Part shown: one piece after another, positions 1-59,436 of the stretch
How the letters are laid out: each line of letters begins with the position of its first letter
How positions within the stretch are numbered: position 1 is the stretch's first letter
Assembly (NCBI GenBank): GCA_017561865.1
Contig: JAFZBH010000045.1
Coordinates: 1 to 59,436 of the forward strand
DNA length: 59,436 nucleotides
Origin: Bacteroidales bacterium
GTDB lineage: Bacteria > Bacteroidota > Bacteroidia > Bacteroidales > UBA932
Reading direction: 5' to 3'
Notes under the pieces: model-generated
The model's input: the letters and a program-made list of their open reading frames with translations, nothing else
The model's database searches: none
Told to the model about the DNA's origin: nothing
Program-made: the position numbers and the translations under genes

Positions 1-272
1 AAACGGTAATCAGCCCCCAGCGTATGCAGCGCGAGGCCCGTGGTCAGCAGCTTGACGTTCGAGGCGGGGACCAGCCGCTCGCGGGGATCGACCGAGACGA
101 GCGTATCGCCGTCCGCGCGGACCGCCAGCACGCCCACCAGGGCATTGCGGAGCGGCTCCTGGGCGCGGATCTTCGAGATGGCGCTCTGCGCCTCGGTCCG
201 GGGAATACCAGCAGTCGCGCTCCAAGCGGTCAGCAGGAGCGCGACTGATATCAGGAGAAGGCGTTTGCTCAT
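1..272 (-). CDS. dacB: D-alanyl-D-alanine carboxypeptidase, peptidase S13 (PBP4) family, partial
   Basis: Only the first 90 residues are present; the gene runs off the left edge. A short signal peptide (MSKRLLLISVALLLTAWSA) is followed at residues 68-78 by VPASNVKLLTT, the SxxK motif of the S13 penicillin-binding proteins, with predicted catalytic Ser71 and Lys74. Family members trim or cross-cleave peptidoglycan peptides in the periplasm. The ATG overlaps the TGA of the upstream gene (ATGA), so the two are probably translated together. The SxN and KTG motifs would lie outside the window, so the exact activity (carboxypeptidase or endopeptidase) is by family only. Confidence 0.85.
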   Translation of the reverse strand, partial: MSKRLLLISVALLLTAWSATAGIPRTEAQSAISKIRAQEPLRNALVGVLAVRADGDTLVSVDPRERLVPASNVKLLTTGLALHTLGADYR

Positions 273-550
273 TTCACAACGTCCTTCACGGCGGAGCTGA
301 GCTTCTCGTAAAGGGCGTCCGTGCGGGTGAGGACTTCCTTGCGCAGTTCGTTGAAATAAGCCTTCTTGGACCCTTCGATCTTTCCGTTCACCTTGTCACG
401 GAGTTCGTTATAGAGTTCGATGGCCTCTTCCATCAGTTCGCTGACGTTGGCGTCGGTAACCTTGGGATTGACGCAGGCTACCACGGAGCAGTCCTCCACA
501 AAGGCGCTCAGCACATACTCGATGTCCTTTTTGATGTCTCTAAGATTCAT
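269..550 (-). CDS. Small conserved hypothetical protein, helical
   Basis: A 93-residue soluble protein with no signal peptide or membrane segment. I chose the start MNLRDIKKD rather than an ATG 33 bases upstream, because the intervening stretch lies in the promoter/leader region. Residues 30-90 are rich in Glu, Lys, Leu and Ala (for example ELMEEAIELYNELRDKVNGK), suggesting one long helix pair or a coiled coil. It overlaps dacB by ATGA and lies just downstream of a -7 promoter element, so it heads this two-gene unit. Small helical proteins of this kind next to cell-wall genes occur in Bacteroidales, but I do not recognise a named family or function. Confidence 0.7.
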   Translation of the reverse strand: MNLRDIKKDIEYVLSAFVEDCSVVACVNPKVTDANVSELMEEAIELYNELRDKVNGKIEGSKKAYFNELRKEVLTRTDALYEKLSSAVKDVVK

Positions 551-572
551 AGTGTTCTGAATTAATTCGGTG

Positions 573-580
573 CAAAGATA
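573..580 (-). promoter_or_regulatory. Bacteroidota -7 promoter element for the hypothetical-dacB unit
   Basis: On the minus strand the bases read TATCTTTG, a perfect TAnnTTTG. No TTTG is seen at the expected 19-base spacing upstream, so the assignment rests on the -7 element and its place 22 bases ahead of the start codon. Confidence 0.5.
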
Positions 581-616
581 CATATTTATTTCTAATTCCC
601 GCTTATGCTGAATTCA

Positions 617-3178
617 TCACTTCTGATAAGCGCCCGGCATCCAGACTCCGCTTCCGGGACGGGTGCTGCCAAGTTGGTCCTTATTGATACATTCGATGTC
701 CTGCAGCCAGGTCTTGAAATTGGAGTTGGCCGAATTAAGCGCCGTTGTGAAGTCGGCTGCCTTGATCTGGAAGGCGTTGGCGCCAGTGACAGTGCCGTTC
801 CATTTCCAGATCAGGTCGGTGGCATCCCATTCGATGACGCCGAAATCGCCCCTTGAGTGGCCATCGTCGTAGGTGCCGACTAAAGAGCCTACGACCATAT
901 TGGCCGTGCCGAACTTGGTGCAGTCGAGATTGACCGTGTGGGCTGTCCCGGCGGTCAAGCCGAAGGAATAATGGGACTCTTCTCCGATGATGATGTCATT
1001 GATGAGATAGTTCTTGTCGTTGGCAAGATTGGCCATTTTCACGAGAGGGGTCGGAGTGTCGTCGACGGTCTTGGAGCTCGAGTAACGGGCCGAACCTATT
1101 AGGGTGCAGTTACTGATAATCAATCCATTGGCGAGATTGTCGACATAAATCCAGGATGCATTGCCTCCGGCGTTGGAGGCGTAGGTATCATCCGCGATGG
1201 TGCAGTTGTTCATGCAAAGGAAGCCTGCGTTCTTGACGAAGATGGTCGTGCCGTCCTGGTAGCCGATCCAGTTGCCGGTAAAAGTGCACCCGTTAAGGAA
1301 GAGACCGCTGTCATCGGAGTTCAAGACGGATATCGCTCCGCCGCTCTCCGTGACATGATTTTCCTTGAACAAGGTGCCCTGGACACTAAGGTTGCCGCTT
1401 CCGGACATAAGGATACATCCTCCGCCTTTGGCGTAATTGTCCTGATAAGTACCGCCTTGGATTTCAACGGTGCCGGCGGGAATGTTGATAGCACCGCCCC
1501 AGTCAGCGGTATTTCCTTTGACCGTGCAGTTAACCAGTTTGGCATAGCTGTCGCTATTTGCTGTGCGCAATGCACCGCCACGGCGGCCGGGAATACTGTT
1601 TTTGAGCAGCGAGCAGTCAGTCAGGGTGATTTTGCCATGGATAACCGCAATAGCACCTCCGTCGGGCTCGTCACTTCCAAGTTTGGTTACGGTATTGTCC
1701 TCGATCACGCTGTTAGCAACGTTGCACTCCGCAGTTCCATAATCAACATAGATTGCACTGCCGGGCCAGGAGCCGTCATTGCTGAAAAGATGGGAATTCT
1801 CTATCGTCGCTTTCCCCTTGACGATAAGTGTCGCACCGTAGGAACCTGTGTTGGAAGAGAACGAGCAATCACGGAATAAGAGGTCCGTCCCCGGGTCAGC
1901 ATAGATACATCCACCTGTGGCGAGGGTGCCGTCGGGTTTCTTGTTGGAGCAATGGGTAAAGTCACATCCATTGAAGGAAGCTTTCGCTTCGTCTTTCACC
2001 AATATCGGAGAGTTGCCGGAGGCGTTGCCGAGACCGTCGATAAAGGAGATGTTCAGGAAAGAAGCGTTGACATTATCGCCGAGATTGAGAAGGCGGTGGC
2101 TTTCCGCGCCGGTGATGATTGTCGTGTTCTTTCCGCCGGAACGTACCGCACCTTCGATATTGACGACAACCTCACGTGACACACCGGGGAATGCGAGAAG
2201 GAGGGCGTCCTGGAAGTTCCAGGTGCCGGGCCCTATATGGATGGTGGCGCCGTTGAGGGCTTCCGCGAGCGCAGCGACCTTGTCCGGATCCTCGAGCATT
2301 GAGATCAGGGCCTTGAGGGCATCGAGGTCCATTGCGTTGTCGGGATTGATGCCGGTCTTGTTGCCGGAGCCCTCGAGGGTGGCGAAGTATTCGCCGGTGG
2401 CCTCGAACTCGCCGAAAGAATGGATGCAGGAGGCTTCGGTCTTAAGCGGCTTGTCGAGGAAGAAGGTTCCCAAGAGGCCTATAGCGTCGTAATACTTGAG
2501 GAGCAGGCCGCCCGAGTGAGTGACGCCCGCGAGAACGCTGATATAGATATCGCCTGCAGGTAATCCGGATGTGGAGGCAACCTCGACTTTATTCGAGACT
2601 CCCTCACCGGGGATGATGACCGGGTCATCGCCGCGGAGGTCGACGCTGATGGGACCCGAGAGAGGTTCTCCGGCAACGCTCTCGACAACGATACGCCTAT
2701 AGCCGGCCGGGATGGTAATCTTGAGGAAGGAGTTGGCGTTGACGAAGTGGAAGGCTTTGTCAATCCCCTTGGCCACGGCGATGTGGCCGGCGCCGAAGGT
2801 TCCGTCCTGCACATCGGGAATGGTTATGCTCAGCCGCCCTGCGTCCACAAGCGACGAAGTCACGGAAGCCGGATAGACGGCGTGGTAATCCTCGCCGATG
2901 GGGACGGAAGCTTCGTATGTCGCGTGGGAGGTACCTTCGCCGGTCTTGATATCAGCCACGCTGTAGCCGCCGTTACCGTAGAAGACCTTGATCTGGTCAT
3001 TGGCGGACCAGACGGTGTGGCCGCCCTGAAGTTCGGTCTTGGTCTGGGCCGCCGTCGCGGTGAACGTCACCTTACCGGCTCCGGCCACGCTTTCAGGAGT
3101 CTCATTCTCCTTGTTGCAGGAAAGGGTGAGGGTGGCTGCAGCCGCTACTATGATGTATATATGTTTTTTCATATTCAT
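617..3178 (-). CDS. Fimbrillin-like lipoprotein with C-terminal right-handed beta-helix
   Basis: 853 residues. The N-terminus (MKKHIYIIVAAAATLTLSC) is a lipoprotein signal with the lipobox Cys near residue 21. Residues 35-260 follow the fimbrillin-like pattern seen in the neighbours: TKTELQGGHTVWSANDQIKVF, a THSGGLLLKYYD segment and a final strand IHSFGEFEA. From about residue 300 the sequence becomes a run of short beta-strand turns rich in Asn, Gly and Cys (GGCIYADPGTDLLFRDCSFSS, GGAIAVIHGKITLTDCSLL, GGAINIPAG), typical of polymorphic-outer-membrane-protein or pectate-lyase-like beta-helices. Probably surface exposed; it may be a fimbrial tip or ligand-binding subunit. No catalytic residues for a lyase are evident. 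It is the last gene of the surface cluster, 9 bases after the preceding one. Confidence 0.8.
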   Translation of the reverse strand: MNMKKHIYIIVAAAATLTLSCNKENETPESVAGAGKVTFTATAAQTKTELQGGHTVWSANDQIKVFYGNGGYSVADIKTGEGTSHATYEASVPIGEDYHAVYPASVTSSLVDAGRLSITIPDVQDGTFGAGHIAVAKGIDKAFHFVNANSFLKITIPAGYRRIVVESVAGEPLSGPISVDLRGDDPVIIPGEGVSNKVEVASTSGLPAGDIYISVLAGVTHSGGLLLKYYDAIGLLGTFFLDKPLKTEASCIHSFGEFEATGEYFATLEGSGNKTGINPDNAMDLDALKALISMLEDPDKVAALAEALNGATIHIGPGTWNFQDALLLAFPGVSREVVVNIEGAVRSGGKNTTIITGAESHRLLNLGDNVNASFLNISFIDGLGNASGNSPILVKDEAKASFNGCDFTHCSNKKPDGTLATGGCIYADPGTDLLFRDCSFSSNTGSYGATLIVKGKATIENSHLFSNDGSWPGSAIYVDYGTAECNVANSVIEDNTVTKLGSDEPDGGAIAVIHGKITLTDCSLLKNSIPGRRGGALRTANSDSYAKLVNCTVKGNTADWGGAINIPAGTVEIQGGTYQDNYAKGGGCILMSGSGNLSVQGTLFKENHVTESGGAISVLNSDDSGLFLNGCTFTGNWIGYQDGTTIFVKNAGFLCMNNCTIADDTYASNAGGNASWIYVDNLANGLIISNCTLIGSARYSSSKTVDDTPTPLVKMANLANDKNYLINDIIIGEESHYSFGLTAGTAHTVNLDCTKFGTANMVVGSLVGTYDDGHSRGDFGVIEWDATDLIWKWNGTVTGANAFQIKAADFTTALNSANSNFKTWLQDIECINKDQLGSTRPGSGVWMPGAYQK

Positions 3179-3187
3179 ACCTCCTGT

Positions 3188-4339
3188 TTAAAAAATGGGC
3201 TTCTCCTTGAAATCGGAAAGGTCGCCGTCCTTGTCGTCATCGCTCGGACCCCGCTTGGTTTTCACGGTAATGGACGCAGAAGGACTATCCTCATAGATGA
3301 TTCTCGTCGTTTCGGCGGGCTCGGCGTAAACCTTGACACTGTAGGACGTCTCGGGAGTGAGGCCTTCATACTTGACGAACGTGCCAGTCACGGGGGCAAA
3401 AGCACCGTCATTGAGCGAGCACATATAGCGCGCTGCGTGAGGAACGGCATCCCAGGCGACGGTGAATTCGACACCCATTATGCTTTCTGCCCTGAGGACC
3501 GGAACGTCGAGTTCGGTCTTCCCGGCCACCAGTTTGGACTCGAGATCACCGAAGTTAAGGATGTGATTCCTCTCGGTGGTGAGTTCTTTATCGAAGTGAT
3601 AGATGCCGTAGACTTCTTCGCCCTTATAGTACTTGAACAGGAGGCCGCCGCTGTGGGTTATGCCAGGCAGGATAGAGATATAATAGGTCCCGGCCTCGCC
3701 AGCGCTCATACTCACGCTTGAACATCCGGACTCAATGTCACCGAACACGTATTCGTCACCATCGTCGGAGTCATTATCGACGAGAACGACGGGAAGGTTA
3801 CCTACGAGGGCTTCGCCACCAACGCTCTCAACCTCGATCTTGGTGATATCATCACTTGTGAGCTGAATGGCGATTAAAGTGCTGACGTTAAAGAAGTTGA
3901 GCGTGTTACCCTCGCCTACCTTGGAGACAGCCATATTTGCTGCGCGGAATGTCCCTTCCTGATCAGAGCGAAAAGGGAGGGTCAGAGAGGGACCTTCGAC
4001 GTTAGCCTCCACATCGATAGGATAGATAGCACAGTCGAACACGGCGCCGTCTTCAACATTACCGACGAAAGTGCCTACCGTGCTACCGCCTTCACCCACA
4101 AGGATCGCTTGTGTGATGCTGTGTCCGTTGTTCCAGAAAATGTTTATTCCATCACCCTTGGACCATACGGTATGGCCGTCGTCATAGGCTGTTTTGGTCT
4201 CAATGTTGGCCGTAAAATATTGAAGGGTGTAACCGTTGGGAACTTCGTCGGGAGAAGGAACAATGGTTTCATCAATAGCGCAGGAAAAGACTGCAAGCGC
4301 ACCAAGGGTGTAAAGAATTGATTTGAAATACTCTTTCAT
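3188..4339 (-). CDS. Fimbrillin-like lipoprotein with fibronectin type III-like C-terminus
   Basis: 383 residues from MKEYFKSILYTLGALAVFSC, a lipoprotein signal; longer starts upstream would lack a signal and overlap the small peptide gene. Residues 30-290 match the fimbrillin-like plan of the next gene: TKTAYDDGHTVWSKGDGI, NFFNVSTLIAIQL, THSGGLLFKYYKGEEVYG and ILNFGDLESK. Residues 295-370 (LDVPVLRAESIMGVEFTVAWDAVPHAARYMC and SYSVKVYAEP) look like one fibronectin type III module. The tail is acidic and basic by turns and ends abruptly. Likely an outer-membrane-anchored fimbrial or adhesin subunit, made in one operon with its neighbours. Confidence 0.78.
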   Translation of the reverse strand: MKEYFKSILYTLGALAVFSCAIDETIVPSPDEVPNGYTLQYFTANIETKTAYDDGHTVWSKGDGINIFWNNGHSITQAILVGEGGSTVGTFVGNVEDGAVFDCAIYPIDVEANVEGPSLTLPFRSDQEGTFRAANMAVSKVGEGNTLNFFNVSTLIAIQLTSDDITKIEVESVGGEALVGNLPVVLVDNDSDDGDEYVFGDIESGCSSVSMSAGEAGTYYISILPGITHSGGLLFKYYKGEEVYGIYHFDKELTTERNHILNFGDLESKLVAGKTELDVPVLRAESIMGVEFTVAWDAVPHAARYMCSLNDGAFAPVTGTFVKYEGLTPETSYSVKVYAEPAETTRIIYEDSPSASITVKTKRGPSDDDKDGDLSDFKEKPIF

Positions 4340-4356
4340 GGCTCTGTGCTTTAGTT

Positions 4357-4509
4357 CTAACCTTCGCCGAAGACATCGTCTACTACGTAGTCCTCTGTGG
4401 TTGCACCTCCGCTCATACACAGGGGGATATCGATCTCGATGTCGAGGACCTCGATGGATGGCTGCACGTAAGGTCGAAGCGCATCTCCTGTCTGATTGTT
4501 TATTTTCAT
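4357..4509 (-). CDS. Small peptide of a Y-x-P-x-x-E type, beside fimbrillin genes
   Basis: A 50-residue reading frame between two fimbrillin-like lipoprotein genes. It has no signal peptide. The body RPYVQPSIEVLDIEIDIPLC ends in a Met-Ser pair and an acidic, Gly-rich tail (DDVFGEG). It resembles the 41-residue peptide at 8591-8716, which has RAYIAPKAQIEEMELESGLL, then MS and an acidic tail. Short peptides with this Y-x-P...E...(C/M)xSG layout are common near surface-protein genes in Bacteroidales, but I know of no function. The two in-window copies in one cluster and the intact frame support it as a real gene. Its stop is 17 bases before the next start. Confidence 0.55.
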   Translation of the reverse strand: MKINNQTGDALRPYVQPSIEVLDIEIDIPLCMSGGATTEDYVVDDVFGEG

Positions 4510-4584
4510 ATACTTAATCGTTTATAATTAACTGGTTATATCTCAAAAAGAATGAAGCCTTTTCTTATGTAGCGATAATCATCA

Positions 4585-5562
4585 TTACAACGCGCTGTCC
4601 ACCGCAGTATCTCCCTGCTGAAGTTCAAGCCGCCCGGTGAGGGTGGCGTTCTTGAGGCTGACGAAGGTGCCGTTGGCTTTGTATTCGGCGGGAATCGTCT
4701 TGCTGCCATAAAAGGTGACGCCCTCCGTGTCCACCACTTTGAAGCGGAGCGCTTCTTCCTCCGTAGTATTTTCATTGCGCAGGGCGACGAAGAAGGGTTT
4801 GGCGAGAAGATCTGCGTCATTCACGTATTGCACGACCTCGATGGAGCCGGTCGTGGCCGTTCCGTCCATACGCTGGATCTGCACCAATCCACCATTTTCA
4901 GCATCAATCAAGATGCGCTTTGCCGGGATGGGAGTTTTGTCGCCGGAGCCGTCTTTCTGGTAACAGAAACTAAGCCGGTAGATACTTTGCTGATTGGAGA
5001 AGGTTGCCTTCTCCGTGGTCAGGGTGGCTTTTCCGGAGCTATTGACAGTAGCATCCGTTACCAGGACGTTATCGGCCATAGTAAAATGATACCGGTATTC
5101 GATCGATAAATTAGATTGGCCGCTGATGTAATAATCAGTCTTCAGAAGACTTCCTACCTGTCCGGAATAGTCCCATTCCTTACGCGGCGTGAGCAGGGTG
5201 AGTTCCGTGGTTCCGGGCTCGATGACGGACGCGGTTACAGTGCCTGTCAGCGTGGCCTTATGGGGGTCTGTCTCGTCCGGGCTTGCATACAAAGTGCCGA
5301 TGTAGTATTTGCCCAAATAGACTTGGACAGGGTCACGGTCCTTCCAGACGGAGCGGAGGAGCGTAGTCGCTGCTTCGTCCTCTCCGCCGATCTCAAGGCC
5401 CTTTGTGGCGACGTCCTCCTTCACGGCCTGGAGGGTGACCGTCCAAACAGAATCCGCCGGAACGCCCAAAGTGCCGGGTTGTCCCCCGACCATCTCTTCC
5501 TCCTTCAGACACCCGGATAAGACCACGACCAGGGCTGTCAATAATAATATACTCTTTTTCAT
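4585..5562 (-). CDS. Fimbrillin-like lipoprotein
   Basis: 325 residues with lipoprotein signal MKKSILLLTALVVVLSGC and an acidic stretch after Cys18. The mature part is mostly beta-strand and includes VWTVTLQAVKEDVATKGL, a motif typical of fimbrillin N-terminal domains where Lys/Arg-rich 'ATK' precedes the first strand. Strand-rich repeats follow (TTELTLLTPRKEWDY, YRYHFTMADN, GRLELQQGD). It starts 3 bases after the adhesin gene upstream, so they share a transcript. Probably an outer-membrane-anchored subunit of a surface fibre. The match to a specific FimA/Mfa subgroup cannot be settled by eye. Confidence 0.7.
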   Translation of the reverse strand: MKKSILLLTALVVVLSGCLKEEEMVGGQPGTLGVPADSVWTVTLQAVKEDVATKGLEIGGEDEAATTLLRSVWKDRDPVQVYLGKYYIGTLYASPDETDPHKATLTGTVTASVIEPGTTELTLLTPRKEWDYSGQVGSLLKTDYYISGQSNLSIEYRYHFTMADNVLVTDATVNSSGKATLTTEKATFSNQQSIYRLSFCYQKDGSGDKTPIPAKRILIDAENGGLVQIQRMDGTATTGSIEVVQYVNDADLLAKPFFVALRNENTTEEEALRFKVVDTEGVTFYGSKTIPAEYKANGTFVSLKNATLTGRLELQQGDTAVDSAL

Positions 5563-5565
5563 TAG

Positions 5566-8500
5566 CTACTCTGCCAGATAATACGCCTTCCCGGCCGGAA
5601 TCTCGCTTCCGGAGAACGGGTAAAAGTTCAGTTTTCCGCCCACGATCCCCAGCACGTACACGCTTTTCCCGTCAATCTTACCGTCACTCACGGCCACAGC
5701 CGAATCAGATCCCAGCAGGATGTTCACGGGATTGTAGTGAAGATCTGTGGTGCTGGTCAACGTCATGTGGATTGTCTTATGGGAATCTGTATCTGCAGCC
5801 GTCTTATCGGCCACGATGACGACCGCCATTCCGGCCGGAATGATATTGCTCTCGGAACCGATGCGGTAGAAAACGAGATCCTCCGAAACCTGGTAAGCCA
5901 GCGTCCCTTCCGGTAGTTTCCAGCTTCTGTCCTTGTCATAGAAGGTGGTCACGTATTTTGTCTCGTCCATCACCGTGGCTTCCACAGCCTCCGGCAGGGT
6001 TATGACGGAAATGCTGATGTCGTCTACGTAGAGCCAGGCTGTTTGTTCATCCACCTTGATGTAGACATATTTGGTCTCTGCCGGCAATTGATAGCTTTGT
6101 CGTTCCCAGTTTGCTGCAGCAGCTTCGACTGCCGGGGATTCCTGAAAGTCAGAAAGGCGATTGGTCGCCGTGGACCAGCCCACGTGGAAAGAGGAAGCCG
6201 AGACATTGTATGTAGATTCCCCGGTCTGTACAGAATAGTTCTTGAAGTAAAAAGACAGGATCTTCGACGAATTACCCTCCAGCAGCGGGGAACGCAGGTA
6301 TTGGGCTTTCGGGCAGCCTTCGTCAAATACAAAACCATATTCCCCTTCATGCCGTTGCTGCGCAGTGATTCCCGAACTGACACTTCCTTGCTCCAGGCGC
6401 CATCCGCCCATTCCGCTTTCGAAACCCTGATAGTGCGGCAGGGTTTCCATCGGACCTTCGGTCAAGAAACGGATCGTTTCATAATTACTGGCGTCAGTGC
6501 CATTACTGCCATGGAATGCCTTGACGCGGAAATCATAGGTCGTGTTGGCAGACAGGCCACTGAGCGTAACGGAAGTGCTGCTGACCGACGTCTCGGCCGA
6601 CCAATTGACGCCATCCACCGGCTTGTATTGATAGGCGTAGCCCTTGGCGCCGGACGGTCCGGTCCACTTCAGCTTGACGCTCTGTTCTCCCAGTTCATCT
6701 ACGGAAAGGTCAGTCGGCTTAGCGAAATCGGAATGGGCTACGAATTCGAAATCATCCAGGTCAAACCAGTAATTGTTGGAGGTATACCTGACAGCGATAT
6801 ACTGGGTCCCAGCGGGGAACGTGTGCTCGTATCGCTTCCAGTCCTCGCCATCCGCGGTAATTACGTCCCCCCAGTTGAACTTAGTAATGTCGCGGGTCGA
6901 GGTGGAGTAGCCCACTTGGAAAGTCTCATTACTTGACGCCCAATGGTTCCTGTAATAGAAAGAAACGTCGATGCTCGTATTGTTCGGCAGTGCGGGTGAA
7001 ATCAGGTATTGGTTCTTTTTGTCCTCATCAAAACAGCGGAATTGATAGCCATAGTCCCCGTCGTGCCTGGCTTCGGCATTGATGCCTGTATAGTGAATAT
7101 TGACATAGGTGTTGATGTCGACCTCGCTCCAGCCGGGCATTCCGCTTTCGAAGCCCATGGAATAAGGAAGTTTGACAGCCGTGAGAAACCGCAGGAAGGT
7201 AAAACTGCTCTCCTTGTTGCCGTAAATCGCTTTTACCCGGATCAGATATTCCGTATCGGAAGACAAACCTGAGATGGTGACGGAAGTACCCGTCGTAGCG
7301 GTCAGGTCCGACCAGGCCGTACCATTCGCCTTTTTGTACTGCCACTTATAGCCTGTCAGACCGGAATTCGTGCCTGACGGAGCACGCCAGGAGAAAGAAG
7401 CGGTCGTTTCTGTAGAACTGGTCAGGGTCAGGGCGGTGGGATTGCCGTAAGGATTGGGAATGATGTTGAGTTGGATATCGTTCCGCATCGTCGTATTTTC
7501 CGATCCCACAAGCGTTCCACTAAAATTGAAGGGATTGGAGGAAGAAGAACGGCGCAGTTTGTTTTCGGCATTATGATATGTGAACGTATTCCCTTGGGAG
7601 TGGGTACTCGACGATTCGTAACAACAGATCATCAGGTTGCTGTTGCCGTCATATTCGAACGGCGTGTCCAGATGGATCGTCACCCATCCCGGACCGGAAA
7701 AGAAGATATCTCCGTCATATACTTTGGAGAAATCCGCCAGGGGATCCAATTCCGCTCCGGCAAAGGACTCTTTGTCCGTCTGTTTCATAAAGACCTGGAC
7801 GCCCTCCAAGTTCAGGGTCTCGACGACCTGCCGATGATAGAATGAGATGGCCCTGATGGTGCCGGCTTTCCCGATATCCTCGGCCGTATAAATTTGCTGA
7901 GACAAAGAATAAGGGTACGCATTATTCGCCAAATAAAAAGGAATATTGGCTGTACCGGACTCACCGTAACCGATCTGCAAGGGTGCCAGCGCCGTAGCCG
8001 TGGCGACGTGCATATAGATATCATCGCCGCCGGCTTCATTGTTCAGGTCGTAGCCGTCGGTGCCTCCGTTCGTGCCCAGGGCGCCGGATTGTATTGCGTT
8101 GAAGGTGATGCCCGTGATGACACGACCGTCCGGAAAGGGGTCGCGGGTATAGTAGAGATAAATGTAATCGGAGTTTTTGCCGGCTCCTTCGTTCAAGTCG
8201 CCCTTCCCCGCCACAAAATCGGCACCTCCTGCGCAAGGCACGAGATAATACGTGCGTCCGCCGATGACTTTGGTATCGGGGGGCGTGTTACTGGCACCGT
8301 TCCAGCTATAGATATAGAAGCCGGTGATACTGCCATAGTTGAAACCGTCACCGTAGCTATCCTGCTTATAAAGCAGGTGGATATAGTCCGAGTCTCCGCC
8401 GCAACCGTCATTCAGGTCTTTGTCGATGACGGACCAGCCCTGTTTCAGGTGGGTCAAAAGCGCAGCTGCCACATCCGTCTTTGTTCCGCCGATGAGCTTG

Positions 8501-8598
8501 ACTTCCTGGATGAACTTCGTCGCCGCTCCGGCCGGCAGGAAAGCAGCCAGCTCCAGCAGCAGTGTTATGGCAATCCGGACGGCCGCACGCCTATTCAT
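5566..8598 (-). CDS. Large secreted adhesin with MABP-like repeats, fibronectin type III and cleaved-adhesin-like domains
   Basis: 1010 residues from MNRRAAVRIAITLLLEL; this ATG lies inside the end of the small peptide gene (ATGAATAG), suggesting coupled translation, though an ATG 12 bases upstream is possible. After the signal peptide, residues 45-190 hold three repeats of DLN-x-G-x-G...DYIYLYY, as in MABP-type beta-prisms. Residues about 225-370 form a beta-sandwich common in Bacteroidales adhesins. Fibronectin type III modules sit near 382-470 and 626-720. Each is followed by a GFESGM-GW segment that starts a cleaved-adhesin/MAM-like jelly roll (479-625, 722-870). The end (IPAGKAYYLAE) is a beta-rich anchor-type tail. 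No protease motif is seen. Likely binds host or plant glycans or proteins. Confidence 0.82.
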   Translation of the reverse strand: MNRRAAVRIAITLLLELAAFLPAGAATKFIQEVKLIGGTKTDVAAALLTHLKQGWSVIDKDLNDGCGGDSDYIHLLYKQDSYGDGFNYGSITGFYIYSWNGASNTPPDTKVIGGRTYYLVPCAGGADFVAGKGDLNEGAGKNSDYIYLYYTRDPFPDGRVITGITFNAIQSGALGTNGGTDGYDLNNEAGGDDIYMHVATATALAPLQIGYGESGTANIPFYLANNAYPYSLSQQIYTAEDIGKAGTIRAISFYHRQVVETLNLEGVQVFMKQTDKESFAGAELDPLADFSKVYDGDIFFSGPGWVTIHLDTPFEYDGNSNLMICCYESSSTHSQGNTFTYHNAENKLRRSSSSNPFNFSGTLVGSENTTMRNDIQLNIIPNPYGNPTALTLTSSTETTASFSWRAPSGTNSGLTGYKWQYKKANGTAWSDLTATTGTSVTISGLSSDTEYLIRVKAIYGNKESSFTFLRFLTAVKLPYSMGFESGMPGWSEVDINTYVNIHYTGINAEARHDGDYGYQFRCFDEDKKNQYLISPALPNNTSIDVSFYYRNHWASSNETFQVGYSTSTRDITKFNWGDVITADGEDWKRYEHTFPAGTQYIAVRYTSNNYWFDLDDFEFVAHSDFAKPTDLSVDELGEQSVKLKWTGPSGAKGYAYQYKPVDGVNWSAETSVSSTSVTLSGLSANTTYDFRVKAFHGSNGTDASNYETIRFLTEGPMETLPHYQGFESGMGGWRLEQGSVSSGITAQQRHEGEYGFVFDEGCPKAQYLRSPLLEGNSSKILSFYFKNYSVQTGESTYNVSASSFHVGWSTATNRLSDFQESPAVEAAAANWERQSYQLPAETKYVYIKVDEQTAWLYVDDISISVITLPEAVEATVMDETKYVTTFYDKDRSWKLPEGTLAYQVSEDLVFYRIGSESNIIPAGMAVVIVADKTAADTDSHKTIHMTLTSTTDLHYNPVNILLGSDSAVAVSDGKIDGKSVYVLGIVGGKLNFYPFSGSEIPAGKAYYLAE

Positions 8599-8716
8599 CG
8601 AGACTGCCATAGTTATAATCGCTTTGACTCATCTGCAGAAGGCCGGACTCCAACTCCATCTCCTCGATCTGCGCCTTCGGGGCAATATATGCCCTTTTGG
8701 CTTCTCCTTCTATCAT
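8591..8716 (-). CDS. Small peptide of a Y-x-P-x-x-E type, upstream of the adhesin
   Basis: 41 residues with no signal or membrane segment. The core is RAYIAPKAQIEEMELESGLL, followed by MS and an acidic tail ending LDE. It aligns with the peptide at 4357-4509: Arg, one residue, Tyr, Ile/Val, one residue, Pro, then an acidic helix, Met-Ser and an acidic tail. It overlaps the adhesin gene by 8 bases, so it may act as a leader whose translation feeds the adhesin's start. Whether the peptide itself has a role is unknown. Confidence 0.55.
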   Translation of the reverse strand: MIEGEAKRAYIAPKAQIEEMELESGLLQMSQSDYNYGSLDE

Positions 8717-8741
8717 AATAATACACTGATTGGAATAGTCT

Positions 8742-9359
8742 TTACAGCGTAGTGACCATCTCGTCGAGGGTCTTTCGGACGGAATGCAGGTCCGTAGGGT
8801 CGCCCTCGCCCTTGGCCGGATGGCCGATGGCGAGGAGGCCATAGATCCCGTGCTCCCGCATTTCGGGGAAGACTTCCCGTATCTTGCGGGGATCGAAATC
8901 CCAGATCCACATATTGGCCAGCCCGGCGTCCGTGGCCGTGAGCATCAGGTGGGCGAGCACGATGGCTGCGTCGGTCTTCGCCGCATTCACGCCGTCGCTT
9001 TCACGGGTCCAGGCCTCTTCGTTCCGGCAGCCGACGACCAGGACGACCGGTGCCCCATAGCAAGGATGGACGCTCCGCAGGCGGGCGAGCGCCTCCTCGC
9101 TCTTGACCACCCAGATACGGGTCGGCTGGAGATTCTTCGCCGAAGGGGCCAGGCGGCCGGCTTCAAGAATCATTTTCAACCTGGACTCCGAAACGGGATA
9201 ATTGTTGAAGGCGTGGCAGGAATAGCGGCTCTCCAGTATGCGCATGAACGCATCGGAACCATACTTATACTTGGTAATCTTCTCGTCAACGTCGGAGAAT
9301 GCGGCGCGATTCAAAATCTTTCCGATGTTGCTCAGGGGGCTTTGGTTCGTTTTCTTCAT
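8742..9359 (-). CDS. Nitroreductase family protein
   Basis: 205 residues. Residues 36-205 follow the nitroreductase fold: MRILESRYSCHAFNNYPV, then LKMILEAGRLAPSAKNLQPTRIWVV (FMN phosphate and substrate region), a central VVLVVGC strand, and GLANMWIWDFDPRKIREVFP, ending in IYGLLAIGHP. Such enzymes use FMN and NAD(P)H to reduce nitro groups, quinones or related substrates in the cytoplasm; the natural substrate here is unknown. The start MKKTNQS is chosen over an upstream ATG with no family support. It lies 14 bases after the CE15-like gene and 25 before the small peptide gene. Confidence 0.85.
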   Translation of the reverse strand: MKKTNQSPLSNIGKILNRAAFSDVDEKITKYKYGSDAFMRILESRYSCHAFNNYPVSESRLKMILEAGRLAPSAKNLQPTRIWVVKSEEALARLRSVHPCYGAPVVLVVGCRNEEAWTRESDGVNAAKTDAAIVLAHLMLTATDAGLANMWIWDFDPRKIREVFPEMREHGIYGLLAIGHPAKGEGDPTDLHSVRKTLDEMVTTL

Positions 9360-9373
9360 CTTCGTTATCCGTT

Positions 9374-10882
9374 TTATTTCGAAATCTTGTTGGTGGCCCA
9401 TTCGATGAAATACTTCATATTGGGGCCGTCGGTATGGCCGCCGTCGTGCTGGCGCCAGGCCAGCTCGCCGTCCAGCAGGCCGGTCAGGACCGGCGGCATC
9501 GGCTCTTTGCGGTAGTCGTTGGACAGGCCGAGGTCCTTCGCGCCGAGCAGTTTGAACACCTCACCGGCGGCCACGGTGGCCTGCCAGCTGCCATACTGGT
9601 CCAGCCACAGGGCGTCGCCCTTCTCGGGCACGCCGTAGCTGATGAACACGAGGCGCGGTGCGCAGAGCGCGATGAGCTCGTGCGAATCCACGGGCAGCAT
9701 CCCGGCGTTCCAGGCGCCCGTCTTCGACTCGATCGCGCAGTATTTGATGTAGTTGCCGGCCATCCAGTGATACTCCCCGGAATTGGCGAGGTTCTCCAGG
9801 CCCTCGCCGAAGAAACGGCGGTGCAGGGTAGCTCCGCCCTTGCCGGAGGAGCCGATCAGGCCCATATAGAAACGCTCTTCGAAGGCAAGGGTCACGAGCG
9901 CGGCCTTGCCGTAGCGGGAGACGCCCTCGATTCCGACGTGCTTCGCATCAACGTCCGGGTCGGTCTCGAGATAGTCCAGACCGCGGGCGGCACCCCACGC
10001 CCAGGCACGCAGCGACCCCCAGTCGTCCGGCTTGCGCGGCTGACCCTTGTTCGTCAGGCCGATGATGCCACGGGTCAGGCCCGCTCCGTTGTCGGCCTGG
10101 ATGCTGGACGGGTCGATCATCGCATAGCCCCAGCCGGCGGCGAGCAGCTGCTGGTTGGACGGCGGGTCCTGGCCGGGCGTCTGCTGGGCCGGACGGGCGA
10201 ACGCCGCGAAAGGATTGGCCGGCTCGAAAGGCTGCCAGGCGGGATATTTCTTCATCAGCTCGGCCGTCTCCGGATCGCTCTCCAGCAAACGGCGCAGGGT
10301 TTTATTGATGACGGCCATATCGGCGGCGCCCGGCTTGACGGGGTTCGGCAGGTTCGCACCGCCGAACATCATCAGCAGAGGCACGGGGCCTTTGGCGCCC
10401 GCCGGCGTCACGACAACCATCTTGATGTCCACGTTGATCGACGGGCAGGCGGAATTGTCCACGTGGCCGCGGAGCTGCTTGGCCTTGACCCGGATCATGC
10501 CGACGGTCTCGATCTCTTCGGCTTCGACAATCCAGGTCACGCCGGGGACGTTGTCCGGGACGCGGCCGTAAACCTCACTTTCGAACCCTTCCACGATCTC
10601 CGGACGGCGGACCTCCCACCATTGCTTCGCGGTGGTCACTTTCTTGCCTTTGTTCGTCTTCAGAATCTCCGGAAGCACGGGATAGGGATTGGCCTTGCTC
10701 TCGTCGTAGTTGGCGGCGAAAGGGCTGCTCTCGTCAGCGTCGAACCCGCGCCGGATGGACTTGATGCCCAGCTGGTCCATCATGTTCTGGTGGTCCTGTT
10801 CGGCCGTGAAAGTGACCGGCGCCTGCGCAAAGGAAGCTGCGCAAAGCAGGCAGCCGGCGATCAAAAGGAATAACTTTTTCAT
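9374..10882 (-). CDS. Glucuronoyl esterase-like protein (CE15-type alpha/beta hydrolase)
   Basis: 502 residues with signal peptide MKKLFLLIAGCLLCAASFAQ. The alpha/beta-hydrolase core holds GVSRYGKAAL with predicted nucleophile Ser322, the motif that in the CE15 family reads GCSRxGKxA; here Cys is Val. A downstream HDGGHTDGPN supplies the likely catalytic His. CE15 enzymes cut the ester between 4-O-methyl-glucuronic acid of xylan and lignin alcohols. The upstream segment VPLLMMFGGANLPNP gives the oxyanion strand. A role in removing esters from plant xylan fits the arabinofuranosidases further right, but the gene sits with cell-wall genes rather than directly in the SusCD unit. Confidence 0.78.
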   Translation of the reverse strand: MKKLFLLIAGCLLCAASFAQAPVTFTAEQDHQNMMDQLGIKSIRRGFDADESSPFAANYDESKANPYPVLPEILKTNKGKKVTTAKQWWEVRRPEIVEGFESEVYGRVPDNVPGVTWIVEAEEIETVGMIRVKAKQLRGHVDNSACPSINVDIKMVVVTPAGAKGPVPLLMMFGGANLPNPVKPGAADMAVINKTLRRLLESDPETAELMKKYPAWQPFEPANPFAAFARPAQQTPGQDPPSNQQLLAAGWGYAMIDPSSIQADNGAGLTRGIIGLTNKGQPRKPDDWGSLRAWAWGAARGLDYLETDPDVDAKHVGIEGVSRYGKAALVTLAFEERFYMGLIGSSGKGGATLHRRFFGEGLENLANSGEYHWMAGNYIKYCAIESKTGAWNAGMLPVDSHELIALCAPRLVFISYGVPEKGDALWLDQYGSWQATVAAGEVFKLLGAKDLGLSNDYRKEPMPPVLTGLLDGELAWRQHDGGHTDGPNMKYFIEWATNKISK

Positions 10883-10901
10883 ATCATGTGGTTTGAGAAT
10901 A

Positions 10902-11858
10902 TCAATAATACCATGGATGGGCGGCGACGCTCCGGATGCCCGGGTCCTTGTCCACGCTGCCCAGGATGCGGCGCACCGCCAGGGGCTGGCGGTCGTAGAA
11001 GTCCTCGCCGTCCGGGGTCAGCGAACTGATGCGCACCACCTGCGAGGAATGGATGATCTTCCGGTCTCCGTAGTACATCGCCACGTGCGCGACCACCATC
11101 GGTTTGCGGGCCGTGGCGGGCGTGCCGTAGAAGAGCAGGTCGCCCGGCAGCATCTTGTCGAAATCGTAAGGGACCTCCACCCCCGTGTTGATCTGCTCGC
11201 GGGCGTTGCGCAGCAGGACGACACCGCACTGGCGGTAGACGAACTGCGTGAAACCGCTGCAGTCGAAATGCTTGACACTGGCCCCGCCCCACATATAGGG
11301 CGTGCCCAGGAACTGTCTGGCCGTCGCGATCAGGTTCTCGCGGGTGGCCTCGCGGGTGCGGACCCACTCCTCGAAATCCATCACATCGTAGGCCCTCGCC
11401 CAGCATTCGCGACCGGAGGGAAGGAAGACCTGCACCCAGCCCCGGCGCTCCTGCGTCCCTTTGCGCACCAGGTCGCAGAGCGTGAAATCACACACGCGCG
11501 AGGCCGTGAGCGAAGGGGACTCGAAAAGGTGCGTATATTCCACGGAGCAGATGTACTTGGGAGCCGCGATCCAGGCGTCCTTGCCCGCCTCGTCCATAAA
11601 GGCGAGGTTCAACTGCGTCGTCCATACGTCCTTGTAGTCGGGCGCGTCCACCAGCCGCCAGTAGCGCTCGGCGCCCTTGACGCGAAGGACCGTGCCCATC
11701 AGGCACTGGGTCTCGTTGCCGGATTCGTAGTCGGGCTTCAGCCGCAGGAAACAGGAAGAGGAGTTGACGACCGCCCATTGCGGGCCGTCCCAGTCCTGCG
11801 CCGGTGCGCAGACGGCGGAAAGCAGCAGTGCCGCCGAGAGAACAAGACGCTTCATCAT
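10902..11858 (-). CDS. NlpC/P60 family cell-wall hydrolase with SH3-like domains
   Basis: 318 residues with signal peptide MMKRLVLSAALLLSAVCAPAQ. Residues 25-165 look like two bacterial SH3 modules (WAVVNSSSCFLRLKPDYES and a matching later block ending in CWARAYDVMDF). The NlpC/P60 domain follows from about 175: GTPYMWGGASVKHFDCSGF with catalytic Cys200, and MVVAHVAMYYGDRKIIHSS with the catalytic His and third polar residue. These are gamma-D-glutamyl-diamino acid endopeptidases of peptidoglycan in the periplasm, often in recycling. The start overlaps the L,D-transpeptidase stop by 4 bases, so the two make a cell-wall pair. Confidence 0.88.
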   Translation of the reverse strand: MMKRLVLSAALLLSAVCAPAQDWDGPQWAVVNSSSCFLRLKPDYESGNETQCLMGTVLRVKGAERYWRLVDAPDYKDVWTTQLNLAFMDEAGKDAWIAAPKYICSVEYTHLFESPSLTASRVCDFTLCDLVRKGTQERRGWVQVFLPSGRECWARAYDVMDFEEWVRTREATRENLIATARQFLGTPYMWGGASVKHFDCSGFTQFVYRQCGVVLLRNAREQINTGVEVPYDFDKMLPGDLLFYGTPATARKPMVVAHVAMYYGDRKIIHSSQVVRISSLTPDGEDFYDRQPLAVRRILGSVDKDPGIRSVAAHPWYY

Positions 11859-12373
11859 TGGACGGGATCGGGAAGGATGATGACGACCGTGCCCACCTTC
11901 ACGCGCTGCTTCAGGTCGAGGATATCTTCGTTACGCAGGCGGATGCAGCCTTCGGTGGCCCGGGTCCCGATGCTCTCCGGGAAGGGGGTGCCGTGGATGC
12001 CGATATCCCAGAAGCCCGGCACGTCCAGACGCAGGAACCAGGGGCCGTAGGCATCCTTGACGGGACCTTTGCCGTCCTTGAAGTCGTGCGTGAGGCCCTT
12101 GGCATTGAGCAACTGGTTGATCTTGAAGGTCCCTTCGGGGGTCTTGTGGTCCCCGCGGACCTTCTTGGGACCGTAGTTGATGGCGCAGGAGATGCCATAC
12201 TCCTTGACGGGATTGCCCTGCGGATCGACGAGCGTAAGGGTGAAGCCCTGCTTGTCGACCACGATGAACGGCGCCCCTTCGGCCTGGTCGAGATACTTTG
12301 CGAAGCGGCCCTGCGCTCCGGCGGTCATTGCCGGCAGCAGCGCCAGCACAAAAAGGATCAGTTTCTTCATCAC
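11855..12373 (-). CDS. L,D-transpeptidase (YkuD domain)
   Basis: 172 residues with signal peptide (MMKKLILFVLALLPAMTAGAQ). Nearly all the mature part is one YkuD domain: FIVVDKQGFTLTLVDPQG, GDHKTPEGTFKI, then GIHGTPFPESIGTRATEGCI with catalytic Cys143 and the upstream His of the same motif. The family makes 3-3 cross-links in peptidoglycan or attaches proteins to it; some members act as carboxypeptidases. It is first in the minus-strand run, with a perfect -7 element upstream, and overlaps the NlpC/P60 gene. Confidence 0.9.
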   Translation of the reverse strand: MMKKLILFVLALLPAMTAGAQGRFAKYLDQAEGAPFIVVDKQGFTLTLVDPQGNPVKEYGISCAINYGPKKVRGDHKTPEGTFKINQLLNAKGLTHDFKDGKGPVKDAYGPWFLRLDVPGFWDIGIHGTPFPESIGTRATEGCIRLRNEDILDLKQRVKVGTVVIILPDPVQ

Positions 12374-12389
12374 GGAGTAGATTTCCTCA

Positions 12390-12397
12390 CAAATTTA
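12390..12397 (-). promoter_or_regulatory. -7 promoter element for the L,D-transpeptidase unit
   Basis: Minus strand reads TAAATTTG (TAnnTTTG), 16 bases before the start codon. A -33 TTTG is not seen at the usual spacing. The divergent plus-strand DUF4252 operon shares this 123-base gap; the nearest match for it is a weak TATCTTCG at 12423-12430. Confidence 0.45.
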
Positions 12398-12496
12398 GGA
12401 AAAACTATTAACATTTATTCACTATCTTCGTCTTGTTAACGGAGCCGCCTGCCAGGTGCACCGCCCGCGGTTCCGGAAACAATATATATACCGAAA

Positions 12497-13000
12497 ATGA
12501 AAAAGTGTCTTTTCCTGCTCCTTTTGCTGCTGCCCCTGGCCGCCTCCGCAGCCCGGCCCGCCAAAGGAATCTCCCGGTCTGAGATGACCGGCATCATTTC
12601 CGAGTTCCGCCGCTATGACGGCGTGGAAGTGGTCCGGCTCGGACGCCTGGCCACATCGGCCGTCAAGGGAGCCATCCGCCTGGCCGGCATGGGCGATCCG
12701 GACATCCGCGAAGCCCTGACGTTGATGAAAGGGCTGAAGAGCCTCACCATCCTCCAGTATGAGGACTGCGCTCCGGCTGTGCGGGAGCGCCTCAACCGCC
12801 GCATTTCACGCGCCCTGGACAAGGGCGAACTGCTGATGGAAGCCCGCGACGGCGACACCGCGATGCAGATGTTCGGCATCGTGGACGACGAGACGGGCAC
12901 GGTCCGCGATTTCGTGATCCACGCTCCCGCCAACTGCGCGCTGATCTGCCTCTTCGGCACCTTGTCCGTCGACGCCCTGTCCAAATTCGCCGAGCAATGA
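12497..13000 (+). CDS. DUF4252 domain protein, first copy
   Basis: 167 residues with a signal peptide (MKKCLFLLLLLLPLAASA). The body has the DUF4252 plan: an N-terminal helix with the 'exploring' segment MTGIISEFRRYDGVEVVRLG, a central LKSLTILQYEDCAP strand, then ELLMEARDGDTAMQMFGIVD and a last strand block. A second, diverged copy lies at the other end of the same operon. DUF4252 proteins are exported Bacteroidota proteins that often sit with an ECF sigma factor; their function is not known. The stop overlaps the sigma gene start (ATGA). Confidence 0.82.
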   Translation: MKKCLFLLLLLLPLAASAARPAKGISRSEMTGIISEFRRYDGVEVVRLGRLATSAVKGAIRLAGMGDPDIREALTLMKGLKSLTILQYEDCAPAVRERLNRRISRALDKGELLMEARDGDTAMQMFGIVDDETGTVRDFVIHAPANCALICLFGTLSVDALSKFAEQ

Positions 13001-13476
13001 CCTCCGCCCGCTTCCAGTCCGAATACCTTTCCCTTGCGGAAACGTTCTACCAGGTGGCCTATTACATCCTGGAGGACGCGGCGGAAGCGGAAGACGCCGT
13101 GCAGGAGCTCTACCTCAAGCTCTGGTCCGGCCGCGACGCACTCGACGGCATCCGGAGTCCAAAAGGCTACTGCCTGACGGTCCTGCGCAACCTCTGCCTC
13201 GACCGCATCCGGCGCAGCCGGAAAACGCAGACGCCCGCCGAACTGCCGGAGCCGGAATGGCCCGGCCGCCAGGACGAGGCGGTGGACGAGAAAGAGCGGC
13301 TCGCCAAGGTGCTCGCCGCCATCAAGTCCCTGCCTGAGCGGCAGCGCACCGTCCTCACCCTCCGGACCCTCGAAGGCCTCTCGTACGAAGAGATCACGCA
13401 GCGGACCGGCATCCCCAACCTCACCTTGCGCGTCCTGCTTTCGCAGGCCCGCACCAAATTGAAGATATTGATATGA
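12997..13476 (+). CDS. RNA polymerase ECF sigma factor (sigma-70 family), first copy
   Basis: 159 residues. Region 2 is seen in YYILEDAAEAEDAVQELYLK followed by LW, and region 4 in LPERQRTVLTLRTLEGLSYE with the helix-turn-helix EITQRTGIPNLTLRVLLSQA. ECF sigma factors direct RNA polymerase to a small set of stress or envelope promoters. It overlaps DUF4252 upstream and the membrane protein downstream by 4 bases each, so the products are made together. The membrane protein is the natural candidate for its anti-sigma factor. Confidence 0.9.
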   Translation: MTSARFQSEYLSLAETFYQVAYYILEDAAEAEDAVQELYLKLWSGRDALDGIRSPKGYCLTVLRNLCLDRIRRSRKTQTPAELPEPEWPGRQDEAVDEKERLAKVLAAIKSLPERQRTVLTLRTLEGLSYEEITQRTGIPNLTLRVLLSQARTKLKILI

Positions 13477-13862
13477 AAACCCTGGAAGAAATCGAAAACC
13501 TCTCGCCCGAAGAGCTCGAAAGCAAGGCTGCCGAAAAGCCCGCAGCCGTGCCGGAAGGCCTGCAGGAACGCATCCGTCTCGCGCTCAGCGCGCAGGAGAT
13601 CGTGCAGGAGCGCCGCCGGAAGACCCCCCTCTGGGTCCCGTTCTCCGCGCTGGCCGTCGCCGCGGCGGCAGCCACCCTCCTCATCCTCCCGCAACGCGGT
13701 CCGAAGGACACCTTCGACGACCCGCTGCTGGCTTATGCCGAGGTCGAAAAGACCTTCCAGACCATCTCTGAAAAAATGTCCGCCGGCGTGGACATCGCCC
13801 GCGAAGCGAGTGCCTCCGTCGACTTCCCCCAAACCGTTATTGACAGAATCCAATCCAAATGA
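13473..13862 (+). CDS. Single-pass membrane protein, candidate anti-sigma factor
   Basis: 129 residues: a cytoplasmic-type N-terminus of about 50 residues (MKTLEEIENLSPEELESKAA), one membrane segment near 52-72 (WVPFSALAVAAAAATLLIL) and a short outer part. Size, topology and place right after an ECF sigma gene, with 4-base overlaps on both sides, fit an anti-sigma factor. There is no zinc-binding HxxxCxxC motif of ZAS type and no FecR domain, so the role is inferred from context. Confidence 0.65.
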   Translation: MKTLEEIENLSPEELESKAAEKPAAVPEGLQERIRLALSAQEIVQERRRKTPLWVPFSALAVAAAAATLLILPQRGPKDTFDDPLLAYAEVEKTFQTISEKMSAGVDIAREASASVDFPQTVIDRIQSK

Positions 13863-14356
13863 CCATCCCCATGAAACGCATACTTTTCCTCCTCGCAGCC
13901 CTGCTGCTCACCCTTTCCGCCGCCGCCCAGAACGGCAAGAGCATCTATCAGAAGTATTCCGACGCCGAGAACGTCTCCGCCGTCTACATCTCCCCCGCCA
14001 TGTTCCGGCTGATCGGCCGCATCCCTGATGTGGAGACCGGAGACGGGAAAGTCAACCTCTCCCCCGTCATCCGCTCCCTGAGCGGGATGTACATCATCAA
14101 CAGCGAAAACGCCGCCATCAACGAGAACCTGCGCAACGAGGCCGAACGCTTCATCAAATCCGGCAAATACGAACTCCTGATGGAGGCCAAGGACCAGGGC
14201 GAGACCGTCCGGATGTATACCGTCGGCACGGAGAAACTCATCAACGGCTTCGTGATGCTCGCCGCCGAGCAGAACGAAGTCACCTTCATCTGTCTCGACG
14301 GCCAGATGCCGCGCGACGAGTTCGAGAAGCTGGTCAGCGAACAGCTGGCGAACTGA
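13859..14356 (+). CDS. DUF4252 domain protein, second copy
   Basis: 165 residues. The ATG at the 4-base overlap is used here; the next one, 12 bases on, starts a cleaner signal peptide (MKRILFLLAALLLTLSAAAQ). The body repeats the pattern of the first copy: an ISPAMFRLIGRIP segment, SLSGMYIINSENAAINENLR, then YELLMEAKDQGETVRMYTVG, equivalent to ELLMEARDGDTAMQMFGIVD in the first copy. The paired copies flank the sigma and putative anti-sigma genes. A hairpin TGACC-TCCT-GGTCA overlaps the end of the operon. Confidence 0.82.
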   Translation: MTIPMKRILFLLAALLLTLSAAAQNGKSIYQKYSDAENVSAVYISPAMFRLIGRIPDVETGDGKVNLSPVIRSLSGMYIINSENAAINENLRNEAERFIKSGKYELLMEAKDQGETVRMYTVGTEKLINGFVMLAAEQNEVTFICLDGQMPRDEFEKLVSEQLAN

Positions 14357-14364
14357 CCTCCTGG

Positions 14365-15297
14365 TCAGTTCAACAACCTGCAATTGTCCAGGAAGTTGTA
14401 GAAAAGGGTCGTCCAGATGTATACCGACTGACCGTTCTCCCGGTACCCGAAACCGTGGAAACCTCTCGTGAAAGAGTGGATCTCAAGCGGCTGACGGGTC
14501 TTGTTCCAGGCGTTGTAGAGCGCGGGCGTATCGCCGAAACCGTTGGAGGAGGAGGCTTCGCCCGTGCTCGCCGCTATGAAGAGCGGCATCGGGTCCGAGG
14601 GCACCTGGTCCTCGAACCAGGCCGGATAGAACATTCCGAGGAAATCCGGACGGCTCATCTCGTCGTGATCCAGCGCCACGTGATAGACGATGTTGCCCCC
14701 TGCCGAGAAGCCGATGATGCCTATCGCCTTCGGGTTGACGCCATATTTCGCGGCATTCCTACGGACGTAGGTGATGGCCGTGCGGGCGTCGTCCCACGCC
14801 ATCTTCCGGTCATAGCCCTGCTCTTCGGCAATCTTCGCGTGTTTCTCGGTGAGTTCCCGCATACGCGCATCCCGTCCCTGATTACCGTAGGAATGGTCCG
14901 CCACGTATTTGGCTTCCTCATAGTCGCCCGAGTAGGCGATACGGTATTTCAGCACGAAGGCGGCGATCCCGTGCGCGGCAAACCAGCGGGCAACGTTGGG
15001 CCCCTCCTGATGCCAGGACAGCGCGGTGAAACCGCCTCCGGGGCACACGATCACGGCAGCGCCCGTCTCGGTGCCTTTCGCCGGGAGATAGGCCCACAAT
15101 TCGGGATCCACGACATTCAGGATGCACTCTCCGACCTCGCCGGGATTCATCGCCGTCGTGTACTCGAAGAGGTATTCCTGCTGCGGCCAGTTCTCGCTGC
15201 CGGGAGCCTTGCCTTCATAAAGACGGATCTTTTCCGCCTGCGCAAAGACGAGGGTCGTGCTCAAGGCAAGCACAGACAAGATGATGATCTTTCTCAT
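14365..15297 (-). CDS. Alpha/beta hydrolase, acetyl-xylan-esterase-like
   Basis: 310 residues with signal peptide MRKIIILSVLALSTTLVFAQ. It has the oxyanion strand VIVCPGGGFTALSWHQEGP, nucleophile motif IGFSAGGN and C-terminal His in SFTRGFHGFGYREN, the layout of small carbohydrate esterases (BD-FAE/acetyl-xylan-esterase-like, COG0657/COG4099 type). Likely removes acetyl or feruloyl groups in the periplasm. It is followed on the same strand, after a 12-base gap, by a second hydrolase gene upstream, and the two belong to a row of esterase genes. Confidence 0.82.
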   Translation of the reverse strand: MRKIIILSVLALSTTLVFAQAEKIRLYEGKAPGSENWPQQEYLFEYTTAMNPGEVGECILNVVDPELWAYLPAKGTETGAAVIVCPGGGFTALSWHQEGPNVARWFAAHGIAAFVLKYRIAYSGDYEEAKYVADHSYGNQGRDARMRELTEKHAKIAEEQGYDRKMAWDDARTAITYVRRNAAKYGVNPKAIGIIGFSAGGNIVYHVALDHDEMSRPDFLGMFYPAWFEDQVPSDPMPLFIAASTGEASSSNGFGDTPALYNAWNKTRQPLEIHSFTRGFHGFGYRENGQSVYIWTTLFYNFLDNCRLLN

Positions 15298-15309
15298 ACC
15301 ACAAATGTT

Positions 15310-16359
15310 TTATCTTTGAGGGACGCCCTGTGGACGGCCGCCGGGGGCGCCGCCTGGGGCGCGCATACGGTTCACGGCTTCATACTGCCCGGGGCGCACC
15401 GTATCGAGCCAGTTCGCGTCCGTGCGGGGCCTGTCGGAACGCTCGACCGAATGGACCTTGATGTTCAAGCCGCCCAGGACAATCCTGTCGAGGAACGAAT
15501 CGATCTCGTTCCAGAACCATTTCAGCGGGAGGAGCGCCATACAGTGGTCGCCGCCGGCATACTCGTTGAGCATATAGGGCACGTCCATCGCATAGAGCTG
15601 CTGGCTGATGTAATAGGGGCCGAAACCGTGGCGGCTGGGGCTCCGCTCCATATCGAAGGTCACGGTCGGGTCGGCCGAGCCGTGGAAGAAGCACATCGGG
15701 CAGGGTTTCCGGTCCCACCGGAGCTGCGTGTCGTCCTCACCGGTCAGATAGACGGCGCCGGCCATGGGCACGACGCCGGCATAGTTGAAGTCCGCGGGAA
15801 GGTTCTCCTTCGCGATCCGGTGGCCCGAGCAGATGTAGTACTCGGCGTTCATGCTGTTGATGGCGCCTGCGCTGCTGCCGCTCAGAACGATCTTCGAAGG
15901 ATCGATATTGTATTCTTCCGCGTGCCGGACCAGCCACATCGTCGCCGCGTAGATGTCCTCCACGCCGATATCGATCGAATACTGGAAAGGATTGTAGCCT
16001 TCCGGAGGCGTGACGAGCGGCTTTCCGTCCCTGCCGCGGGCGGAGCCGAGGCGGTAGTCGATGGCCACGCACACCCAGCCCTTCTCGCAAAGGTGGTCAT
16101 ACAAGGGGTTGCAGAGGGCGTCCACCCTGGAGCCCATCGCCCAGGCGCCGCCGAAGGAATAGATGAACACCGGGCGCTTGTCCGTCTGGTCTTTGAACTG
16201 ATAGATGTCCATCAGGATGGGCTTGCCGTCGCGGACGACGAACTCCACGGTCGACCTGTCGGCCTTGGAAACGATCTCCGGCTGCCGTCCCGGCTGCGCA
16301 CCGGCGTTTTCGGACAGAGCCGCGACGAGCACCGCGCTGAGAATCAGTAATTTCTTCAT
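15310..16359 (-). CDS. Alpha/beta hydrolase, carboxylesterase-like
   Basis: 349 residues with signal peptide MKKLLILSAVLVAALSENAGAQ. Core features are the oxyanion strand PVFIYSFGGAWAMGS, nucleophile motif VLSGSSAGAIN and the late His in YAGGDHCMALLP. A MCFFHGSADPTVTFD segment gives the likely catalytic Asp. The C-terminus is a Gly/Pro/Arg-rich tail (APGGAPGGRPQGVPQR) without a family match. Probably a periplasmic esterase acting on substituted glycans. It lies 15 bases after the GH13-esterase fusion in the same run. Confidence 0.8.
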   Translation of the reverse strand: MKKLLILSAVLVAALSENAGAQPGRQPEIVSKADRSTVEFVVRDGKPILMDIYQFKDQTDKRPVFIYSFGGAWAMGSRVDALCNPLYDHLCEKGWVCVAIDYRLGSARGRDGKPLVTPPEGYNPFQYSIDIGVEDIYAATMWLVRHAEEYNIDPSKIVLSGSSAGAINSMNAEYYICSGHRIAKENLPADFNYAGVVPMAGAVYLTGEDDTQLRWDRKPCPMCFFHGSADPTVTFDMERSPSRHGFGPYYISQQLYAMDVPYMLNEYAGGDHCMALLPLKWFWNEIDSFLDRIVLGGLNIKVHSVERSDRPRTDANWLDTVRPGQYEAVNRMRAPGGAPGGRPQGVPQR

Positions 16360-16374
16360 ATTCTGACGATTAGT

Positions 16375-19026
16375 TTATTTTCCGAGCAAGAAGAGGACGG
16401 GCACGTCCAGACGCGCCGCCCAGGAACCCTCGACGTGGGAATGGCCCGGGTACACCTTGCTGACATAATGGGCGTCGTCCCAGCCGGCCTCCCGGAACAT
16501 CCTGTCCAGACGGTCCTGGTACTTGGGATACTGGGCGTCGAGCGTCTGGTCCCCGCGGTCCATATACAGTTTGCAGCTGTTGGGCTTGAGATTCGCCCGG
16601 AGGTAATCGACGTAGCACCGGTTCGCCGGATTGATGAAGTCCTGCTCCGCGTCGTAGTTGGTGATATAGAGCACGGAATGGGTCGACAGGCAGCCAGCGC
16701 CGCCGAACACCTCAGGGTACTTCGTCACGGCATAGGAGGATATTAGGCCCCCCATGCTGGAGCCCATATGGAAGGTATGGTCCCTGTCCGGCAGGGTCGA
16801 ATAGGTCTTGTCGATGAAGGGCTTCAACTCTTCGACCAGGAACTTCAGGTAGTCGTTGCCCAGCAGGTCCTGCTCGCCCAGGCGCTTGCTCCTCGAGTAT
16901 TCTTTCAGCTCCGGAGAATACAGTTCGAACACGTCCTGGGGGAAGTATTCCTGGCTCCGGGTGCGGAAGGAGTTGGCCACGCCGACCACGATGCAGTCCT
17001 GGATCCTGCCCTCTTCGAGAAGGCCGCCGAAAACCTCGTCGACGCGCCATTCCTGATGGTTGAACATCTTCTCGGGATCGAACAGGTTCTGGCCGTCGCT
17101 CATATACACGACCGCGTATTTCTTGTTCTTCGAGTAGTCGTCGGGGACCCACACATACACGTTTCTCGGGATGACGAGCCCGGACTTGGACTCGAAAGCC
17201 GGGTAGAAATCCAGCTTGCCCACGGACACCGCGGGTTTGTCGGGATGGCCGTCGCCGACGGTACCCGCCGTCTTGTCGACGTCGCCGAAGGCGAAGATGG
17301 CGGCGGAGACGGCGGACAGTTGGATGACGTCGCCCTTCCGGGTCTGCTTGTAGGTGCACTTTTTATAGTTGCCGCCGATGAGTTCCGGCCTGGAAGGCTG
17401 CCCGGGGAGCGTCACGCTCACCTGCCCCCCGGAGGGGTTCAGCACCACCCAGCAGCGCTCGCCCCGCCACTTGCGCTCATACACCATCGGATACGGCTGG
17501 TCGAGACTGCTGACCAGTTTCCACGAAGCATCCGCCCCCAGGGCCTTGACCTCCCGGCGAAGCCGGAGCAGCGTCCGGACATAGTTCAGCAGGGAATTCG
17601 GGTCAGCCTCTGCCTTCTCGACGGTCATCCGGTTCGGATCCGGATCCTGCGGGATGTAGATTTTGTCAATGGGAGCGGTCGAGAAACCGGCATTGGCCGT
17701 GCCGTCCCACAGCATCGGGATGCGGCAGCCGGCACGGAAGCCGGAACCGTCGGTCGAAGGGGCGGCCGGGTTCTGCTTGAGGCCGATCTCGTCGCCATAG
17801 TAAATGAACGGCACGCCCGGCATCGTCAGGAAGAAGGTCATCGCCACCTTGAGCTCGTCGGGCGAGGTGCGGCCTTCGGTGCACACGCGGTTGAAGTCGT
17901 GGTTGCCCGACGGCATACACACGTAGCCGTTTCCCTTGACGGAGTCATACTGATAAGCATAGAGGTCGTACCAGGTCTTCAGTTCCCCCTGTCCGGCCTT
18001 GTCGAAATAAGGTTTCGCGCCGCCGGCGGGGCCGAAACCCCGGTTGTAGAAGAAAAGCGTGGAATAGTTGTACTGTCCGTCGTGGCAGAAGAAGTCCAGG
18101 TCGAAGCCGGCCGCAGCGACGGACTGGGCGGGATTGAACCACTCCGCGATGAGTATGCCTTCCGGATAAGCCGCATCGAACCACGGCACGAAATCTTCAT
18201 TCCAGAGCCGGATGGTCGCCGCCTTGTCGGGGTCGTTCTTCACCAGGCTCGCCGCCATATCCACGCGGAATCCGTCCACGCCCTTGTCCATCCAGAACGA
18301 AATGATGTTCTTGAGCTCACGGCGCATCGCCTGGGGGCCCGGAGCGTCCACCGCCTGCTCCCAAGGGTGCTCGGGGTCGGGATCGGCGAAGCCGAAATTG
18401 AGGGCGGGCTGGGTGTCGTAGAAGTTCTTGATGTAATACGGACCGCGCGGGGCGTCCGTCGCGACGAACTTGCGGGTGAGCGACAGGTGGGCGCTCATCA
18501 GCGCGGCGTAGTCCGGATCGTCGGAAGCGGCGGGACCGGCCGACTTTTCCTCCGGCTTGAAAGAGGGCCAGATGTAGTAGTCGGAATAACGCAGGTTGGC
18601 GCCTTCCCTGGACTGGAGGAACCACTCGCACTGGTCGGAGGAGTGACCGGCCACCAGGTCCATCACGACCTTGATTCCGCGCGAATGGGCCTCCCGGACC
18701 AGCTCGAGCAGGTCGTCGTTGTCGCCGAAACGCTTGTCCACCCGATAGAAATCGATGATGTCATATCCGCCGTCCGTCCAGCCCGACACATAGACCGGGT
18801 TGAGCCAGATGGCCGTCACGCCGATGGACCGGATGTAGTCCAGGCGCGAAATGATACCCTGCAGGTCGCCGTAGCCGTCCCCGTCGCTGTCCTGGAAGGA
18901 CGAGGGATAGATCTGGTAGAAGACCGCATCGCCCAGCCAACTCGGCTGGGTCGGTCTGGCGGCCCGGACGAGCGGGGCCGCGAGCACACAGGAAAGTGCG
19001 AACAAAAACAGTTTCTTCATATCCAT
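16375..19026 (-). CDS. GH13 alpha-amylase-like enzyme fused to an esterase D/feruloyl-esterase-like domain
   Basis: 883 residues with signal peptide (MDMKKLFLFALSCVLAAPLVRA). Residues 28-565 form a GH13 barrel: FYQIYPSSFQDSDGDGYGD, GFRVDMAAS with nucleophile Asp256, LIAEWFNP with acid/base Glu295 and SGNHDF with Asp377, the third carboxylate. A small beta-domain follows. Residues about 620-883 form a second enzyme of the esterase D type: VYMSDGQNLFDPEKMF, HMGSSMGG with predicted Ser757 and a final PGHSHVEGSW His. GH13 acts on alpha-glucans, whereas PF00756 esterases remove acyl groups, so the joined pair is unusual. One uninterrupted frame with a normal start argues against an assembly join. 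The next gene begins 15 bases downstream. Confidence 0.85.
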   Translation of the reverse strand: MDMKKLFLFALSCVLAAPLVRAARPTQPSWLGDAVFYQIYPSSFQDSDGDGYGDLQGIISRLDYIRSIGVTAIWLNPVYVSGWTDGGYDIIDFYRVDKRFGDNDDLLELVREAHSRGIKVVMDLVAGHSSDQCEWFLQSREGANLRYSDYYIWPSFKPEEKSAGPAASDDPDYAALMSAHLSLTRKFVATDAPRGPYYIKNFYDTQPALNFGFADPDPEHPWEQAVDAPGPQAMRRELKNIISFWMDKGVDGFRVDMAASLVKNDPDKAATIRLWNEDFVPWFDAAYPEGILIAEWFNPAQSVAAAGFDLDFFCHDGQYNYSTLFFYNRGFGPAGGAKPYFDKAGQGELKTWYDLYAYQYDSVKGNGYVCMPSGNHDFNRVCTEGRTSPDELKVAMTFFLTMPGVPFIYYGDEIGLKQNPAAPSTDGSGFRAGCRIPMLWDGTANAGFSTAPIDKIYIPQDPDPNRMTVEKAEADPNSLLNYVRTLLRLRREVKALGADASWKLVSSLDQPYPMVYERKWRGERCWVVLNPSGGQVSVTLPGQPSRPELIGGNYKKCTYKQTRKGDVIQLSAVSAAIFAFGDVDKTAGTVGDGHPDKPAVSVGKLDFYPAFESKSGLVIPRNVYVWVPDDYSKNKKYAVVYMSDGQNLFDPEKMFNHQEWRVDEVFGGLLEEGRIQDCIVVGVANSFRTRSQEYFPQDVFELYSPELKEYSRSKRLGEQDLLGNDYLKFLVEELKPFIDKTYSTLPDRDHTFHMGSSMGGLISSYAVTKYPEVFGGAGCLSTHSVLYITNYDAEQDFINPANRCYVDYLRANLKPNSCKLYMDRGDQTLDAQYPKYQDRLDRMFREAGWDDAHYVSKVYPGHSHVEGSWAARLDVPVLFLLGK

Positions 19027-20562
19027 TTATCTTCTGCCGCCGCCCTGGAACATCCGGGCCACCATTTCGACCATACCCTGGAAATTCATCGGCATCCCGC
19101 TTGCACGCCGCTCTTCGTCAGATTGGAGCTTGCGGGCTTCCGCTTCGTCGGCGGGAAGCGTGTAGAAATCCGCCTTTTTCATCTTCAGGACCTTCCTGAT
19201 GCTCTCGACCAGGATGCGCTCCATATCGTCATAGAGGTTGACCGCCGGATGGATGCCGTCGTAAGAGCCGGATTCGGGAAGGCCCAGCTCCGCGTCGGCG
19301 AGCGGGGTATGGTAATCCACGTAGGTGACGTTCCTGTGGCTGTCGGCATAGGCTTTCAGGTAAGAGTTCATCTCCACGATGCGCGAGCCGGCGTCCTGCT
19401 CGGGGATGGCCATATAATGGGCGCAGGGAGTGATCGAGCAGAGGAGTACCTTGATTCCCGCCGCTTCGGCCAGCTCGCACATCGCCACGGTGTTGTCGAT
19501 GATGGTCCGGTCGGGATAGTATGCCTGGCCCATCATATGCTGGCACAGGTCGTTGGTGCCTGCCATGATGGCGACGGCCCTCGGATGCAGGTCCACGACG
19601 TCCTGCTTGAAACGCACCAGCATCTGGCTGACCGTCTGGCCGGAAATGCCGCGGCCGGCAAAGTTGTTCTTCGTGAAGAAATCCGGGTCGTTGTCGTACC
19701 AGAAATCCGTGATGGAATCACCCATCAGCACCACCAGCGGAGCCTCAGTCAGCTCGGCGTTCGCCTGCTCATAGCGCTTGAAGTTGCCCCAGTCGGAAGG
19801 CCCGGCCTGGCGGGGCGCCCCGGCGGGACGGGCCTGCTGGCGCGGTGCGGCGGCGAGGATGCGCTCGATTTCGGGGACGATGATCGCCTCCATCTTCTCA
19901 TAGCAGGCGACGGTCGGATGGCACCCGTCCTTGGAATCATCCTGGGAGAGCCCCCCGCCCGGCTGGGCGAGCGGGCCGTAGTAGTCGACATATTCGACTC
20001 CCGCCCTGGCGGCATAGTCCTTAAGCAGGGCGTTCAGCCGGGCCACGTCCTGCGCGGGCGTCGCCTCCGCATTCCAGGAGAGATGGTCGCAGGGAGTCAG
20101 CGAGCACAAGATCGGGATGATGCCGCCCGAACGGGCGATCTCGCACATCGATTTCAGGCAGCCGGCGACGTTCTCCAGCTCGATTTTGCCGTTGTTGCCC
20201 GCGATGTTGTTGATGCCGGCCAGGATGGCCACGGCGCGCGGGTGCAGGTCCACGACATCCGCCTGGAAGCGGGCGAGCATCTGCTCGACCGTCTGCGCCC
20301 CGATACCGCGGCAGAGGTAATTGTGGTCCGAGAAGAAAGCGGGGCGCATCTGCCCCCAGTTGTCCGTGATGGAATCGCCCATAAAAATGACCAGCGGGGC
20401 CGTATCGACTGCTTTGTTCGCTTCCGCGTAACGGTTGAATCCCGCCCAGTCCATCGTCCGCCTGAACTGCTGGAAATTCTGCATGCCCCCCGGCTGCGGT
20501 CCCTGCGCGAAGCAGAGGGCGGGCAGGACGGCAAGCGCCAGCATCAAGACTGTTCTTTTCAT
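19027..20562 (-). CDS. Tandem-repeat SGNH (GDSL) hydrolase
   Basis: 511 residues with signal peptide MKRTVLMLALAVLPALCFAQ; longer upstream starts have no signal. It holds two SGNH domains of equal layout. Domain 1 (about 45-260) has VIFMGDSITDNW, GIGAQTVEQML and DGCHPTVACYEKM; domain 2 (about 285-475) has VVLMGDSITDFW, GRGISGQTVSQML and DGIHPAVNLYDDM. Ser of GDS and His of DG(C/I)HP are the catalytic pair, and 'AGINN' and 'AGTND' give the block III Asn. The copies share long stretches such as VVDLHPRAVAI, showing a gene-internal duplication. Probably an acetylesterase for plant glycans. It stops one base before the GH13 fusion start and is divergent from susC. Confidence 0.85.
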   Translation of the reverse strand: MKRTVLMLALAVLPALCFAQGPQPGGMQNFQQFRRTMDWAGFNRYAEANKAVDTAPLVIFMGDSITDNWGQMRPAFFSDHNYLCRGIGAQTVEQMLARFQADVVDLHPRAVAILAGINNIAGNNGKIELENVAGCLKSMCEIARSGGIIPILCSLTPCDHLSWNAEATPAQDVARLNALLKDYAARAGVEYVDYYGPLAQPGGGLSQDDSKDGCHPTVACYEKMEAIIVPEIERILAAAPRQQARPAGAPRQAGPSDWGNFKRYEQANAELTEAPLVVLMGDSITDFWYDNDPDFFTKNNFAGRGISGQTVSQMLVRFKQDVVDLHPRAVAIMAGTNDLCQHMMGQAYYPDRTIIDNTVAMCELAEAAGIKVLLCSITPCAHYMAIPEQDAGSRIVEMNSYLKAYADSHRNVTYVDYHTPLADAELGLPESGSYDGIHPAVNLYDDMERILVESIRKVLKMKKADFYTLPADEAEARKLQSDEERRASGMPMNFQGMVEMVARMFQGGGRR

Positions 20563-20598
20563 ATGATGCAGTTTTTGAAGGATGGTTATTATTGCTAA

Positions 20599-20629
20599 CA
20601 AATTTAGCAAAGCCCACGGAAAAAAGAAA
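20599..20629 (-). promoter_or_regulatory. Promoter of the SGNH hydrolase-esterase run
   Basis: Minus strand: TTTC at 20629-20626, 19 bases, then TAAATTTG (TAnnTTTG) at 20606-20599, 37 bases before the start. One mismatch in the -33 element. The 264-base gap to susC has no clear TAnnTTTG on plus; the nearest plus candidate, TAACTTGC near 20759, is weak. Confidence 0.5.
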
Positions 20630-20826
20630 GAAATATAAAAAACGATAGCGTTTGAATGATATTTGAAAGTTTCTTCGTCTTTCCATTTTTTATCATAGCG
20701 GGACCAACTTGCAGTTTCCCGGCCTCGCGTATATTGTAGGTTGGCGCGGGATTCTTTAACTTGCACCTGTTTGAAAAACGCCCACACGCCAACTGTTTAC
20801 TATCCTAATATCAAACCAAACAAGCA

Positions 20827-23800
20827 ATGTTAAAAAATCTGATGAAAGTGTCGAGTATCATCACGGTACTCCTCACACTCTGGGGAGGTTTTTCCGCCTA
20901 CGCCCAGAACCGTACCATCAGCGGCAAGATCGTCGACACGGGCGGTGAACCCGTCATCGGCGCGGCCGTGACCGTGGTCGGCAATTCGCGCATCGGTGCA
21001 GCCACCGACCTGGACGGCAACTTCACGCTGAGCGTCCCGGCAGGAGCCAGCATCTCCGTCGAGAGCATCGGCTACAAGGGCCAGACTTTCGCCGTGGGCA
21101 ACCAGTCCGTCTTCAACATCGTCCTCGAGGAGGACACCGAGATGCTTGAAGAAACGGTCGTCATCGGTTACGGCGTCCAGCGCAAGAGCGACCTCACCGG
21201 GTCCGTCGCTTCCGTCCGCGAAGCCGAACTCCAGAACCGCTCCACTTCCGACGCAGCCGCCGCCCTCCAGGGCAAGGCTGCCGGCGTGCAGATCTTCAAC
21301 GACTCCGGCGCCCCGGGTGAAGGCGCTTCCATCCGCGTCCGCGGTATCTCCTCCAACAGCGGCTCCGGCCTCGGCCCGCTCCTCATCGTGGACGGCCTCA
21401 AGGTCGACAACATCAATTACCTCGATCCTTCGATGATCGAGTCGATGGAAGTCCTGAAGGACGCCGCCTCCGCCGCCATCTACGGTGCGCAGGCCGGTAA
21501 CGGCGTCATCCTCATCACCACGAAGAACGGCGCCAAGACCAAGTCCAAAGACGGCAACATCTTCTACAACTACAAGCTTTCCCTGAGCCAGCTGGGCCAC
21601 CACGCCCAGGTGATGAATGCCCAGCAGTATATCGACTGGCAGCAGCAGGCCGGCCAGCTTCCCTCCCTCGATGATATCATCAAGACCGGCATATGGGACG
21701 GCGTGACGGACACCAACTGGGCCGACGTCCTCTACGGGACCGGCGTCACGCACAGCCACACCGTCGGTGCGCAGGGCGGCAACGACCGCGGTTCCTATTT
21801 CCTCTCCCTCAACTACCTGGATGAAGACGGTATGGCCCGCGGCAACACGGATACCTACAAGCGTTTCACCGCCCAGGTCAATGCCGACTACAAGATCAAG
21901 TCCTGGTTCACAGTCGGCACCAACACCTCCATCGAATTCCGCAAGCAGCAGAAGATCGGTGAGCACTCCGAGTACGCCGGCAGCAGCGCCGGCCTGCTGG
22001 GTACCCTCATCATCGACCCGCTCACCCCTGTCTATTTCACATCTTATGATGAACTTCCCCTGGGTATGAAGGACGCCATTGCCAAAGGCGTAAAGGTTTA
22101 CGGACCCGAAGATCATCCCGACTGGTACTATGCCGTGTCCAAGATCCTCGAAGGCGACGGTGTCAACCCGCTCATCTACCGTGACCGCAACCAGAAGAAG
22201 GAAGAGGGCTGGCAGGTCCGCGGTACCGTGTTCGCCAACATTACCCCGTTCAAGGGTCTCGTCTTCACTTCCCGCCTCGGCTACCGCATCAAGCAGAGCT
22301 ATTCGAGCGACTTCTCCGAGCCCTACCACGCGAACGCCAAGAACTATGCGACGACCTACAGCATCAGCGCTTCCTCCTCGCAGAGCTACTACTACCAGTG
22401 GGAAAACTTCGCCAACTACAACGTGACCCTGGCCCAGAAGCACGCCATCGGCGCGATGGCCGGTATGTCCTACACCTATAACGACAGCCGCAGCGTAGGC
22501 GCCAGCCTCACCGGTGAAGATCCCCTCAAGGGCTATGCCGAGAACTTCCGCTACCTCAGCCAGGACAACGGTTCCGGCACCAAGGGCATCAGCGGCGGCA
22601 CCCCCAGCCAGAGCACCCAGATCTCCTACTTCGGCCGTCTGATGTACACCTACGACAACCGTTACAGCCTCCAGACGAACTTCCGTGCCGATGCCTTCGA
22701 CTCCTCCAAGCTCTCCCCGAAGAACCGCTGGGGTTACTTCCCCTCCGTCTCCGCCGGCTGGACTGTCAGCAACGAACGCTTCATCAAGGACAACATCAGC
22801 CGCGACATCCTCAGCTTCCTGAAGTTCCGCGGCTCCTGGGGTATCAACGGTAACATCGCCGTCCTCTCCGGATATCCGTACTCCACCTCCATCTCCTACA
22901 ACAGCCAGAGCTATCAGTTCGGCGAGGACAATTCGCTCACCCTGGGCTCCCAGCCTGATGGTCTCGCCAACCCGGACCTGACCTGGGAAACTTCCGTGCA
23001 GACGGACTTCGGTATGGACCTGCGTATGTTCAACAACCGCCTCACCCTCGGCGTGGACTGGTACAACAAGGACACCCGCGACCTGCTTGTGACCATCAGC
23101 CCGGTGGCGGAAGTCGGTGTCAGCTCCCAGACCGTCAACGCCGGTTCTGTGAACAACACCGGTTGGGAGTTCGAACTCGGCTGGCAGGACAACGTCGGTG
23201 ACTTCCACTACAGCATCAACGGCAACCTCTCCACCCTCAAGAACCGCGTCACCTATCTGGAGCCCTCCGTGGGACACCAGAAGGGATCCAGCTTCGGCAA
23301 CATGAAGTTCTCCACCTGGTTCGAGGAAGGCTACCCTGTCTGGTTCTTCCGCGGCTACCAGTTCGCCGGCATCAATGCCGAAAACGGCAAGGCCGACTAC
23401 TACGCCGCCGACGGCTCGCTCACCCAGTCCCCGGTCGATGCCGACATGGGCTATATGGGCAGCGCCCTCCCGCCCCTCACCTTCGGTCTCACCCTGCATA
23501 TGGACTGGAAGGGACTTGATTTCACCCTGTTCGGATCCGGCGCCGCAGGGCACCAGCTGATGCCTTGCGTGTATCGTGTCGACCATATGAACATCAACGC
23601 CCTGACCTATTTCTACAACGAGTCCGGGAAGTCCATCCCCAAGATCGAGAACATGTGGGACAGCAAGGAGTTCTGGAGCTCCTCCGCCGTCGTCTTCAAG
23701 GGCGACTACTTCAAGATCAAGCAGATCCAGCTCGGCTACACCCTGCCTAAGAAGTGGCTCAACAAGATCTTCGTCGACAACCTGCGCGTCTATGCCTCCA

Positions 23801-23943
23801 TGGATGACTGGTTCGTGTTCACCGGTTATCCGGGTTTCGATCCGGAGACCGCTTCCACCGGCTCGACTTCCGGTATGGGTCTGGACAAGGGTTCCTACCC
23901 GAATGCGAAGAAGCTTATGTTCGGTGTCAATATCTCCTTCTAA
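20827..23943 (+). CDS. susC: SusC/RagA-family TonB-dependent glycan importer
   Basis: 1038 residues. Signal peptide to about residue 26 (FSAYAQ), then a CarboxypepD-reg-like domain (NRTISGKIVDTGGEPVIGAA), a TonB-box-like stretch and plug (ETVVIGYGVQRKSDLTGSVA; IRVRGISSNSGSGLGPLLIV), and a beta-barrel ending FGVNISF. No N-terminal STN domain, so it is not one of the sigma/anti-sigma-signalling types. SusC proteins carry oligosaccharides across the outer membrane together with their SusD lid. susD starts 12 bases downstream. The neighbouring enzymes point to arabinose-containing substrates. Confidence 0.95.
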   Translation: MLKNLMKVSSIITVLLTLWGGFSAYAQNRTISGKIVDTGGEPVIGAAVTVVGNSRIGAATDLDGNFTLSVPAGASISVESIGYKGQTFAVGNQSVFNIVLEEDTEMLEETVVIGYGVQRKSDLTGSVASVREAELQNRSTSDAAAALQGKAAGVQIFNDSGAPGEGASIRVRGISSNSGSGLGPLLIVDGLKVDNINYLDPSMIESMEVLKDAASAAIYGAQAGNGVILITTKNGAKTKSKDGNIFYNYKLSLSQLGHHAQVMNAQQYIDWQQQAGQLPSLDDIIKTGIWDGVTDTNWADVLYGTGVTHSHTVGAQGGNDRGSYFLSLNYLDEDGMARGNTDTYKRFTAQVNADYKIKSWFTVGTNTSIEFRKQQKIGEHSEYAGSSAGLLGTLIIDPLTPVYFTSYDELPLGMKDAIAKGVKVYGPEDHPDWYYAVSKILEGDGVNPLIYRDRNQKKEEGWQVRGTVFANITPFKGLVFTSRLGYRIKQSYSSDFSEPYHANAKNYATTYSISASSSQSYYYQWENFANYNVTLAQKHAIGAMAGMSYTYNDSRSVGASLTGEDPLKGYAENFRYLSQDNGSGTKGISGGTPSQSTQISYFGRLMYTYDNRYSLQTNFRADAFDSSKLSPKNRWGYFPSVSAGWTVSNERFIKDNISRDILSFLKFRGSWGINGNIAVLSGYPYSTSISYNSQSYQFGEDNSLTLGSQPDGLANPDLTWETSVQTDFGMDLRMFNNRLTLGVDWYNKDTRDLLVTISPVAEVGVSSQTVNAGSVNNTGWEFELGWQDNVGDFHYSINGNLSTLKNRVTYLEPSVGHQKGSSFGNMKFSTWFEEGYPVWFFRGYQFAGINAENGKADYYAADGSLTQSPVDADMGYMGSALPPLTFGLTLHMDWKGLDFTLFGSGAAGHQLMPCVYRVDHMNINALTYFYNESGKSIPKIENMWDSKEFWSSSAVVFKGDYFKIKQIQLGYTLPKKWLNKIFVDNLRVYASMDDWFVFTGYPGFDPETASTGSTSGMGLDKGSYPNAKKLMFGVNISF

Positions 23944-23955
23944 TCCGACAGTATC

Positions 23956-25767
23956 ATGAAAAAGTATATTATTTTGGGTTTATCCGTTGCGCTGGCGGTC
24001 TTCTCCACCACCTCGTGCAACAAGGACCTTCTGGACATCCAGCAGAAAGGCGTTGTCGCCTATGAGGATTTCTACAAAACCGACGAGGATGCCCAGTCGG
24101 CCCTTACGGCAGCATACGCTTCGTTTATCAAAATGATCAATGACCAGGGAAGCAACAACCCGGCCTGGAACGTAGTCGTGAACGCCTGCGGCGACGAACT
24201 CTACTGGGGCGGCGGCAAGAAAGACGGCTCCTCGTCCGGTGCGCAGGACATGAACGAATTCCGCAACACCTACGACAGCACCATCCCCCACATCCGGGTT
24301 GTTTACAAGGACCTGTACTCCCTGATTTACAAGTGCAACCTCGTCCTGGACAATTTCTATGGCGAGTCCGGTGAGCTGTGCGATTCGCAGATCAAGAAGC
24401 AGTGCGTGGCCGAGGCCCGCGCGATCCGCGCCTGGGCACACTTCACGGCGGCCACCTTCTGGGGCACCCCGCCGCTGGTGGACCACGTCCTCTCCGGCGA
24501 CGCCCGGCCCACCAACTGCGACCATCAGGTCCTGATGGACTGGTGCATCGCCGAGTTCAAGGCCGCCATCCCCGACCTGACGCCCCGCAACGGCAAGAAC
24601 GACAAGGCCGGCGCCTACAGGATAACCAAGGGCGCCGCGCAGGCATTCCTGGGTAAGGCGCAGGTGTTCAACAAGGACTGGGCCGGTGCAAAGGCTTCCC
24701 TCAAGGAGGTCATCGACTCCGGCAACTACGCCCTGGTCCCCACCGAAGACCTTTGGAACCTCTTCCACGTGGTCGGCGACGGCAACCAGGAAAAAGTCTT
24801 CGAGACGAACTATATGTATAACGATGGCATCGGCAGAGGTGACTGGAAATACCATTTCCAGCGCAACCAGGCCCTGTTCCCGCGCAACCTCAAGAAATAT
24901 CCCGAGGTGCTCATCCAGGCCGGTGACGGCTGGGGCAACAACGTCTCCCCCACCAAGAAGATCATGGACGCTCTCAATGCTCACGAGCCCAATTCGGCCC
25001 GCCGCAAGGCTTGGTTCGTCTCTTACGAGGAATTCATCACCGAGTACTCCTACCCGCTGGGCGAGTCCACGGAGAGCGTCCCCGACAAAGACGGCAACAA
25101 GAGCAAGGTTACCTTCAAGGCCGACGAGGACATGACCGTGGAAGAGAAGCTGATGGACTTCCGCCGCGGCCTGAACTGCGAGAAGTATGACGAGACCTAC
25201 GCCAACTACGGCTATTACTTCATGAAGCTCCTGCCGTGGGCGAGCGACCTGATTCCGAACAACGCCACCGTCACGGAGGAGAACCGCATCATTATGCGTT
25301 ACGCCGAGGTGCTTCTCCTTTATGCCGAAGCCTGCGCCATGACGAACGACAATGACGGTCTGAAGTACCTCAATATGGTTGCCGAACGCGCGGGCGCCCC
25401 GACCTACGACGCCCTCACGATGGACAACGTCAAGCAGGAGAAATGGTTCGAGCTGGCCTGGGAAGGCACCCGCTTCTGGGATCTGGTCCGCTGGGGCGAC
25501 GCTGCCAAGGAACTCTCGTTCAAGAGCCGCGACGAAACCCCTTATCTCGGCGATGAGTTCTATGTATCCGGCTCCAAAGGAAAGAAGACGACCGGCAAAC
25601 CGCACAAGGCCCGCATCCATTTCATCGACGACGGATGGGCAGCCAAGGGCGGCGGCTTCCAGGCCGGCAAGCACGAACTCCTTCCGTTCCCGTACGATGT
25701 GATTACCATCAATCCCTGGAACGAGGAGACGGGCGAAGGCCTGAAACAGAATCCCGGCTGGGAATAA
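23956..25767 (+). CDS. susD: SusD/RagB-family glycan-binding lipoprotein
   Basis: 603 residues with lipoprotein signal MKKYIILGLSVALAVFSTTSC (Cys21) and the SusD start NKDLLDIQQKG. The middle shows TPR-like helices (AEARAIRAWAHFTAATFWGT) and the C-terminal YAEVLLLYAEACAM and ELAWEGTRFWDLVRWGD blocks that mark the family. It forms the lid of the SusC transporter on the cell surface and binds the glycan. A strong terminator at 25794-25828 closes the two-gene transcript. Confidence 0.95.
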   Translation: MKKYIILGLSVALAVFSTTSCNKDLLDIQQKGVVAYEDFYKTDEDAQSALTAAYASFIKMINDQGSNNPAWNVVVNACGDELYWGGGKKDGSSSGAQDMNEFRNTYDSTIPHIRVVYKDLYSLIYKCNLVLDNFYGESGELCDSQIKKQCVAEARAIRAWAHFTAATFWGTPPLVDHVLSGDARPTNCDHQVLMDWCIAEFKAAIPDLTPRNGKNDKAGAYRITKGAAQAFLGKAQVFNKDWAGAKASLKEVIDSGNYALVPTEDLWNLFHVVGDGNQEKVFETNYMYNDGIGRGDWKYHFQRNQALFPRNLKKYPEVLIQAGDGWGNNVSPTKKIMDALNAHEPNSARRKAWFVSYEEFITEYSYPLGESTESVPDKDGNKSKVTFKADEDMTVEEKLMDFRRGLNCEKYDETYANYGYYFMKLLPWASDLIPNNATVTEENRIIMRYAEVLLLYAEACAMTNDNDGLKYLNMVAERAGAPTYDALTMDNVKQEKWFELAWEGTRFWDLVRWGDAAKELSFKSRDETPYLGDEFYVSGSKGKKTTGKPHKARIHFIDDGWAAKGGGFQAGKHELLPFPYDVITINPWNEETGEGLKQNPGWE

Positions 25768-25793
25768 TGGTTATGGAATAAAAATAGGTAAGG

Positions 25794-25828
25794 AAGGGCC
25801 GGCCCGTGAGGGTCGGCCTTTCTTTTTT
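25794..25828 (+). terminator. Intrinsic terminator after susD
   Basis: A 12-base-pair stem (AAGGGCCGGCCC / GGGTCGGCCTTT, two G-T pairs) with a GTGA loop, followed by CTTTTTT. Separates the susCD transcript from the GH51 gene. Confidence 0.85.
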
Positions 25829-25849
25829 ACGGATATTTGATTACCTTTG
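25819..25849 (+). promoter_or_regulatory. Promoter of the acetylesterase-GH51 gene
   Basis: TTTC at 25819-25822, 19 bases, then perfect TACCTTTG at 25842-25849, 19 bases before the start codon. The -33 element lies in the tail of the susD terminator, so new initiation takes over directly where the earlier transcript ends. Confidence 0.6.
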
Positions 25850-25868
25850 ACTGATTACATTATCCGTT

Positions 25869-28800
25869 ATGAGACACCCGAAGTTTCGTTTCCTGATCCT
25901 GGCCCTGACCCTCCTGACGGGCCTCCGCATCCAGGCCCAGACCCCCGATCCCAATTTCTTCATCTACCTGTGCTTCGGCCAGTCCAATATGGAAGCCGGA
26001 GCCCGTCCCGCTCCGCAGGACGAGGGTTTCAACGACCCCCGCTTCCAGTTTATGGCGGCGGTGGACATGCCCCGCTACGGACGCGAGCGGAACCACTGGT
26101 ACACCGCCGTCCCGCCCATCTGCCGCGAGAGCAACAACATGGGTCCGGTCGACTTCTTCGGCCGCAAGATGATCGAGGTGCTGCCGGAGCCGTACCGCGT
26201 GGGCGTGATCAACGTCTCGGTGGCGGGTGCGAAGCTCGAGCTCTGGGACAAGGACGCCTGCGAAGAGTACCTGGCGATGGAAGCCGCCGACCCTTCGCGC
26301 AGCTGGCTCGTGAATATGGCCAAAGAGTACGGGATGAGCCCTTATCAGCGCCTGATGGAGACCGCCCGCGAAGCGCAGAAATACGGTGTCATCAAGGGAA
26401 TGCTCCTGCACCAGGGCGAGTCCAATCCGGACGACGCCGCCTGGCCGGGCCGCGTGAAGAAGATCCACGACGACCTTTGCGCCGACCTGGGCCTGGACCC
26501 GAAGGCCATCCCGCTGCTGGCGGGCGAACTGAAATACGCCGAGCAGGACGGCATCTGTTCCGCGTTCAACGACGTGGTGCTGTCGCACCTGCCGGAGGTG
26601 ATGCCCAACGGGTACGTCATCTCGGCGCTGGGCTGCGAGAGCACGGGCGACCAGTTCCATTTCAGTACCGAAGGAATGCGCCTGATGGGCTACCGGATGG
26701 CGGACAAGATGCTTCAGCTCCAGGGTTTCAAGGCTCCCGAGAAGCGTAGCCTTTCCCTGCGACCGGACAAGCTCGGCATCACCATCAGCCCCACCCTTTC
26801 GGGCATCTTCTTCGAGGACATCAACCAGAGCGTGGACGGCGGCATCTGCGCCCAGCTGATCCAGAACAACTCCTTCCAGGCCTACAATGTCCCGGACGCG
26901 CCGGGGGACAATGAGTTCTCACAGTGCGACACCGTCTTTTTCGGCTGGACGCTCATCCGCAAGGAGGGTTCCGCCGGCACGGCCCGCGCCGTCTCCGACA
27001 AGCCGCTGGTCAAGGACCTCAGGCGCTGGTACGACTTCGATCCGGACGACAAATACGACGACGAGCTGCGCTACGCCCAGTACAGCGTGCGCTTCGATGT
27101 CAAGAACCCCGGCGCCGGCTTCGGCATCGCCGCCAACGGCTACGGCATCTCCGAATACAAGCGCGGCCCCGGCCAGCTGTACTCGAACAACACGCAAACG
27201 GCTTCTATCCCCGTCAAGGAGGGCGTGAGCTACGACCTGGGGCTGTACCTGCAGGGCAAGAAATACAAAGGCACCATCTCCGTGTGGCTGGAAGACGCCG
27301 CGGGGAATCCCAACTCCAACGTGATCACCATTTCGCGCCTGGGCAAGGACTGGAAGCAGTACACCGGCACGCTGAAGGCGGAGCGTTCGGTCGACAGCCG
27401 CCTGGCGATCGTCGCCGACGCGAAGGGCACTTTCTGGCTGGACTTCGTGACCCTCGTCCCGGAGGCTTCCGAACTCTGGAAGGACGGCAAGTACGGCCCC
27501 TTCCGCAAGGACCTGCTGGAGGCGCTGGAAGACCTCCATCCCACCTTTATGCGCTTCCCGGGCGGGTGCGCGTCCGAAGGGACCAACTATTTCGGACAGG
27601 TGTTCTGGAAAAACAGCATCGGGCCGCGCGAGGAACGCATCGGCTTCCGTAACCACTGGGCCTACTGGACTTCGCAGTACATCGGCTTCTACGAGTATCT
27701 GTTGATGGCCGAAGGCCTCGGCGCCACCCCGCTGCCGGTGCTGAACAACGGCGTCACCTGCCAGTTCGCAGGCCACCAGTACATCGCTCCGCTGGACACG
27801 CAGGCCGACCGTGACCGCTTCTACAACATTTTCGTCAAGGATGCGCTCGATTTCATCGAATTCTGCAACGGCGACGTTTCCTCCGAATGGGGCGCCCTGC
27901 GCGCACAGCTCGGCCACCCGGCTCCCTTCAACCTCAAGTACCTGGGCATCGGAAACGAGAACCAGGGCCCCGAGTTCTGGGAGCGCTTCGACATCATCTA
28001 CAAGGCCATCAAGGCGGAGCATCCGGAAATCACCGTTGTTTCCACGGCAGGCTCTGCGGACGCGGGCCGGGAGTTCAATGCCAATATGGCGCAGATCGAC
28101 GCCAAATACCCCGACACCATCGTGGACGAGCACTACTACAAGGGCGACGACTGGTTCTACTCCAACGGGGACCGCTATGCGCCCGGCAAGGAACGCGGGA
28201 ACGAAGGCTACACCTACGACCGGAGCAAGCCTACGCGCGTGTTCGTCGGCGAATTCGCCAACAACCGCGCCAACAACGCCTACTCCTCCGCGATGGCGGA
28301 GGCTGCCTACTGGACCAGCCTGGAGCGCAACTCCGATATGGTCGTGATGGCCGCCTACGCCCCGCTCTTCTGCAAGAAGGGTTTCAACAAGTGGGATTCC
28401 AACCTCATCTGGTTCGACAACCGGGGCCTGTGGCGCTCCTGCAACTACTATTACCAGAAACTCTTCTCCGTGGCGGGCGACCGCGCCTTCGCGATGTCCG
28501 ACGTGATGAACGGGCAGAAGGTGGACGACAAAGTCTACACCTCGCCTACCATCGACACCGCCACGGGCGAGATCTTCATCAAGATGGTCAATGCCGAGGC
28601 GGTGGACAAACTCCTCACCGTGAACACCGGCAACGCCGTCGCCTATGAGGCCACCTTCGAGTTCGTCTCCTCGCACGACACCTCCGTCAAGAACCAGGGC
28701 AGCCAGAACTACTACTCCAGCCACCCGGACTACGCCACGCCGCCGACCGTGGGCGGTCCCCGCGCAGGTGAGCGCCCCGGCATGGTCGGGATGGCCTTCC

Positions 28801-28934
28801 GCTTCGGCCGCCGCGTGAAATACACCGAAGCCGTCGTCCCGCACACCAAGTCGCTCGGCACGGTGAACGGATCCTTTGAATTCACTCTCCCGGAGAACGC
28901 CATCGGCATCCTCCGGCTGACTCCCGTTCGATAA
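25869..28934 (+). CDS. Sialate-O-acetylesterase/CE6-like SGNH domain fused to GH51 alpha-L-arabinofuranosidase
   Basis: 1021 residues with signal peptide (MRHPKFRFLILALTLLTGLR). Domain 1, about 28-295, is an SGNH esterase of the SASA/CE6 type: FIYLCFGQSNMEAG with Ser39, GMLLHQGESNPDD and a C-terminal His in CESTGDQFHFSTEGM. Domain 2, about 300-1021, starts with an arabinofuranosidase N-terminal region (TLSGIFFEDINQSVDGGI) and a carbohydrate-binding-like insert (about 330-530). It continues into the GH51 barrel with IGNENQGP (acid/base Glu697) and FVGEFANN (nucleophile Glu795), and a beta-sandwich end. Together they would remove acetyl groups and arabinose from one chain. The next gene is GH54, another arabinofuranosidase, 155 bases on. 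Confidence 0.88.
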   Translation: MRHPKFRFLILALTLLTGLRIQAQTPDPNFFIYLCFGQSNMEAGARPAPQDEGFNDPRFQFMAAVDMPRYGRERNHWYTAVPPICRESNNMGPVDFFGRKMIEVLPEPYRVGVINVSVAGAKLELWDKDACEEYLAMEAADPSRSWLVNMAKEYGMSPYQRLMETAREAQKYGVIKGMLLHQGESNPDDAAWPGRVKKIHDDLCADLGLDPKAIPLLAGELKYAEQDGICSAFNDVVLSHLPEVMPNGYVISALGCESTGDQFHFSTEGMRLMGYRMADKMLQLQGFKAPEKRSLSLRPDKLGITISPTLSGIFFEDINQSVDGGICAQLIQNNSFQAYNVPDAPGDNEFSQCDTVFFGWTLIRKEGSAGTARAVSDKPLVKDLRRWYDFDPDDKYDDELRYAQYSVRFDVKNPGAGFGIAANGYGISEYKRGPGQLYSNNTQTASIPVKEGVSYDLGLYLQGKKYKGTISVWLEDAAGNPNSNVITISRLGKDWKQYTGTLKAERSVDSRLAIVADAKGTFWLDFVTLVPEASELWKDGKYGPFRKDLLEALEDLHPTFMRFPGGCASEGTNYFGQVFWKNSIGPREERIGFRNHWAYWTSQYIGFYEYLLMAEGLGATPLPVLNNGVTCQFAGHQYIAPLDTQADRDRFYNIFVKDALDFIEFCNGDVSSEWGALRAQLGHPAPFNLKYLGIGNENQGPEFWERFDIIYKAIKAEHPEITVVSTAGSADAGREFNANMAQIDAKYPDTIVDEHYYKGDDWFYSNGDRYAPGKERGNEGYTYDRSKPTRVFVGEFANNRANNAYSSAMAEAAYWTSLERNSDMVVMAAYAPLFCKKGFNKWDSNLIWFDNRGLWRSCNYYYQKLFSVAGDRAFAMSDVMNGQKVDDKVYTSPTIDTATGEIFIKMVNAEAVDKLLTVNTGNAVAYEATFEFVSSHDTSVKNQGSQNYYSSHPDYATPPTVGGPRAGERPGMVGMAFRFGRRVKYTEAVVPHTKSLGTVNGSFEFTLPENAIGILRLTPVR

Positions 28935-28940
28935 CGAAAA

Positions 28941-29074
28941 GCCGGCGGCGGACAGCGGAGCGGAAATTGGTTTTTCGGCAAACTTGTCCGAAAAATAATT
29001 TCCGGCCGCCCGTCTCTAAACCCCAAAAATCGTAGATTTCCGGGGACCCCGTCTGGAAGACTCCGTCCGCCGGC
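28941..29074. repeat. Nested palindromic element between the GH51 and GH54 genes
   Basis: Outer arms GCCGGCGG (28941-28948) and CCGCCGGC (29067-29074) are perfectly complementary and extend with bulges. Inside are two hairpins. The first pairs GGAAAT (28962-28967) and TTTTTCGG (28971-28978) with CCGAAAAA (28988-28995) and ATTTCC (28998-29003). The second is CCCC-AAATC-GTA-GATTT-GGGG-like around 29021-29044. It fills nearly the whole intergenic space and ends 15 bases before the GH54 start. Confidence 0.6.
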
Positions 29075-29089
29075 GTATAGAGAAAGAGT

Positions 29090-31567
29090 ATGAAGAGAAT
29101 TATTTTTGTTCTGACCGCTGCGGCGGTTCTGGCGGCAGGGGCCGTGCTGGCCGTCTGCTGCAAGCCCTCCCAAACGCTTCCCTGCGACATCTACCGCCAG
29201 GGCGGCACCCCCTGCGTGACGGCCCACAGCACCACCCGCCTGCTCAACTCCCGCTACCGCGGTCCGCTCTACCAGGTGCAGCGCGACTCCGACGGCGCCA
29301 CGCTTGACATTCGCGCCACCCGCGATGGCATAGCCAATACGGCCCCGCAGGACGATTTCTGCGAAGGAACGGTCTGCTACATCTCCATCATCTACGACCA
29401 GTCCGGCCTGGGCAACGACCTGCTGCCCGCTCCGCCGGGCACCTTCCAGGGCCCCGACACGGGCGGATTCAACAACCCCGCCATCGCCGATATGGCACCG
29501 GCGCTGCTCCGCGGCCACAAGGTCTACGGCGTGTACATCATGCCGGGTATGGGCTACCGCTGCAACGACGCCCGCGGTCTGGCCATTGACGACGAGCCGG
29601 AGGGAATCTACTATGTGATCGACGGGACGCATTACGACAGCGGCTGCTGCTTCGACTACGGCAATTCCTCCACCAACGGCCGCGCCGTGGGCACGGGCAC
29701 GATGGAGACCACCTACTATGGTACCTCAACGGCCTGGGGCCGCGGCAACGGCGAAGGCCCCTGGATCATGGCCGACATGGAGGCCGGTCTCTTCTCGGGC
29801 TATGACGCCAAGCAGAACGACGTCCCGTCCATCACCGAGTGGAGGTTCGTGAGCGTCTACGTGAACGGGGGCGGCGGCAACCAGTGGGACCTGCGCGGAG
29901 CGGATGCATCCTGCGATACGCTCACCACCTTCTACAACGGCCCGCGCCCGCACACGCCGGACAGTGACGCCTACTACCCGATGCACAAGAAGGGCGGTAT
30001 GCTGCTGGGCAACGGCGGCGACAACGGCAACGGCTCCGCCGGCACCTTCTACGAGGGCGTGATGACCGTCGGCTATCCTTCCGACAAGACCCTTGCCGCC
30101 GTACAGGCGAACATCGCCGCCGCGCAGTACCGCGCCTATCCGCTCGCCCTGTCGCGCATCACTTCTTTCCGGCCGGGTGAAAGCCGGCAGGTGGGCGTTT
30201 TCCTGGAGAATGTCACCTCCGAGCCGTTCACGGACATTTCATTCGATTTCTGGCTGCCCGCCGGCTGGGGTATCCGCCGGGTCAGTGAGTTCACGCACAG
30301 CCTGTCGCCGGGCGAGAAGGCGACGGTGATTTACGAAGTGACCGCCTCCTCCGTGCGCTCTTCCGAAGAGATGAAGACGATTGCCTACTGGACGGGCGGG
30401 GAAGCCACGGTCTCTGCCCGGGTCCGCTGCGCCGAAGCCGTCAAGATCAATGAAATCGGCTTGTCCGGCGAGGGCGTGAATCCTTTCATCGAGTTGTATA
30501 ATGCCGGCGAAGCCGAAACGGATCTTTCCGGACTCGAACTGGTCGTCCGCCGCAGCGGGCAGTCCGCAGTCCGGGCCCTGACGCTGCCCCAAGGCACCTC
30601 TCTCGCCCCCGGCGCTTTCCTGCTGCTGAAGCAGGCGCCCGAGGCCGTTCCGGCCCCGACGACCATCTTCATCCCGGTGTCCACCGGCCCGAAGCTCTCT
30701 TTCCCGGCCGGGACGGAAGTCCTTCCCGCCACATCCCTTGCCAATATCGAAGTCGGGCGGAAACTGGGCATCGGCCTGGGCGGCGATTATGAACTGGTCA
30801 CCGTGACGGAGGTCGGCACCCCCGCCACCCAGAGCAACCTCTCAGAGCCGGCCAAAGCCGGAGACAATACGCTCCATATCGACACCACCGCGGACCTGAC
30901 GCCCGGACAGGAACTGACTGTCGACACCGGCGACCGCAAGGAAATTGTCATCGTCAAGGAAGTGCTCGTCTCTGCCCGGAAACGCATACGCCAGTTCGGT
31001 GAGCCGTTCTCTTCCACCCCGTCCGAACCGGGCCTTGTGGAGTTGACGCAGGCGCTTCGGAAAGATCACGCGGAAGGGGTGGACGTTTCCAGCCCCGGTA
31101 CCGGCATCCGCTTCGAGCCCGCCACCCGCTTCGTACACCGTAGCGGCGAGGCCCTCCAACCGTTCACTTCCGAGCCGGAAGGCGTGTACGCGACCGGACA
31201 GCCAGACAAAGGGCTCGTGTTCCGTTACGCTATGTCCGCTTCCGCCGGATCCGTCGCCCTGGTCGATCCGGCCACGGGTACTGTCCTGGATGCCATCGTG
31301 TACGGCTCTCAGCAGAGCAATTCCAGCGCCAACGGCACCATCACCAGTCCGGAACTGGCCACCCTGGAAGGCGACCAGCGCGGAGGCGGCTGCCAGGCCG
31401 TGGCGCCTCAGCCGATGCCCGCCTGGCTACTGGCCCGCAATCCAAATGCAAAGCCTCAGACCGTCTGCCTGGTCCGCTGGCCCGACGGAGCCGACACGGA
31501 CAACCTGTGCGAAGATTTCCGCCTGGCTTCCGTGCCCACTCCGGGCAAACCGAACCGCGCGGAATAA
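29090..31567 (+). CDS. GH54 alpha-L-arabinofuranosidase with NEW3-like and lamin-tail domains
   Basis: 825 residues. A lipoprotein-like signal (MKRIIFVLTAAAVLAAGAVL, then AVCC) leads into a GH54 catalytic domain, about 30-350: CDIYRQGGTPCVTAHSTTRL, YQVQRDSDGATLDI, WIMADMEAGLF with predicted nucleophile Glu231, and GNGGDNGNGSAGTFYEGVMT with predicted acid/base Asp311. These match the known Glu/Asp pair of Aspergillus AbfB (Glu221, Asp297) by motif. A NEW3-like beta-sandwich follows (ITSFRPGESRQVGVFLENV, 355-445), then a lamin-tail domain (VKINEIGLSGEGVNPFIELY, about 450-545) and a second beta block to the end. GH54 is mainly fungal, so the bacterial, surface-lipoprotein form is notable. Confidence 0.85.
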   Translation: MKRIIFVLTAAAVLAAGAVLAVCCKPSQTLPCDIYRQGGTPCVTAHSTTRLLNSRYRGPLYQVQRDSDGATLDIRATRDGIANTAPQDDFCEGTVCYISIIYDQSGLGNDLLPAPPGTFQGPDTGGFNNPAIADMAPALLRGHKVYGVYIMPGMGYRCNDARGLAIDDEPEGIYYVIDGTHYDSGCCFDYGNSSTNGRAVGTGTMETTYYGTSTAWGRGNGEGPWIMADMEAGLFSGYDAKQNDVPSITEWRFVSVYVNGGGGNQWDLRGADASCDTLTTFYNGPRPHTPDSDAYYPMHKKGGMLLGNGGDNGNGSAGTFYEGVMTVGYPSDKTLAAVQANIAAAQYRAYPLALSRITSFRPGESRQVGVFLENVTSEPFTDISFDFWLPAGWGIRRVSEFTHSLSPGEKATVIYEVTASSVRSSEEMKTIAYWTGGEATVSARVRCAEAVKINEIGLSGEGVNPFIELYNAGEAETDLSGLELVVRRSGQSAVRALTLPQGTSLAPGAFLLLKQAPEAVPAPTTIFIPVSTGPKLSFPAGTEVLPATSLANIEVGRKLGIGLGGDYELVTVTEVGTPATQSNLSEPAKAGDNTLHIDTTADLTPGQELTVDTGDRKEIVIVKEVLVSARKRIRQFGEPFSSTPSEPGLVELTQALRKDHAEGVDVSSPGTGIRFEPATRFVHRSGEALQPFTSEPEGVYATGQPDKGLVFRYAMSASAGSVALVDPATGTVLDAIVYGSQQSNSSANGTITSPELATLEGDQRGGGCQAVAPQPMPAWLLARNPNAKPQTVCLVRWPDGADTDNLCEDFRLASVPTPGKPNRAE

Positions 31568-31599
31568 CTCAACGCCTGCGATAAAACCAAGTCTCCGGG

Positions 31600-33249
31600 C
31601 TAGCGAAGCGTGACTTTGAAAACAACGGCCTCCGGAGAGGGCATCCCGGCAGGTTTCCCGATGGTCAGCGCATCCTTCCCCTGGGTCCAGACAAGTTTTT
31701 CGTCGCTGCCCAGCAGGGAAATGCTCTTGATTTTACGGGTGTTCTGTTCGGTCTTGGAGCCGAGCGCCCTGACGGTGACATCGGCCTCAGGGATGCCCAG
31801 GAGTGTGACATAAAGCACCTTGTCACCCTTCTTGTTGAAGCGGATATCCGCGGCGGAATACTTCTGGCGGCCTTCGTTGAAGCCCTGCGCGTTGATGGGG
31901 TTCGCGGCTTCGGCGGTGGGCCCTTCGCCGTAGATGACCCAGGGGCGGGTGTCGTAGATGCTTTCGCCGTTGATCTGCATCCAGTGGCCGATTTCCTGGA
32001 TGATGCGCAATTCGGTCGGGTCCGGTGTACCGTCGCCGCGCAGCGGGACGTTCAGCAGCAGGTTCCCGTTTTTCGACACCACATCCACCAGCATCGAAAC
32101 GACCTGGGCGGCAGACTTGTAACGGTCTGCATAATAGACGTGTTTGTTGTAATGCCATTCACCTATGCAGGTGCAGGTCTGCCAGGGAAGGTCCTGAATG
32201 GCGTCGGGCGCGCCTCGTTCCACATCCCACAGGAGCGTGCGTTTCTGCCAGTCCGTCAAGACTTTTCCCGTGAAGACGATCTGGCTCTCGCCACCGTTGC
32301 GGGCGGCACTTCGGTTGTAGCCGTGTGCGAGAATCTTCAGGCCGGCGTCGCTGACGGGCCAGAGCGGCAGGTAGGTATCATCGAAATAGACGATATCCGG
32401 GTCGTAGTCGTTGATGAGCTGGACGGTCCGGTTGTATATCTTATCGCAGAAGGCCTGGTCGGGAGGCGTGACCCGGTCTTCTTCCCAGTCCCAGGCGCGG
32501 TTGTTGGGGCTGAGCGGGTGGCGCTGCTCGTAGAGTTCCTGCGGGTCGAGGCCCTCCCACCAGGTGCCTTTCCCGTCTTCCCTGGTCAGCCAGCCGTCAT
32601 ATGGGACGCCGGCGAGCGGGCCCTTGGTATCGGCTCCGCGGGAAGTCTCGTACCAGCACCAGGAATGGGCGGCGTGTACGCTCACGCCCAGGCGTAGCCC
32701 GTATTTGCGACAGGCCTCGGCCCAGCCGCCCACAATGTCTTTTTCCGGCCCCAGGGCCACGGAGTTCCAACTCTGGTATTTACTGTCGTAGAGGTCGAAA
32801 TTGTCGTGGTGGTTCGCAAGGGTGAAGAAATAGCGGGCGCCTGCATCCTTATAGAGTTTGACCAGCGCGTCAGGATCCCAATTCTCCGCTTTCCATTCGT
32901 GGATCCAGTCCTTGAAACCGAAACGGGACGGGTGGTCCCGGGTATCGATATTGTACAGGTATTGGTCACTGCCTTCGATGTACATATTGCGGGCATACCA
33001 GTCACCGTCTTCGGGCTGGCACTGCGGCCCCCAGTGGGCCCAGATGCCGAATTTGGCGTCGCGGAACCATTCCGGGCATTCCCAGGCGGAGAGGCTCTCC
33101 ACGGTCGGGGCCCAGGGACCGGCGGCGATGGGCTCGCGGGCCGTATTGACTTTGACTTTGAAAACCGGGTCCGGATCGGCAGTCCGGTTTTGGGCGATGG
33201 CCGGGACTGCCAGGAGAAGACCGGCCAACAGGAGCGACAGATGTCTCAT
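31600..33249 (-). CDS. Alpha-L-fucosidase-like glycoside hydrolase (GH29)
   Basis: 549 residues from MRHLSLLLAGLLLAVPAIAQ; the longer frame upstream lies inside the cotransporter gene, and this ATG overlaps its TGA by 4 bases. It has WFRDAKFGIWAHWGPQCQPE, the GH29 start signature, ANHHDNFDLYDSKYQSWN, and DIVYFDDTYLP with predicted nucleophile Asp290 (WFDG in other members). A C-terminal beta-sandwich follows (ISLLGSDEKLVWTQGKDALT). Likely releases fucose, or a fucose-like sugar such as galactose-type residues in pectic side chains, from the outside of the cell. It is convergent with GH54. Confidence 0.88.
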   Translation of the reverse strand: MRHLSLLLAGLLLAVPAIAQNRTADPDPVFKVKVNTAREPIAAGPWAPTVESLSAWECPEWFRDAKFGIWAHWGPQCQPEDGDWYARNMYIEGSDQYLYNIDTRDHPSRFGFKDWIHEWKAENWDPDALVKLYKDAGARYFFTLANHHDNFDLYDSKYQSWNSVALGPEKDIVGGWAEACRKYGLRLGVSVHAAHSWCWYETSRGADTKGPLAGVPYDGWLTREDGKGTWWEGLDPQELYEQRHPLSPNNRAWDWEEDRVTPPDQAFCDKIYNRTVQLINDYDPDIVYFDDTYLPLWPVSDAGLKILAHGYNRSAARNGGESQIVFTGKVLTDWQKRTLLWDVERGAPDAIQDLPWQTCTCIGEWHYNKHVYYADRYKSAAQVVSMLVDVVSKNGNLLLNVPLRGDGTPDPTELRIIQEIGHWMQINGESIYDTRPWVIYGEGPTAEAANPINAQGFNEGRQKYSAADIRFNKKGDKVLYVTLLGIPEADVTVRALGSKTEQNTRKIKSISLLGSDEKLVWTQGKDALTIGKPAGMPSPEAVVFKVTLR

Positions 33250-34925
33250 TTTGCAAAGGTATTTTCCAGGCGGGCCTCCACGACGTTCATCACGTAGTCG
33301 CCGGTCTTCTCGCATTCGTTGACCATATCCATGAACACCGTGCCGGCTTCGTAGCTGTACACGTGGTTGTCCACGTCGGCCACATTGCGATCACGCAGGG
33401 AGTTGCGCAGGTCGTTGATCTGTTCTTCGATCCGCTCGGAATCAGCCAGTTTGAAATCCTCCCGGCGGCCTGCGAGCACGGCGTTCATCTGCGTCATCGC
33501 AGCTTCGACCAGACGGATCATCTCGACGCCGGCTTCCACCTGGTCGGGCGTGAAGTTGATCTGCTTGTCGCGGCGGCGGCGCAGGATCCGGGCCAGATTG
33601 TAGAAGCTGTCGCCCACGGACTCCAGTTCTCCGATCTGGCGGAGCATCGAGCGGATCTTCTCTTTGGTGTCATCGGACAGATGGGCGTCGCCCACCTTGC
33701 CCAGATAGAGCGCGATCTCGTTCTCCATCCGGTCGCTGATCTCCTCGTATTTCTTGATGCGGTCGAATATCTTCTGGAAATTCTCATCGTCTTCGGCCCG
33801 GTACAGCTCCCTCACCATGCCGAACATACGCAGCATACGCTCGCCGAAGGTGACGATCTCCTTCTGGGCCTGGAAGACGGAAAGCTCCGGCGTCTTCATG
33901 ATACCGCCACGGATATACTTGAGGCGGAACTCTTCCTCCTCCTCGGTCTTTTTGGGCCGGATCAGCGCGCAGACGATCTTCTCGATCTGCGGAATGAACC
34001 AGATGAGCACGGCCGTGTTGACGAGGTTGAAGCAGGTGTGGAAGGTGGCCAGGGCGAAGGACAGCTGCGTGGGGTTCTGGGCATCGGCCGCCGGGTCCAT
34101 CCCGACGATGCCGCAGACCAGCCGCACGAAGGGGAAGAAGGCGATCAGCACCCAGACGACGCCGAACACGTTGAACAGCAGGTGCGCCATAGCCGTGCGC
34201 CGCGCCTGCGTGTTGGCGTTCAAGGCCGCCAGGTTGGCGGTGACGGTGGTACCGATGTTCTCACCCATCACCAGGGCGATGCCCTGGTAAATCGTGATCG
34301 CTCCCGTTGAGCAGAGCACCATCGTGATGGCCATCAGGGCGGCGGAACTCTGCACGAGGGCCGTCAGGACCGTACCGATCAGCAGGAACAGCAGGATGGT
34401 CCAGTAGTTCGTCTTGAAACTTGCGAAGAAGTCCACCACGGCCGGGTTGCTGGCCAAGTCCATCTCCGTGCCCGTCTGCTTGAGCATCCCCAGGGCGAAG
34501 AGCAGGAAGGACAGGCCGAAGAGGAAGTCGCCCGCGTAGCGGTGCTTGCCCAGCTGGATCAGGATGATGCCCACGAGGAACGCCGGCCACACCAGGGTCG
34601 TGATGTTGAACGAGAAGCCCGCCGACATGATCCAGGCGCTCATCGTCGTACCGATGTTGGCGCCCATGATGACCGAGATGGCCTGCCGCAGGGTCAGCAG
34701 GGCGGCATTCACGAAGGACACCGTCATCACGGTGGTCGCCGCGGAAGACTGGACGGCCACGGTCACGAGCGCGCCGGTGGCAACGCCCGAAAAACGGTTG
34801 GTGGTCATCGCGCCGAGGAGGTGACGGAGCTGCGGACCTGCCATTTTCTGCAGGGCTTCGCTCATGACCTTCATGCCGTATATCAGGAGGGCGATCGAGC
34901 CCAGGAGTTTCAAAGCGATGAGCAT
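33246..34925 (-). CDS. Na/Pi cotransporter family protein with PhoU-like C-terminus
   Basis: 559 residues. The first 310 form two Na/Pi cotransport repeats; each has a Q-S-S turn: VTVAVQSSAATTVMTVS and ALVQSSAALMAITMVLC. Paired hydrophobic helices surround them (ALKLLGSIALLIYGMKVMSEA; FLVGIILIQLG). Residues about 340-555 are helical and PhoU-like, ending in NECEKTGDYVMNVVEARLEN. The family imports phosphate with sodium; the PhoU part may regulate it. The fucosidase gene overlaps its stop, which looks like convenience of packing rather than a functional pair. Confidence 0.88.
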   Translation of the reverse strand: MLIALKLLGSIALLIYGMKVMSEALQKMAGPQLRHLLGAMTTNRFSGVATGALVTVAVQSSAATTVMTVSFVNAALLTLRQAISVIMGANIGTTMSAWIMSAGFSFNITTLVWPAFLVGIILIQLGKHRYAGDFLFGLSFLLFALGMLKQTGTEMDLASNPAVVDFFASFKTNYWTILLFLLIGTVLTALVQSSAALMAITMVLCSTGAITIYQGIALVMGENIGTTVTANLAALNANTQARRTAMAHLLFNVFGVVWVLIAFFPFVRLVCGIVGMDPAADAQNPTQLSFALATFHTCFNLVNTAVLIWFIPQIEKIVCALIRPKKTEEEEEFRLKYIRGGIMKTPELSVFQAQKEIVTFGERMLRMFGMVRELYRAEDDENFQKIFDRIKKYEEISDRMENEIALYLGKVGDAHLSDDTKEKIRSMLRQIGELESVGDSFYNLARILRRRRDKQINFTPDQVEAGVEMIRLVEAAMTQMNAVLAGRREDFKLADSERIEEQINDLRNSLRDRNVADVDNHVYSYEAGTVFMDMVNECEKTGDYVMNVVEARLENTFAK

Positions 34926-34981
34926 AAACGGTTTGGGGTTAGTTCACAAATATTTCAAAATCAAGAGTTTCCAAAAAGGCA

Positions 34982-36733
34982 TCACCGGCTGCCGCCGCCG
35001 AACGAACCGCCAAACGACCCGCCGCCTCCGCCTATCGAGAAGCCGCCGCCACCGCCGCTGCGCCAGGACCGCCCGCCGCTGCTGCCGCCGCTGCTGGAAT
35101 GAGCCGACTTCTCGGCGGCCGCGTTGCGCATCGCCGTGGCGGAAATCCGGTTGGACGCCTGCATCATATCGAAGAGCGTGGCGTTGGTCAGGCCGGCCGT
35201 CTGCGTGAACTGCTCGAACTGGCCCGGATACAGCTTCTGGAACTCCTTCGCCACCTTGTCGGCGATGCCGAACAGGGCCGCGAACACGAGATAGTCCTTC
35301 CAGAGGGTCACCTCGATGGCGCTGCGCTCGCCGCTGAGCGTGAAGTCTTCCAGGAAATTCTTGAACTCGATCAGATGCCGGGCCTGCTCCTTGCCTTCGT
35401 CGTTGCAGACGTCGTTGCGGAGCATATAATGCTTGTCCTGAAACCACTTGCGCCCGCGCGTCTTTTCCCTTTCAGGCAGGTCGGACACCTTCCTGAAGGA
35501 TTTCTTCGCCCATTTCTCAAACTCGCCCGCCTCCAGGATGAGGTTGCTGCCGCTGGCCTCCCGGACCATCTTGTAGAGGTCGTTCTCGACCGTGTCGGGG
35601 AACTGGCAATCCTTCTCGAAGGAGAGGTTGACCCGGTTCTCGTTGCCCGGGTCGGGAAGCACGGTCACGTTGCCGTCCAGCACCCAGCGGAGGAAATAGG
35701 CGCCAATCAGATGCTTGGACGGATCCGGGCCGCCCATCCCTTCCATCTTCACTCCTTTGGTCAGGGCATAATAAGCCGCGTGGATATTGCCTTCCAGGGG
35801 CACGTCCCGGTACCAGCCCTTGATCCGGGACTGCCCGAAGATGGATCTCTTGTATTTGAAGCCCAGCATCGAAGCGATCCACATATACAGATACACGAGG
35901 ATGGTGACGGCCAGGATCCCGCCAGGCGAGAGCAGCAGCATCGCCACGATGAAAATACTCGCGAAGATGGTCTTGACCGTCTCCCAGAACGACATCTTCT
36001 TCTTGTAGTCGCTGCCTTCGAAGGCCATTTTCTGCACCTTCTCGAAATCCTTGTTATAGGTAATCTCCGGCACGAAGAGGTCCGGATCGAAGCGGACCAG
36101 CACCGTCATCGCATTGTTGCGTCCGAACGGAGCCTTCGATTCCGCCCGGATGGCGCCGTCCTCCACGAAGATCTCGCTGTCGCTGCGGAAGCCCCAGACC
36201 TTCACGTTCTCCGTCGTCCACGCCGGTCCGCCGGTTTCGTTATAGATCATCACCTTCACGTGCTGCGGCGGCGCCATCAGGCCCGGATTGACGAACGTGA
36301 AATACAGGCCGTTGTACTCGCCCATACGCATCGCAAGGCCCTTGACCGTATAGTTGACCGTCCAGAGGTGGTCGCCGTAGTCGCCCTCGCCCCAGCACAG
36401 CTCCAGGCTGCCGCTTCCCTTTCGCACGATGCCGCAGCGGCCCCGCTTCTGCTCCCGGGTGCGGTCGGTGTCCCAGCGGTCCCCATCCGAAGCGAAGACC
36501 ACCCCGTTCTCGACCACGGACAGGTCGGTGATGTCCATCGGGCCCAGGTTGTCGTACGGCAGGTAGAATTCCGTCCCCGAGACCACGGTCACGTCCCACA
36601 CCTGCGTGACACGGGCGCTGCCGTCGCTGCGGAGCACGACGGTCTCATCAATGTTGCGGATCTGCTGCGCGAAGGCGGGAAATGCCAGGCAGCAGAGCGC
36701 CACAGAGGCGGTCAAAAGATGTCTGATTCGCAT
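34982..36733 (-). CDS. DUF2207 domain membrane protein with Gly-rich tail
   Basis: 583 residues. Signal peptide MRIRHLLTASVALCCLAFPAFA, then a beta-rich extracellular DUF2207 domain (IDETVVLRSDGSARVTQVWD; YLPYDNLGPMDITDLSVVEN) to about 235. Two membrane segments follow at about 250-305 (TIFASIFIVAMLLLSPGGIL, AVTILVYLYMWIASMLGF), then a cytoplasmic part to about 540. The tail is a run of Gly, Ser and Phe (SSGGSSGGRSW; GGSFGGSFGGGSR), typical of the family. The function is unknown. It overlaps nothing and stands alone between the cotransporter and the peptidase. Confidence 0.82.
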   Translation of the reverse strand: MRIRHLLTASVALCCLAFPAFAQQIRNIDETVVLRSDGSARVTQVWDVTVVSGTEFYLPYDNLGPMDITDLSVVENGVVFASDGDRWDTDRTREQKRGRCGIVRKGSGSLELCWGEGDYGDHLWTVNYTVKGLAMRMGEYNGLYFTFVNPGLMAPPQHVKVMIYNETGGPAWTTENVKVWGFRSDSEIFVEDGAIRAESKAPFGRNNAMTVLVRFDPDLFVPEITYNKDFEKVQKMAFEGSDYKKKMSFWETVKTIFASIFIVAMLLLSPGGILAVTILVYLYMWIASMLGFKYKRSIFGQSRIKGWYRDVPLEGNIHAAYYALTKGVKMEGMGGPDPSKHLIGAYFLRWVLDGNVTVLPDPGNENRVNLSFEKDCQFPDTVENDLYKMVREASGSNLILEAGEFEKWAKKSFRKVSDLPEREKTRGRKWFQDKHYMLRNDVCNDEGKEQARHLIEFKNFLEDFTLSGERSAIEVTLWKDYLVFAALFGIADKVAKEFQKLYPGQFEQFTQTAGLTNATLFDMMQASNRISATAMRNAAAEKSAHSSSGGSSGGRSWRSGGGGGFSIGGGGGSFGGSFGGGSR

Positions 36734-36755
36734 ATCTGTCTTGACTTCAATTGTT

Positions 36756-38033
36756 TCAATAGCGTGCGATGAATCCCGTCACCAGATTGAACACCGGCTC
36801 GTAGCTGTCGAAGACGGCGTTCTTCCAGGTGTCGTAGATGGTATGGTAGAACGGGAAGGCGTCGCCCTCCTGGTTCTCCAGGAAGATGCAGGGCACCCCG
36901 CGGGAAGCGAAAGGATAATGGTCGCTGTTGGCGGCCAGCTCGCCGCGGTTCAAGGCCTGGAAGAGCTGTTTTTCGGCGTTGATCCGCTCAAAGAGCGCAT
37001 AACCCCGCAGGCCCTCGTCGCTCACTTCGCAGTACTGCACGGGATTGTTGTCCCCGATCATATCGAGATTGAACAGGTATCGGATCCGCTCCAGCGGCAC
37101 GAGGGGATGGTTCGCGTAGAATTCCGAACCCCGCAGGTTCGCATCTTCGCCGGAGACGGACAGGAAATACATATCGTACGGAGGGCGGTGCCGGACGTAA
37201 TATGCGGCCAGCGTGACGAGGGCGGCCGTGCCGGAGGCGTTGTCGTTGGCCCCGGCGTACCAGACACGGCGTCCCAGGTTGCCCAGATGGTCATAGTGGG
37301 CCGTGAACACGTAGCAGCTGTCGTGCCGCTCCCCTTCCACCTTGGCGATGACGTTGAACAAGGCATAGTCGTCGAGGAACTCGTTGTCCACGTCCACGCG
37401 CACGGACTTCACGCCCTCGATGGCCTCGGGCGTCACCCAGATGATGGGCTTGTCGACGACCTTCTCGCCATAGGCCTTGTAGAACTTGATGGGCGAAGTC
37501 CAGGTCTGGATCAGCCCCGCGTTGGTGCACTCCCCCGCCTTCTGCAGGCGTCCGAACGCCTCCTTATGCCTATAGGCGAACCAGAACTCGCAGCATACCA
37601 GGCAGTTGGCGTATTCCGGCCGGGCCAGGTCGGAGAACATCTTGTCGGCGTCGAAGTTCAGCGTGTCCACGTGGTACACGGGGAACTCCCCGTGCACGCC
37701 GGGAGAATACTCCCGCATCGAGAAGTCCACGCCGGGCTTGAGCTTCTTCCCGTCCGCCCACATCGCCATCCGGCCGTTGAAGGTGTTGATGTCGATGGTG
37801 AAAGGCTGCAGGGTCACTTCGTCCGCCCCGGCCTTCCGGTATTCCTTCTCCAGGTATTTCCCTGCCTTGTTGGCACCGCCCCGGGCATAGCCGCGGCCCT
37901 GGTATCTGGCGGAGCTCAGCGCCTTGACCACCCTTTTGTAGTGCGGCAGGTCCTGCGCGTCCAGGCGCCCGGCGGCAAACGTCGCCACGGCGAAGCCGGC
38001 ACACAGGATCAAGATTGTCTTCAGCGTTTTCAT
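36756..38033 (-). CDS. M28-family zinc aminopeptidase-like protein
   Basis: 425 residues with signal peptide MKTLKTILILCAGFAVATFA. The co-catalytic zinc ligands of M28 are visible: FTAHYDHLG (His, Asp), GANDNASGTA (Asp), FLSVSGEDANLRGS (Glu-Asp of the GEE-type motif, here GED), YLFNLDMIGDN (Asp) and a late HYPFASRGVPC (His). A PA-domain-like insertion before the catalytic part (CCEFWFAYRHKEAFGRLQKA) may bind substrate. It removes N-terminal residues from peptides in the periplasm. Its start overlaps the acyltransferase stop by 4 bases. Confidence 0.85.
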   Translation of the reverse strand: MKTLKTILILCAGFAVATFAAGRLDAQDLPHYKRVVKALSSARYQGRGYARGGANKAGKYLEKEYRKAGADEVTLQPFTIDINTFNGRMAMWADGKKLKPGVDFSMREYSPGVHGEFPVYHVDTLNFDADKMFSDLARPEYANCLVCCEFWFAYRHKEAFGRLQKAGECTNAGLIQTWTSPIKFYKAYGEKVVDKPIIWVTPEAIEGVKSVRVDVDNEFLDDYALFNVIAKVEGERHDSCYVFTAHYDHLGNLGRRVWYAGANDNASGTAALVTLAAYYVRHRPPYDMYFLSVSGEDANLRGSEFYANHPLVPLERIRYLFNLDMIGDNNPVQYCEVSDEGLRGYALFERINAEKQLFQALNRGELAANSDHYPFASRGVPCIFLENQEGDAFPFYHTIYDTWKNAVFDSYEPVFNLVTGFIARY

Positions 38034-39220
38034 TTGCGTTTATTCCGTTTGAGCCAGTGCTCCTTGAGCCATTCGCGGACCGGCTCGTCATAAATCTTGA
38101 AGAGACCGTACGCCAGGATGACGGACAGGAACACGATGCCCGCGTTCACGACGATGTGCATCCAGAGCGGGGCGTCGGGGTGCGCCGCGGCCCAGGACAT
38201 CTGCATATACATCAGCGGATAGTGGGTGATGTAGATGGGATAGGAAATGTCGCCCAGCCATTTGCAGACGGCCGTGCTCCGCCGGTCCGTGGTCACGCTG
38301 CCCGCTCCGGCCAGCACGATCAGCGGGAAGAGCAGCAGGATGCAGACCGCTTGGTAGATGCCGTCGGGCACGCCGTAGTCCCCGCCGATGCAGGGGATGG
38401 AGAAGATCACGACGAGCGCCAGGCTGCACCACCAGAAGCCGCCCTTCAGGTGGACGGGCGAGCCGCTGGGATTGCTCTCGCTGCGGTGCGAAGGCAGGAT
38501 GCGCGAAATCAGCAGACCGCAGAGGAATGGATAGAGCAGCCGCGTGAAGCCGATGTAGATTTGCTGCGACGTGAGGCTCCAGCCGCCGATTACGGTGTAC
38601 TGCGGGCCGTCCGGGAACAGGCCGAACACGTCCCAGCCCAGCGTCAGGTCCAGGGTGAAGAAGGCGCAGCCGACGCACAGGAGAGCCAGCGCGATCTTCG
38701 GCAGCCGGCGCAGCACGAAGGCATAGAGGATATTGCCGACATACTCGAAGGTCAGCGTCCACTGCGGGCCGTTGAACGAGTTCAGTTCTCCCCATCCGCG
38801 GATGTCCAGCCCGTTGCCGCACGGGATCATCAGCAGGCCCATCACCAGGCAGAGGGCGAATTTCCAGCCCTCGACCTGAACCGTTTTCGGGAAGGCGACC
38901 GGCGAGAAGAAGAACAGGGCGGCTCCCACCAGCATGCCGGCGATCACCATCGGGTGCAGGCGCGTCAGGCGCCGCTTGAAGAAGCCCCAGGTGGTCATCC
39001 TGTCCCAGCGGTCGTCGTAGGCGTAGCCGATCACGAAGCCGCTCAGCACGAAGAAGAAATCCACCGCCAGGTAGCCGTGGTTGACGATCTGCGTCTTAAA
39101 GACCGGCACATAGGTCTCGAAACAGTGGAAAATGACGACCATCAGCGCGGCCACGCCGCGCAGCCCGTCGAGGATCTCGTAACGGGGCTTGGATGCCAGA
39201 TAAACGTTTTCTTTTGCCAT
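38030..39220 (-). CDS. Acyltransferase 3 family integral membrane protein
   Basis: 396 residues with about ten hydrophobic helices. The N-terminal signature is LDGLRGVAALMVVIFHCFET and AVDFFFVLSGFVIGYAYDDR, with the conserved His of the family and RLHPM in the cytoplasmic loop. Such proteins move acyl groups (acetyl, succinyl) from the cytoplasm onto periplasmic or surface sugars, for example O-antigen or capsule. Which glycan is modified cannot be said; no polysaccharide locus is adjacent. Confidence 0.88.
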   Translation of the reverse strand: MAKENVYLASKPRYEILDGLRGVAALMVVIFHCFETYVPVFKTQIVNHGYLAVDFFFVLSGFVIGYAYDDRWDRMTTWGFFKRRLTRLHPMVIAGMLVGAALFFFSPVAFPKTVQVEGWKFALCLVMGLLMIPCGNGLDIRGWGELNSFNGPQWTLTFEYVGNILYAFVLRRLPKIALALLCVGCAFFTLDLTLGWDVFGLFPDGPQYTVIGGWSLTSQQIYIGFTRLLYPFLCGLLISRILPSHRSESNPSGSPVHLKGGFWWCSLALVVIFSIPCIGGDYGVPDGIYQAVCILLLFPLIVLAGAGSVTTDRRSTAVCKWLGDISYPIYITHYPLMYMQMSWAAAHPDAPLWMHIVVNAGIVFLSVILAYGLFKIYDEPVREWLKEHWLKRNKRK

Positions 39221-39343
39221 ATCCTGATTTGTTCCACAAGATAAGCATTCTCCGGCGTAATCCCATCAATCCTCCGCATAAAACGAAAAAACCGCCGCAT
39301 CGAAGTGCGCCGGGCGATATATATGCTGAATATGTATGAAGGG

Positions 39344-39417
39344 TAGCGGGAGTGGGTCACGATCCCACGACCTCCGGATTATGAATCCGACGCTCTAACC
39401 AGCTGAGCTACCCCGCC
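39344..39417 (-). tRNA. tRNA-Met (CAT anticodon)
   Basis: On minus: acceptor GGCGGGG pairs with TCCCGCT (two wobbles), D arm GCTCAGCTGGTTAGAGC, anticodon arm TCGGA-TTCATAA-TCCGG with anticodon CAT at 39383-39381, T arm GTGGG-ATCGTGA-CCCAC, discriminator A, no encoded CCA. The anticodon stem lacks the three G-C pairs of an initiator, so elongator Met is likeliest; tRNA-Ile with a lysidine-modified CAT cannot be excluded. Confidence 0.9.
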
Positions 39418-39436
39418 ATCAGGCCAAAAAGCTTTG

Positions 39437-39507
39437 TTGAGATGGAAGGATTCGAACCCTCACTGACAGAGCCAGAATCTGTAGTGCTACCATTACACCA
39501 CATCTCA
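39437..39507 (-). tRNA. tRNA-Gln (CTG anticodon)
   Basis: On minus: acceptor TGAGATG pairs with CATCTCA, D arm GTGTAATGGTAGCAC, anticodon arm ACAGA-TTCTGGC-TCTGT with anticodon CTG, T arm GAGGG-TTCGAAT-CCTTC, discriminator A. It lies 19 bases upstream of tRNA-Met on the same strand, so the two may be one transcript. No encoded CCA. Confidence 0.93.
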
Positions 39508-39578
39508 ATATTTCAAGTTTCCCGCCCCCTTGCGGATTTGGGACTGCAAATGTACAATACTTTTGCCAATTTGCAAAA

Positions 39579-40058
39579 TTATTTTCGCGCAATCAGCACA
39601 ATCGCCCAAACTTCACATCCTTCGCCCCTTCCGACGAATCCCAGGCGCTCAGTCGTGGTGGCTTTGACGCTTACGCGGTCCTCCCCGACCCCCATCACGC
39701 CGGCGAGCGTACGGCGCATCGCGGCGATGTGCGGGGCGAGCTTGGGCGCCTGCAGGGCGATCGTGATGTCGGCATTGACCAGCTGCCAGCCTTCGAATTC
39801 CGGCAGGGCAAGCACCGAGGCGAGCAGTTCCTTGCTGTCCACCCCTTTCCAACGGTCGTCCGTGTCCGGGAAAAGGTGGCCGATGTCGCCCAGGGCGAGC
39901 GCGCCGAGCAGCGCGTCGCACAGCGCGTGAATCGCCACGTCGCCGTCCGAATGGGCCACGAAGCCCGTCTTTGACGGGATCCGAACGCCGCCCAGGCACA
40001 TCGGCAGGCCCTCCGCGAGGGCGTGCACGTCGTATCCTTGTCCTATTCTGAAGTCCAT
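39579..40058 (-). CDS. ispF: 2-C-methyl-D-erythritol 2,4-cyclodiphosphate synthase
   Basis: 159 residues, the usual length. Metal-ligand motif GYDVHAL (Asp9, His11) at the N-terminus, HSDGDVAIHALCDALLGA, GDIGHLFPDTDDRWKGVDS, then TTTERLGFVGRGEG near the C-terminus. The trimeric enzyme cyclises the diphosphocytidyl intermediate in the MEP isoprenoid pathway, making MEcPP. A -7 element TATTTTTG lies 8 bases ahead of the start on minus. It is divergent from the small membrane protein gene ahead of mutL. Confidence 0.95.
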   Translation of the reverse strand: MDFRIGQGYDVHALAEGLPMCLGGVRIPSKTGFVAHSDGDVAIHALCDALLGALALGDIGHLFPDTDDRWKGVDSKELLASVLALPEFEGWQLVNADITIALQAPKLAPHIAAMRRTLAGVMGVGEDRVSVKATTTERLGFVGRGEGCEVWAIVLIARK

Positions 40059-40099
40059 ATCGCTGCAAAAATAAAGAAAAATGGTTACATTTGTGAGTT

Positions 40100-40396
40100 A
40101 TGGGATTATTTAATTTCTTCGGTGACAACGAACACCGGGTTTTCAACTACAAGCCGATCTACTACGATCCGGCCGAGGAAGAACGCAAGCGCCGTTTCGG
40201 CGCCGTGGACGGCACCCTGGAGAAGGAGAAGAAAGAAGGCACCTACGTGCCCGGCTCCTACATCAAGGGCTCCTTCCGGGAGGGTCCGCGTACCCGCACC
40301 CCGATGAAACGGGCGCAGACCATCATCGGCATCATCTCGCTGCTGCTGATCGTCGTGGTGCTCTGGTACATCGCGAAATTCTATTCGCTGCTGTAG
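40100..40396 (+). CDS. Small conserved protein with C-terminal membrane anchor, upstream of mutL
   Basis: 98 residues: a basic, charged soluble part (NYKPIYYDPAEEERKRRFGA; PGSYIKGSFREGPRTRTPMK) and one hydrophobic helix near 73-97 (IIGIISLLLIVVVLWYIAKF). A perfect -7 element TACATTTG ends 7 bases before the ATG, so the transcript has almost no leader. Genes with this layout often sit just before mutL in Bacteroidota; no function is known to me. mutL starts 7 bases downstream. Confidence 0.75.
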   Translation: MGLFNFFGDNEHRVFNYKPIYYDPAEEERKRRFGAVDGTLEKEKKEGTYVPGSYIKGSFREGPRTRTPMKRAQTIIGIISLLLIVVVLWYIAKFYSLL

Positions 40397-40403
40397 AGGA
40401 GGA

Positions 40404-42215
40404 ATGGGCAAGTTGAAGATCCTGCCGGCGCAGGTTGCCAACATGATCGCCGCGGGCGAGGTCGTACAGCGGCCCGCGTCCGTGGTGAAGGAGTTGATGG
40501 AGAATGCCGTCGACGCCGGCGCGAGCCAGATTTCCGTGGTCGTGACCGACGCCGGGCGCACGCTCCTGCAGGTCATCGACAACGGCTGCGGGATGTCCCC
40601 CGTGGATGCCGTGCTCTGCTTCGAACGCCACGCCACCTCCAAGATCGCCACCCCGGAGGACCTGGAACAGATCCTCACCTACGGTTTCCGCGGAGAGGCG
40701 CTCGCCAGCATCGCCGCCGTCGCGGAAGTGACCCTTCGCACCCGCCGTCCGCAGGACGAGACGGGCACCGAAGTGCGCGTGGGCGCCTTCGGCGAGACGA
40801 AGACCGCCACCGTGGCGGCCCCGGCGGGGTCCAATTTCGCGGTGCGCAACCTCTTCTACAACACCCCGGCCCGCCGCAAGTTCCTCAAGAGCGACAACGT
40901 CGAGTTCAAGCACATCCTCGAGGAGTTCACCCGCGTGGCCCTCACGAGGCCCGAAATCGCCTTCACCCTTTCCCACAACGGCCGGGACATCTTTGTCCTC
41001 AAGAAAGCCAAGTCCCTGAAATTCCGCATCCTGGACCTGCTGGGAAGCAGTGTGATCGGAGACGTCGTGGACCTGTCGGCCGACACGTCGGTGGTTCGCA
41101 TCACCGGTTTCGTGGGCCGGCCGGAGGCCGCCCGCAAGACCCTTGGCAACCAGTATTTCTTCGTCAACGGCCGCTTCTTCCGCAGCTCCTACCTCCACAA
41201 GGCGGTGATGAAGGCTTACGAGGAAATGATCCCGGAAGGGGTCACCCCCGCCTATTTCATTTTCCTCGAGGCGGATCCGCACAGCATCGACGTCAACATC
41301 CACCCGACCAAGACCGAAATCAAGTTCGAGGACGACGCCGTCATCTTCCAGATCCTCTACGCCTGCGTCAAGGAGACGCTCGGGCGCAACAGTTTCGGCG
41401 CCAGCATCGATTTCAACACGGAAGGCGCCGTCCCCCTGCCCCAGCTGGGCAAGAGCTTCGAGCAGTACAAGGGCGTGTCGATGCCCGTCATCGAGACGGA
41501 CCCGGGCTTCGACCCGTTCAACGCGGGGGTGGAGGCCTCAGACCCCTGTCATCTCGAGCGAAGCCGAGAAATCCCTCCCGGCTACGACTACAGCCGCCAC
41601 GTCGACCGCAGCGAGGACTACGGCCGCCTCTTCGAGGAAAAGACCCTCCCGCTGGGGCGCATCCTCATCCTCCAGGGCAAATACATCCTCACCCCGGCGG
41701 CTTCCGGGCTGATGATCGTGCACATCGGCCGCGCCCGCGAGCGCATCCTCTACGAGCAGACGCTCCGCGCCCTTGGCCGGCAGGCGCACGTCACGCAGAC
41801 CGCCCTATTCCCGGTGCAGGTGGCCGTGGGGGTGCAGCAGCGCCTCCTTTTCGAAGAAAACGCCGCACTGCTGGGCAGCCTCGGCTTCGACATCGCCCCC
41901 TTCGGGACGGACACCGTCGTCGTGAACGGCGTGCCCGAAGGCTACAGCTGCGAAAGCGGCAAGGTCGAGCAGCTTGTCAGCGACCTCGTGTACATTTTGT
42001 CAGAGGACCGCGACGCCCTGCCGGAAGTGATGCAACAGCGCCTGGCGGAGAAATTCGCCACCCTGGGCGCCTCACACGCCGATCCGCTCAGCTCCCCGCA
42101 GGAAGCGCAGCGGCTCATTGACACGCTTTTTGCAAGCGGGAACGCCGAACTCACCCCCGGCGGGCGGCGCATCGTCAGCATCGTGCCCCTCGGGGAAATA
42201 GACAAAAAATTCTGA
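40404..42215 (+). CDS. mutL: DNA mismatch repair protein MutL
   Basis: 603 residues. The N-terminal GHKL ATPase is complete: ENAVDAGASQISVV, DNGCGMS, TYGFRGEALASIAAV and a second domain with KTLGNQYFFVNGRFF and the DVNIHPTKTEIKFEDD block. A linker (about 350-415) contains a dispersed repeat read as CHLERSREIP. In the C-terminal domain the endonuclease motif DQHAx2Ex4E is not intact: residues 438-449 read IVHIGRARERIL, with Asp, Gln and both His changed. The Zn motif CPHGRP near the end is also absent (TPGGRR), as in other Bacteroidota. It likely still couples MutS binding to strand removal, but nicking activity is doubtful. Confidence 0.92.
   Translation: MGKLKILPAQVANMIAAGEVVQRPASVVKELMENAVDAGASQISVVVTDAGRTLLQVIDNGCGMSPVDAVLCFERHATSKIATPEDLEQILTYGFRGEALASIAAVAEVTLRTRRPQDETGTEVRVGAFGETKTATVAAPAGSNFAVRNLFYNTPARRKFLKSDNVEFKHILEEFTRVALTRPEIAFTLSHNGRDIFVLKKAKSLKFRILDLLGSSVIGDVVDLSADTSVVRITGFVGRPEAARKTLGNQYFFVNGRFFRSSYLHKAVMKAYEEMIPEGVTPAYFIFLEADPHSIDVNIHPTKTEIKFEDDAVIFQILYACVKETLGRNSFGASIDFNTEGAVPLPQLGKSFEQYKGVSMPVIETDPGFDPFNAGVEASDPCHLERSREIPPGYDYSRHVDRSEDYGRLFEEKTLPLGRILILQGKYILTPAASGLMIVHIGRARERILYEQTLRALGRQAHVTQTALFPVQVAVGVQQRLLFEENAALLGSLGFDIAPFGTDTVVVNGVPEGYSCESGKVEQLVSDLVYILSEDRDALPEVMQQRLAEKFATLGASHADPLSSPQEAQRLIDTLFASGNAELTPGGRRIVSIVPLGEIDKKF
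41548..41574 (+). repeat. Dispersed 'gtcat-cgagcg-gagaaatc' repeat, read in frame in mutL
   Basis: GTCATCTCGAGCGAAGCCGAG and the following AAATCC match intergenic copies at 56692-56703 and 56714-56740. The internal arms CTCG/CGAG form a small palindrome. In mutL it is read as CHLERSREI and adds to the linker. The extra C relative to the intergenic copy keeps the reading frame open. Confidence 0.75.
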
Positions 42216-42216
42216 A

Positions 42217-42927
42217 ATGTCATTCAACTACTACGCAGGTGAGGGCGGACGCGGGGGATTCCTTTCCTCGCTGCCGCCTGTGACCAAAAACCTGATCATC
42301 ATCAACGTGATCATCTTCATCGCGACGCTGATCAACGAGAACTTCATGATCGGGACCTTCGCCCTGTTCTATCCCACCTCGCCCTATTTCCACTGGTGGC
42401 AGGTCGTCACGCATATGTTCATGCACGGGGGCTTCTGGCACATCTTCTTCAATATGTACACGCTGCTGATCTTCGGTTGCGTGGTGGAGCGCATCATCGG
42501 CAGCAAGAAATTCCTGCTGTTCTACTTCGTCTGCGGACTGGGCGCCGTGGCGCTGCACCTCGGAGTCGAATACCTGCAGATGCAGTCCTATATGAACGGG
42601 GCGGCGCTGGGCAACGCCACCGCCCTGGAGCAGATCGCCGCCATCAAGGGCACTCCGACCGTGGGCGCCTCGGGCGCCATCTACGGCGTGCTGATGGGCT
42701 ACGCGATGCTCTTCCCCGATTCGAAGATGACCCTGCTCTTCCCGCCCGTGACGCTCAGCGCCAAGTGGATGGTCGTGGCCTTCGCCGCCATCGAACTCGT
42801 GACCGGCGTGACCGGCTGGGCCAGCGGCATCGCCCATTTCGCGCACCTGGGCGGCATGCTCATCGGCTGGCTGATGATCCTGTGGTGGCGTAAGCGGGGC
42901 ATCCTGTTTGAAAAAGACCGACTCTGA
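42217..42927 (+). CDS. Rhomboid family intramembrane serine protease
   Basis: 236 residues with six or more hydrophobic helices. Signature blocks: HMFMHGGFWHIFFNMYTLLI, GASGAIYGVLMGYA with nucleophile Ser152, and GIAHFAHLGGMLIGW with catalytic His210. It cleaves membrane proteins within the bilayer; no substrate can be inferred. It starts one base after the mutL stop and runs into tsaC with a one-base gap, so the three form one transcript. Confidence 0.93.
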   Translation: MSFNYYAGEGGRGGFLSSLPPVTKNLIIINVIIFIATLINENFMIGTFALFYPTSPYFHWWQVVTHMFMHGGFWHIFFNMYTLLIFGCVVERIIGSKKFLLFYFVCGLGAVALHLGVEYLQMQSYMNGAALGNATALEQIAAIKGTPTVGASGAIYGVLMGYAMLFPDSKMTLLFPPVTLSAKWMVVAFAAIELVTGVTGWASGIAHFAHLGGMLIGWLMILWWRKRGILFEKDRL

Positions 42928-42928
42928 T

Positions 42929-43561
42929 ATGGACAGCACACCCATCATCCAGGAAGCCGTGAAGGTGCTCCGCGAAGGCGGGGTGATCCTCTACCCCACC
43001 GACACCGTCTGGGGCATCGGCTGCGACGCCACCAACGAGAAAGCCGTCGCGCGCGTGTTCGAGATCAAGCGCCGCTCGGAGGCCAAGTCCCTTGTGCTCC
43101 TTGCCTGCGACCTCGACATGGTCGCGAAATACATCAAGGTCATCCCTTCCATCGCCATCGACCTCGTCGAGGTCAACGACGCGCCGATGACCATCATCTA
43201 CCCGGGAGCGCAGTACCTGGCGCCCAACGCCGTGGCCGAAGACGGCTCCGTGGGAATCCGCATCCCGTTGGTGGAGGAAGAGGAGGACGAAGTGCCGGTG
43301 AAAGGCGCCGCACCACGCAGGGACCTCACCGCCGGCGCTTTCTGCCGCGAGCTGGTGCGGCGTCTGCGCCGCCCGCTCGTCAGCACCTCCGCCAACATCT
43401 CCGGGGAGCCCACCCCGGCGACTTTCGCCGAGATCCCGGAGGAGATCAAGGAGGCGGTGGACTATGTCGTGCCGAAACCTTTCGGGCGCGGCGCCACCGG
43501 CCGCTCCTCGCAGATCATCAAGCTCGGCCTGGGCGGCGAAGTGGAGATCCTGCGGCCGTGA
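42929..43561 (+). CDS. tsaC: L-threonylcarbamoyladenylate synthase (TsaC/Sua5 short form)
   Basis: 210 residues from MDSTPIIQEAVKVL; a second ATG 21 bases upstream would overlap the rhomboid gene by 20. YPTDTVWGIGCDATNEKAVA, KRRSEAKSLVLLA, PMTIIYPGAQYL, VGIRIP and PLVSTSANISGEPT are the YrdC-domain blocks for threonine, bicarbonate and ATP. It makes the activated intermediate for t6A37 on tRNAs reading ANN codons. It lacks the extra Sua5 domain, so it is the short TsaC form. A 12-base-pair hairpin follows its end. Confidence 0.9.
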   Translation: MDSTPIIQEAVKVLREGGVILYPTDTVWGIGCDATNEKAVARVFEIKRRSEAKSLVLLACDLDMVAKYIKVIPSIAIDLVEVNDAPMTIIYPGAQYLAPNAVAEDGSVGIRIPLVEEEEDEVPVKGAAPRRDLTAGAFCRELVRRLRRPLVSTSANISGEPTPATFAEIPEEIKEAVDYVVPKPFGRGATGRSSQIIKLGLGGEVEILRP

Positions 43562-43636
43562 TTCCACCTCTATCCCTACACTTCCCCGCACTCCGGACGA
43601 TGCGTGATTAGTAAATGATTGATTATCAATAAAATC

Positions 43637-43675
43637 TGGAATCCGTGGTATCCAAAATAGGTGCCACGGATTCCA
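43637..43675. terminator. Shared hairpin terminator between tsaC and rsmE
   Basis: Perfect 12-base arms TGGAATCCGTGG and CCACGGATTCCA around a 15-base loop, between convergent genes. On minus it is followed by GATTTTATT, a modest T-run serving rsmE; on plus the tail TAATATC is weaker. Confidence 0.65.
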
Positions 43676-43693
43676 TAATATCGTCAGTTTCAA

Positions 43694-44545
43694 CTAGTTA
43701 CTTATCACGCAAAAATAGACTGCGGTGGCGGCCACGACCGCAGCGGTCTCCGTCCGCAGGCGGCTCTCGCCAAGCGACACCGGGATCCAGCAGTTCTCCC
43801 GGGCCAACGCCGCTTCTTCGGGACTGAAATCCCCCTCCGGCCCGATCAAGATCGCAATCGGCCGCGCTTCCGGCAGGCAGCTGCTGCCGCAAACCTTCGC
43901 TTCGCTCATCCCTCCCAAGCTGACGCTTGGGCCCCTCCCGTTTACGAAGCCACGGGTGGCTACGGGTTTGCCGGCAGCACTGCCTGCCGGATTAAGCGCT
44001 TCGGCCGATTGCAATACCTTGGTGATAGGTATTCGGGGGACATCGTCAAAGCAATAGCAGATGAGTTTAAGCGCATCGGCGGGAGCGGCGGCGATGAAGT
44101 CGCGGACCGAGACAGGCTCGGCGATCTGCGGAATGGCGGCTTTGAGCGACTGCTTGGCGGCGGAAAGCGCGAGGCGGCGCAGGCGGTCCGTCTTGAGGAC
44201 CTTGCGCTCCGAGCGCTCGCCGATCACCGGGGCGATCATATCCACCCCGATCTCCGTCACTTTCTCCACGAACCACTCGTAGCGGTCCAGATTCTTGGTC
44301 GGGCAGACCGCCATCGTCAGGTGATAGGGATGCGCGCCGAAACCGTGCTTGCGTTCCAGCACCCGCGCCCAGGCGCCCTTGGCGTCAGCGATCTCGAGCA
44401 CACAGCGGTAAAGCGTCCCGCGGCCGTCGATCACCGAGATCTCGTCGCCCTCGCGGTGCCGCAGCACGCGGACGCAGTGCGCGGACTCCTCCGGGTCCAA
44501 GCGGACCTGGGCGTCCTGGATGTCGTCAGAGAAAAACAGCTCCAT
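43694..44545 (-). CDS. rsmE: 16S rRNA m3U1498 methyltransferase, with an in-frame palindromic insertion
   Basis: 283 residues, longer than the usual 230-245 of the family. The N-terminal PUA-like part ELFFSDDIQDAQVRLDPEES and RVLRHREGDEISVIDGRGT and the SPOUT part (AVCPTKNLDRYEWFVEKVTE; ILIGPEGDFSPEEAALA; SLGESRLRTETAAVVA) are all intact. Between DDVPRIPITKVLQ and RPIAILIGPEGDF the family goes straight on. Here about 46 residues (183-228) intervene, including GRGPSVSLGGMSEAKV, encoded by a palindromic repeat element. The SAM-binding knot flanks are preserved, so the loop lies outside the active site and the enzyme is probably functional. It is followed upstream by radA on the same strand, 3 bases away. 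Confidence 0.9.
   Translation of the reverse strand: MELFFSDDIQDAQVRLDPEESAHCVRVLRHREGDEISVIDGRGTLYRCVLEIADAKGAWARVLERKHGFGAHPYHLTMAVCPTKNLDRYEWFVEKVTEIGVDMIAPVIGERSERKVLKTDRLRRLALSAAKQSLKAAIPQIAEPVSVRDFIAAAPADALKLICYCFDDVPRIPITKVLQSAEALNPAGSAAGKPVATRGFVNGRGPSVSLGGMSEAKVCGSSCLPEARPIAILIGPEGDFSPEEAALARENCWIPVSLGESRLRTETAAVVAATAVYFCVISN
43864..43999. repeat. Palindromic element inserted in frame in rsmE
   Basis: Arms at 43870-43895 and 43965-43990 (26 bases, 24 or so pairing with one bulge on each side) are flanked by GCGCTT / AAGCGC. The core holds CCCAAGC-TGAC-GCTTGGG and GCCAC-GG-GTGGC. The element at 57318-57480 shares this core but has a different arm sequence. In both genes the same frame is used, giving related peptides. 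Confidence 0.82.
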
Positions 44546-44548
44546 ACG

Positions 44549-45919
44549 CTATTTGAACAGGGCTTTCACCAGCGCCGGCACGTCGGCGACCTTCACCACG
44601 CGGATGCCTTCCGGCTTCACCTCCACCTTGGAGAATGACGAGATGAAGATCCGTTTGAAGCCCAGCCGGGCGGCTTCCTGCACACGGCGCTCGATCTGCC
44701 CCACGGGGCGGATCTCGCCGCTCAGGCCTACTTCGCCGGCAAAACACACGTCCGAGGGGATGGCAAAATCGAAATTGGACGACAGCACGGCGCAGATGAC
44801 CGCCAGGTCGACCGCCGGATCGCTGACCTTCAGGCCGCCGGCCATATTCAGGAACACGTCCTTGGCGCTGAGGTGGAAGCCGGCGCGCTTCTCCAGCACC
44901 GCCAGCAGCATATTGAGCCGCCGGGCGTCGAAACCCGTCGCGGAGCGCTGCGCCGTGCCGTAGACGGCACTGCTCACGAGCGCCTGCACTTCGAAAAGCA
45001 ACGGGCGTGTCCCGTCCAGCATCGCCGCGATGGCCGTGCCGCTGAGCCCCTGTTCGTGCATCGGGATCAGCATCTCCGACGGGTTGGCCACTTCGCGCAG
45101 GCCCGTCCCCGTCATCTCGAAGACCGCCAGTTCGGAGGTCGAACCGAAACGGTTCTTGATGCTCCGCAGGATCCTGTAGGAGCCGCGGTTCTCCCCTTCG
45201 AACTGCAGGACCACGTCTACGATGTGCTCCAGGATCTTCGGACCGGCGATGAAACCGTCCTTGGTGATGTGCCCGATCAGGATCACGGGCACGCCGCTCT
45301 CCTTGGCGAATCGCAGCAGGGCCGAGGCCACCTCCTTGATTTGGCTCACGGAGCCGGGGGCGGAGTCCACCGTGTCGGTGTACATCGTCTGCACGGAGTC
45401 CACGATCATCAGGTCGGGCCCCATCGCCTGCGCTTCCTCGATCACGGCGCCGATCAGCGTCTCGCAGAAGATGGTGCAGTAGCTGCTGTCGCCGCCCAGC
45501 CGGCGGGCGCGCATCCCCACTTGCCTGGCGCTCTCTTCCCCCGTCACGTACAGCGTACGCAAATCCTTGCAGCACAGCGGAATCTGCAGGCTGAGGGTGG
45601 ATTTGCCTATGCCCGGCTCGCCGCCGATGAGCACCAGCGAACCCCGCACCATTCCACCGCCCAGGATCCGGTCCACTTCCCCCATCCCGAGGGAGATGCG
45701 GGCTTCCTGCGAATCGTCGATTTCACGCAGCGGCTGCGGCCGGCGTCCGGTCCCGACAGACCCGCCACGGGCTCCACCGGTAGCAGGCCCTTTTTTCGGC
45801 TCCACGGGAGCCTCCTTCATCGTATTCCATTCCCCGCACGCCGGGCAGCGCCCCATCCATTTGGGGCTTTCATTCCCGCACGAGGTGCAGTAAAAAACGG
45901 TCTTTGCCTTCGAGGCCAT
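44549..45919 (-). CDS. radA: DNA repair protein RadA
   Basis: 456 residues from MASKAKTVFYCTSCG. A four-Cys zinc finger comes first (YCTSCGNESPKWMGRCPACG). The RecA-like ATPase has Walker A GGEPGIGKST, the RadA-specific KNRFG motif (SIKNRFGSTSELAVFEM) and Walker B LMIVDSV. The C-terminal Lon-protease-like domain shows SDPAVDLAVICAVLSS, SDVCFAGEVGLSGEIRPV and IFISSF. RadA helps branch migration in recombination. The start is set by the zinc finger; a longer frame upstream is out of family. Confidence 0.95.
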   Translation of the reverse strand: MASKAKTVFYCTSCGNESPKWMGRCPACGEWNTMKEAPVEPKKGPATGGARGGSVGTGRRPQPLREIDDSQEARISLGMGEVDRILGGGMVRGSLVLIGGEPGIGKSTLSLQIPLCCKDLRTLYVTGEESARQVGMRARRLGGDSSYCTIFCETLIGAVIEEAQAMGPDLMIVDSVQTMYTDTVDSAPGSVSQIKEVASALLRFAKESGVPVILIGHITKDGFIAGPKILEHIVDVVLQFEGENRGSYRILRSIKNRFGSTSELAVFEMTGTGLREVANPSEMLIPMHEQGLSGTAIAAMLDGTRPLLFEVQALVSSAVYGTAQRSATGFDARRLNMLLAVLEKRAGFHLSAKDVFLNMAGGLKVSDPAVDLAVICAVLSSNFDFAIPSDVCFAGEVGLSGEIRPVGQIERRVQEAARLGFKRIFISSFSKVEVKPEGIRVVKVADVPALVKALFK

Positions 45920-45921
45920 AG

Positions 45922-46638
45922 CTATTTGCTGCGAACGGCGCGGATATAGCAGCCTTCGAAGCGGGAGCCCTCGAGAATATTGATTCCTTCTTCGTCGAAA
46001 CTCAGGCGATACGCACTGGTGTGGCTGCCGGCGGGGGTGGAGGTCCAATAATAACCCCGCTTGTTCATCTCGGTGATGGAATCGGACCTGTTGATGCCCA
46101 CCGCAGGCAGGAAGATATAATTGCCGTTGATTTTGCTCACGACCAGGTACCCGTCCCGACCGCTCTCGTGCGACCAGGTCCACACGCATTTCTCCCGCAA
46201 CTCCTTCATCTCTTTCTCCGTGGGAAGGCGCCAGCCGTTGCCCCAGCGTCGTGCCGCGATGTCTTGGTTGACATTTCCGCTGATGTCACTCCGCGGCCTG
46301 TCGTAGTGCTCGCTGTTCGCCTTGGTGTAACTGCTCTTTTCGTTCAGTTCACCCCAGGCGACGATCCGGCCATAATAGCCGCCGGCATTGTTGGCGTCAA
46401 TGTTGCTCGTCGCCCATAGCACGCTGAGGCCGAGATCGGCACCCTGCTGACCACCCGTCATCTCCCTTTTCGGGACAATCTTGATGTCCGGAATGTCCAT
46501 ATCCTTGGTGTTTACGCTAGTGGTCTTCCTGGATAAAGTGACCTTCGTATTCTCGTCGAAAGTACCCTGCCCATAGGTGGCAGTCACCGCGGCGAAAGAG
46601 AGTATCCCGCACAGAAACAAAACTTTGGTTTTCATCAT
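45922..46638 (-). CDS. Exported protein with FISUMP-type paralogous domain
   Basis: 238 residues. Signal peptide MMKTKVLFLCGILSFAAVTA; the mature part has VDLGLSVLWATSNIDA-type start (GADLGLSVLWATSNI), GGYYGRIVAWGELNEKSSY, WGNGWRLPTEKEMKELREKC and a final YYWTST...AYRLSFDEEGINI block. These are the marks of the Fibrobacter succinogenes major paralogous (FISUMP) domain, common as repeats on Bacteroidota surface proteins. It has one copy. Function unknown, possibly carbohydrate related. It ends 2 bases before radA. Confidence 0.78.
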   Translation of the reverse strand: MMKTKVLFLCGILSFAAVTATYGQGTFDENTKVTLSRKTTSVNTKDMDIPDIKIVPKREMTGGQQGADLGLSVLWATSNIDANNAGGYYGRIVAWGELNEKSSYTKANSEHYDRPRSDISGNVNQDIAARRWGNGWRLPTEKEMKELREKCVWTWSHESGRDGYLVVSKINGNYIFLPAVGINRSDSITEMNKRGYYWTSTPAGSHTSAYRLSFDEEGINILEGSRFEGCYIRAVRSK

Positions 46639-46701
46639 ACTGACAGTTTATCGACAGGTAAAGATAATCAATAGTTCGAACAAATCATAATGAGGTTCAA
46701 A

Positions 46702-47061
46702 CTAGAGCACTTCCTGCTTCTTGGTCACGGAGACGACGCCGAGGGCGATGGCGAAGAAGGCGATGGCGCCGAACAGGAATTCCTTCTTGTCCTGGAGGGC
46801 CTCCAGCGCCTTGGTGAAAGCCGTGCTGTCCGCGGCAGGCTGGACGGGACAGAACAGCACCAGAAGCGTGACCAGGCAGCCGAGCACGAGGCCGGCGGCC
46901 AGGGCGATGATGAGTGCAATCCGGCCCCGGCGGCGCTCTCCGTCCACTTCCCGCTTGATGCCTTCCACGGCGTTCAACCGGGCGTTCGTCTCGATCATGA
47001 ATTGCCCTTCGGCCGGAGTGTCCGGCGCGTTTTCGCGTAAAAACTGTTCGATATCTTTCAT
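46702..47061 (-). CDS. Two-helix membrane protein, candidate anti-sigma factor
   Basis: 119 residues: a cytoplasmic N-terminus of about 45 residues (MKDIEQFLRENAPDTPAEGQ, ...IKREVDGERRRG), then two membrane helices (IALIIALAAGLVLGCLVTLL at about 47-68, and GAIAFFAIALGVVSV at about 97-112). The start overlaps the ECF sigma gene by 4 bases. Position and topology suggest an anti-sigma factor; there is no classical zinc motif. It is the last gene of the second ECF operon. Confidence 0.65.
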   Translation of the reverse strand: MKDIEQFLRENAPDTPAEGQFMIETNARLNAVEGIKREVDGERRRGRIALIIALAAGLVLGCLVTLLVLFCPVQPAADSTAFTKALEALQDKKEFLFGAIAFFAIALGVVSVTKKQEVL

Positions 47062-47534
47062 AAGCGGATGTACTGTCTGAGGTGGTCCCTGCCCACCGAA
47101 AGATGGTATTTGACCGTGCCGGAAGGGATCTGCATGATGGATGCGATCTCCTTGATCGGAAGGTCTTCGAAATAATGCAGGACGATGGCGGTCCGTTCCT
47201 TTTCGGGAAGGCGCGTCAGCGCCCGTCGCAGTTCTTCGTGCCGGAAAGAGGCGTCCGAAGCGGCCCCGTCGGCCACGTGCAACACTTCAGGCGATTCCAT
47301 CGACGCCGACGGCGCCGGCACCCGCCGCAGGTTGTCTATAAAGCAGTTGTAAGCGATCCGAAAGACCCAGGCCTTGAAGTTTCCGATGAAGCGGTCGGAG
47401 TTGACATAAGCCCGCACCAGCGCCTCCTGCGCCAGATCGTCCGCCAGGGCGGCATCCCCGCACAGCGATGTCAGGAACCGCCGCAGCCGTCCCTGACACG
47501 CCCTCACTTCGGAGATAAACCGCTCCCGAGTCAT
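47058..47534 (-). CDS. RNA polymerase ECF sigma factor, second copy
   Basis: 158 residues. Region 2 (LCGDAALADDLAQEALVRAY, then VFRIAYNCFIDNLR) and region 4 (ALTRLPEKERTAIVLHYFED and LPIKEIASIMQIPSGTVKYHLSVGRD) are complete. It is in an operon with a DUF6249-like membrane protein before it and the two-helix membrane protein after it. A bipartite motif ahead of the operon, repeated ahead of the exporter operon, is the best candidate for its promoter. Confidence 0.92.
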   Translation of the reverse strand: MTRERFISEVRACQGRLRRFLTSLCGDAALADDLAQEALVRAYVNSDRFIGNFKAWVFRIAYNCFIDNLRRVPAPSASMESPEVLHVADGAASDASFRHEELRRALTRLPEKERTAIVLHYFEDLPIKEIASIMQIPSGTVKYHLSVGRDHLRQYIRL

Positions 47535-47537
47535 TCT

Positions 47538-47981
47538 TTACTTGTTCTCCAGAAGATCTCTCTCTTCGGCCTCCATCTCCTTGGCGAGCATCTTCCTGCC
47601 CGTGATAAAGGTGATGAACAGCCCGATGCCCACAGCCATCATCACAGCTCCGGCGACAATCAGCAGACTTGGAGAAAGAAATGCGTGCCAGAGAGGATGG
47701 TATGCGAACAGCAGACCGGCCGTCAGGAAGGCCACGCCCATCAGGCTGGTGATGCAGCCTCCGGTGAGTTTGTCCAGCATATCCTGTTTGATCGAAGCCT
47801 TTTTCTTGCTCTCCGTCTTGAAGAGGGCGGGATCGATGCTTGCACCATTCTCGATGGCCTTCAGCATAATCTCAGCCTTGCGGTTCGTTTCGTTCTGCCG
47901 CACGCGGCTGACAAACCAGACAATCATCACCGGGAGTATCACACAGATGGCAAGCGGAAGCAACATTTCGTACAGGTCCAT
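47538..47981 (-). CDS. Membrane protein, DUF6249-like
   Basis: 147 residues with three hydrophobic segments: LPLAICVILPVMIVWFVSRV near 8-27, LMGVAFLTAGLLFAYHPLW near 83-101 and LLIVAGAVMMAVGIGLFITF near 107-126. A middle cytoplasmic part (RKAEIMLKAIENGASIDPAL) is typical of small membrane proteins tied to ECF sigma genes in Bacteroidota. The end is acidic (MEAEERDLLENK). It leads the operon, 3 bases before the sigma gene. Function unknown. Confidence 0.72.
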   Translation of the reverse strand: MDLYEMLLPLAICVILPVMIVWFVSRVRQNETNRKAEIMLKAIENGASIDPALFKTESKKKASIKQDMLDKLTGGCITSLMGVAFLTAGLLFAYHPLWHAFLSPSLLIVAGAVMMAVGIGLFITFITGRKMLAKEMEAEERDLLENK

Positions 47982-48037
47982 AACGTTTATTGTTTAATTG
48001 TTCAACTTTTCTTTCCCCTTTCCAGGGTGGTTTCATA

Positions 48038-48068
48038 GCTATAACGCAAAGCGGGAGCGAAAGGTTGG
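48038..48068 (-). promoter_or_regulatory. Putative ECF-sigma promoter, copy 1 (sigma operon)
   Basis: On minus: CCAACCTTTC, 11 bases, GCGTTATAGC, ending 56 bases before the operon start. From AACC to CGTT there are 16 bases, the spacing normal for ECF -35 and -10 elements. All 20 half-site bases are the same in the copy at 56907-56937 while the spacer differs, so it is a protein-binding site rather than a shared transcript. Its place suggests self-regulation of the sigma factor. Confidence 0.7.
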
Positions 48069-48084
48069 AAAAAAGTTGAAAAAT

Positions 48085-48579
48085 TTATTTTCGCGCCAGC
48101 TCGAAGACCTCCATATCCTTGACCTCGCCCCCCTCGATCTTGAAGCGGAGGGCGGTGCGTACGACCTGCCAGCCCTGCAGGCCGGCGGCGCCGGGATTGA
48201 TATACAGCATCTTATGCTGATGGTCCTGCATCACCTTCAGAATATGCGAGTGGCCGCATATGAAGACATCGGGCTTGTAGCGGTCGATCAGGGCGGCAGC
48301 GCGGATGTCGTAGTGGCCCGGAGAGCCGCCGATATGGGTCATCAGGACCTTCAGTCCCTGGACCTCCAGATACTGGTGAAGGGGGTATTCGCGGCGGATG
48401 TCCTGGCCGTCGCAGTTGCCGGCCACGCCCACCAGCGGCTTGAACGCCGCGATCGAATCGACGAACGACAGGCCCCCGCCGAAGTCCCCCGCATGCCAGA
48501 TGACGTCCACCGGTTCCAGGAAAGACCTGAAACCGTCGCTGAAGACCCCGTGGGTATCCGATATGAGCCCGATATACAT
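48085..48579 (-). CDS. YfcE/MJ0936-type metallophosphodiesterase
   Basis: 164 residues from MYIGLISDTHG; the start shares one base with the galE stop (TAATG). The calcineurin-like metal motifs are ISDTHGVF, IWHAGDF, VGVAGNCDGQD, VLMTHIGG and FICGHSH. It has the size of the small phosphodiesterase family (YfcE/YmdB/MJ0936 group). The natural substrate is not known. It is the last gene of the exporter run. Confidence 0.9.
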   Translation of the reverse strand: MYIGLISDTHGVFSDGFRSFLEPVDVIWHAGDFGGGLSFVDSIAAFKPLVGVAGNCDGQDIRREYPLHQYLEVQGLKVLMTHIGGSPGHYDIRAAALIDRYKPDVFICGHSHILKVMQDHQHKMLYINPGAAGLQGWQVVRTALRFKIEGGEVKDMEVFELARK

Positions 48580-49604
48580 TACTTTCCGGCGAGCCGCCGC
48601 TCCCAGGCCCAGGCGGCTTTGAGGGTGTCCTCCACGCTGCGCTCCGCCTTCCAGCCGAGCTCCTTCTCCGCCAGGGTCGGGTCGGCCCATATGGCCGTCA
48701 CGTCGCCCGGGCGGCGCGGGGCGAACTTCCAGTTCAGCTTCACGCCGTTGACTTTCTCGAAAGCATTCACCAACTCCAGCACCGAGACCGGCCGGCCCGT
48801 TCCCACGTTAAAAATCTCGTAGGGCTCCTTCATCCGGTCCTCGCACATCCGCGTGACGGCACACACGTGCGCCCGGGCCAGGTCGACGATGTCGATATAG
48901 TCCCGCAGGCAGGTCCCGTCCGGCGTGGGATAATCGTTCCCGAACACCGACAGGCACTCCCGCTTCCCGATGGCAGTCTGGGTGATGAAGGGCACCAGGT
49001 TGTTGGGCACGCCGCGCGGCAGCTCGCCGATCAGCGCCGAAGGATGTGCCCCGATGGGGTTGAAATAACGCAGCGCGATGCCCCGGATGCCGGGATACGC
49101 CTTCACGCTGTCGCGCAGGATGTCCTCGCACATCACTTTCGTGTTGCCGTAGGGCGACTTCGCCTCCTGGCGGGGTGAGGCTTCCGTGACCGGCAGCCGG
49201 TCCGTCTCGCCATAAACCGTCGCGGACGAGGAGAAGAGCACATTGAGCCCGCCCTTTTCACGCGCGGCATCCAAAATATTGACAAACGACAGGAGGTTGT
49301 TGCGATAATACTTCAGCGGCTCCGCGACCGATTCGCCCACCGCCTTGAAGGCGGCGAAATGGATGACGGCGTCGAAGGGGTACTGCGCGAAGAGCGCATC
49401 CACGGCCCCACGGTCGCAGAAATCCATCCGCACGAGCGGCATTTCCCGGCCGAGTATGGCGCAGACGCCCCTGTAGTTGGTCTCGTCGCAGTTGGAGAAA
49501 TTGTCGGCGATGACGACATCGTAGCCGGCCTGGGCGAGCTCCACGGTCACGTGGCTGCCGATGAATCCGGCTCCGCCGGACACGAGAACGGTCTTTTTGC
49601 TCAT
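48579..49604 (-). CDS. galE: UDP-glucose 4-epimerase
   Basis: 341 residues from MSKKTVLVSGGAGFIGSHVT, an NAD-binding Rossmann start (GGAGFIGSH). Ser of the FSSSATVYGETDRLP block and the YGNTKVMCE Tyr-x-x-x-Lys pair are catalytic. GVPNNLVPFITQTAIGKREC and the LNWKFAPRRPGDVTAIWADP block are typical of GalE. It interconverts UDP-glucose and UDP-galactose for surface polysaccharides. The start overlaps the CYTH gene by ATGA, so it is fixed. Confidence 0.93.
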   Translation of the reverse strand: MSKKTVLVSGGAGFIGSHVTVELAQAGYDVVIADNFSNCDETNYRGVCAILGREMPLVRMDFCDRGAVDALFAQYPFDAVIHFAAFKAVGESVAEPLKYYRNNLLSFVNILDAAREKGGLNVLFSSSATVYGETDRLPVTEASPRQEAKSPYGNTKVMCEDILRDSVKAYPGIRGIALRYFNPIGAHPSALIGELPRGVPNNLVPFITQTAIGKRECLSVFGNDYPTPDGTCLRDYIDIVDLARAHVCAVTRMCEDRMKEPYEIFNVGTGRPVSVLELVNAFEKVNGVKLNWKFAPRRPGDVTAIWADPTLAEKELGWKAERSVEDTLKAAWAWERRLAGK

Positions 49605-50083
49605 ATTTCGTTTTCTTTCCAAAACTTGTAAGGACGCTTCGTCAGCGAGGAGTTGTAATAACGCCTGTCTCCCGTGACCTCCTCCCCCAGCCAGGCGGGA
49701 CGCTCGAACGGCTCGTCCTCGGCCGAGAGCTCGATCTCAGCAACCACGAGCCCTTCGTTGTCGCCGTGGAACTCGTCCACCTCCCAGACGTGGCCGTCCG
49801 GGCCGGGCACGAGGTGGCGCGTCTTGTCGATCACGCCCGGCTCGCACAGCGGGAGCAGCAGTTCCGCCTCCGCAGCCGGAATTTCCTTCTCCCACTCGAA
49901 ACGGGTCAGTCCCCGGGCGGGACCCTTGACGGTCAGGAAGCCCTTGTCTCCGTAAACCCTCACGCGCACCGTCCGGCCGGGAGCCGAACTGAGGAACCCC
50001 TGTACAATGCGGCTGGCGCCGGACTCTTCCCCACGGAAGGGCCCGGCGACCAGGAATTTACGTTCTATTTCGCGAAAGGCCAT
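49601..50083 (-). CDS. CYTH domain protein (adenylate cyclase/triphosphatase fold)
   Basis: 160 residues. The N-terminal EIERKFLVAG is the ExExK signature, followed by alternating charged strands facing a tunnel (RTVRVRVYGDKGFLTVKGPA; VAEIELSAEDEPFERPAWLG) and a final basic block (YYNSSLTKRPYKFW). The fold includes triphosphate phosphohydrolases and class IV cyclases; the short stand-alone bacterial kind is generally a triphosphatase. It lies 2 bases after the beta-barrel gene. Confidence 0.88.
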   Translation of the reverse strand: MAFREIERKFLVAGPFRGEESGASRIVQGFLSSAPGRTVRVRVYGDKGFLTVKGPARGLTRFEWEKEIPAAEAELLLPLCEPGVIDKTRHLVPGPDGHVWEVDEFHGDNEGLVVAEIELSAEDEPFERPAWLGEEVTGDRRYYNSSLTKRPYKFWKENEI

Positions 50084-50085
50084 CC

Positions 50086-50874
50086 CTACAGGCCCAGGAG
50101 CAGGCCGAAGGAAATGGTGCGGGCATCGCTCAGGGACTCCTGGAACAGCGGCGTCAGGCCGTACATGACGAAAACGCCCAGATTGCCGTAGGAGAAACCG
50201 CCCTCGACCGTGGCGCGGAAAGGATTGAACACTTCCCTGATCTGCTGGCGGTCCTTCGGGCGCTTAAATTTCGCATAGCCGCCGGTAAGCAGCTCGGCGC
50301 TGGCTCCGGCATACAGCGTAGCCTTGCCGAAATTGAGTCCGACGCGCAGCGGGATGCCGAAATAGCTGGCGTGAATCTTGGATTTGCCACGTTCGTAGCT
50401 GGGGTTGACGGACGAGACAGGCACCGGAACATAGACATTACTACCTGCTGATGAAGAAAGGAACTGGGGACCACTGTACGGACGGAGCGTAAAACTGGGA
50501 TCCGAAAAGGTAAAATCCATAAAAGTCCAGCGAAGGCCGAGCGAAAGACTCAGCATATCTCCACGGATTTCCATCTCCGCCAGCTGCAGGGCATAGACGA
50601 AATTCTGGCCCGTGCGGAACTTCAGGAAATCATGGTAATAGACCAGGTCAGAGGAAGGATCCCAGTCTCCCTTGTAGGTCACGTTCGTGAGTGTGGAGGC
50701 TCCGAAATACATCGGGAAGGCAAGATGCAGCTCCGTATTCACGCGGGAGCCGTCCTTGGAAAGTTCAATCTTGTTGAGTTCATCCAGTTCCTGGAGGTCG
50801 ATTTCCCGGTCCTGCGCGGAAGCGACACCCGCACCCAGGGCGAGCACCGCAATGGTCAATAATATCCTTTTCAT
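50086..50874 (-). CDS. Outer-membrane beta-barrel-like protein, uncharacterised
   Basis: 262 residues with signal peptide MKRILLTIAVLALGAGVASA. The mature part is alternate aromatic/small strands (VNTELHLAFPMYFGASTL; LSLSLGLRWTFMDFTF; IPLRVGLNFGKATLYAGASA) ending in ISFGLLLGL, a beta-barrel-like last strand. No known family is evident. It sits with the TolC, adaptor and permease genes, 20 bases after TolC, so it may serve the exporter or be a separate surface protein. Confidence 0.6.
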   Translation of the reverse strand: MKRILLTIAVLALGAGVASAQDREIDLQELDELNKIELSKDGSRVNTELHLAFPMYFGASTLTNVTYKGDWDPSSDLVYYHDFLKFRTGQNFVYALQLAEMEIRGDMLSLSLGLRWTFMDFTFSDPSFTLRPYSGPQFLSSSAGSNVYVPVPVSSVNPSYERGKSKIHASYFGIPLRVGLNFGKATLYAGASAELLTGGYAKFKRPKDRQQIREVFNPFRATVEGGFSYGNLGVFVMYGLTPLFQESLSDARTISFGLLLGL

Positions 50875-50894
50875 ATCACAAAGTTAACAAAAAA

Positions 50895-52214
50895 CTAGAA
50901 ATCCAAGTCCCTGCCCCGGTAGAAGTCCAGCAGTTTGGTCTGGTACAGGCACTGGAAACGGGCCTGGATGTGCTCGGACTCGGCGCGCAGCCAACTGTTG
51001 CGGGCGTCGTTGTAGTCCGCGATGCCGGCCTTGCCGACCCGGTACTTCTCCTCGGTCAGCTCGTAATGCTGCCGGGCGCTTGCGGCCGATTCCCGGCTGC
51101 CCGCATAGCGGGCCTGGGCCGTCACGGCATTGTAGTATGCCTGCTGGATCTCCTTGTAGAGATTCTTCTTCACGTTCTCGAGCTGGATCTGCTGTCCCTT
51201 ATGGTTAAGCTGGGCCGACCGAACGTTGTTCCGGGTCGAGAAACCCTGGAAGATGGGGATGCTCAGCGACAGGCCGACGTACTGGCTGAAATTGTTCTTG
51301 AGCTGCTCGCCGAACGGGTCGGAAGAGAACTTGGAATTGGTGTAGTAGTTGGAGCCGAGCCCCCCGCTGAGCGAGAGCGTGGGCAGGTAGGCGCCCTTGG
51401 CGCGGGCGATGCTCAGTTCCGCATAGTCCACGTTCAGCTTGGCAGCCTCCACGGCCGGCTTGACCGCCACGGCCTCCTCGTAGATGGCCTCCGGACGCAT
51501 CAGTAGGGCCTGCGACGGATCGCCCACCTCGGGCGTGACGATACTGAAGCCTTCCGGGGAAGGGAGCTCCAGCAGCTGCGTGAGCTCGAGCAGCGCGATG
51601 CGCAGGTTGCCTTCGGCCTGGATCTCGGACTGGCGGCTCTGAGCCAGGGTGGCCTGCTGGGCGGACACCTCCGCGGCGCTCACCTTGCCAGCGCTCAGCC
51701 GTTCCTTGATCTGCTCCAGCAGCTCCTCGTCGTGCGCGGACTGTTCGCGGGCCACGCGCAGCAGCTCCTGGTCGTAGAGGATCTGCACGAAGGCCTGGGC
51801 CACGGCCACGCGGATGTCGTCCCGCGCCTTCTCCAGGTCGGCCGTCGCGGCCGCCAGGTTCAGTTCGCCCAAACGGATGCCGTTGGTGATGTCGAAACCC
51901 TGGAAGATGGGCACGCTGCCTCCGAGCGAGAAGGAGGTCGAGGTCGTGTTCGAGTTGGAATACGTATTGTCCGCCGTGAGGCCGCGGCCGAAGGAGAGGT
52001 TCTCCGAAGCGGAGGCGCTGACCGAAGGCAGACGGCGGTTCTGGGCCGTATTGAGTTCCACTTCGCTCTGTTCGACCTGGAGCGCGCTCTGTCTCACGCT
52101 CAGGTTGTGCTCCAGGGCGTAGTCGATGCAGTCCGAGAGGCTCCAGGGCCCTTGCTGCGCCCGGGCGGACAGGCCGCACAGCAGCACGGCGGCGATGATG
52201 GCGATTCTGTTCAT
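50895..52214 (-). CDS. TolC-family outer-membrane efflux protein
   Basis: 439 residues. Signal peptide MNRIAIIAAVLLCGLSARA, then the duplicated TolC helices: WSLSDCIDYALEHNLSVRQS, VAQAFVQILYDQELLRVARE, and the second half (SIARAKGAYLPTLSLSGGLG; NFSQYVGLSLSIPIFQGFST; YYNAVTAQARYAGSRESAAS). It would form the exit duct of the three-part exporter whose adaptor starts 5 bases upstream. Confidence 0.93.
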   Translation of the reverse strand: MNRIAIIAAVLLCGLSARAQQGPWSLSDCIDYALEHNLSVRQSALQVEQSEVELNTAQNRRLPSVSASASENLSFGRGLTADNTYSNSNTTSTSFSLGGSVPIFQGFDITNGIRLGELNLAAATADLEKARDDIRVAVAQAFVQILYDQELLRVAREQSAHDEELLEQIKERLSAGKVSAAEVSAQQATLAQSRQSEIQAEGNLRIALLELTQLLELPSPEGFSIVTPEVGDPSQALLMRPEAIYEEAVAVKPAVEAAKLNVDYAELSIARAKGAYLPTLSLSGGLGSNYYTNSKFSSDPFGEQLKNNFSQYVGLSLSIPIFQGFSTRNNVRSAQLNHKGQQIQLENVKKNLYKEIQQAYYNAVTAQARYAGSRESAASARQHYELTEEKYRVGKAGIADYNDARNSWLRAESEHIQARFQCLYQTKLLDFYRGRDLDF

Positions 52215-52219
52215 GGCTT

Positions 52220-53314
52220 CTATTTCTTGTCTTCGATGATCTTCGGACCGCGGACGATGTCGCCCTGCTGCAGGCCCTCGGTGATTTCGATGTTGATGCC
52301 GTCGCTCAGGCCGGTCTTGACCGGGATGCGGTCGTAGGCGGAGCCGTTCTTGCGGTACACGAAGGTGTCGTCGCCGTCGAACTCCAGCGCGCTCTCGGGC
52401 ACGGACAGCACCTGCTCCGCCCGCTCCAGGACGATCTCCGCGTTGGCGCTGTAGCCGGAGCGGATCTTGTGGTCGCCCGTCACCTTCACGGCCGCCTTGA
52501 TCTCGAACTGGTTGGCGCCGTTGTTCTCGACCGCCTTCGGCGAAATGTACTCCAGGAATGCCTCGGTGCCGAAGTCCTGCAGGGCGCCGATGCGGATGTG
52601 CATGGGCGTGCCTTCGGAAAGAGCGCCCACTTCCGTCTCGTCGATGTTGCCGTCAAAGATGAGGTCGGACATATTGGCGACCGTCGCCACCGTGGTGCCG
52701 TCGTTCATCGTGTTCGCCTGGATCACGGAGTTGCCGACCTTGACCGGGATGTCGAGGATGAGGCCCGTGATGGTGGAGCGGATCAGGGTCGAGCTGCCCG
52801 TCTTGTTGGAAGAGGACACGCCGTCGCGGATGACCTCCAGGGACTCCTGGGCGGCCGCCTTTTCCTCGCGGGCCTGGTTGTAGGCCTGCAGCACCTGGTC
52901 GTATTCCTCGTCGCTTACGAGCTTCTTGTCGTAGAGCGCCTTCTCCCGGTCGTAGTTGGTCTTGGCCTGTTTGAGGTTGATTTCGGCCAGGCGCACGCGG
53001 CTCTGCGCGGAGCTCAGGGAGTTCATGTCCGGAATGACGCGGAGCTTGGCGATGATCTCGCCCTCCTTGACCTGCTGGCCGGCTTCCTTGTAGAGCTCGG
53101 CAATGATGCCGTTGATCTGCGGCTTGACGTTGACCTCGTTGCGCGGGACGATCTTGCCCGTCACCACGGTCGTGCGCTCGATGTCCGCCACGGCCGCTTC
53201 GATCTCCTGGTAGCGGACCTCGGCCGGCCGGGATTTCTTGTAGAGGAACACGAAGGTCCCGATGAAAAGGATCGCGAGAACCGCGGTCAGGATGTACTTG
53301 GAAAACTTTTTCAT
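52220..53314 (-). CDS. HlyD/MacA-type periplasmic adaptor
   Basis: 364 residues. One membrane anchor near 8-25 (YILTAVLAILFIGTFVFLYK), lipoyl-like strands VTGKIVPRNEVNVKPQINGI and IIAELYKEAGQQVKEGEIIA, a hairpin of helices (SSAQSRVRLAEINLKQAKTN), and a barrel-like domain with LSVPESALEFDGDDTFVYRK. Such adaptors link an inner-membrane ABC pump to TolC. It follows the permeases after an 18-base gap. Confidence 0.92.
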   Translation of the reverse strand: MKKFSKYILTAVLAILFIGTFVFLYKKSRPAEVRYQEIEAAVADIERTTVVTGKIVPRNEVNVKPQINGIIAELYKEAGQQVKEGEIIAKLRVIPDMNSLSSAQSRVRLAEINLKQAKTNYDREKALYDKKLVSDEEYDQVLQAYNQAREEKAAAQESLEVIRDGVSSSNKTGSSTLIRSTITGLILDIPVKVGNSVIQANTMNDGTTVATVANMSDLIFDGNIDETEVGALSEGTPMHIRIGALQDFGTEAFLEYISPKAVENNGANQFEIKAAVKVTGDHKIRSGYSANAEIVLERAEQVLSVPESALEFDGDDTFVYRKNGSAYDRIPVKTGLSDGINIEITEGLQQGDIVRGPKIIEDKK

Positions 53315-53332
53315 ATATCTTGTGCTTTTTTA

Positions 53333-54577
53333 TTATTCGTCTCTCATGGCGTCCACGGGCTTGATGTTCATCGCGCGAAGGGCGGGCGCCAGGCCGGCCA
53401 CGACGCCGAGCAGGGCAAGCAGGGCGGCCGCCGCCACCGCCAGTCCGAAGCTTATCTGGAAGGCGGGGTTGAACTCGCCGGAGCTCCGCACGATCATCTC
53501 GGCCACGCTCAGCGACATCACCGAGAACATGATGCCGAACATACCCGCTATCAAGGTCAGGCTCACGCTCTCGAGCATGATCTGGGACAGGATATCGGAA
53601 GGCGTGGCACCGATGGCACGGCGGATGCCGATCTCGACGGTGCGCTCCTTGACCGTGACCATCATGATATTGCTCACGCCGACGGCTCCTGCGAACAGTG
53701 TTCCCAGTCCGATCAGCAGGATCAGGAAGTCCACGCCGCGGAACAGGGTGTCGATCAGCGAGAAGATCTGCTCGGTGTCCAGGAACATCATCGCCGGTTC
53801 GTCATCCGGGTCGAAGAAATGCTCCCGGCCCAGGACCTGCCGGACCCGCGTCTCCAGTTCGGTCATATGGATGCCGGATTTGGCCGTCGCGCAGAGGATA
53901 TCCACGCTCTCGCCCCGGTTGTACAGCTGCTGGGCGATGGTCGCGGGGATGATCACTTTCTGCTCCGTGCTTCCGTTGATGTTCATCATGCCGGAAGAAA
54001 CGTTCACGCCGACGATTTGGAAAAAGACCGAACCGACCTGGATGAAAGTACCGCAAGGGTCTCCCCCGTCGGGGAAAAGGTCCTGGTAGATGCGCTTGCC
54101 GATCACGCAGACCTTGCGTCCGCGCTCCACGTCCACTTCGTTCAGGAAGCGGCCGTATTTCATCACGGGCGCCTCGATGGCGACGTAATCCGCATTCACA
54201 CCGGTCACGTTTGCGCTGGTCGACAGCGAATTGTACACGGCATTCTGGCCCCACTGGCTGATCATCGGAGTCACGACGTCCAGTTCCGGAATGAGCTTTT
54301 TCAGACGCTCCATGTCGCGGTATTCCAACTCCCAGTAGCGGCCTTCCTGGAAGCCCTTGTACGGCACGGACGTATTGGACGACACGATGATGGCGGCATT
54401 GGAGGCGAAGCCCTCGAAGTTCTCGGTCAGCAGACCCTTGATGCCGTCGCCGGCACCGAGCATCACCAGCAGCATGAACAGTCCCCAGAAGATGCCGAAT
54501 CCGGTCAGCAGGCTCCGGCTCTTGTTGCGCAGCAGGGAGTCCGCGATCTCGTGATAGGTGTTGATATCCAGTCTCAT
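53333..54577 (-). CDS. MacB-type ABC exporter permease, second copy
   Basis: 414 residues. An N-terminal helix (LRNKSRSLLTGFGIFWGLFM) then a large periplasmic domain (MacB PCD) to about 270, and three C-terminal helices in the FtsX fold (FLILLIGLGTLFAGAVGVSN, ISQIMLESVSLTLIAGMFGI, ...). ERTVEIGIRRAIGATPSDIL is the coupling segment that touches the ATPase. It overlaps the first permease by 4 bases. The two permeases are diverged, so the pump is a heterodimer. Confidence 0.92.
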   Translation of the reverse strand: MRLDINTYHEIADSLLRNKSRSLLTGFGIFWGLFMLLVMLGAGDGIKGLLTENFEGFASNAAIIVSSNTSVPYKGFQEGRYWELEYRDMERLKKLIPELDVVTPMISQWGQNAVYNSLSTSANVTGVNADYVAIEAPVMKYGRFLNEVDVERGRKVCVIGKRIYQDLFPDGGDPCGTFIQVGSVFFQIVGVNVSSGMMNINGSTEQKVIIPATIAQQLYNRGESVDILCATAKSGIHMTELETRVRQVLGREHFFDPDDEPAMMFLDTEQIFSLIDTLFRGVDFLILLIGLGTLFAGAVGVSNIMMVTVKERTVEIGIRRAIGATPSDILSQIMLESVSLTLIAGMFGIMFSVMSLSVAEMIVRSSGEFNPAFQISFGLAVAAAALLALLGVVAGLAPALRAMNIKPVDAMRDE

Positions 54578-55842
54578 TCGGCTCTCAGTGCTTCAATGGG
54601 TTTGACTTTGGCAGCCTTGCGCGCCGGAATGAGGCCGGCCAGGGTGCCGGCGACGATGAGCAGCAGGGTCGCCTCGAGGGCGACGTCCAGGCCCACGGAA
54701 GGATCCTGCATCACTTTGATGCTCTCCCCGAAAAGTTCGACGGGGTTGGAGCCCACGGTGGCGTCCAGCAGTTCGCAGGCGAACATCCCCAGCACCATCC
54801 CGATGTAGCCGAAGAAGGCGGTGATGCTCACGCTCTCGGCGATGATCAGTTTCATGACGGACCAGGGGTTCGCGCCGATGGCCTTGCGGATGCCGAATTC
54901 GTGCGTGCGTTCCTTGACCGTGATGAGCATGATATTGCTCACGCCCACGATGCCGCTCAGCAGCGTGAACAGGCCGACGACCCAGAGGAAGATCTCCAGG
55001 ATATGACGCCCCTTGTTCATCTGCATGTTCATCCGGAAGGAGTTACGGATCCAGATGGCGCGTTCGTCGTCCGGGGCGGCGCCGTGGACGGTATTCAACA
55101 CGCGCTTGTATTCTTTTTCGAATGCCTCGTTCTCCGCCTCGGTGTCCAGGCCGTGGAAGGTGAAGGACAGCATGTCGATCTTGTCGCTCTTGCCGAAGAT
55201 GCCCTTGAGGGTCGTGTAGGGGGTGTATATCTCCGTGTCGTTTTCGTTCTCCGCCGCCTGGCGGACACCCACGATCTTGAAGGAGAGGTTGCCGATCTTG
55301 ACGCGCTCTCCGATCAGGGAGTCATAGTTCTCCTTGCCTCCCAGGAAGTTGCGGGCCTGCAGGTGGGTGATGACGATCACCTTGCGGCAGGCGTCGAGGT
55401 CGCCTCGGTTGATGAAGCGGCCGGCGTGGATCTCGATCCGGTTCATCCGGGCGTAGTCCGGATAGACGCCCGTCAGGCCGACGCTGAAGTAGCGTTTGCC
55501 GTAGGTCATCATGAAGCCGCTCTGGCTGAGGGTGGCGGAGACTTCATCCACGTGGTCGGCGAAGGCCGGACCGGCCGTGAGCGCCATGTCCCGCTCGGTC
55601 AGCTCGATGTAGCGGCCCTGCTTGAAGCCACCGTAGGGTTTCGACGTCGAGTTGCCATAGACGGACATCGTGTTGGAGTTGATGCCGGCCATGTTCGCCT
55701 CGGTGGTGTTCATAATGCCGTTGCCGGCGCCCAGCAGGACGATGAGCATGAAAATGCCCCAGGCCACCGCAAAGCCCGTGAGGCAGGTGCGGAGCTTGTT
55801 GCGGCGAACGCTCTCCCATATTTCGGTGAAGACGTCTCTCAT
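54574..55842 (-). CDS. MacB-type ABC exporter permease, first copy
   Basis: 422 residues with the same plan as the second copy: NKLRTCLTGFAVAWGIFMLI, a periplasmic domain (GRYIELTERDMALTAGPAFA and EVSATLSQSGFMMTYGKRYF), then KERTHEFGIRKAIGANPWSV with an FtsX-type end. It overlaps the ATPase stop (ATGA) and is 4 bases into the next gene. Together with the second permease and one ATPase it forms a MacAB-TolC-like tripartite exporter, often for peptides, virulence factors or lipoprotein-like cargo. The cargo is unknown. Confidence 0.92.
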   Translation of the reverse strand: MRDVFTEIWESVRRNKLRTCLTGFAVAWGIFMLIVLLGAGNGIMNTTEANMAGINSNTMSVYGNSTSKPYGGFKQGRYIELTERDMALTAGPAFADHVDEVSATLSQSGFMMTYGKRYFSVGLTGVYPDYARMNRIEIHAGRFINRGDLDACRKVIVITHLQARNFLGGKENYDSLIGERVKIGNLSFKIVGVRQAAENENDTEIYTPYTTLKGIFGKSDKIDMLSFTFHGLDTEAENEAFEKEYKRVLNTVHGAAPDDERAIWIRNSFRMNMQMNKGRHILEIFLWVVGLFTLLSGIVGVSNIMLITVKERTHEFGIRKAIGANPWSVMKLIIAESVSITAFFGYIGMVLGMFACELLDATVGSNPVELFGESIKVMQDPSVGLDVALEATLLLIVAGTLAGLIPARKAAKVKPIEALRAE

Positions 55843-56561
55843 TTCATGATGGTGCTGGTGCCGAACACGGAGGCGCTGTGCGCGCGGTTGTCTTCGATCT
55901 GTCCGATGATGCCGTCCTTGATGTGGACGATCTTGTTGGTGGCGTTGGCGACGCCGCTCTCGTGGGTGACGACGATGATGGTCATCTTGTCCTCGCGGTT
56001 GAGCTGCTGGAGCAGCTCCATGATTTCGACCGAGGTCTTCGAATCGAGGGCGCCCGTGGGTTCGTCGGCGAGAACGATCTGGGGGCGGGTGATCAGGGCC
56101 CGGGCGATGGCGACGCGCTGTTTCTGACCGCCGGACATCTCGTTGGGATAGTGCTTCGCCCAGTCGGCGAGGCCCAGACGGTCAAGGTATTCCATCGCCA
56201 TCTGGTGGCGCTTCTTGCGCGCGACACCCTGATAGAACAGCGGGAGTTCCACGTTTTCGACGGCGGTCTTGAATCCGATGAGGTTATAGGACTGGAAGAT
56301 GAAGCCGATCATCCGGTTGCGGTAGTCCGCGGCCTGTTTTTCCGTGAGGTTCTTGATGAGGCGGCCGTCGATGTAATACTCCCCCGTGTCGTAGTTGTCC
56401 AGGATGCCCAGGATGTTGAGCAGGGTGGACTTGCCGGAGCCGGAGGCGCCCATGATGGAAACGAACTCCCCGCGGTCGATGTCGAGGTTGATGCCTTTCA
56501 GCACGTGCAGCGGCTGCCCGTTATTGTATGTCTTGTTGACGTCTTTGAGTTCGATAAGCAT
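55839..56561 (-). CDS. MacB-type ABC exporter ATP-binding protein
   Basis: 240 residues. Walker A GASGSGKSTLLNILG, Q-loop FIFQSYNLIGFKTAVENVEL, signature MSGGQKQRVAIARAL and Walker B IVLADEPTGALDS are all intact, followed by H-loop VVTHESG. It belongs to the LolD/MacB group with the permeases encoded on separate genes. It is the first gene of the exporter run. The consensus promoter at 56587-56617 lies 26 bases upstream, and a putative ECF promoter lies a further 290 bases upstream. Confidence 0.95.
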   Translation of the reverse strand: MLIELKDVNKTYNNGQPLHVLKGINLDIDRGEFVSIMGASGSGKSTLLNILGILDNYDTGEYYIDGRLIKNLTEKQAADYRNRMIGFIFQSYNLIGFKTAVENVELPLFYQGVARKKRHQMAMEYLDRLGLADWAKHYPNEMSGGQKQRVAIARALITRPQIVLADEPTGALDSKTSVEIMELLQQLNREDKMTIIVVTHESGVANATNKIVHIKDGIIGQIEDNRAHSASVFGTSTIMK

Positions 56562-56586
56562 AGTGTATTATTGAACTATTACACTG

Positions 56587-56617
56587 CAAAGGTACATATC
56601 TTTTTTATATCTGCAAA
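56587..56617 (-). promoter_or_regulatory. Consensus promoter of the exporter operon
   Basis: Minus strand: TTTG at 56617-56614, exactly 19 bases, TACCTTTG at 56594-56587. This is a full match to the Bacteroidota housekeeping form TTTG-N19-TAnnTTTG, about 26 bases before the ATPase ATG. Confidence 0.8.
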
Positions 56618-56691
56618 TTTTTTTGCAAAAATCTTTTTTCGCCTCGCTTGCAGGCTACTGCCGCCACGAATGTTCGCTTCGCTCACCTCGT

Positions 56692-56740
56692 GTCATTTCG
56701 AGCACCCCCTCTTGTCATTTCGAGCGCAGCGAGAAATCTC
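56692..56740 (+). repeat. Two intergenic copies of the 'gtcatttcgagc' repeat
   Basis: A short copy GTCATTTCGAGC at 56692-56703 and a long copy at 56714-56740 (GTCATTTCGAGCGCAGCGAG plus AAATCTC). The long copy matches the in-gene copy at 41548-41574 except for small changes and one missing base. Preceded by TTCGCTTCGCTCA (56673-56685), which also appears in the rsmE palindrome. Confidence 0.75.
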
Positions 56741-56906
56741 CAAGGGCAAAGGTAATACATTTTTATTGTTTTACAATAATTATATGCTGATTTTTGAAAA
56801 TTAATTATCATTTTTCAAATCTCCCTTCTCTGCTTCCCCGCGTTATCTTCCTGCCACTCAGCCATCTACAAGACGCGTCGGGGCCGGTTTTGTTAAGGGC
56901 TGCAAT

Positions 56907-56937
56907 GCTATAACGCAGCCTCCGCCCGAAAGGTTGG
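56907..56937 (-). promoter_or_regulatory. Putative ECF-sigma promoter, copy 2 (exporter side)
   Basis: On minus: CCAACCTTTC, 11 bases, GCGTTATAGC; identical in both half-sites and in spacing to the copy at 48038-48068. Downstream on minus lies the exporter operon, 346 bases away. It is also a few bases downstream of the PLDc_N terminator, so it can only act leftwards. Confidence 0.6.
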
Positions 56938-56944
56938 GAAAAAC

Positions 56945-56981
56945 ACAAAAAAAGACAACCTCCCGGGGGAAGGTTGTCTTT
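56945..56981 (-). terminator. Terminator of the PLDc_N-like gene
   Basis: Arms AAAGACAACCT / AGGTTGTCTTT (56951-56961 and 56971-56981) with a C/G-rich loop, followed on minus by TTTTTGTGT. It lies 22 bases past the stop of the small gene. Confidence 0.85.
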
Positions 56982-57002
56982 CCGTGCGGCTGTCGAGAGT
57001 CC

Positions 57003-57179
57003 TTATATCCTATCGCGGATCAGGAAATAATAGACGATGAAGCCCAGCCAGCTGAACGCAAGCACGGCCACCGAGATGAGGATCTTCCCCACCAGGCCGA
57101 CCTTGTTGTGCTTGAAGATGTCGAGCACGCACCAGATGGCGACGATGACACCGAGGATGTAGATGATTTTTGCTAACAT
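57003..57179 (-). CDS. Small membrane protein, PLDc_N-like
   Basis: 58 residues, two hydrophobic helices: LAKIIYILGVIVAIWCVLDI and ILISVAVLAFSWLGFIVYYF, joined by FKHNKVGLVGK. The second-helix pattern (W-x-G-x-I-x-Y-Y-F) is that of the phospholipase D nuclease N-terminal (PLDc_N, PF13396) small membrane proteins. Function unknown. It ends with its own terminator at 56945-56981 and starts 3 bases after the queH stop. Confidence 0.78.
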   Translation of the reverse strand: MLAKIIYILGVIVAIWCVLDIFKHNKVGLVGKILISVAVLAFSWLGFIVYYFLIRDRI

Positions 57180-57182
57180 AAT

Positions 57183-57896
57183 TTATGGATTTAAAGGGTT
57201 TTGTTTCCTTGAAAACTCACATCCGCACCAGTTCTGGTTGTAGAATCCCTGCTCCCGGATCACCTCGTTCCTCCGCTCCTGCAGCCCTCCTTTCCGCCAG
57301 TTCTGAGCCCAGAAGGCAACCGCTGCCTGCTCTGCTCCACTGCACGGCGGCTCGGGTCTGAAAACGTCCGGCTCTGCCGGACCCCTCCCATCTGACGATG
57401 GGCCCCTCCCTCTTACGATGCCGAGGGTGGCACGGTTTTCAGACCCGACCGCCGCTTCCGTTTCGCAGCAGGCAGTTGTTCCGGCGGCGTTGACCTGGTC
57501 AAGATCCTTCCAGCGGGAGGAAGCCAGGGTCGTGGCGAGGACGTGAAGGCCGCGGGAGGCGGCATATCGGGCGGCGCGGCCGAGGCGGAAGCGGAAACAG
57601 GCAGCGCACCTCGCCCCCCGTTCCGGCTCGTCCTCCAGCCCGCGGACGGCCGCCAGCCAGGCCTCGTGGTCATACTCGTCCGCCACCAGTTCGACACCCA
57701 TCAGTTCCGCATAGCGCCGCAGCTCCGACAGGCGCAGCTCATACTCCTCGCGCGGATAGATATTGGAATTGCTGAAGAACACGGTCGGGCGGATCCCACT
57801 TTCCCCCAGACACTCGAGGATGGCTCCGGAGCAAGGCGCGCAGCAGGCGTGCAGCAGGATTTCCCGGGCCCCGCCCGGCGCTTCGACCTTCAGCAT
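57183..57896 (-). CDS. queH: Epoxyqueuosine reductase QueH, with an in-frame palindromic insertion
   Basis: 237 residues, about 50 longer than the usual form. Cys motif LLHACCAPCSGA (Cys18, Cys19, Cys22), DEYDHEAWLAAVRGLEDEPE, CAACFRFRLG, LATTLASSRWKDLDQVNAAG, and the C-terminal NWCGCEF with two more Cys are all present. These bind the iron-sulfur and metal centre of the QueH fold. Between the LDQVNAAG block and WAQNWRKGGLQERRN an insert of about 54 residues (139-193), including RATLGIVRGRGPSSDGRGP, is encoded by the palindromic element. The Cys residues used for catalysis are outside it. The enzyme does the last step of queuosine synthesis in tRNA. Confidence 0.9.
   Translation of the reverse strand: MLKVEAPGGAREILLHACCAPCSGAILECLGESGIRPTVFFSNSNIYPREEYELRLSELRRYAELMGVELVADEYDHEAWLAAVRGLEDEPERGARCAACFRFRLGRAARYAASRGLHVLATTLASSRWKDLDQVNAAGTTACCETEAAVGSENRATLGIVRGRGPSSDGRGPAEPDVFRPEPPCSGAEQAAVAFWAQNWRKGGLQERRNEVIREQGFYNQNWCGCEFSRKQNPLNP
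57318..57480. repeat. Palindromic element inserted in frame in queH
   Basis: Inner arms 57346-57365 and 57435-57453 (about 19 of 20 bases pairing), outer pairs CTGCCTGCT (57323-57331) and AGCAGGCAG (57467-57475), and AAC/GTT at the ends. The core carries CCCATC-TGAC-GATGGG, GTCCGGC-TCT-GCCGGAC and GCCGA-GG-GTGGC-like hairpins. It corresponds in order to the rsmE element, with arms of different sequence. Confidence 0.82.
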
Positions 57897-57899
57897 AGT

Positions 57900-58838
57900 C
57901 TATTCGATGTCGTTGATATCGATCAGATTGTTCAGGATGGCGTACACCGTCAAGCCGGGCACCGTCCGGATTCCCGTCTTGCGGGTGATGTTCTTGCGGT
58001 GCGTGATCACCGTGTTGATGGAGATGTTGTGCCGGTCGGCGATCTCCTTGTTCAGCAGCCCCTGCGCCACGCTCACCAGGATCTCCTTCTCCCGCTCGGA
58101 AAGTTCGTGCCGCTCCTGCGGCTCCTCGTCCGGCGTGTGCGGGCGCTCCCGGTAGCGCTGTGGATTCTCCATCAGCCGCACCATCGGTACCAGGATACTG
58201 TCCTCGATGTACGTGTGGCACTTCAGGTCCTCCTGCAGCACGCACAGATGCAGCAGCAGTTCGATGCGCAGCTCCCGGTCGCAGACTTGCGGCAGGGACT
58301 TCATCACCAGGTTCTTGAAGTCGGAGAGCTTCTCGTCGACGTTGGAGTGGTTCTCCTCGAAACGGTCGATGGAAAAACCGCTCCGGCGACGGCCGATGAT
58401 CAGGTCCTGCACATAGGGGATCACTTCCTGCTCCTCCAGGCTGAAATGGCTCTGCAGCTCCGTCTTGTAGCCCAGGAAGAAATCCCAGACCACCTTCCTC
58501 TGCGGCGCAGAACAAGGCTCCAGCAAGCGGGTCACCGCCTCTTCCATCACCACCAGGGCGCGGTTCAGATAATAATCGTGCGACTTGTGCAGATAACGGA
58601 GGATGTCGCCCACGTGGCTGTGGCGCAGCTGCTCCGTCGTCGGCTTGAAGTCCGGGAAGGAATACACCTCGCACAGCAGGATGACCGTGTCAGGGTCCAG
58701 ACCTGACTGGATGCACGCCTCCGAGACCGTCTTCTCGCCGAAACTCCCGTCGATCCCCACGCGTGACAACACGCCGAGAAGCCGGTAATTGGCCTCGACG
58801 AGCGCGGCTACTTTCATGCTGCTGACGAACTTGTCCAT
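57900..58838 (-). CDS. Hemerythrin-like sensor with C-terminal LuxR-type DNA-binding domain
   Basis: 312 residues. Residues 70-225 resemble the hemerythrin/YtfE helical bundle, with candidate di-iron ligands His84, His87, His131, Glu135, His164, His208 and Glu212. Residues 245-300 hold a LuxR helix-turn-helix: LSEREKEILVSVAQGLLNKE and IADRHNISINTVITHRKNIT. The iron site could sense oxygen or nitric oxide and switch DNA binding. An alternative start at MKVAALVEANY (7 residues in) is possible, because the -7 element TATTTTTG at 58853-58846 lies too near the first ATG for a normal leader. Confidence 0.87.
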   Translation of the reverse strand: MDKFVSSMKVAALVEANYRLLGVLSRVGIDGSFGEKTVSEACIQSGLDPDTVILLCEVYSFPDFKPTTEQLRHSHVGDILRYLHKSHDYYLNRALVVMEEAVTRLLEPCSAPQRKVVWDFFLGYKTELQSHFSLEEQEVIPYVQDLIIGRRRSGFSIDRFEENHSNVDEKLSDFKNLVMKSLPQVCDRELRIELLLHLCVLQEDLKCHTYIEDSILVPMVRLMENPQRYRERPHTPDEEPQERHELSEREKEILVSVAQGLLNKEIADRHNISINTVITHRKNITRKTGIRTVPGLTVYAILNNLIDINDIE

Positions 58839-58862
58839 TGCTATACAAAAATAAACATTTTT

Positions 58863-58893
58863 TTTGCGATTTCGGGAAATATCTCTATTTTTG
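58863..58893 (+). promoter_or_regulatory. Consensus promoter of tRNA-Leu
   Basis: TTTG at 58863-58866, exactly 19 bases, TATTTTTG at 58886-58893. Full match to TTTG-N19-TAnnTTTG. The likely start of transcription is near 58900, about a dozen bases before the tRNA. Confidence 0.85.
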
Positions 58894-58911
58894 CAATCCC
58901 AAAGTAGAACT

Positions 58912-58995
58912 GCGGCAGTGGTGAAATGGTAGACACGCTACTTTGAGGGGGTAGTGGGCGTTTGGCCTGTGTGAGTTCGAGTCTCACCTGCCGCA
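58912..58995 (+). tRNA. tRNA-Leu (GAG anticodon)
   Basis: Acceptor GCGGCAG pairs with CTGCCGC; D arm with GTGGTGAAATGGTAGACAC; anticodon arm CTACT-TTGAGGG-GGTAG with anticodon GAG; a long variable arm (TGGGCGTTTGGCCTG) as in class II tRNAs; T arm GTGAG-TTCGAGT-CTCAC; discriminator A. 84 bases, no encoded CCA. Confidence 0.94.
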
Positions 58996-58997
58996 CG

Positions 58998-59048
58998 AAA
59001 GAGGATGACTAATAAGTCCAAAGGACTTTGAGGTCATCCTCTTTTTAT
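58998..59048 (+). terminator. Terminator of tRNA-Leu
   Basis: Stem AAAGAGGATGAC (58998-59009) with GTCATCCTCTTT (59033-59044), a nested AAGTCC/GGACTT pair within the loop, then a run of Ts (TTTTTATTT). It begins 3 bases after the tRNA's end. Confidence 0.9.
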
Positions 59049-59050
59049 TT

Positions 59051-59125
59051 GCCGTCCGGTCAGCCACAGGCATCCGGGCTGACGTCGGGAAAGGGCGGGG
59101 CTGTCCGCTTCGGTTACTGGACGGC
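59051..59125. repeat. Nested palindromic element after tRNA-Leu
   Basis: Outer arms GCCGTCCGGT (59051-59060) and ACTGGACGGC (59116-59125) pair with one mismatch. Inside, GTCAGCC (59059-59065) pairs with GGCTGAC (59077-59083). It resembles the nested form of the elements at 28941-29074 and in rsmE and queH, though the sequences differ. The rest to about 59250 has several more partial palindromes, including GTCCGTGGC-C-GCCACGGAC at 59251-59269, but no gene. Confidence 0.5.
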
Positions 59126-59277
59126 TAACTCCTCCTTTTTGGCCAGGTCCTGCGGTCCTGTCCAACAGTCGTCAGACACACGCCGTCCTGCTTGCAGCAC
59201 CGCTGTCCTCAGCGGGCCCCGCTGCTCCTTTCCCTCCTAATCGCCCGGACGTCCGTGGCCGCCACGGACCAACAAAA

Positions 59278-59314
59278 AATAGCTATTCTTTTGATAATCA
59301 AAGGAATAGCTATT
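59278..59314. repeat. Near-perfect 37-base palindrome ahead of the transposase
   Basis: Arms 59278-59295 and 59297-59314 pair at 17 of 18 positions with a single base at the centre (AATAGCTATTC.../...GAATAGCTATT). AT-rich, in contrast to the GC-rich sequence on its left. In RNA it would be a strong stem just before the transposase gene, ending in a short T-run (GCTTTT). Confidence 0.75.
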
Positions 59315-59383
59315 GCTTTTCTGATAAATAATTACTATCTTGTAGTTGCGAAAAAAAGAAAGAAAATCAATTACAGATCAGCA

Positions 59384-59436
59384 ATGGCAAAGGTAATCTT
59401 TAAATCTTACAATCAAAACGATAATCTGCTTTTTCC
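59384..59436 (+). CDS. Transposase N-terminus, IS1182-like, partial at the right edge
   Basis: Only 17 codons are in the window: MAKVIFKSYNQNDNLLF, with the next codon beginning CC for Pro. The pattern M-x-K-V-I-F-K-x-Y-x-Q...L-F-P is the start of IS1182-type DDE transposases in Bacteroidota; PPSL and PENHPVR would follow. The AT-rich base use begins near 59270, so the insertion sequence's left end lies between there and the start. A TTG-rich -33 and TATCTTGT -7 (59336-59343) may be the promoter. The call rests on a short piece. Confidence 0.55.
   Translation, partial: MAKVIFKSYNQNDNLLF

Follow-up and report, generated by a model that had tools for sequence, protein, structure and literature searches.

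An in-frame palindromic repeat family with a covarying pseudoknot core in genes of Bacteroidales, probably a mobile element

What kind of DNA lies in frame inside two conserved genes, queH and rsmE, and has the same structured core in both? The window studied here, a stretch of 59,436 nucleotides, is contig 66 of the draft genome of a Bacteroidales bacterium (89 contigs, 1.58 Mb, 56% complete). An initial annotation had pointed out that positions 57383-57431 and 43910-43960 of the plus strand have in common CCCTCCCA, CTGACG, TGGGCCCCTCCC and GGGTGGC, and that the hairpin between these blocks reads CCCATC-TGAC-GATGGG in queH and CCCAAGC-TGAC-GCTTGGG in rsmE. The blocks and both hairpins are present as described, the best common block (43928-43960 and 57399-57431, family D20) being 33 nt at 85% identity, and the element lies on the minus strand in both genes (Table 1).

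The reading frames of queH and rsmE run open through their inserts, as had been claimed, with the peptides GIVRGRGPS in QueH and GFVNGRGPS in RsmE, and the Pfam match of each protein falls in two stretches (for RsmE, PF04452, Methyltrans_RNA, at 8.5e-37, plus PF20260). Structures agree with this: PDB 9dco aligns with QueH residues 13-141 and 189-230 and PDB 3kw2 with RsmE residues 2-175 and 228-276, the insert lying in between in each case. The QueH insert is absent from 17 of 17 other aligned QueH sequences and the RsmE insert from 29 of 29 other aligned RsmE sequences, these being the ones aligned from 53 other genomes with RsmE matches; one of them (locus L196) has a different insert at that place. 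As RNA, 57318-57480 in queH folds at -97.3 kcal/mol (z -7.74) and 43865-44005 in rsmE at -80.4 kcal/mol (z -5.98), with no equally stable sequence among 200 shuffles of either. A covariance model, R1, built on eight copies that included the rsmE copy and excluded the queH copy, matched the two window copies with E of 2.2e-17 and 1.2e-12.

Table 1. Positions of the two elements, their parts and their host genes in the window, with a candidate third copy.
Feature	Position	Strand	Remarks
queH, host gene (epoxyqueuosine reductase)	57183..57896	-	237 aa including insert; PF02677 at 4.3e-56, in two stretches
Whole queH element, with weaker outermost pairing CAACTGCCTGCT / AGCAGGCAGcGGTTG	57317..57478	-	wholly within queH
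queH element, outer stem 5' arm	57435..57455	-	
queH H-type pseudoknot: S1 (T)GCC/GGC(A), S2 CCCTC/GAGGG, loop with CGTAA	57408..57431	-	
queH hairpin H2, CCCATC-GTCA-GATGGG	57387..57402	-	the hairpin of the initial annotation
queH AGGG(G) and third hairpin H3, GTCCGGC-AGA-GCCGGAC	57366..57386	-	
queH element, outer stem 3' arm, single bulged G	57345..57365	-	
rsmE, host gene (RNA methyltransferase and RsmE PUA domains)	43694..44545	-	283 aa including insert
Whole rsmE element	43870..43990	-	wholly within rsmE
rsmE element, outer stem 5' arm	43965..43990	-	
rsmE pseudoknot: S1 AGCC/GGCT, S2 CCCGT/ACGGG	43937..43963	-	
rsmE hairpin H2, CCCAAGC-GTCA-GCTTGGG	43914..43931	-	
rsmE AGGG and H3 region, ATGAGC-GAA-GCGAA type	43896..43913	-	
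rsmE element, outer stem 3' arm	43870..43895	-	
Candidate truncated third copy: 3' arm and H3, core lost	56650..56685	-	intergenic

The candidate third copy is probably a truncated remnant: it is 81% identical to the 3' arm and H3 of the rsmE copy (family D19) and is absent among the matches of the model. About 30 bases beyond it, 56716-56739 hold a different short palindromic sequence (CATTTCGAGCGCAGCGAGAAATCT), and an imperfect 48-base inverted repeat, 73% complementary, lies across the end of rsmE and the adjoining spacer at 43601-43711.

The initial annotation had named two ways in which its reading could fail, that the genome held no further match and that the core was shared by chance within C/G runs of low complexity. 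Neither applies. The 11-base core GGGAGGGGCCC has 23 matches in the window's own genome and its reversed control 1; across the patterns used, real ones gave 19 to 23 matches there and controls 0 to 1. Many further copies are found, both within genes and between genes. Of 393 genomes of the order, 6, counting the own one, contain the pattern GGGAGGGGCCC-N8-38-GGGAGGG, control patterns giving none among the matches listed, and exact two-part matches number 1 to 36 per genome in 19 carrier genomes (control, 0). The model R1 is positive in 32 of 99 genomes of the family, again including the own one, with 1 to 43 copies each. Across the phylum it retained 1 genome of 345, namely the own one, under strict filters through which weak matches may drop out (15 of the own genome's 23 were retained). 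While the core is indeed rich in G and C, these counts and fold z-scores of -6 to -8 leave chance similarity in low-complexity sequence a negligible probability.

A scan of named genomes with the exact pattern found at least 119 stretches, and the 80 carrier titles listed among them are all Bacteroidales, Bacteroidaceae, Bacteroidia or Cryptobacteroides, many of them from rumen and gut. Viral contigs gave no match to the exact pattern, and plasmids and phages none to a single copy used as query. Rfam at its gathering threshold reported three tRNAs in the window and nothing on the element, and at E up to 1 over five loci it gave three weak sub-threshold matches, none on the element, so we rejected membership of a known Rfam family. 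The element was not found described in the titles and abstracts of the literature searched, which holds few subscription papers, and its pseudoknotted core was not found in Rfam or in that literature.

For comparison we assembled 143 copies, of which 19 come from the own genome, 4 from genome G028 and 120 from loci L046-L164. They were chosen by an exact pattern that fixes CG[T/C]RA, GGGAGGGGCCC and GGGAGGG, and this conditions the CCC/GGG of H2 and the R of CGTRA. Four own-genome matches (L002, L014, L015, L022) are long or cut variants outside the set; L022, L015 and L002 show a longer variant whose H2 is enlarged and which may represent an earlier or more complete form. In genome G457 (C5:68200-69100, L252), three near-identical copies stand in tandem at a spacing of 186-187 bases.

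The element is roughly 110 to 160 bases long and consists of an H-type pseudoknot and two hairpins closed by an outer stem. On its own strand the order is 5' arm, CGT, pseudoknot, AGGGG, H2, AGGG, H3, 3' arm, and within the pseudoknot an S1 of about 4 bp and an S2 of 5 bp are separated by a single base, L1, usually a purine, with 0-3 bases and CGTRA after S2. The hairpin that the initial annotation had placed at the centre is thus part of the core as H2, but it is variable in length, and the pseudoknot and outer stem surround it. In the outer stem, which is about 25 bp long, the median number of Watson-Crick pairs is 25. At least 15 are formed in 126 of 135 copies (8 of the 143 were omitted because their flanks were too short), whereas arms taken from different copies reach this in 3 of 134 combinations. 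These pairs were counted copy by copy because MAFFT alone misregistered the outer arms; an earlier median of 37 pairs from duplex folding was inflated and is superseded. A single bulged base some 14-16 bp out in the 3' arm is frequent among the copies, and among bulged bases at all positions G is the commonest (39 of 97). The idea of a G-quadruplex role for the GGGAGGG runs was dropped, as most copies in genome G423 read GGGTGG and AGGAGGG. By eye, L012 has a hairpin with a 7-base direct repeat nested inside the pseudoknot, with the TrmB frame still open, and L004 and L016 have a GGGG(T)CCCCGCAAATC hairpin nested in H3.

The core keeps its fold while its sequence changes. Among the 141 copies in which the pseudoknot could be parsed (it failed in 2 of 143, and in a few of the others the parse is of low quality), S2 reads CCCGT/ACGGG in 63, CCCTC/GAGGG in 40, CCCAC/GTGGG in 14, CCCAT/ATGGG in 12 and CCCGC/GCGGG in 8, plus four single others, and the S1 types include AGCC/GGCT, GGCC/GGCC, CTGC/GCAG, TGCC/GGCA, AGAC/GTCT and AACC/GGTT. 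Covariation was measured on the 47 distinct cores among 113 of 139 copies that have a 4-bp S1, one spacer base and at least 3 S1 pairs, a selection that favours S1 pairing and not S2 pairing. In these, 99.1% of pseudoknot cells are paired (82.2% in shuffles), 75 cells are changed on both sides (17.7) and the covariation score is 0.502 (0.146), each value reached by 0 of 500 shuffles. The number of further pair types was reached by 1 of 500, and the number of double-changed pairs (5), one of the five measures, by 76 of 500. Sliding the partner columns by 1-3 positions lowers pairing to only 26-52%. Stem covariation across the further copies, which had been predicted, is above that of shuffles.

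A second kind of dependence involves L1 and the R of CGTRA, which read G-G in 82 of 141 copies, A-A in 54, A-G in 3 and otherwise in 2. Both agreeing states are present within each of four S2 types (140 copies counted, by a slightly different parse). The sampling pattern fixes R to a purine; some copies in genome G449 read CGTTA with A at L1. Because neither G-G nor A-A is a Watson-Crick pair, the co-switch points to a contact between these two positions in the folded molecule.

In the own genome, 14 of the 19 main-set copies lie, free of stops, in 13 genes recognised by Pfam. The products are an RlmI-like methyltransferase, an FAD-dependent protein, a THUMP-like-domain protein (two copies), RibF, RecG, PcrA/UvrD, DsbD, TrmB, RNase R, an aminotransferase, DnaX, RsmE and QueH; the two copies in the THUMP-like-domain gene (L006) are both in frame and 651 bases apart. 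Over the whole set, 82 of 143 copies are covered by an open frame of at least 200 codons. From the 64 such frames in other genomes we drew 20 at random, of which Pfam recognised 17 at 1e-8. The copy is inside, between or next to conserved parts in 12 of these 17 (L111 and L102 being at a locus edge); in the other 5 it falls in the first 55 residues of the open frame, where it probably precedes the true start. One frame with no Pfam match, L096, is by its flanks an orthologue of the ribF copy.

The common reading frame noted at the outset holds for the queH and rsmE peptides but not as a rule, for the recognised genes show both orientations and five of the six registers. The sixth is closed by TAA or TGA in CGTRA, and, the count being one that selects open frames, its absence is partly by construction. 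The elements exceed shuffles in open frames by a small margin: those covered by a frame have 3.48 open frames each (2.97 in shuffles) and those without a covering frame 2.39 (2.25). Relative to the longest open frame, 35 of 135 copies have the same orientation and 45 the opposite, where not all frames are verified genes. Among the 61 copies without a covering frame, 15 have long frames abutting both sides, and reading these by eye (12 of the 61, near a locus edge, were left out) we recognised no split host gene, the frames reading as separate neighbours and L134 being ambiguous. We infer that the genic copies are translated, forming additional loops or linkers. Open frames at L014, L020 and L196 also contain the peptide-like repeats CHPERS, VIPSVVEGS and VIPGSDRES, the last in the RsmE of genome G422 (L196) at the same site as the window's insert, and these probably belong to another palindromic repeat.

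Comparison of loci between genomes indicates how copies change. Between genomes, 28 copy pairs, some of them sharing a copy, occupy matching sites, defined by matches of both flanks within 700 bases of both copies, so that the site need not be exactly the same in every pair; in 12 of these the core has opposite orientations relative to the flanks. The clearest case is L075/L148, whose flanks are about 95% identical and whose nearly identical core is flipped exactly between the arms. Other insertions are old and were kept across species with conserved cores (L008/L096; L054/L055/L142), while genomes G439, G449 and G454 have near-identical cores at many different sites. Three pairs first taken from flank distance as empty sites, L067/L005, L125/L092 and L075/L148, are in fact inverted or extended copies. 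At L125 an insertion of about 135 bp adjoins the copy: compared with L092, some 20 bp of the host gene, which we take to be ksgA, are followed by an inverted copy of themselves at the inserted repeat, as in a fold-back event.

Long ends (ATCCGCAAAATTACCCC and its complement) are common to many copies in genome G423, where they also enclose unrelated inserts of about 370 bp and short hairpins. This suggests that an enzyme acting in trans recognises the ends or, alternatively, that palindromes already present take up inserts at their tips. Loci L305-L319 of this genome have one end family (TCCGCAAAATTACC) around several unrelated palindromic inserts; a similar insert of about 370 bp occupies four of them (L315-L318), and L312-L314 hold an element variant with an enlarged H2 domain. 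No transposase gene lay between ends of this type among the matches listed.

The arms carry two further signals. Mismatches in the outer stem, read on the element strand, are G-T in 77 cases and A-C in 30 (two-sided binomial p 6e-6 if independent). The ratio is 26 to 11 in copies oriented as the longest frame, 23 to 7 in those opposite to it and 28 to 12 in copies with no long covering frame. As the G-T excess occurs in both orientations, the folded strand is probably the element strand, as RNA or single-stranded DNA, whatever the direction of the host gene.

The second signal is compensating change. Over 423 arm pairs in 18 matched copy pairs with both flanks at 76% identity or more, 325 pairs are unchanged, 27 changed on one side and 71 on both (16.9 expected if the sides were independent), and 67 of the 71 are still paired in both copies; the 12 non-overlapping matched pairs alone give 49 double and 19 single changes. 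In H2, matched pairs of equal length have 47 pairs unchanged, 7 changed on two sides and none on one. By eye, two copies in G439 (L265 and L272) have an identical core and differ at 5 of 23 arm positions, each difference being matched on the other arm. Such changes fit selection on the fold and also fit templating of one arm by the other, a mechanism put forward for other palindromes (PMC6649704). The initial annotation was right that the repeat is structured and covaries, but two copies, or the arms generally, are insufficient proof of selection, and because arm changes cannot decide the matter we argue for selection on the fold from the core and the mismatch bias. We dropped the claim that arms evolve faster than flanks. 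An ungapped count behind it (269 pairs, 66 double and 18 single changes, 27.9% per side) gave way to a shift-tolerant one of 20.0% per arm site, which against a mean flank divergence of 16.0% by BLAST local alignment gives no support; after this recount we also rated templating of one arm by the other, and copying by fold-back, slightly lower.

Taken together, a repeat family with a covarying fold, copies in both orientations and in frame, cores inverted between arms, and arms that differ between copies and are nonetheless complementary are all seen in the sequences. We consider the most probable explanation, and a likely one, to be a non-autonomous palindromic mobile element of about 110-160 bp, present in part of the Bacteroidales, whose core fold is kept by selection. 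The core would fold single-stranded, as RNA or DNA in the element's own sense, into the pseudoknot and two hairpins with the outer stem holding them; a putative enzyme acting in trans would recognise the folded core or its ends and move the element. Complementarity of the arms might be maintained by selection, by templated repair or by both, and copies inside genes would be translated and persist only where frame and protein function survive. Several points count against this explanation: the analysis turned up no mobilising enzyme, the copies examined gave neither a clean junction nor a target duplication, the matched sites included no exact empty site at high DNA identity, the old insertions with conserved cores could mean a host function, and one of the five covariation measures was reached by 76 of 500 shuffles. 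A RAYT/Y1 transposase finds no support as mobiliser, since its matches do not track the element: PF01797 (E <=0.001) is found in 14 of 16 pattern-chosen carrier genomes (not G450 or G453) and also in 5 of 6 genomes that have no R1 match.

The repeat might also act as RNA in host transcripts, in processing, stability or translation control, and be kept folded on that account. The G-T excess is on the element strand, and in some orthologous copies core and arms are preserved through compensating changes. Among these are L054, L055 and L142, about 40 bases upstream of a start in three species, before a gene we take from its translation to be gcvH, and L083 and L153, in two species between genes that we read, again from translation, as rnfC and rnfD. 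Orientation speaks against such a role, being near even (35 and 45 of 135) and differing in 12 of the 28 matched pairs, so the element RNA would often be missing from the message. The mismatch bias is equally present in opposite-strand copies and the recognised host genes are unrelated, and we regard a function in host transcripts as unlikely. Removal or skipping of the element by self-splicing, RNA excision or ribosome bypassing, leaving a protein free of the insert, would suit the strong fold, long closing stem and pseudoknot, and its hosts include, by Pfam, dnaX and ribF, which are essential in model bacteria. Yet the copies in recognised genes read through with no stop in five registers, no split gene was recognised among the 15 candidates, and copies in opposite orientation would present a different RNA; we rejected an intron or bypass element as its class and think excision very improbable.

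The repeat might instead be inert, in frame by tolerance, with its complementarity arising wholly by template switching between arms and no selection on the fold. The excess of two-sided arm changes (71 against 27), the fold-back event beside the copy at L125 and the concerted, perfect inverted repeats within genes of nematomorph mitochondria (PMC6649704) all favour this. The core does not fit it: two crossing helices of 4-5 bp covary, and a pair of positions with the same letter co-switches, which copying of a complementary arm could not produce. The mismatch bias of 77 to 30 is a further objection, and we judge pure template switching to be improbable. A more speculative extension of the mobile-element reading, which we put forward tentatively and with considerable doubt, is that the pseudoknot core is an active nucleic acid that spreads itself by fold-back copying. 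A strand of element plus flank would fold on itself and prime synthesis of the second arm, so that each new copy would get fresh complementary arms that might continue into target DNA copied in inverse orientation; the core could flip between the arms. If true, bacteria would harbour a hairpin-primed class of mobile element, tolerated within genes because most of its frames can be open.

Among known systems, REPs (GTAG/CGTC) are palindromic, occur in many copies and sometimes in genes, commonly in hosts of DNA synthesis and repair, and CGTC repeats are known from Bacteroidetes too (PMC3733652). The present element resembles them in palindromy, copy number and hosts such as dnaX, recG and pcrA/uvrD. 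REPs are, however, 20-40 bp long, a single 5-13 bp stem with GTAG or CGTC left unpaired at one end (PMC3733652), whereas this element is at least 110 bp, the letters after its CGT vary and pair in S1 so that no unpaired tag is present, and its occurrence does not track Y1 transposase matches; we rejected REP membership on size and tag. With MITEs it has terminal inverted repeats in common (the paired outer stems and the common ends in G423), and Correia elements are likewise short, with inverted-repeat ends and reported inversion (reviewed in PMC10969869). Unlike such MITEs, its terminal repeats vary between copies, and neither a target duplication nor a parent transposase was found for it. 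Perfect inverted repeats inside translated genes, evolving in concert, also occur in nematomorph mitochondria, but their arms encode native protein and, as described in PMC6649704, they apparently form no repeat family with a core.

The Rickettsia palindromic elements are described as repeats of 105-146 bp with a long stem-loop, found in frame within conserved protein genes and also between genes (PMC2229807, PMC10969869). By these descriptions, and not by sequence, the best reading is that the present element behaves like them, as a palindrome of about 105-150 bp with a long predicted stem-loop that inserts in frame in conserved protein genes. It differs in belonging to another phylum, in its covarying pseudoknot core with a non-pairing contact, in inversion between the arms and in arm sequences that vary between copies. 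Insertions of the Rickettsia type would then also occur in gut and rumen Bacteroidales, where housekeeping proteins carry inserts of about 40-50 residues that resemble mobile DNA, a caution for annotation, and a palindromic element of this kind would be able to contain a conserved pseudoknot. With the recent and old copies and the inversions collected here, it becomes possible to test how such palindromes move, and how much of their compensating change is due to selection and how much to templated repair.
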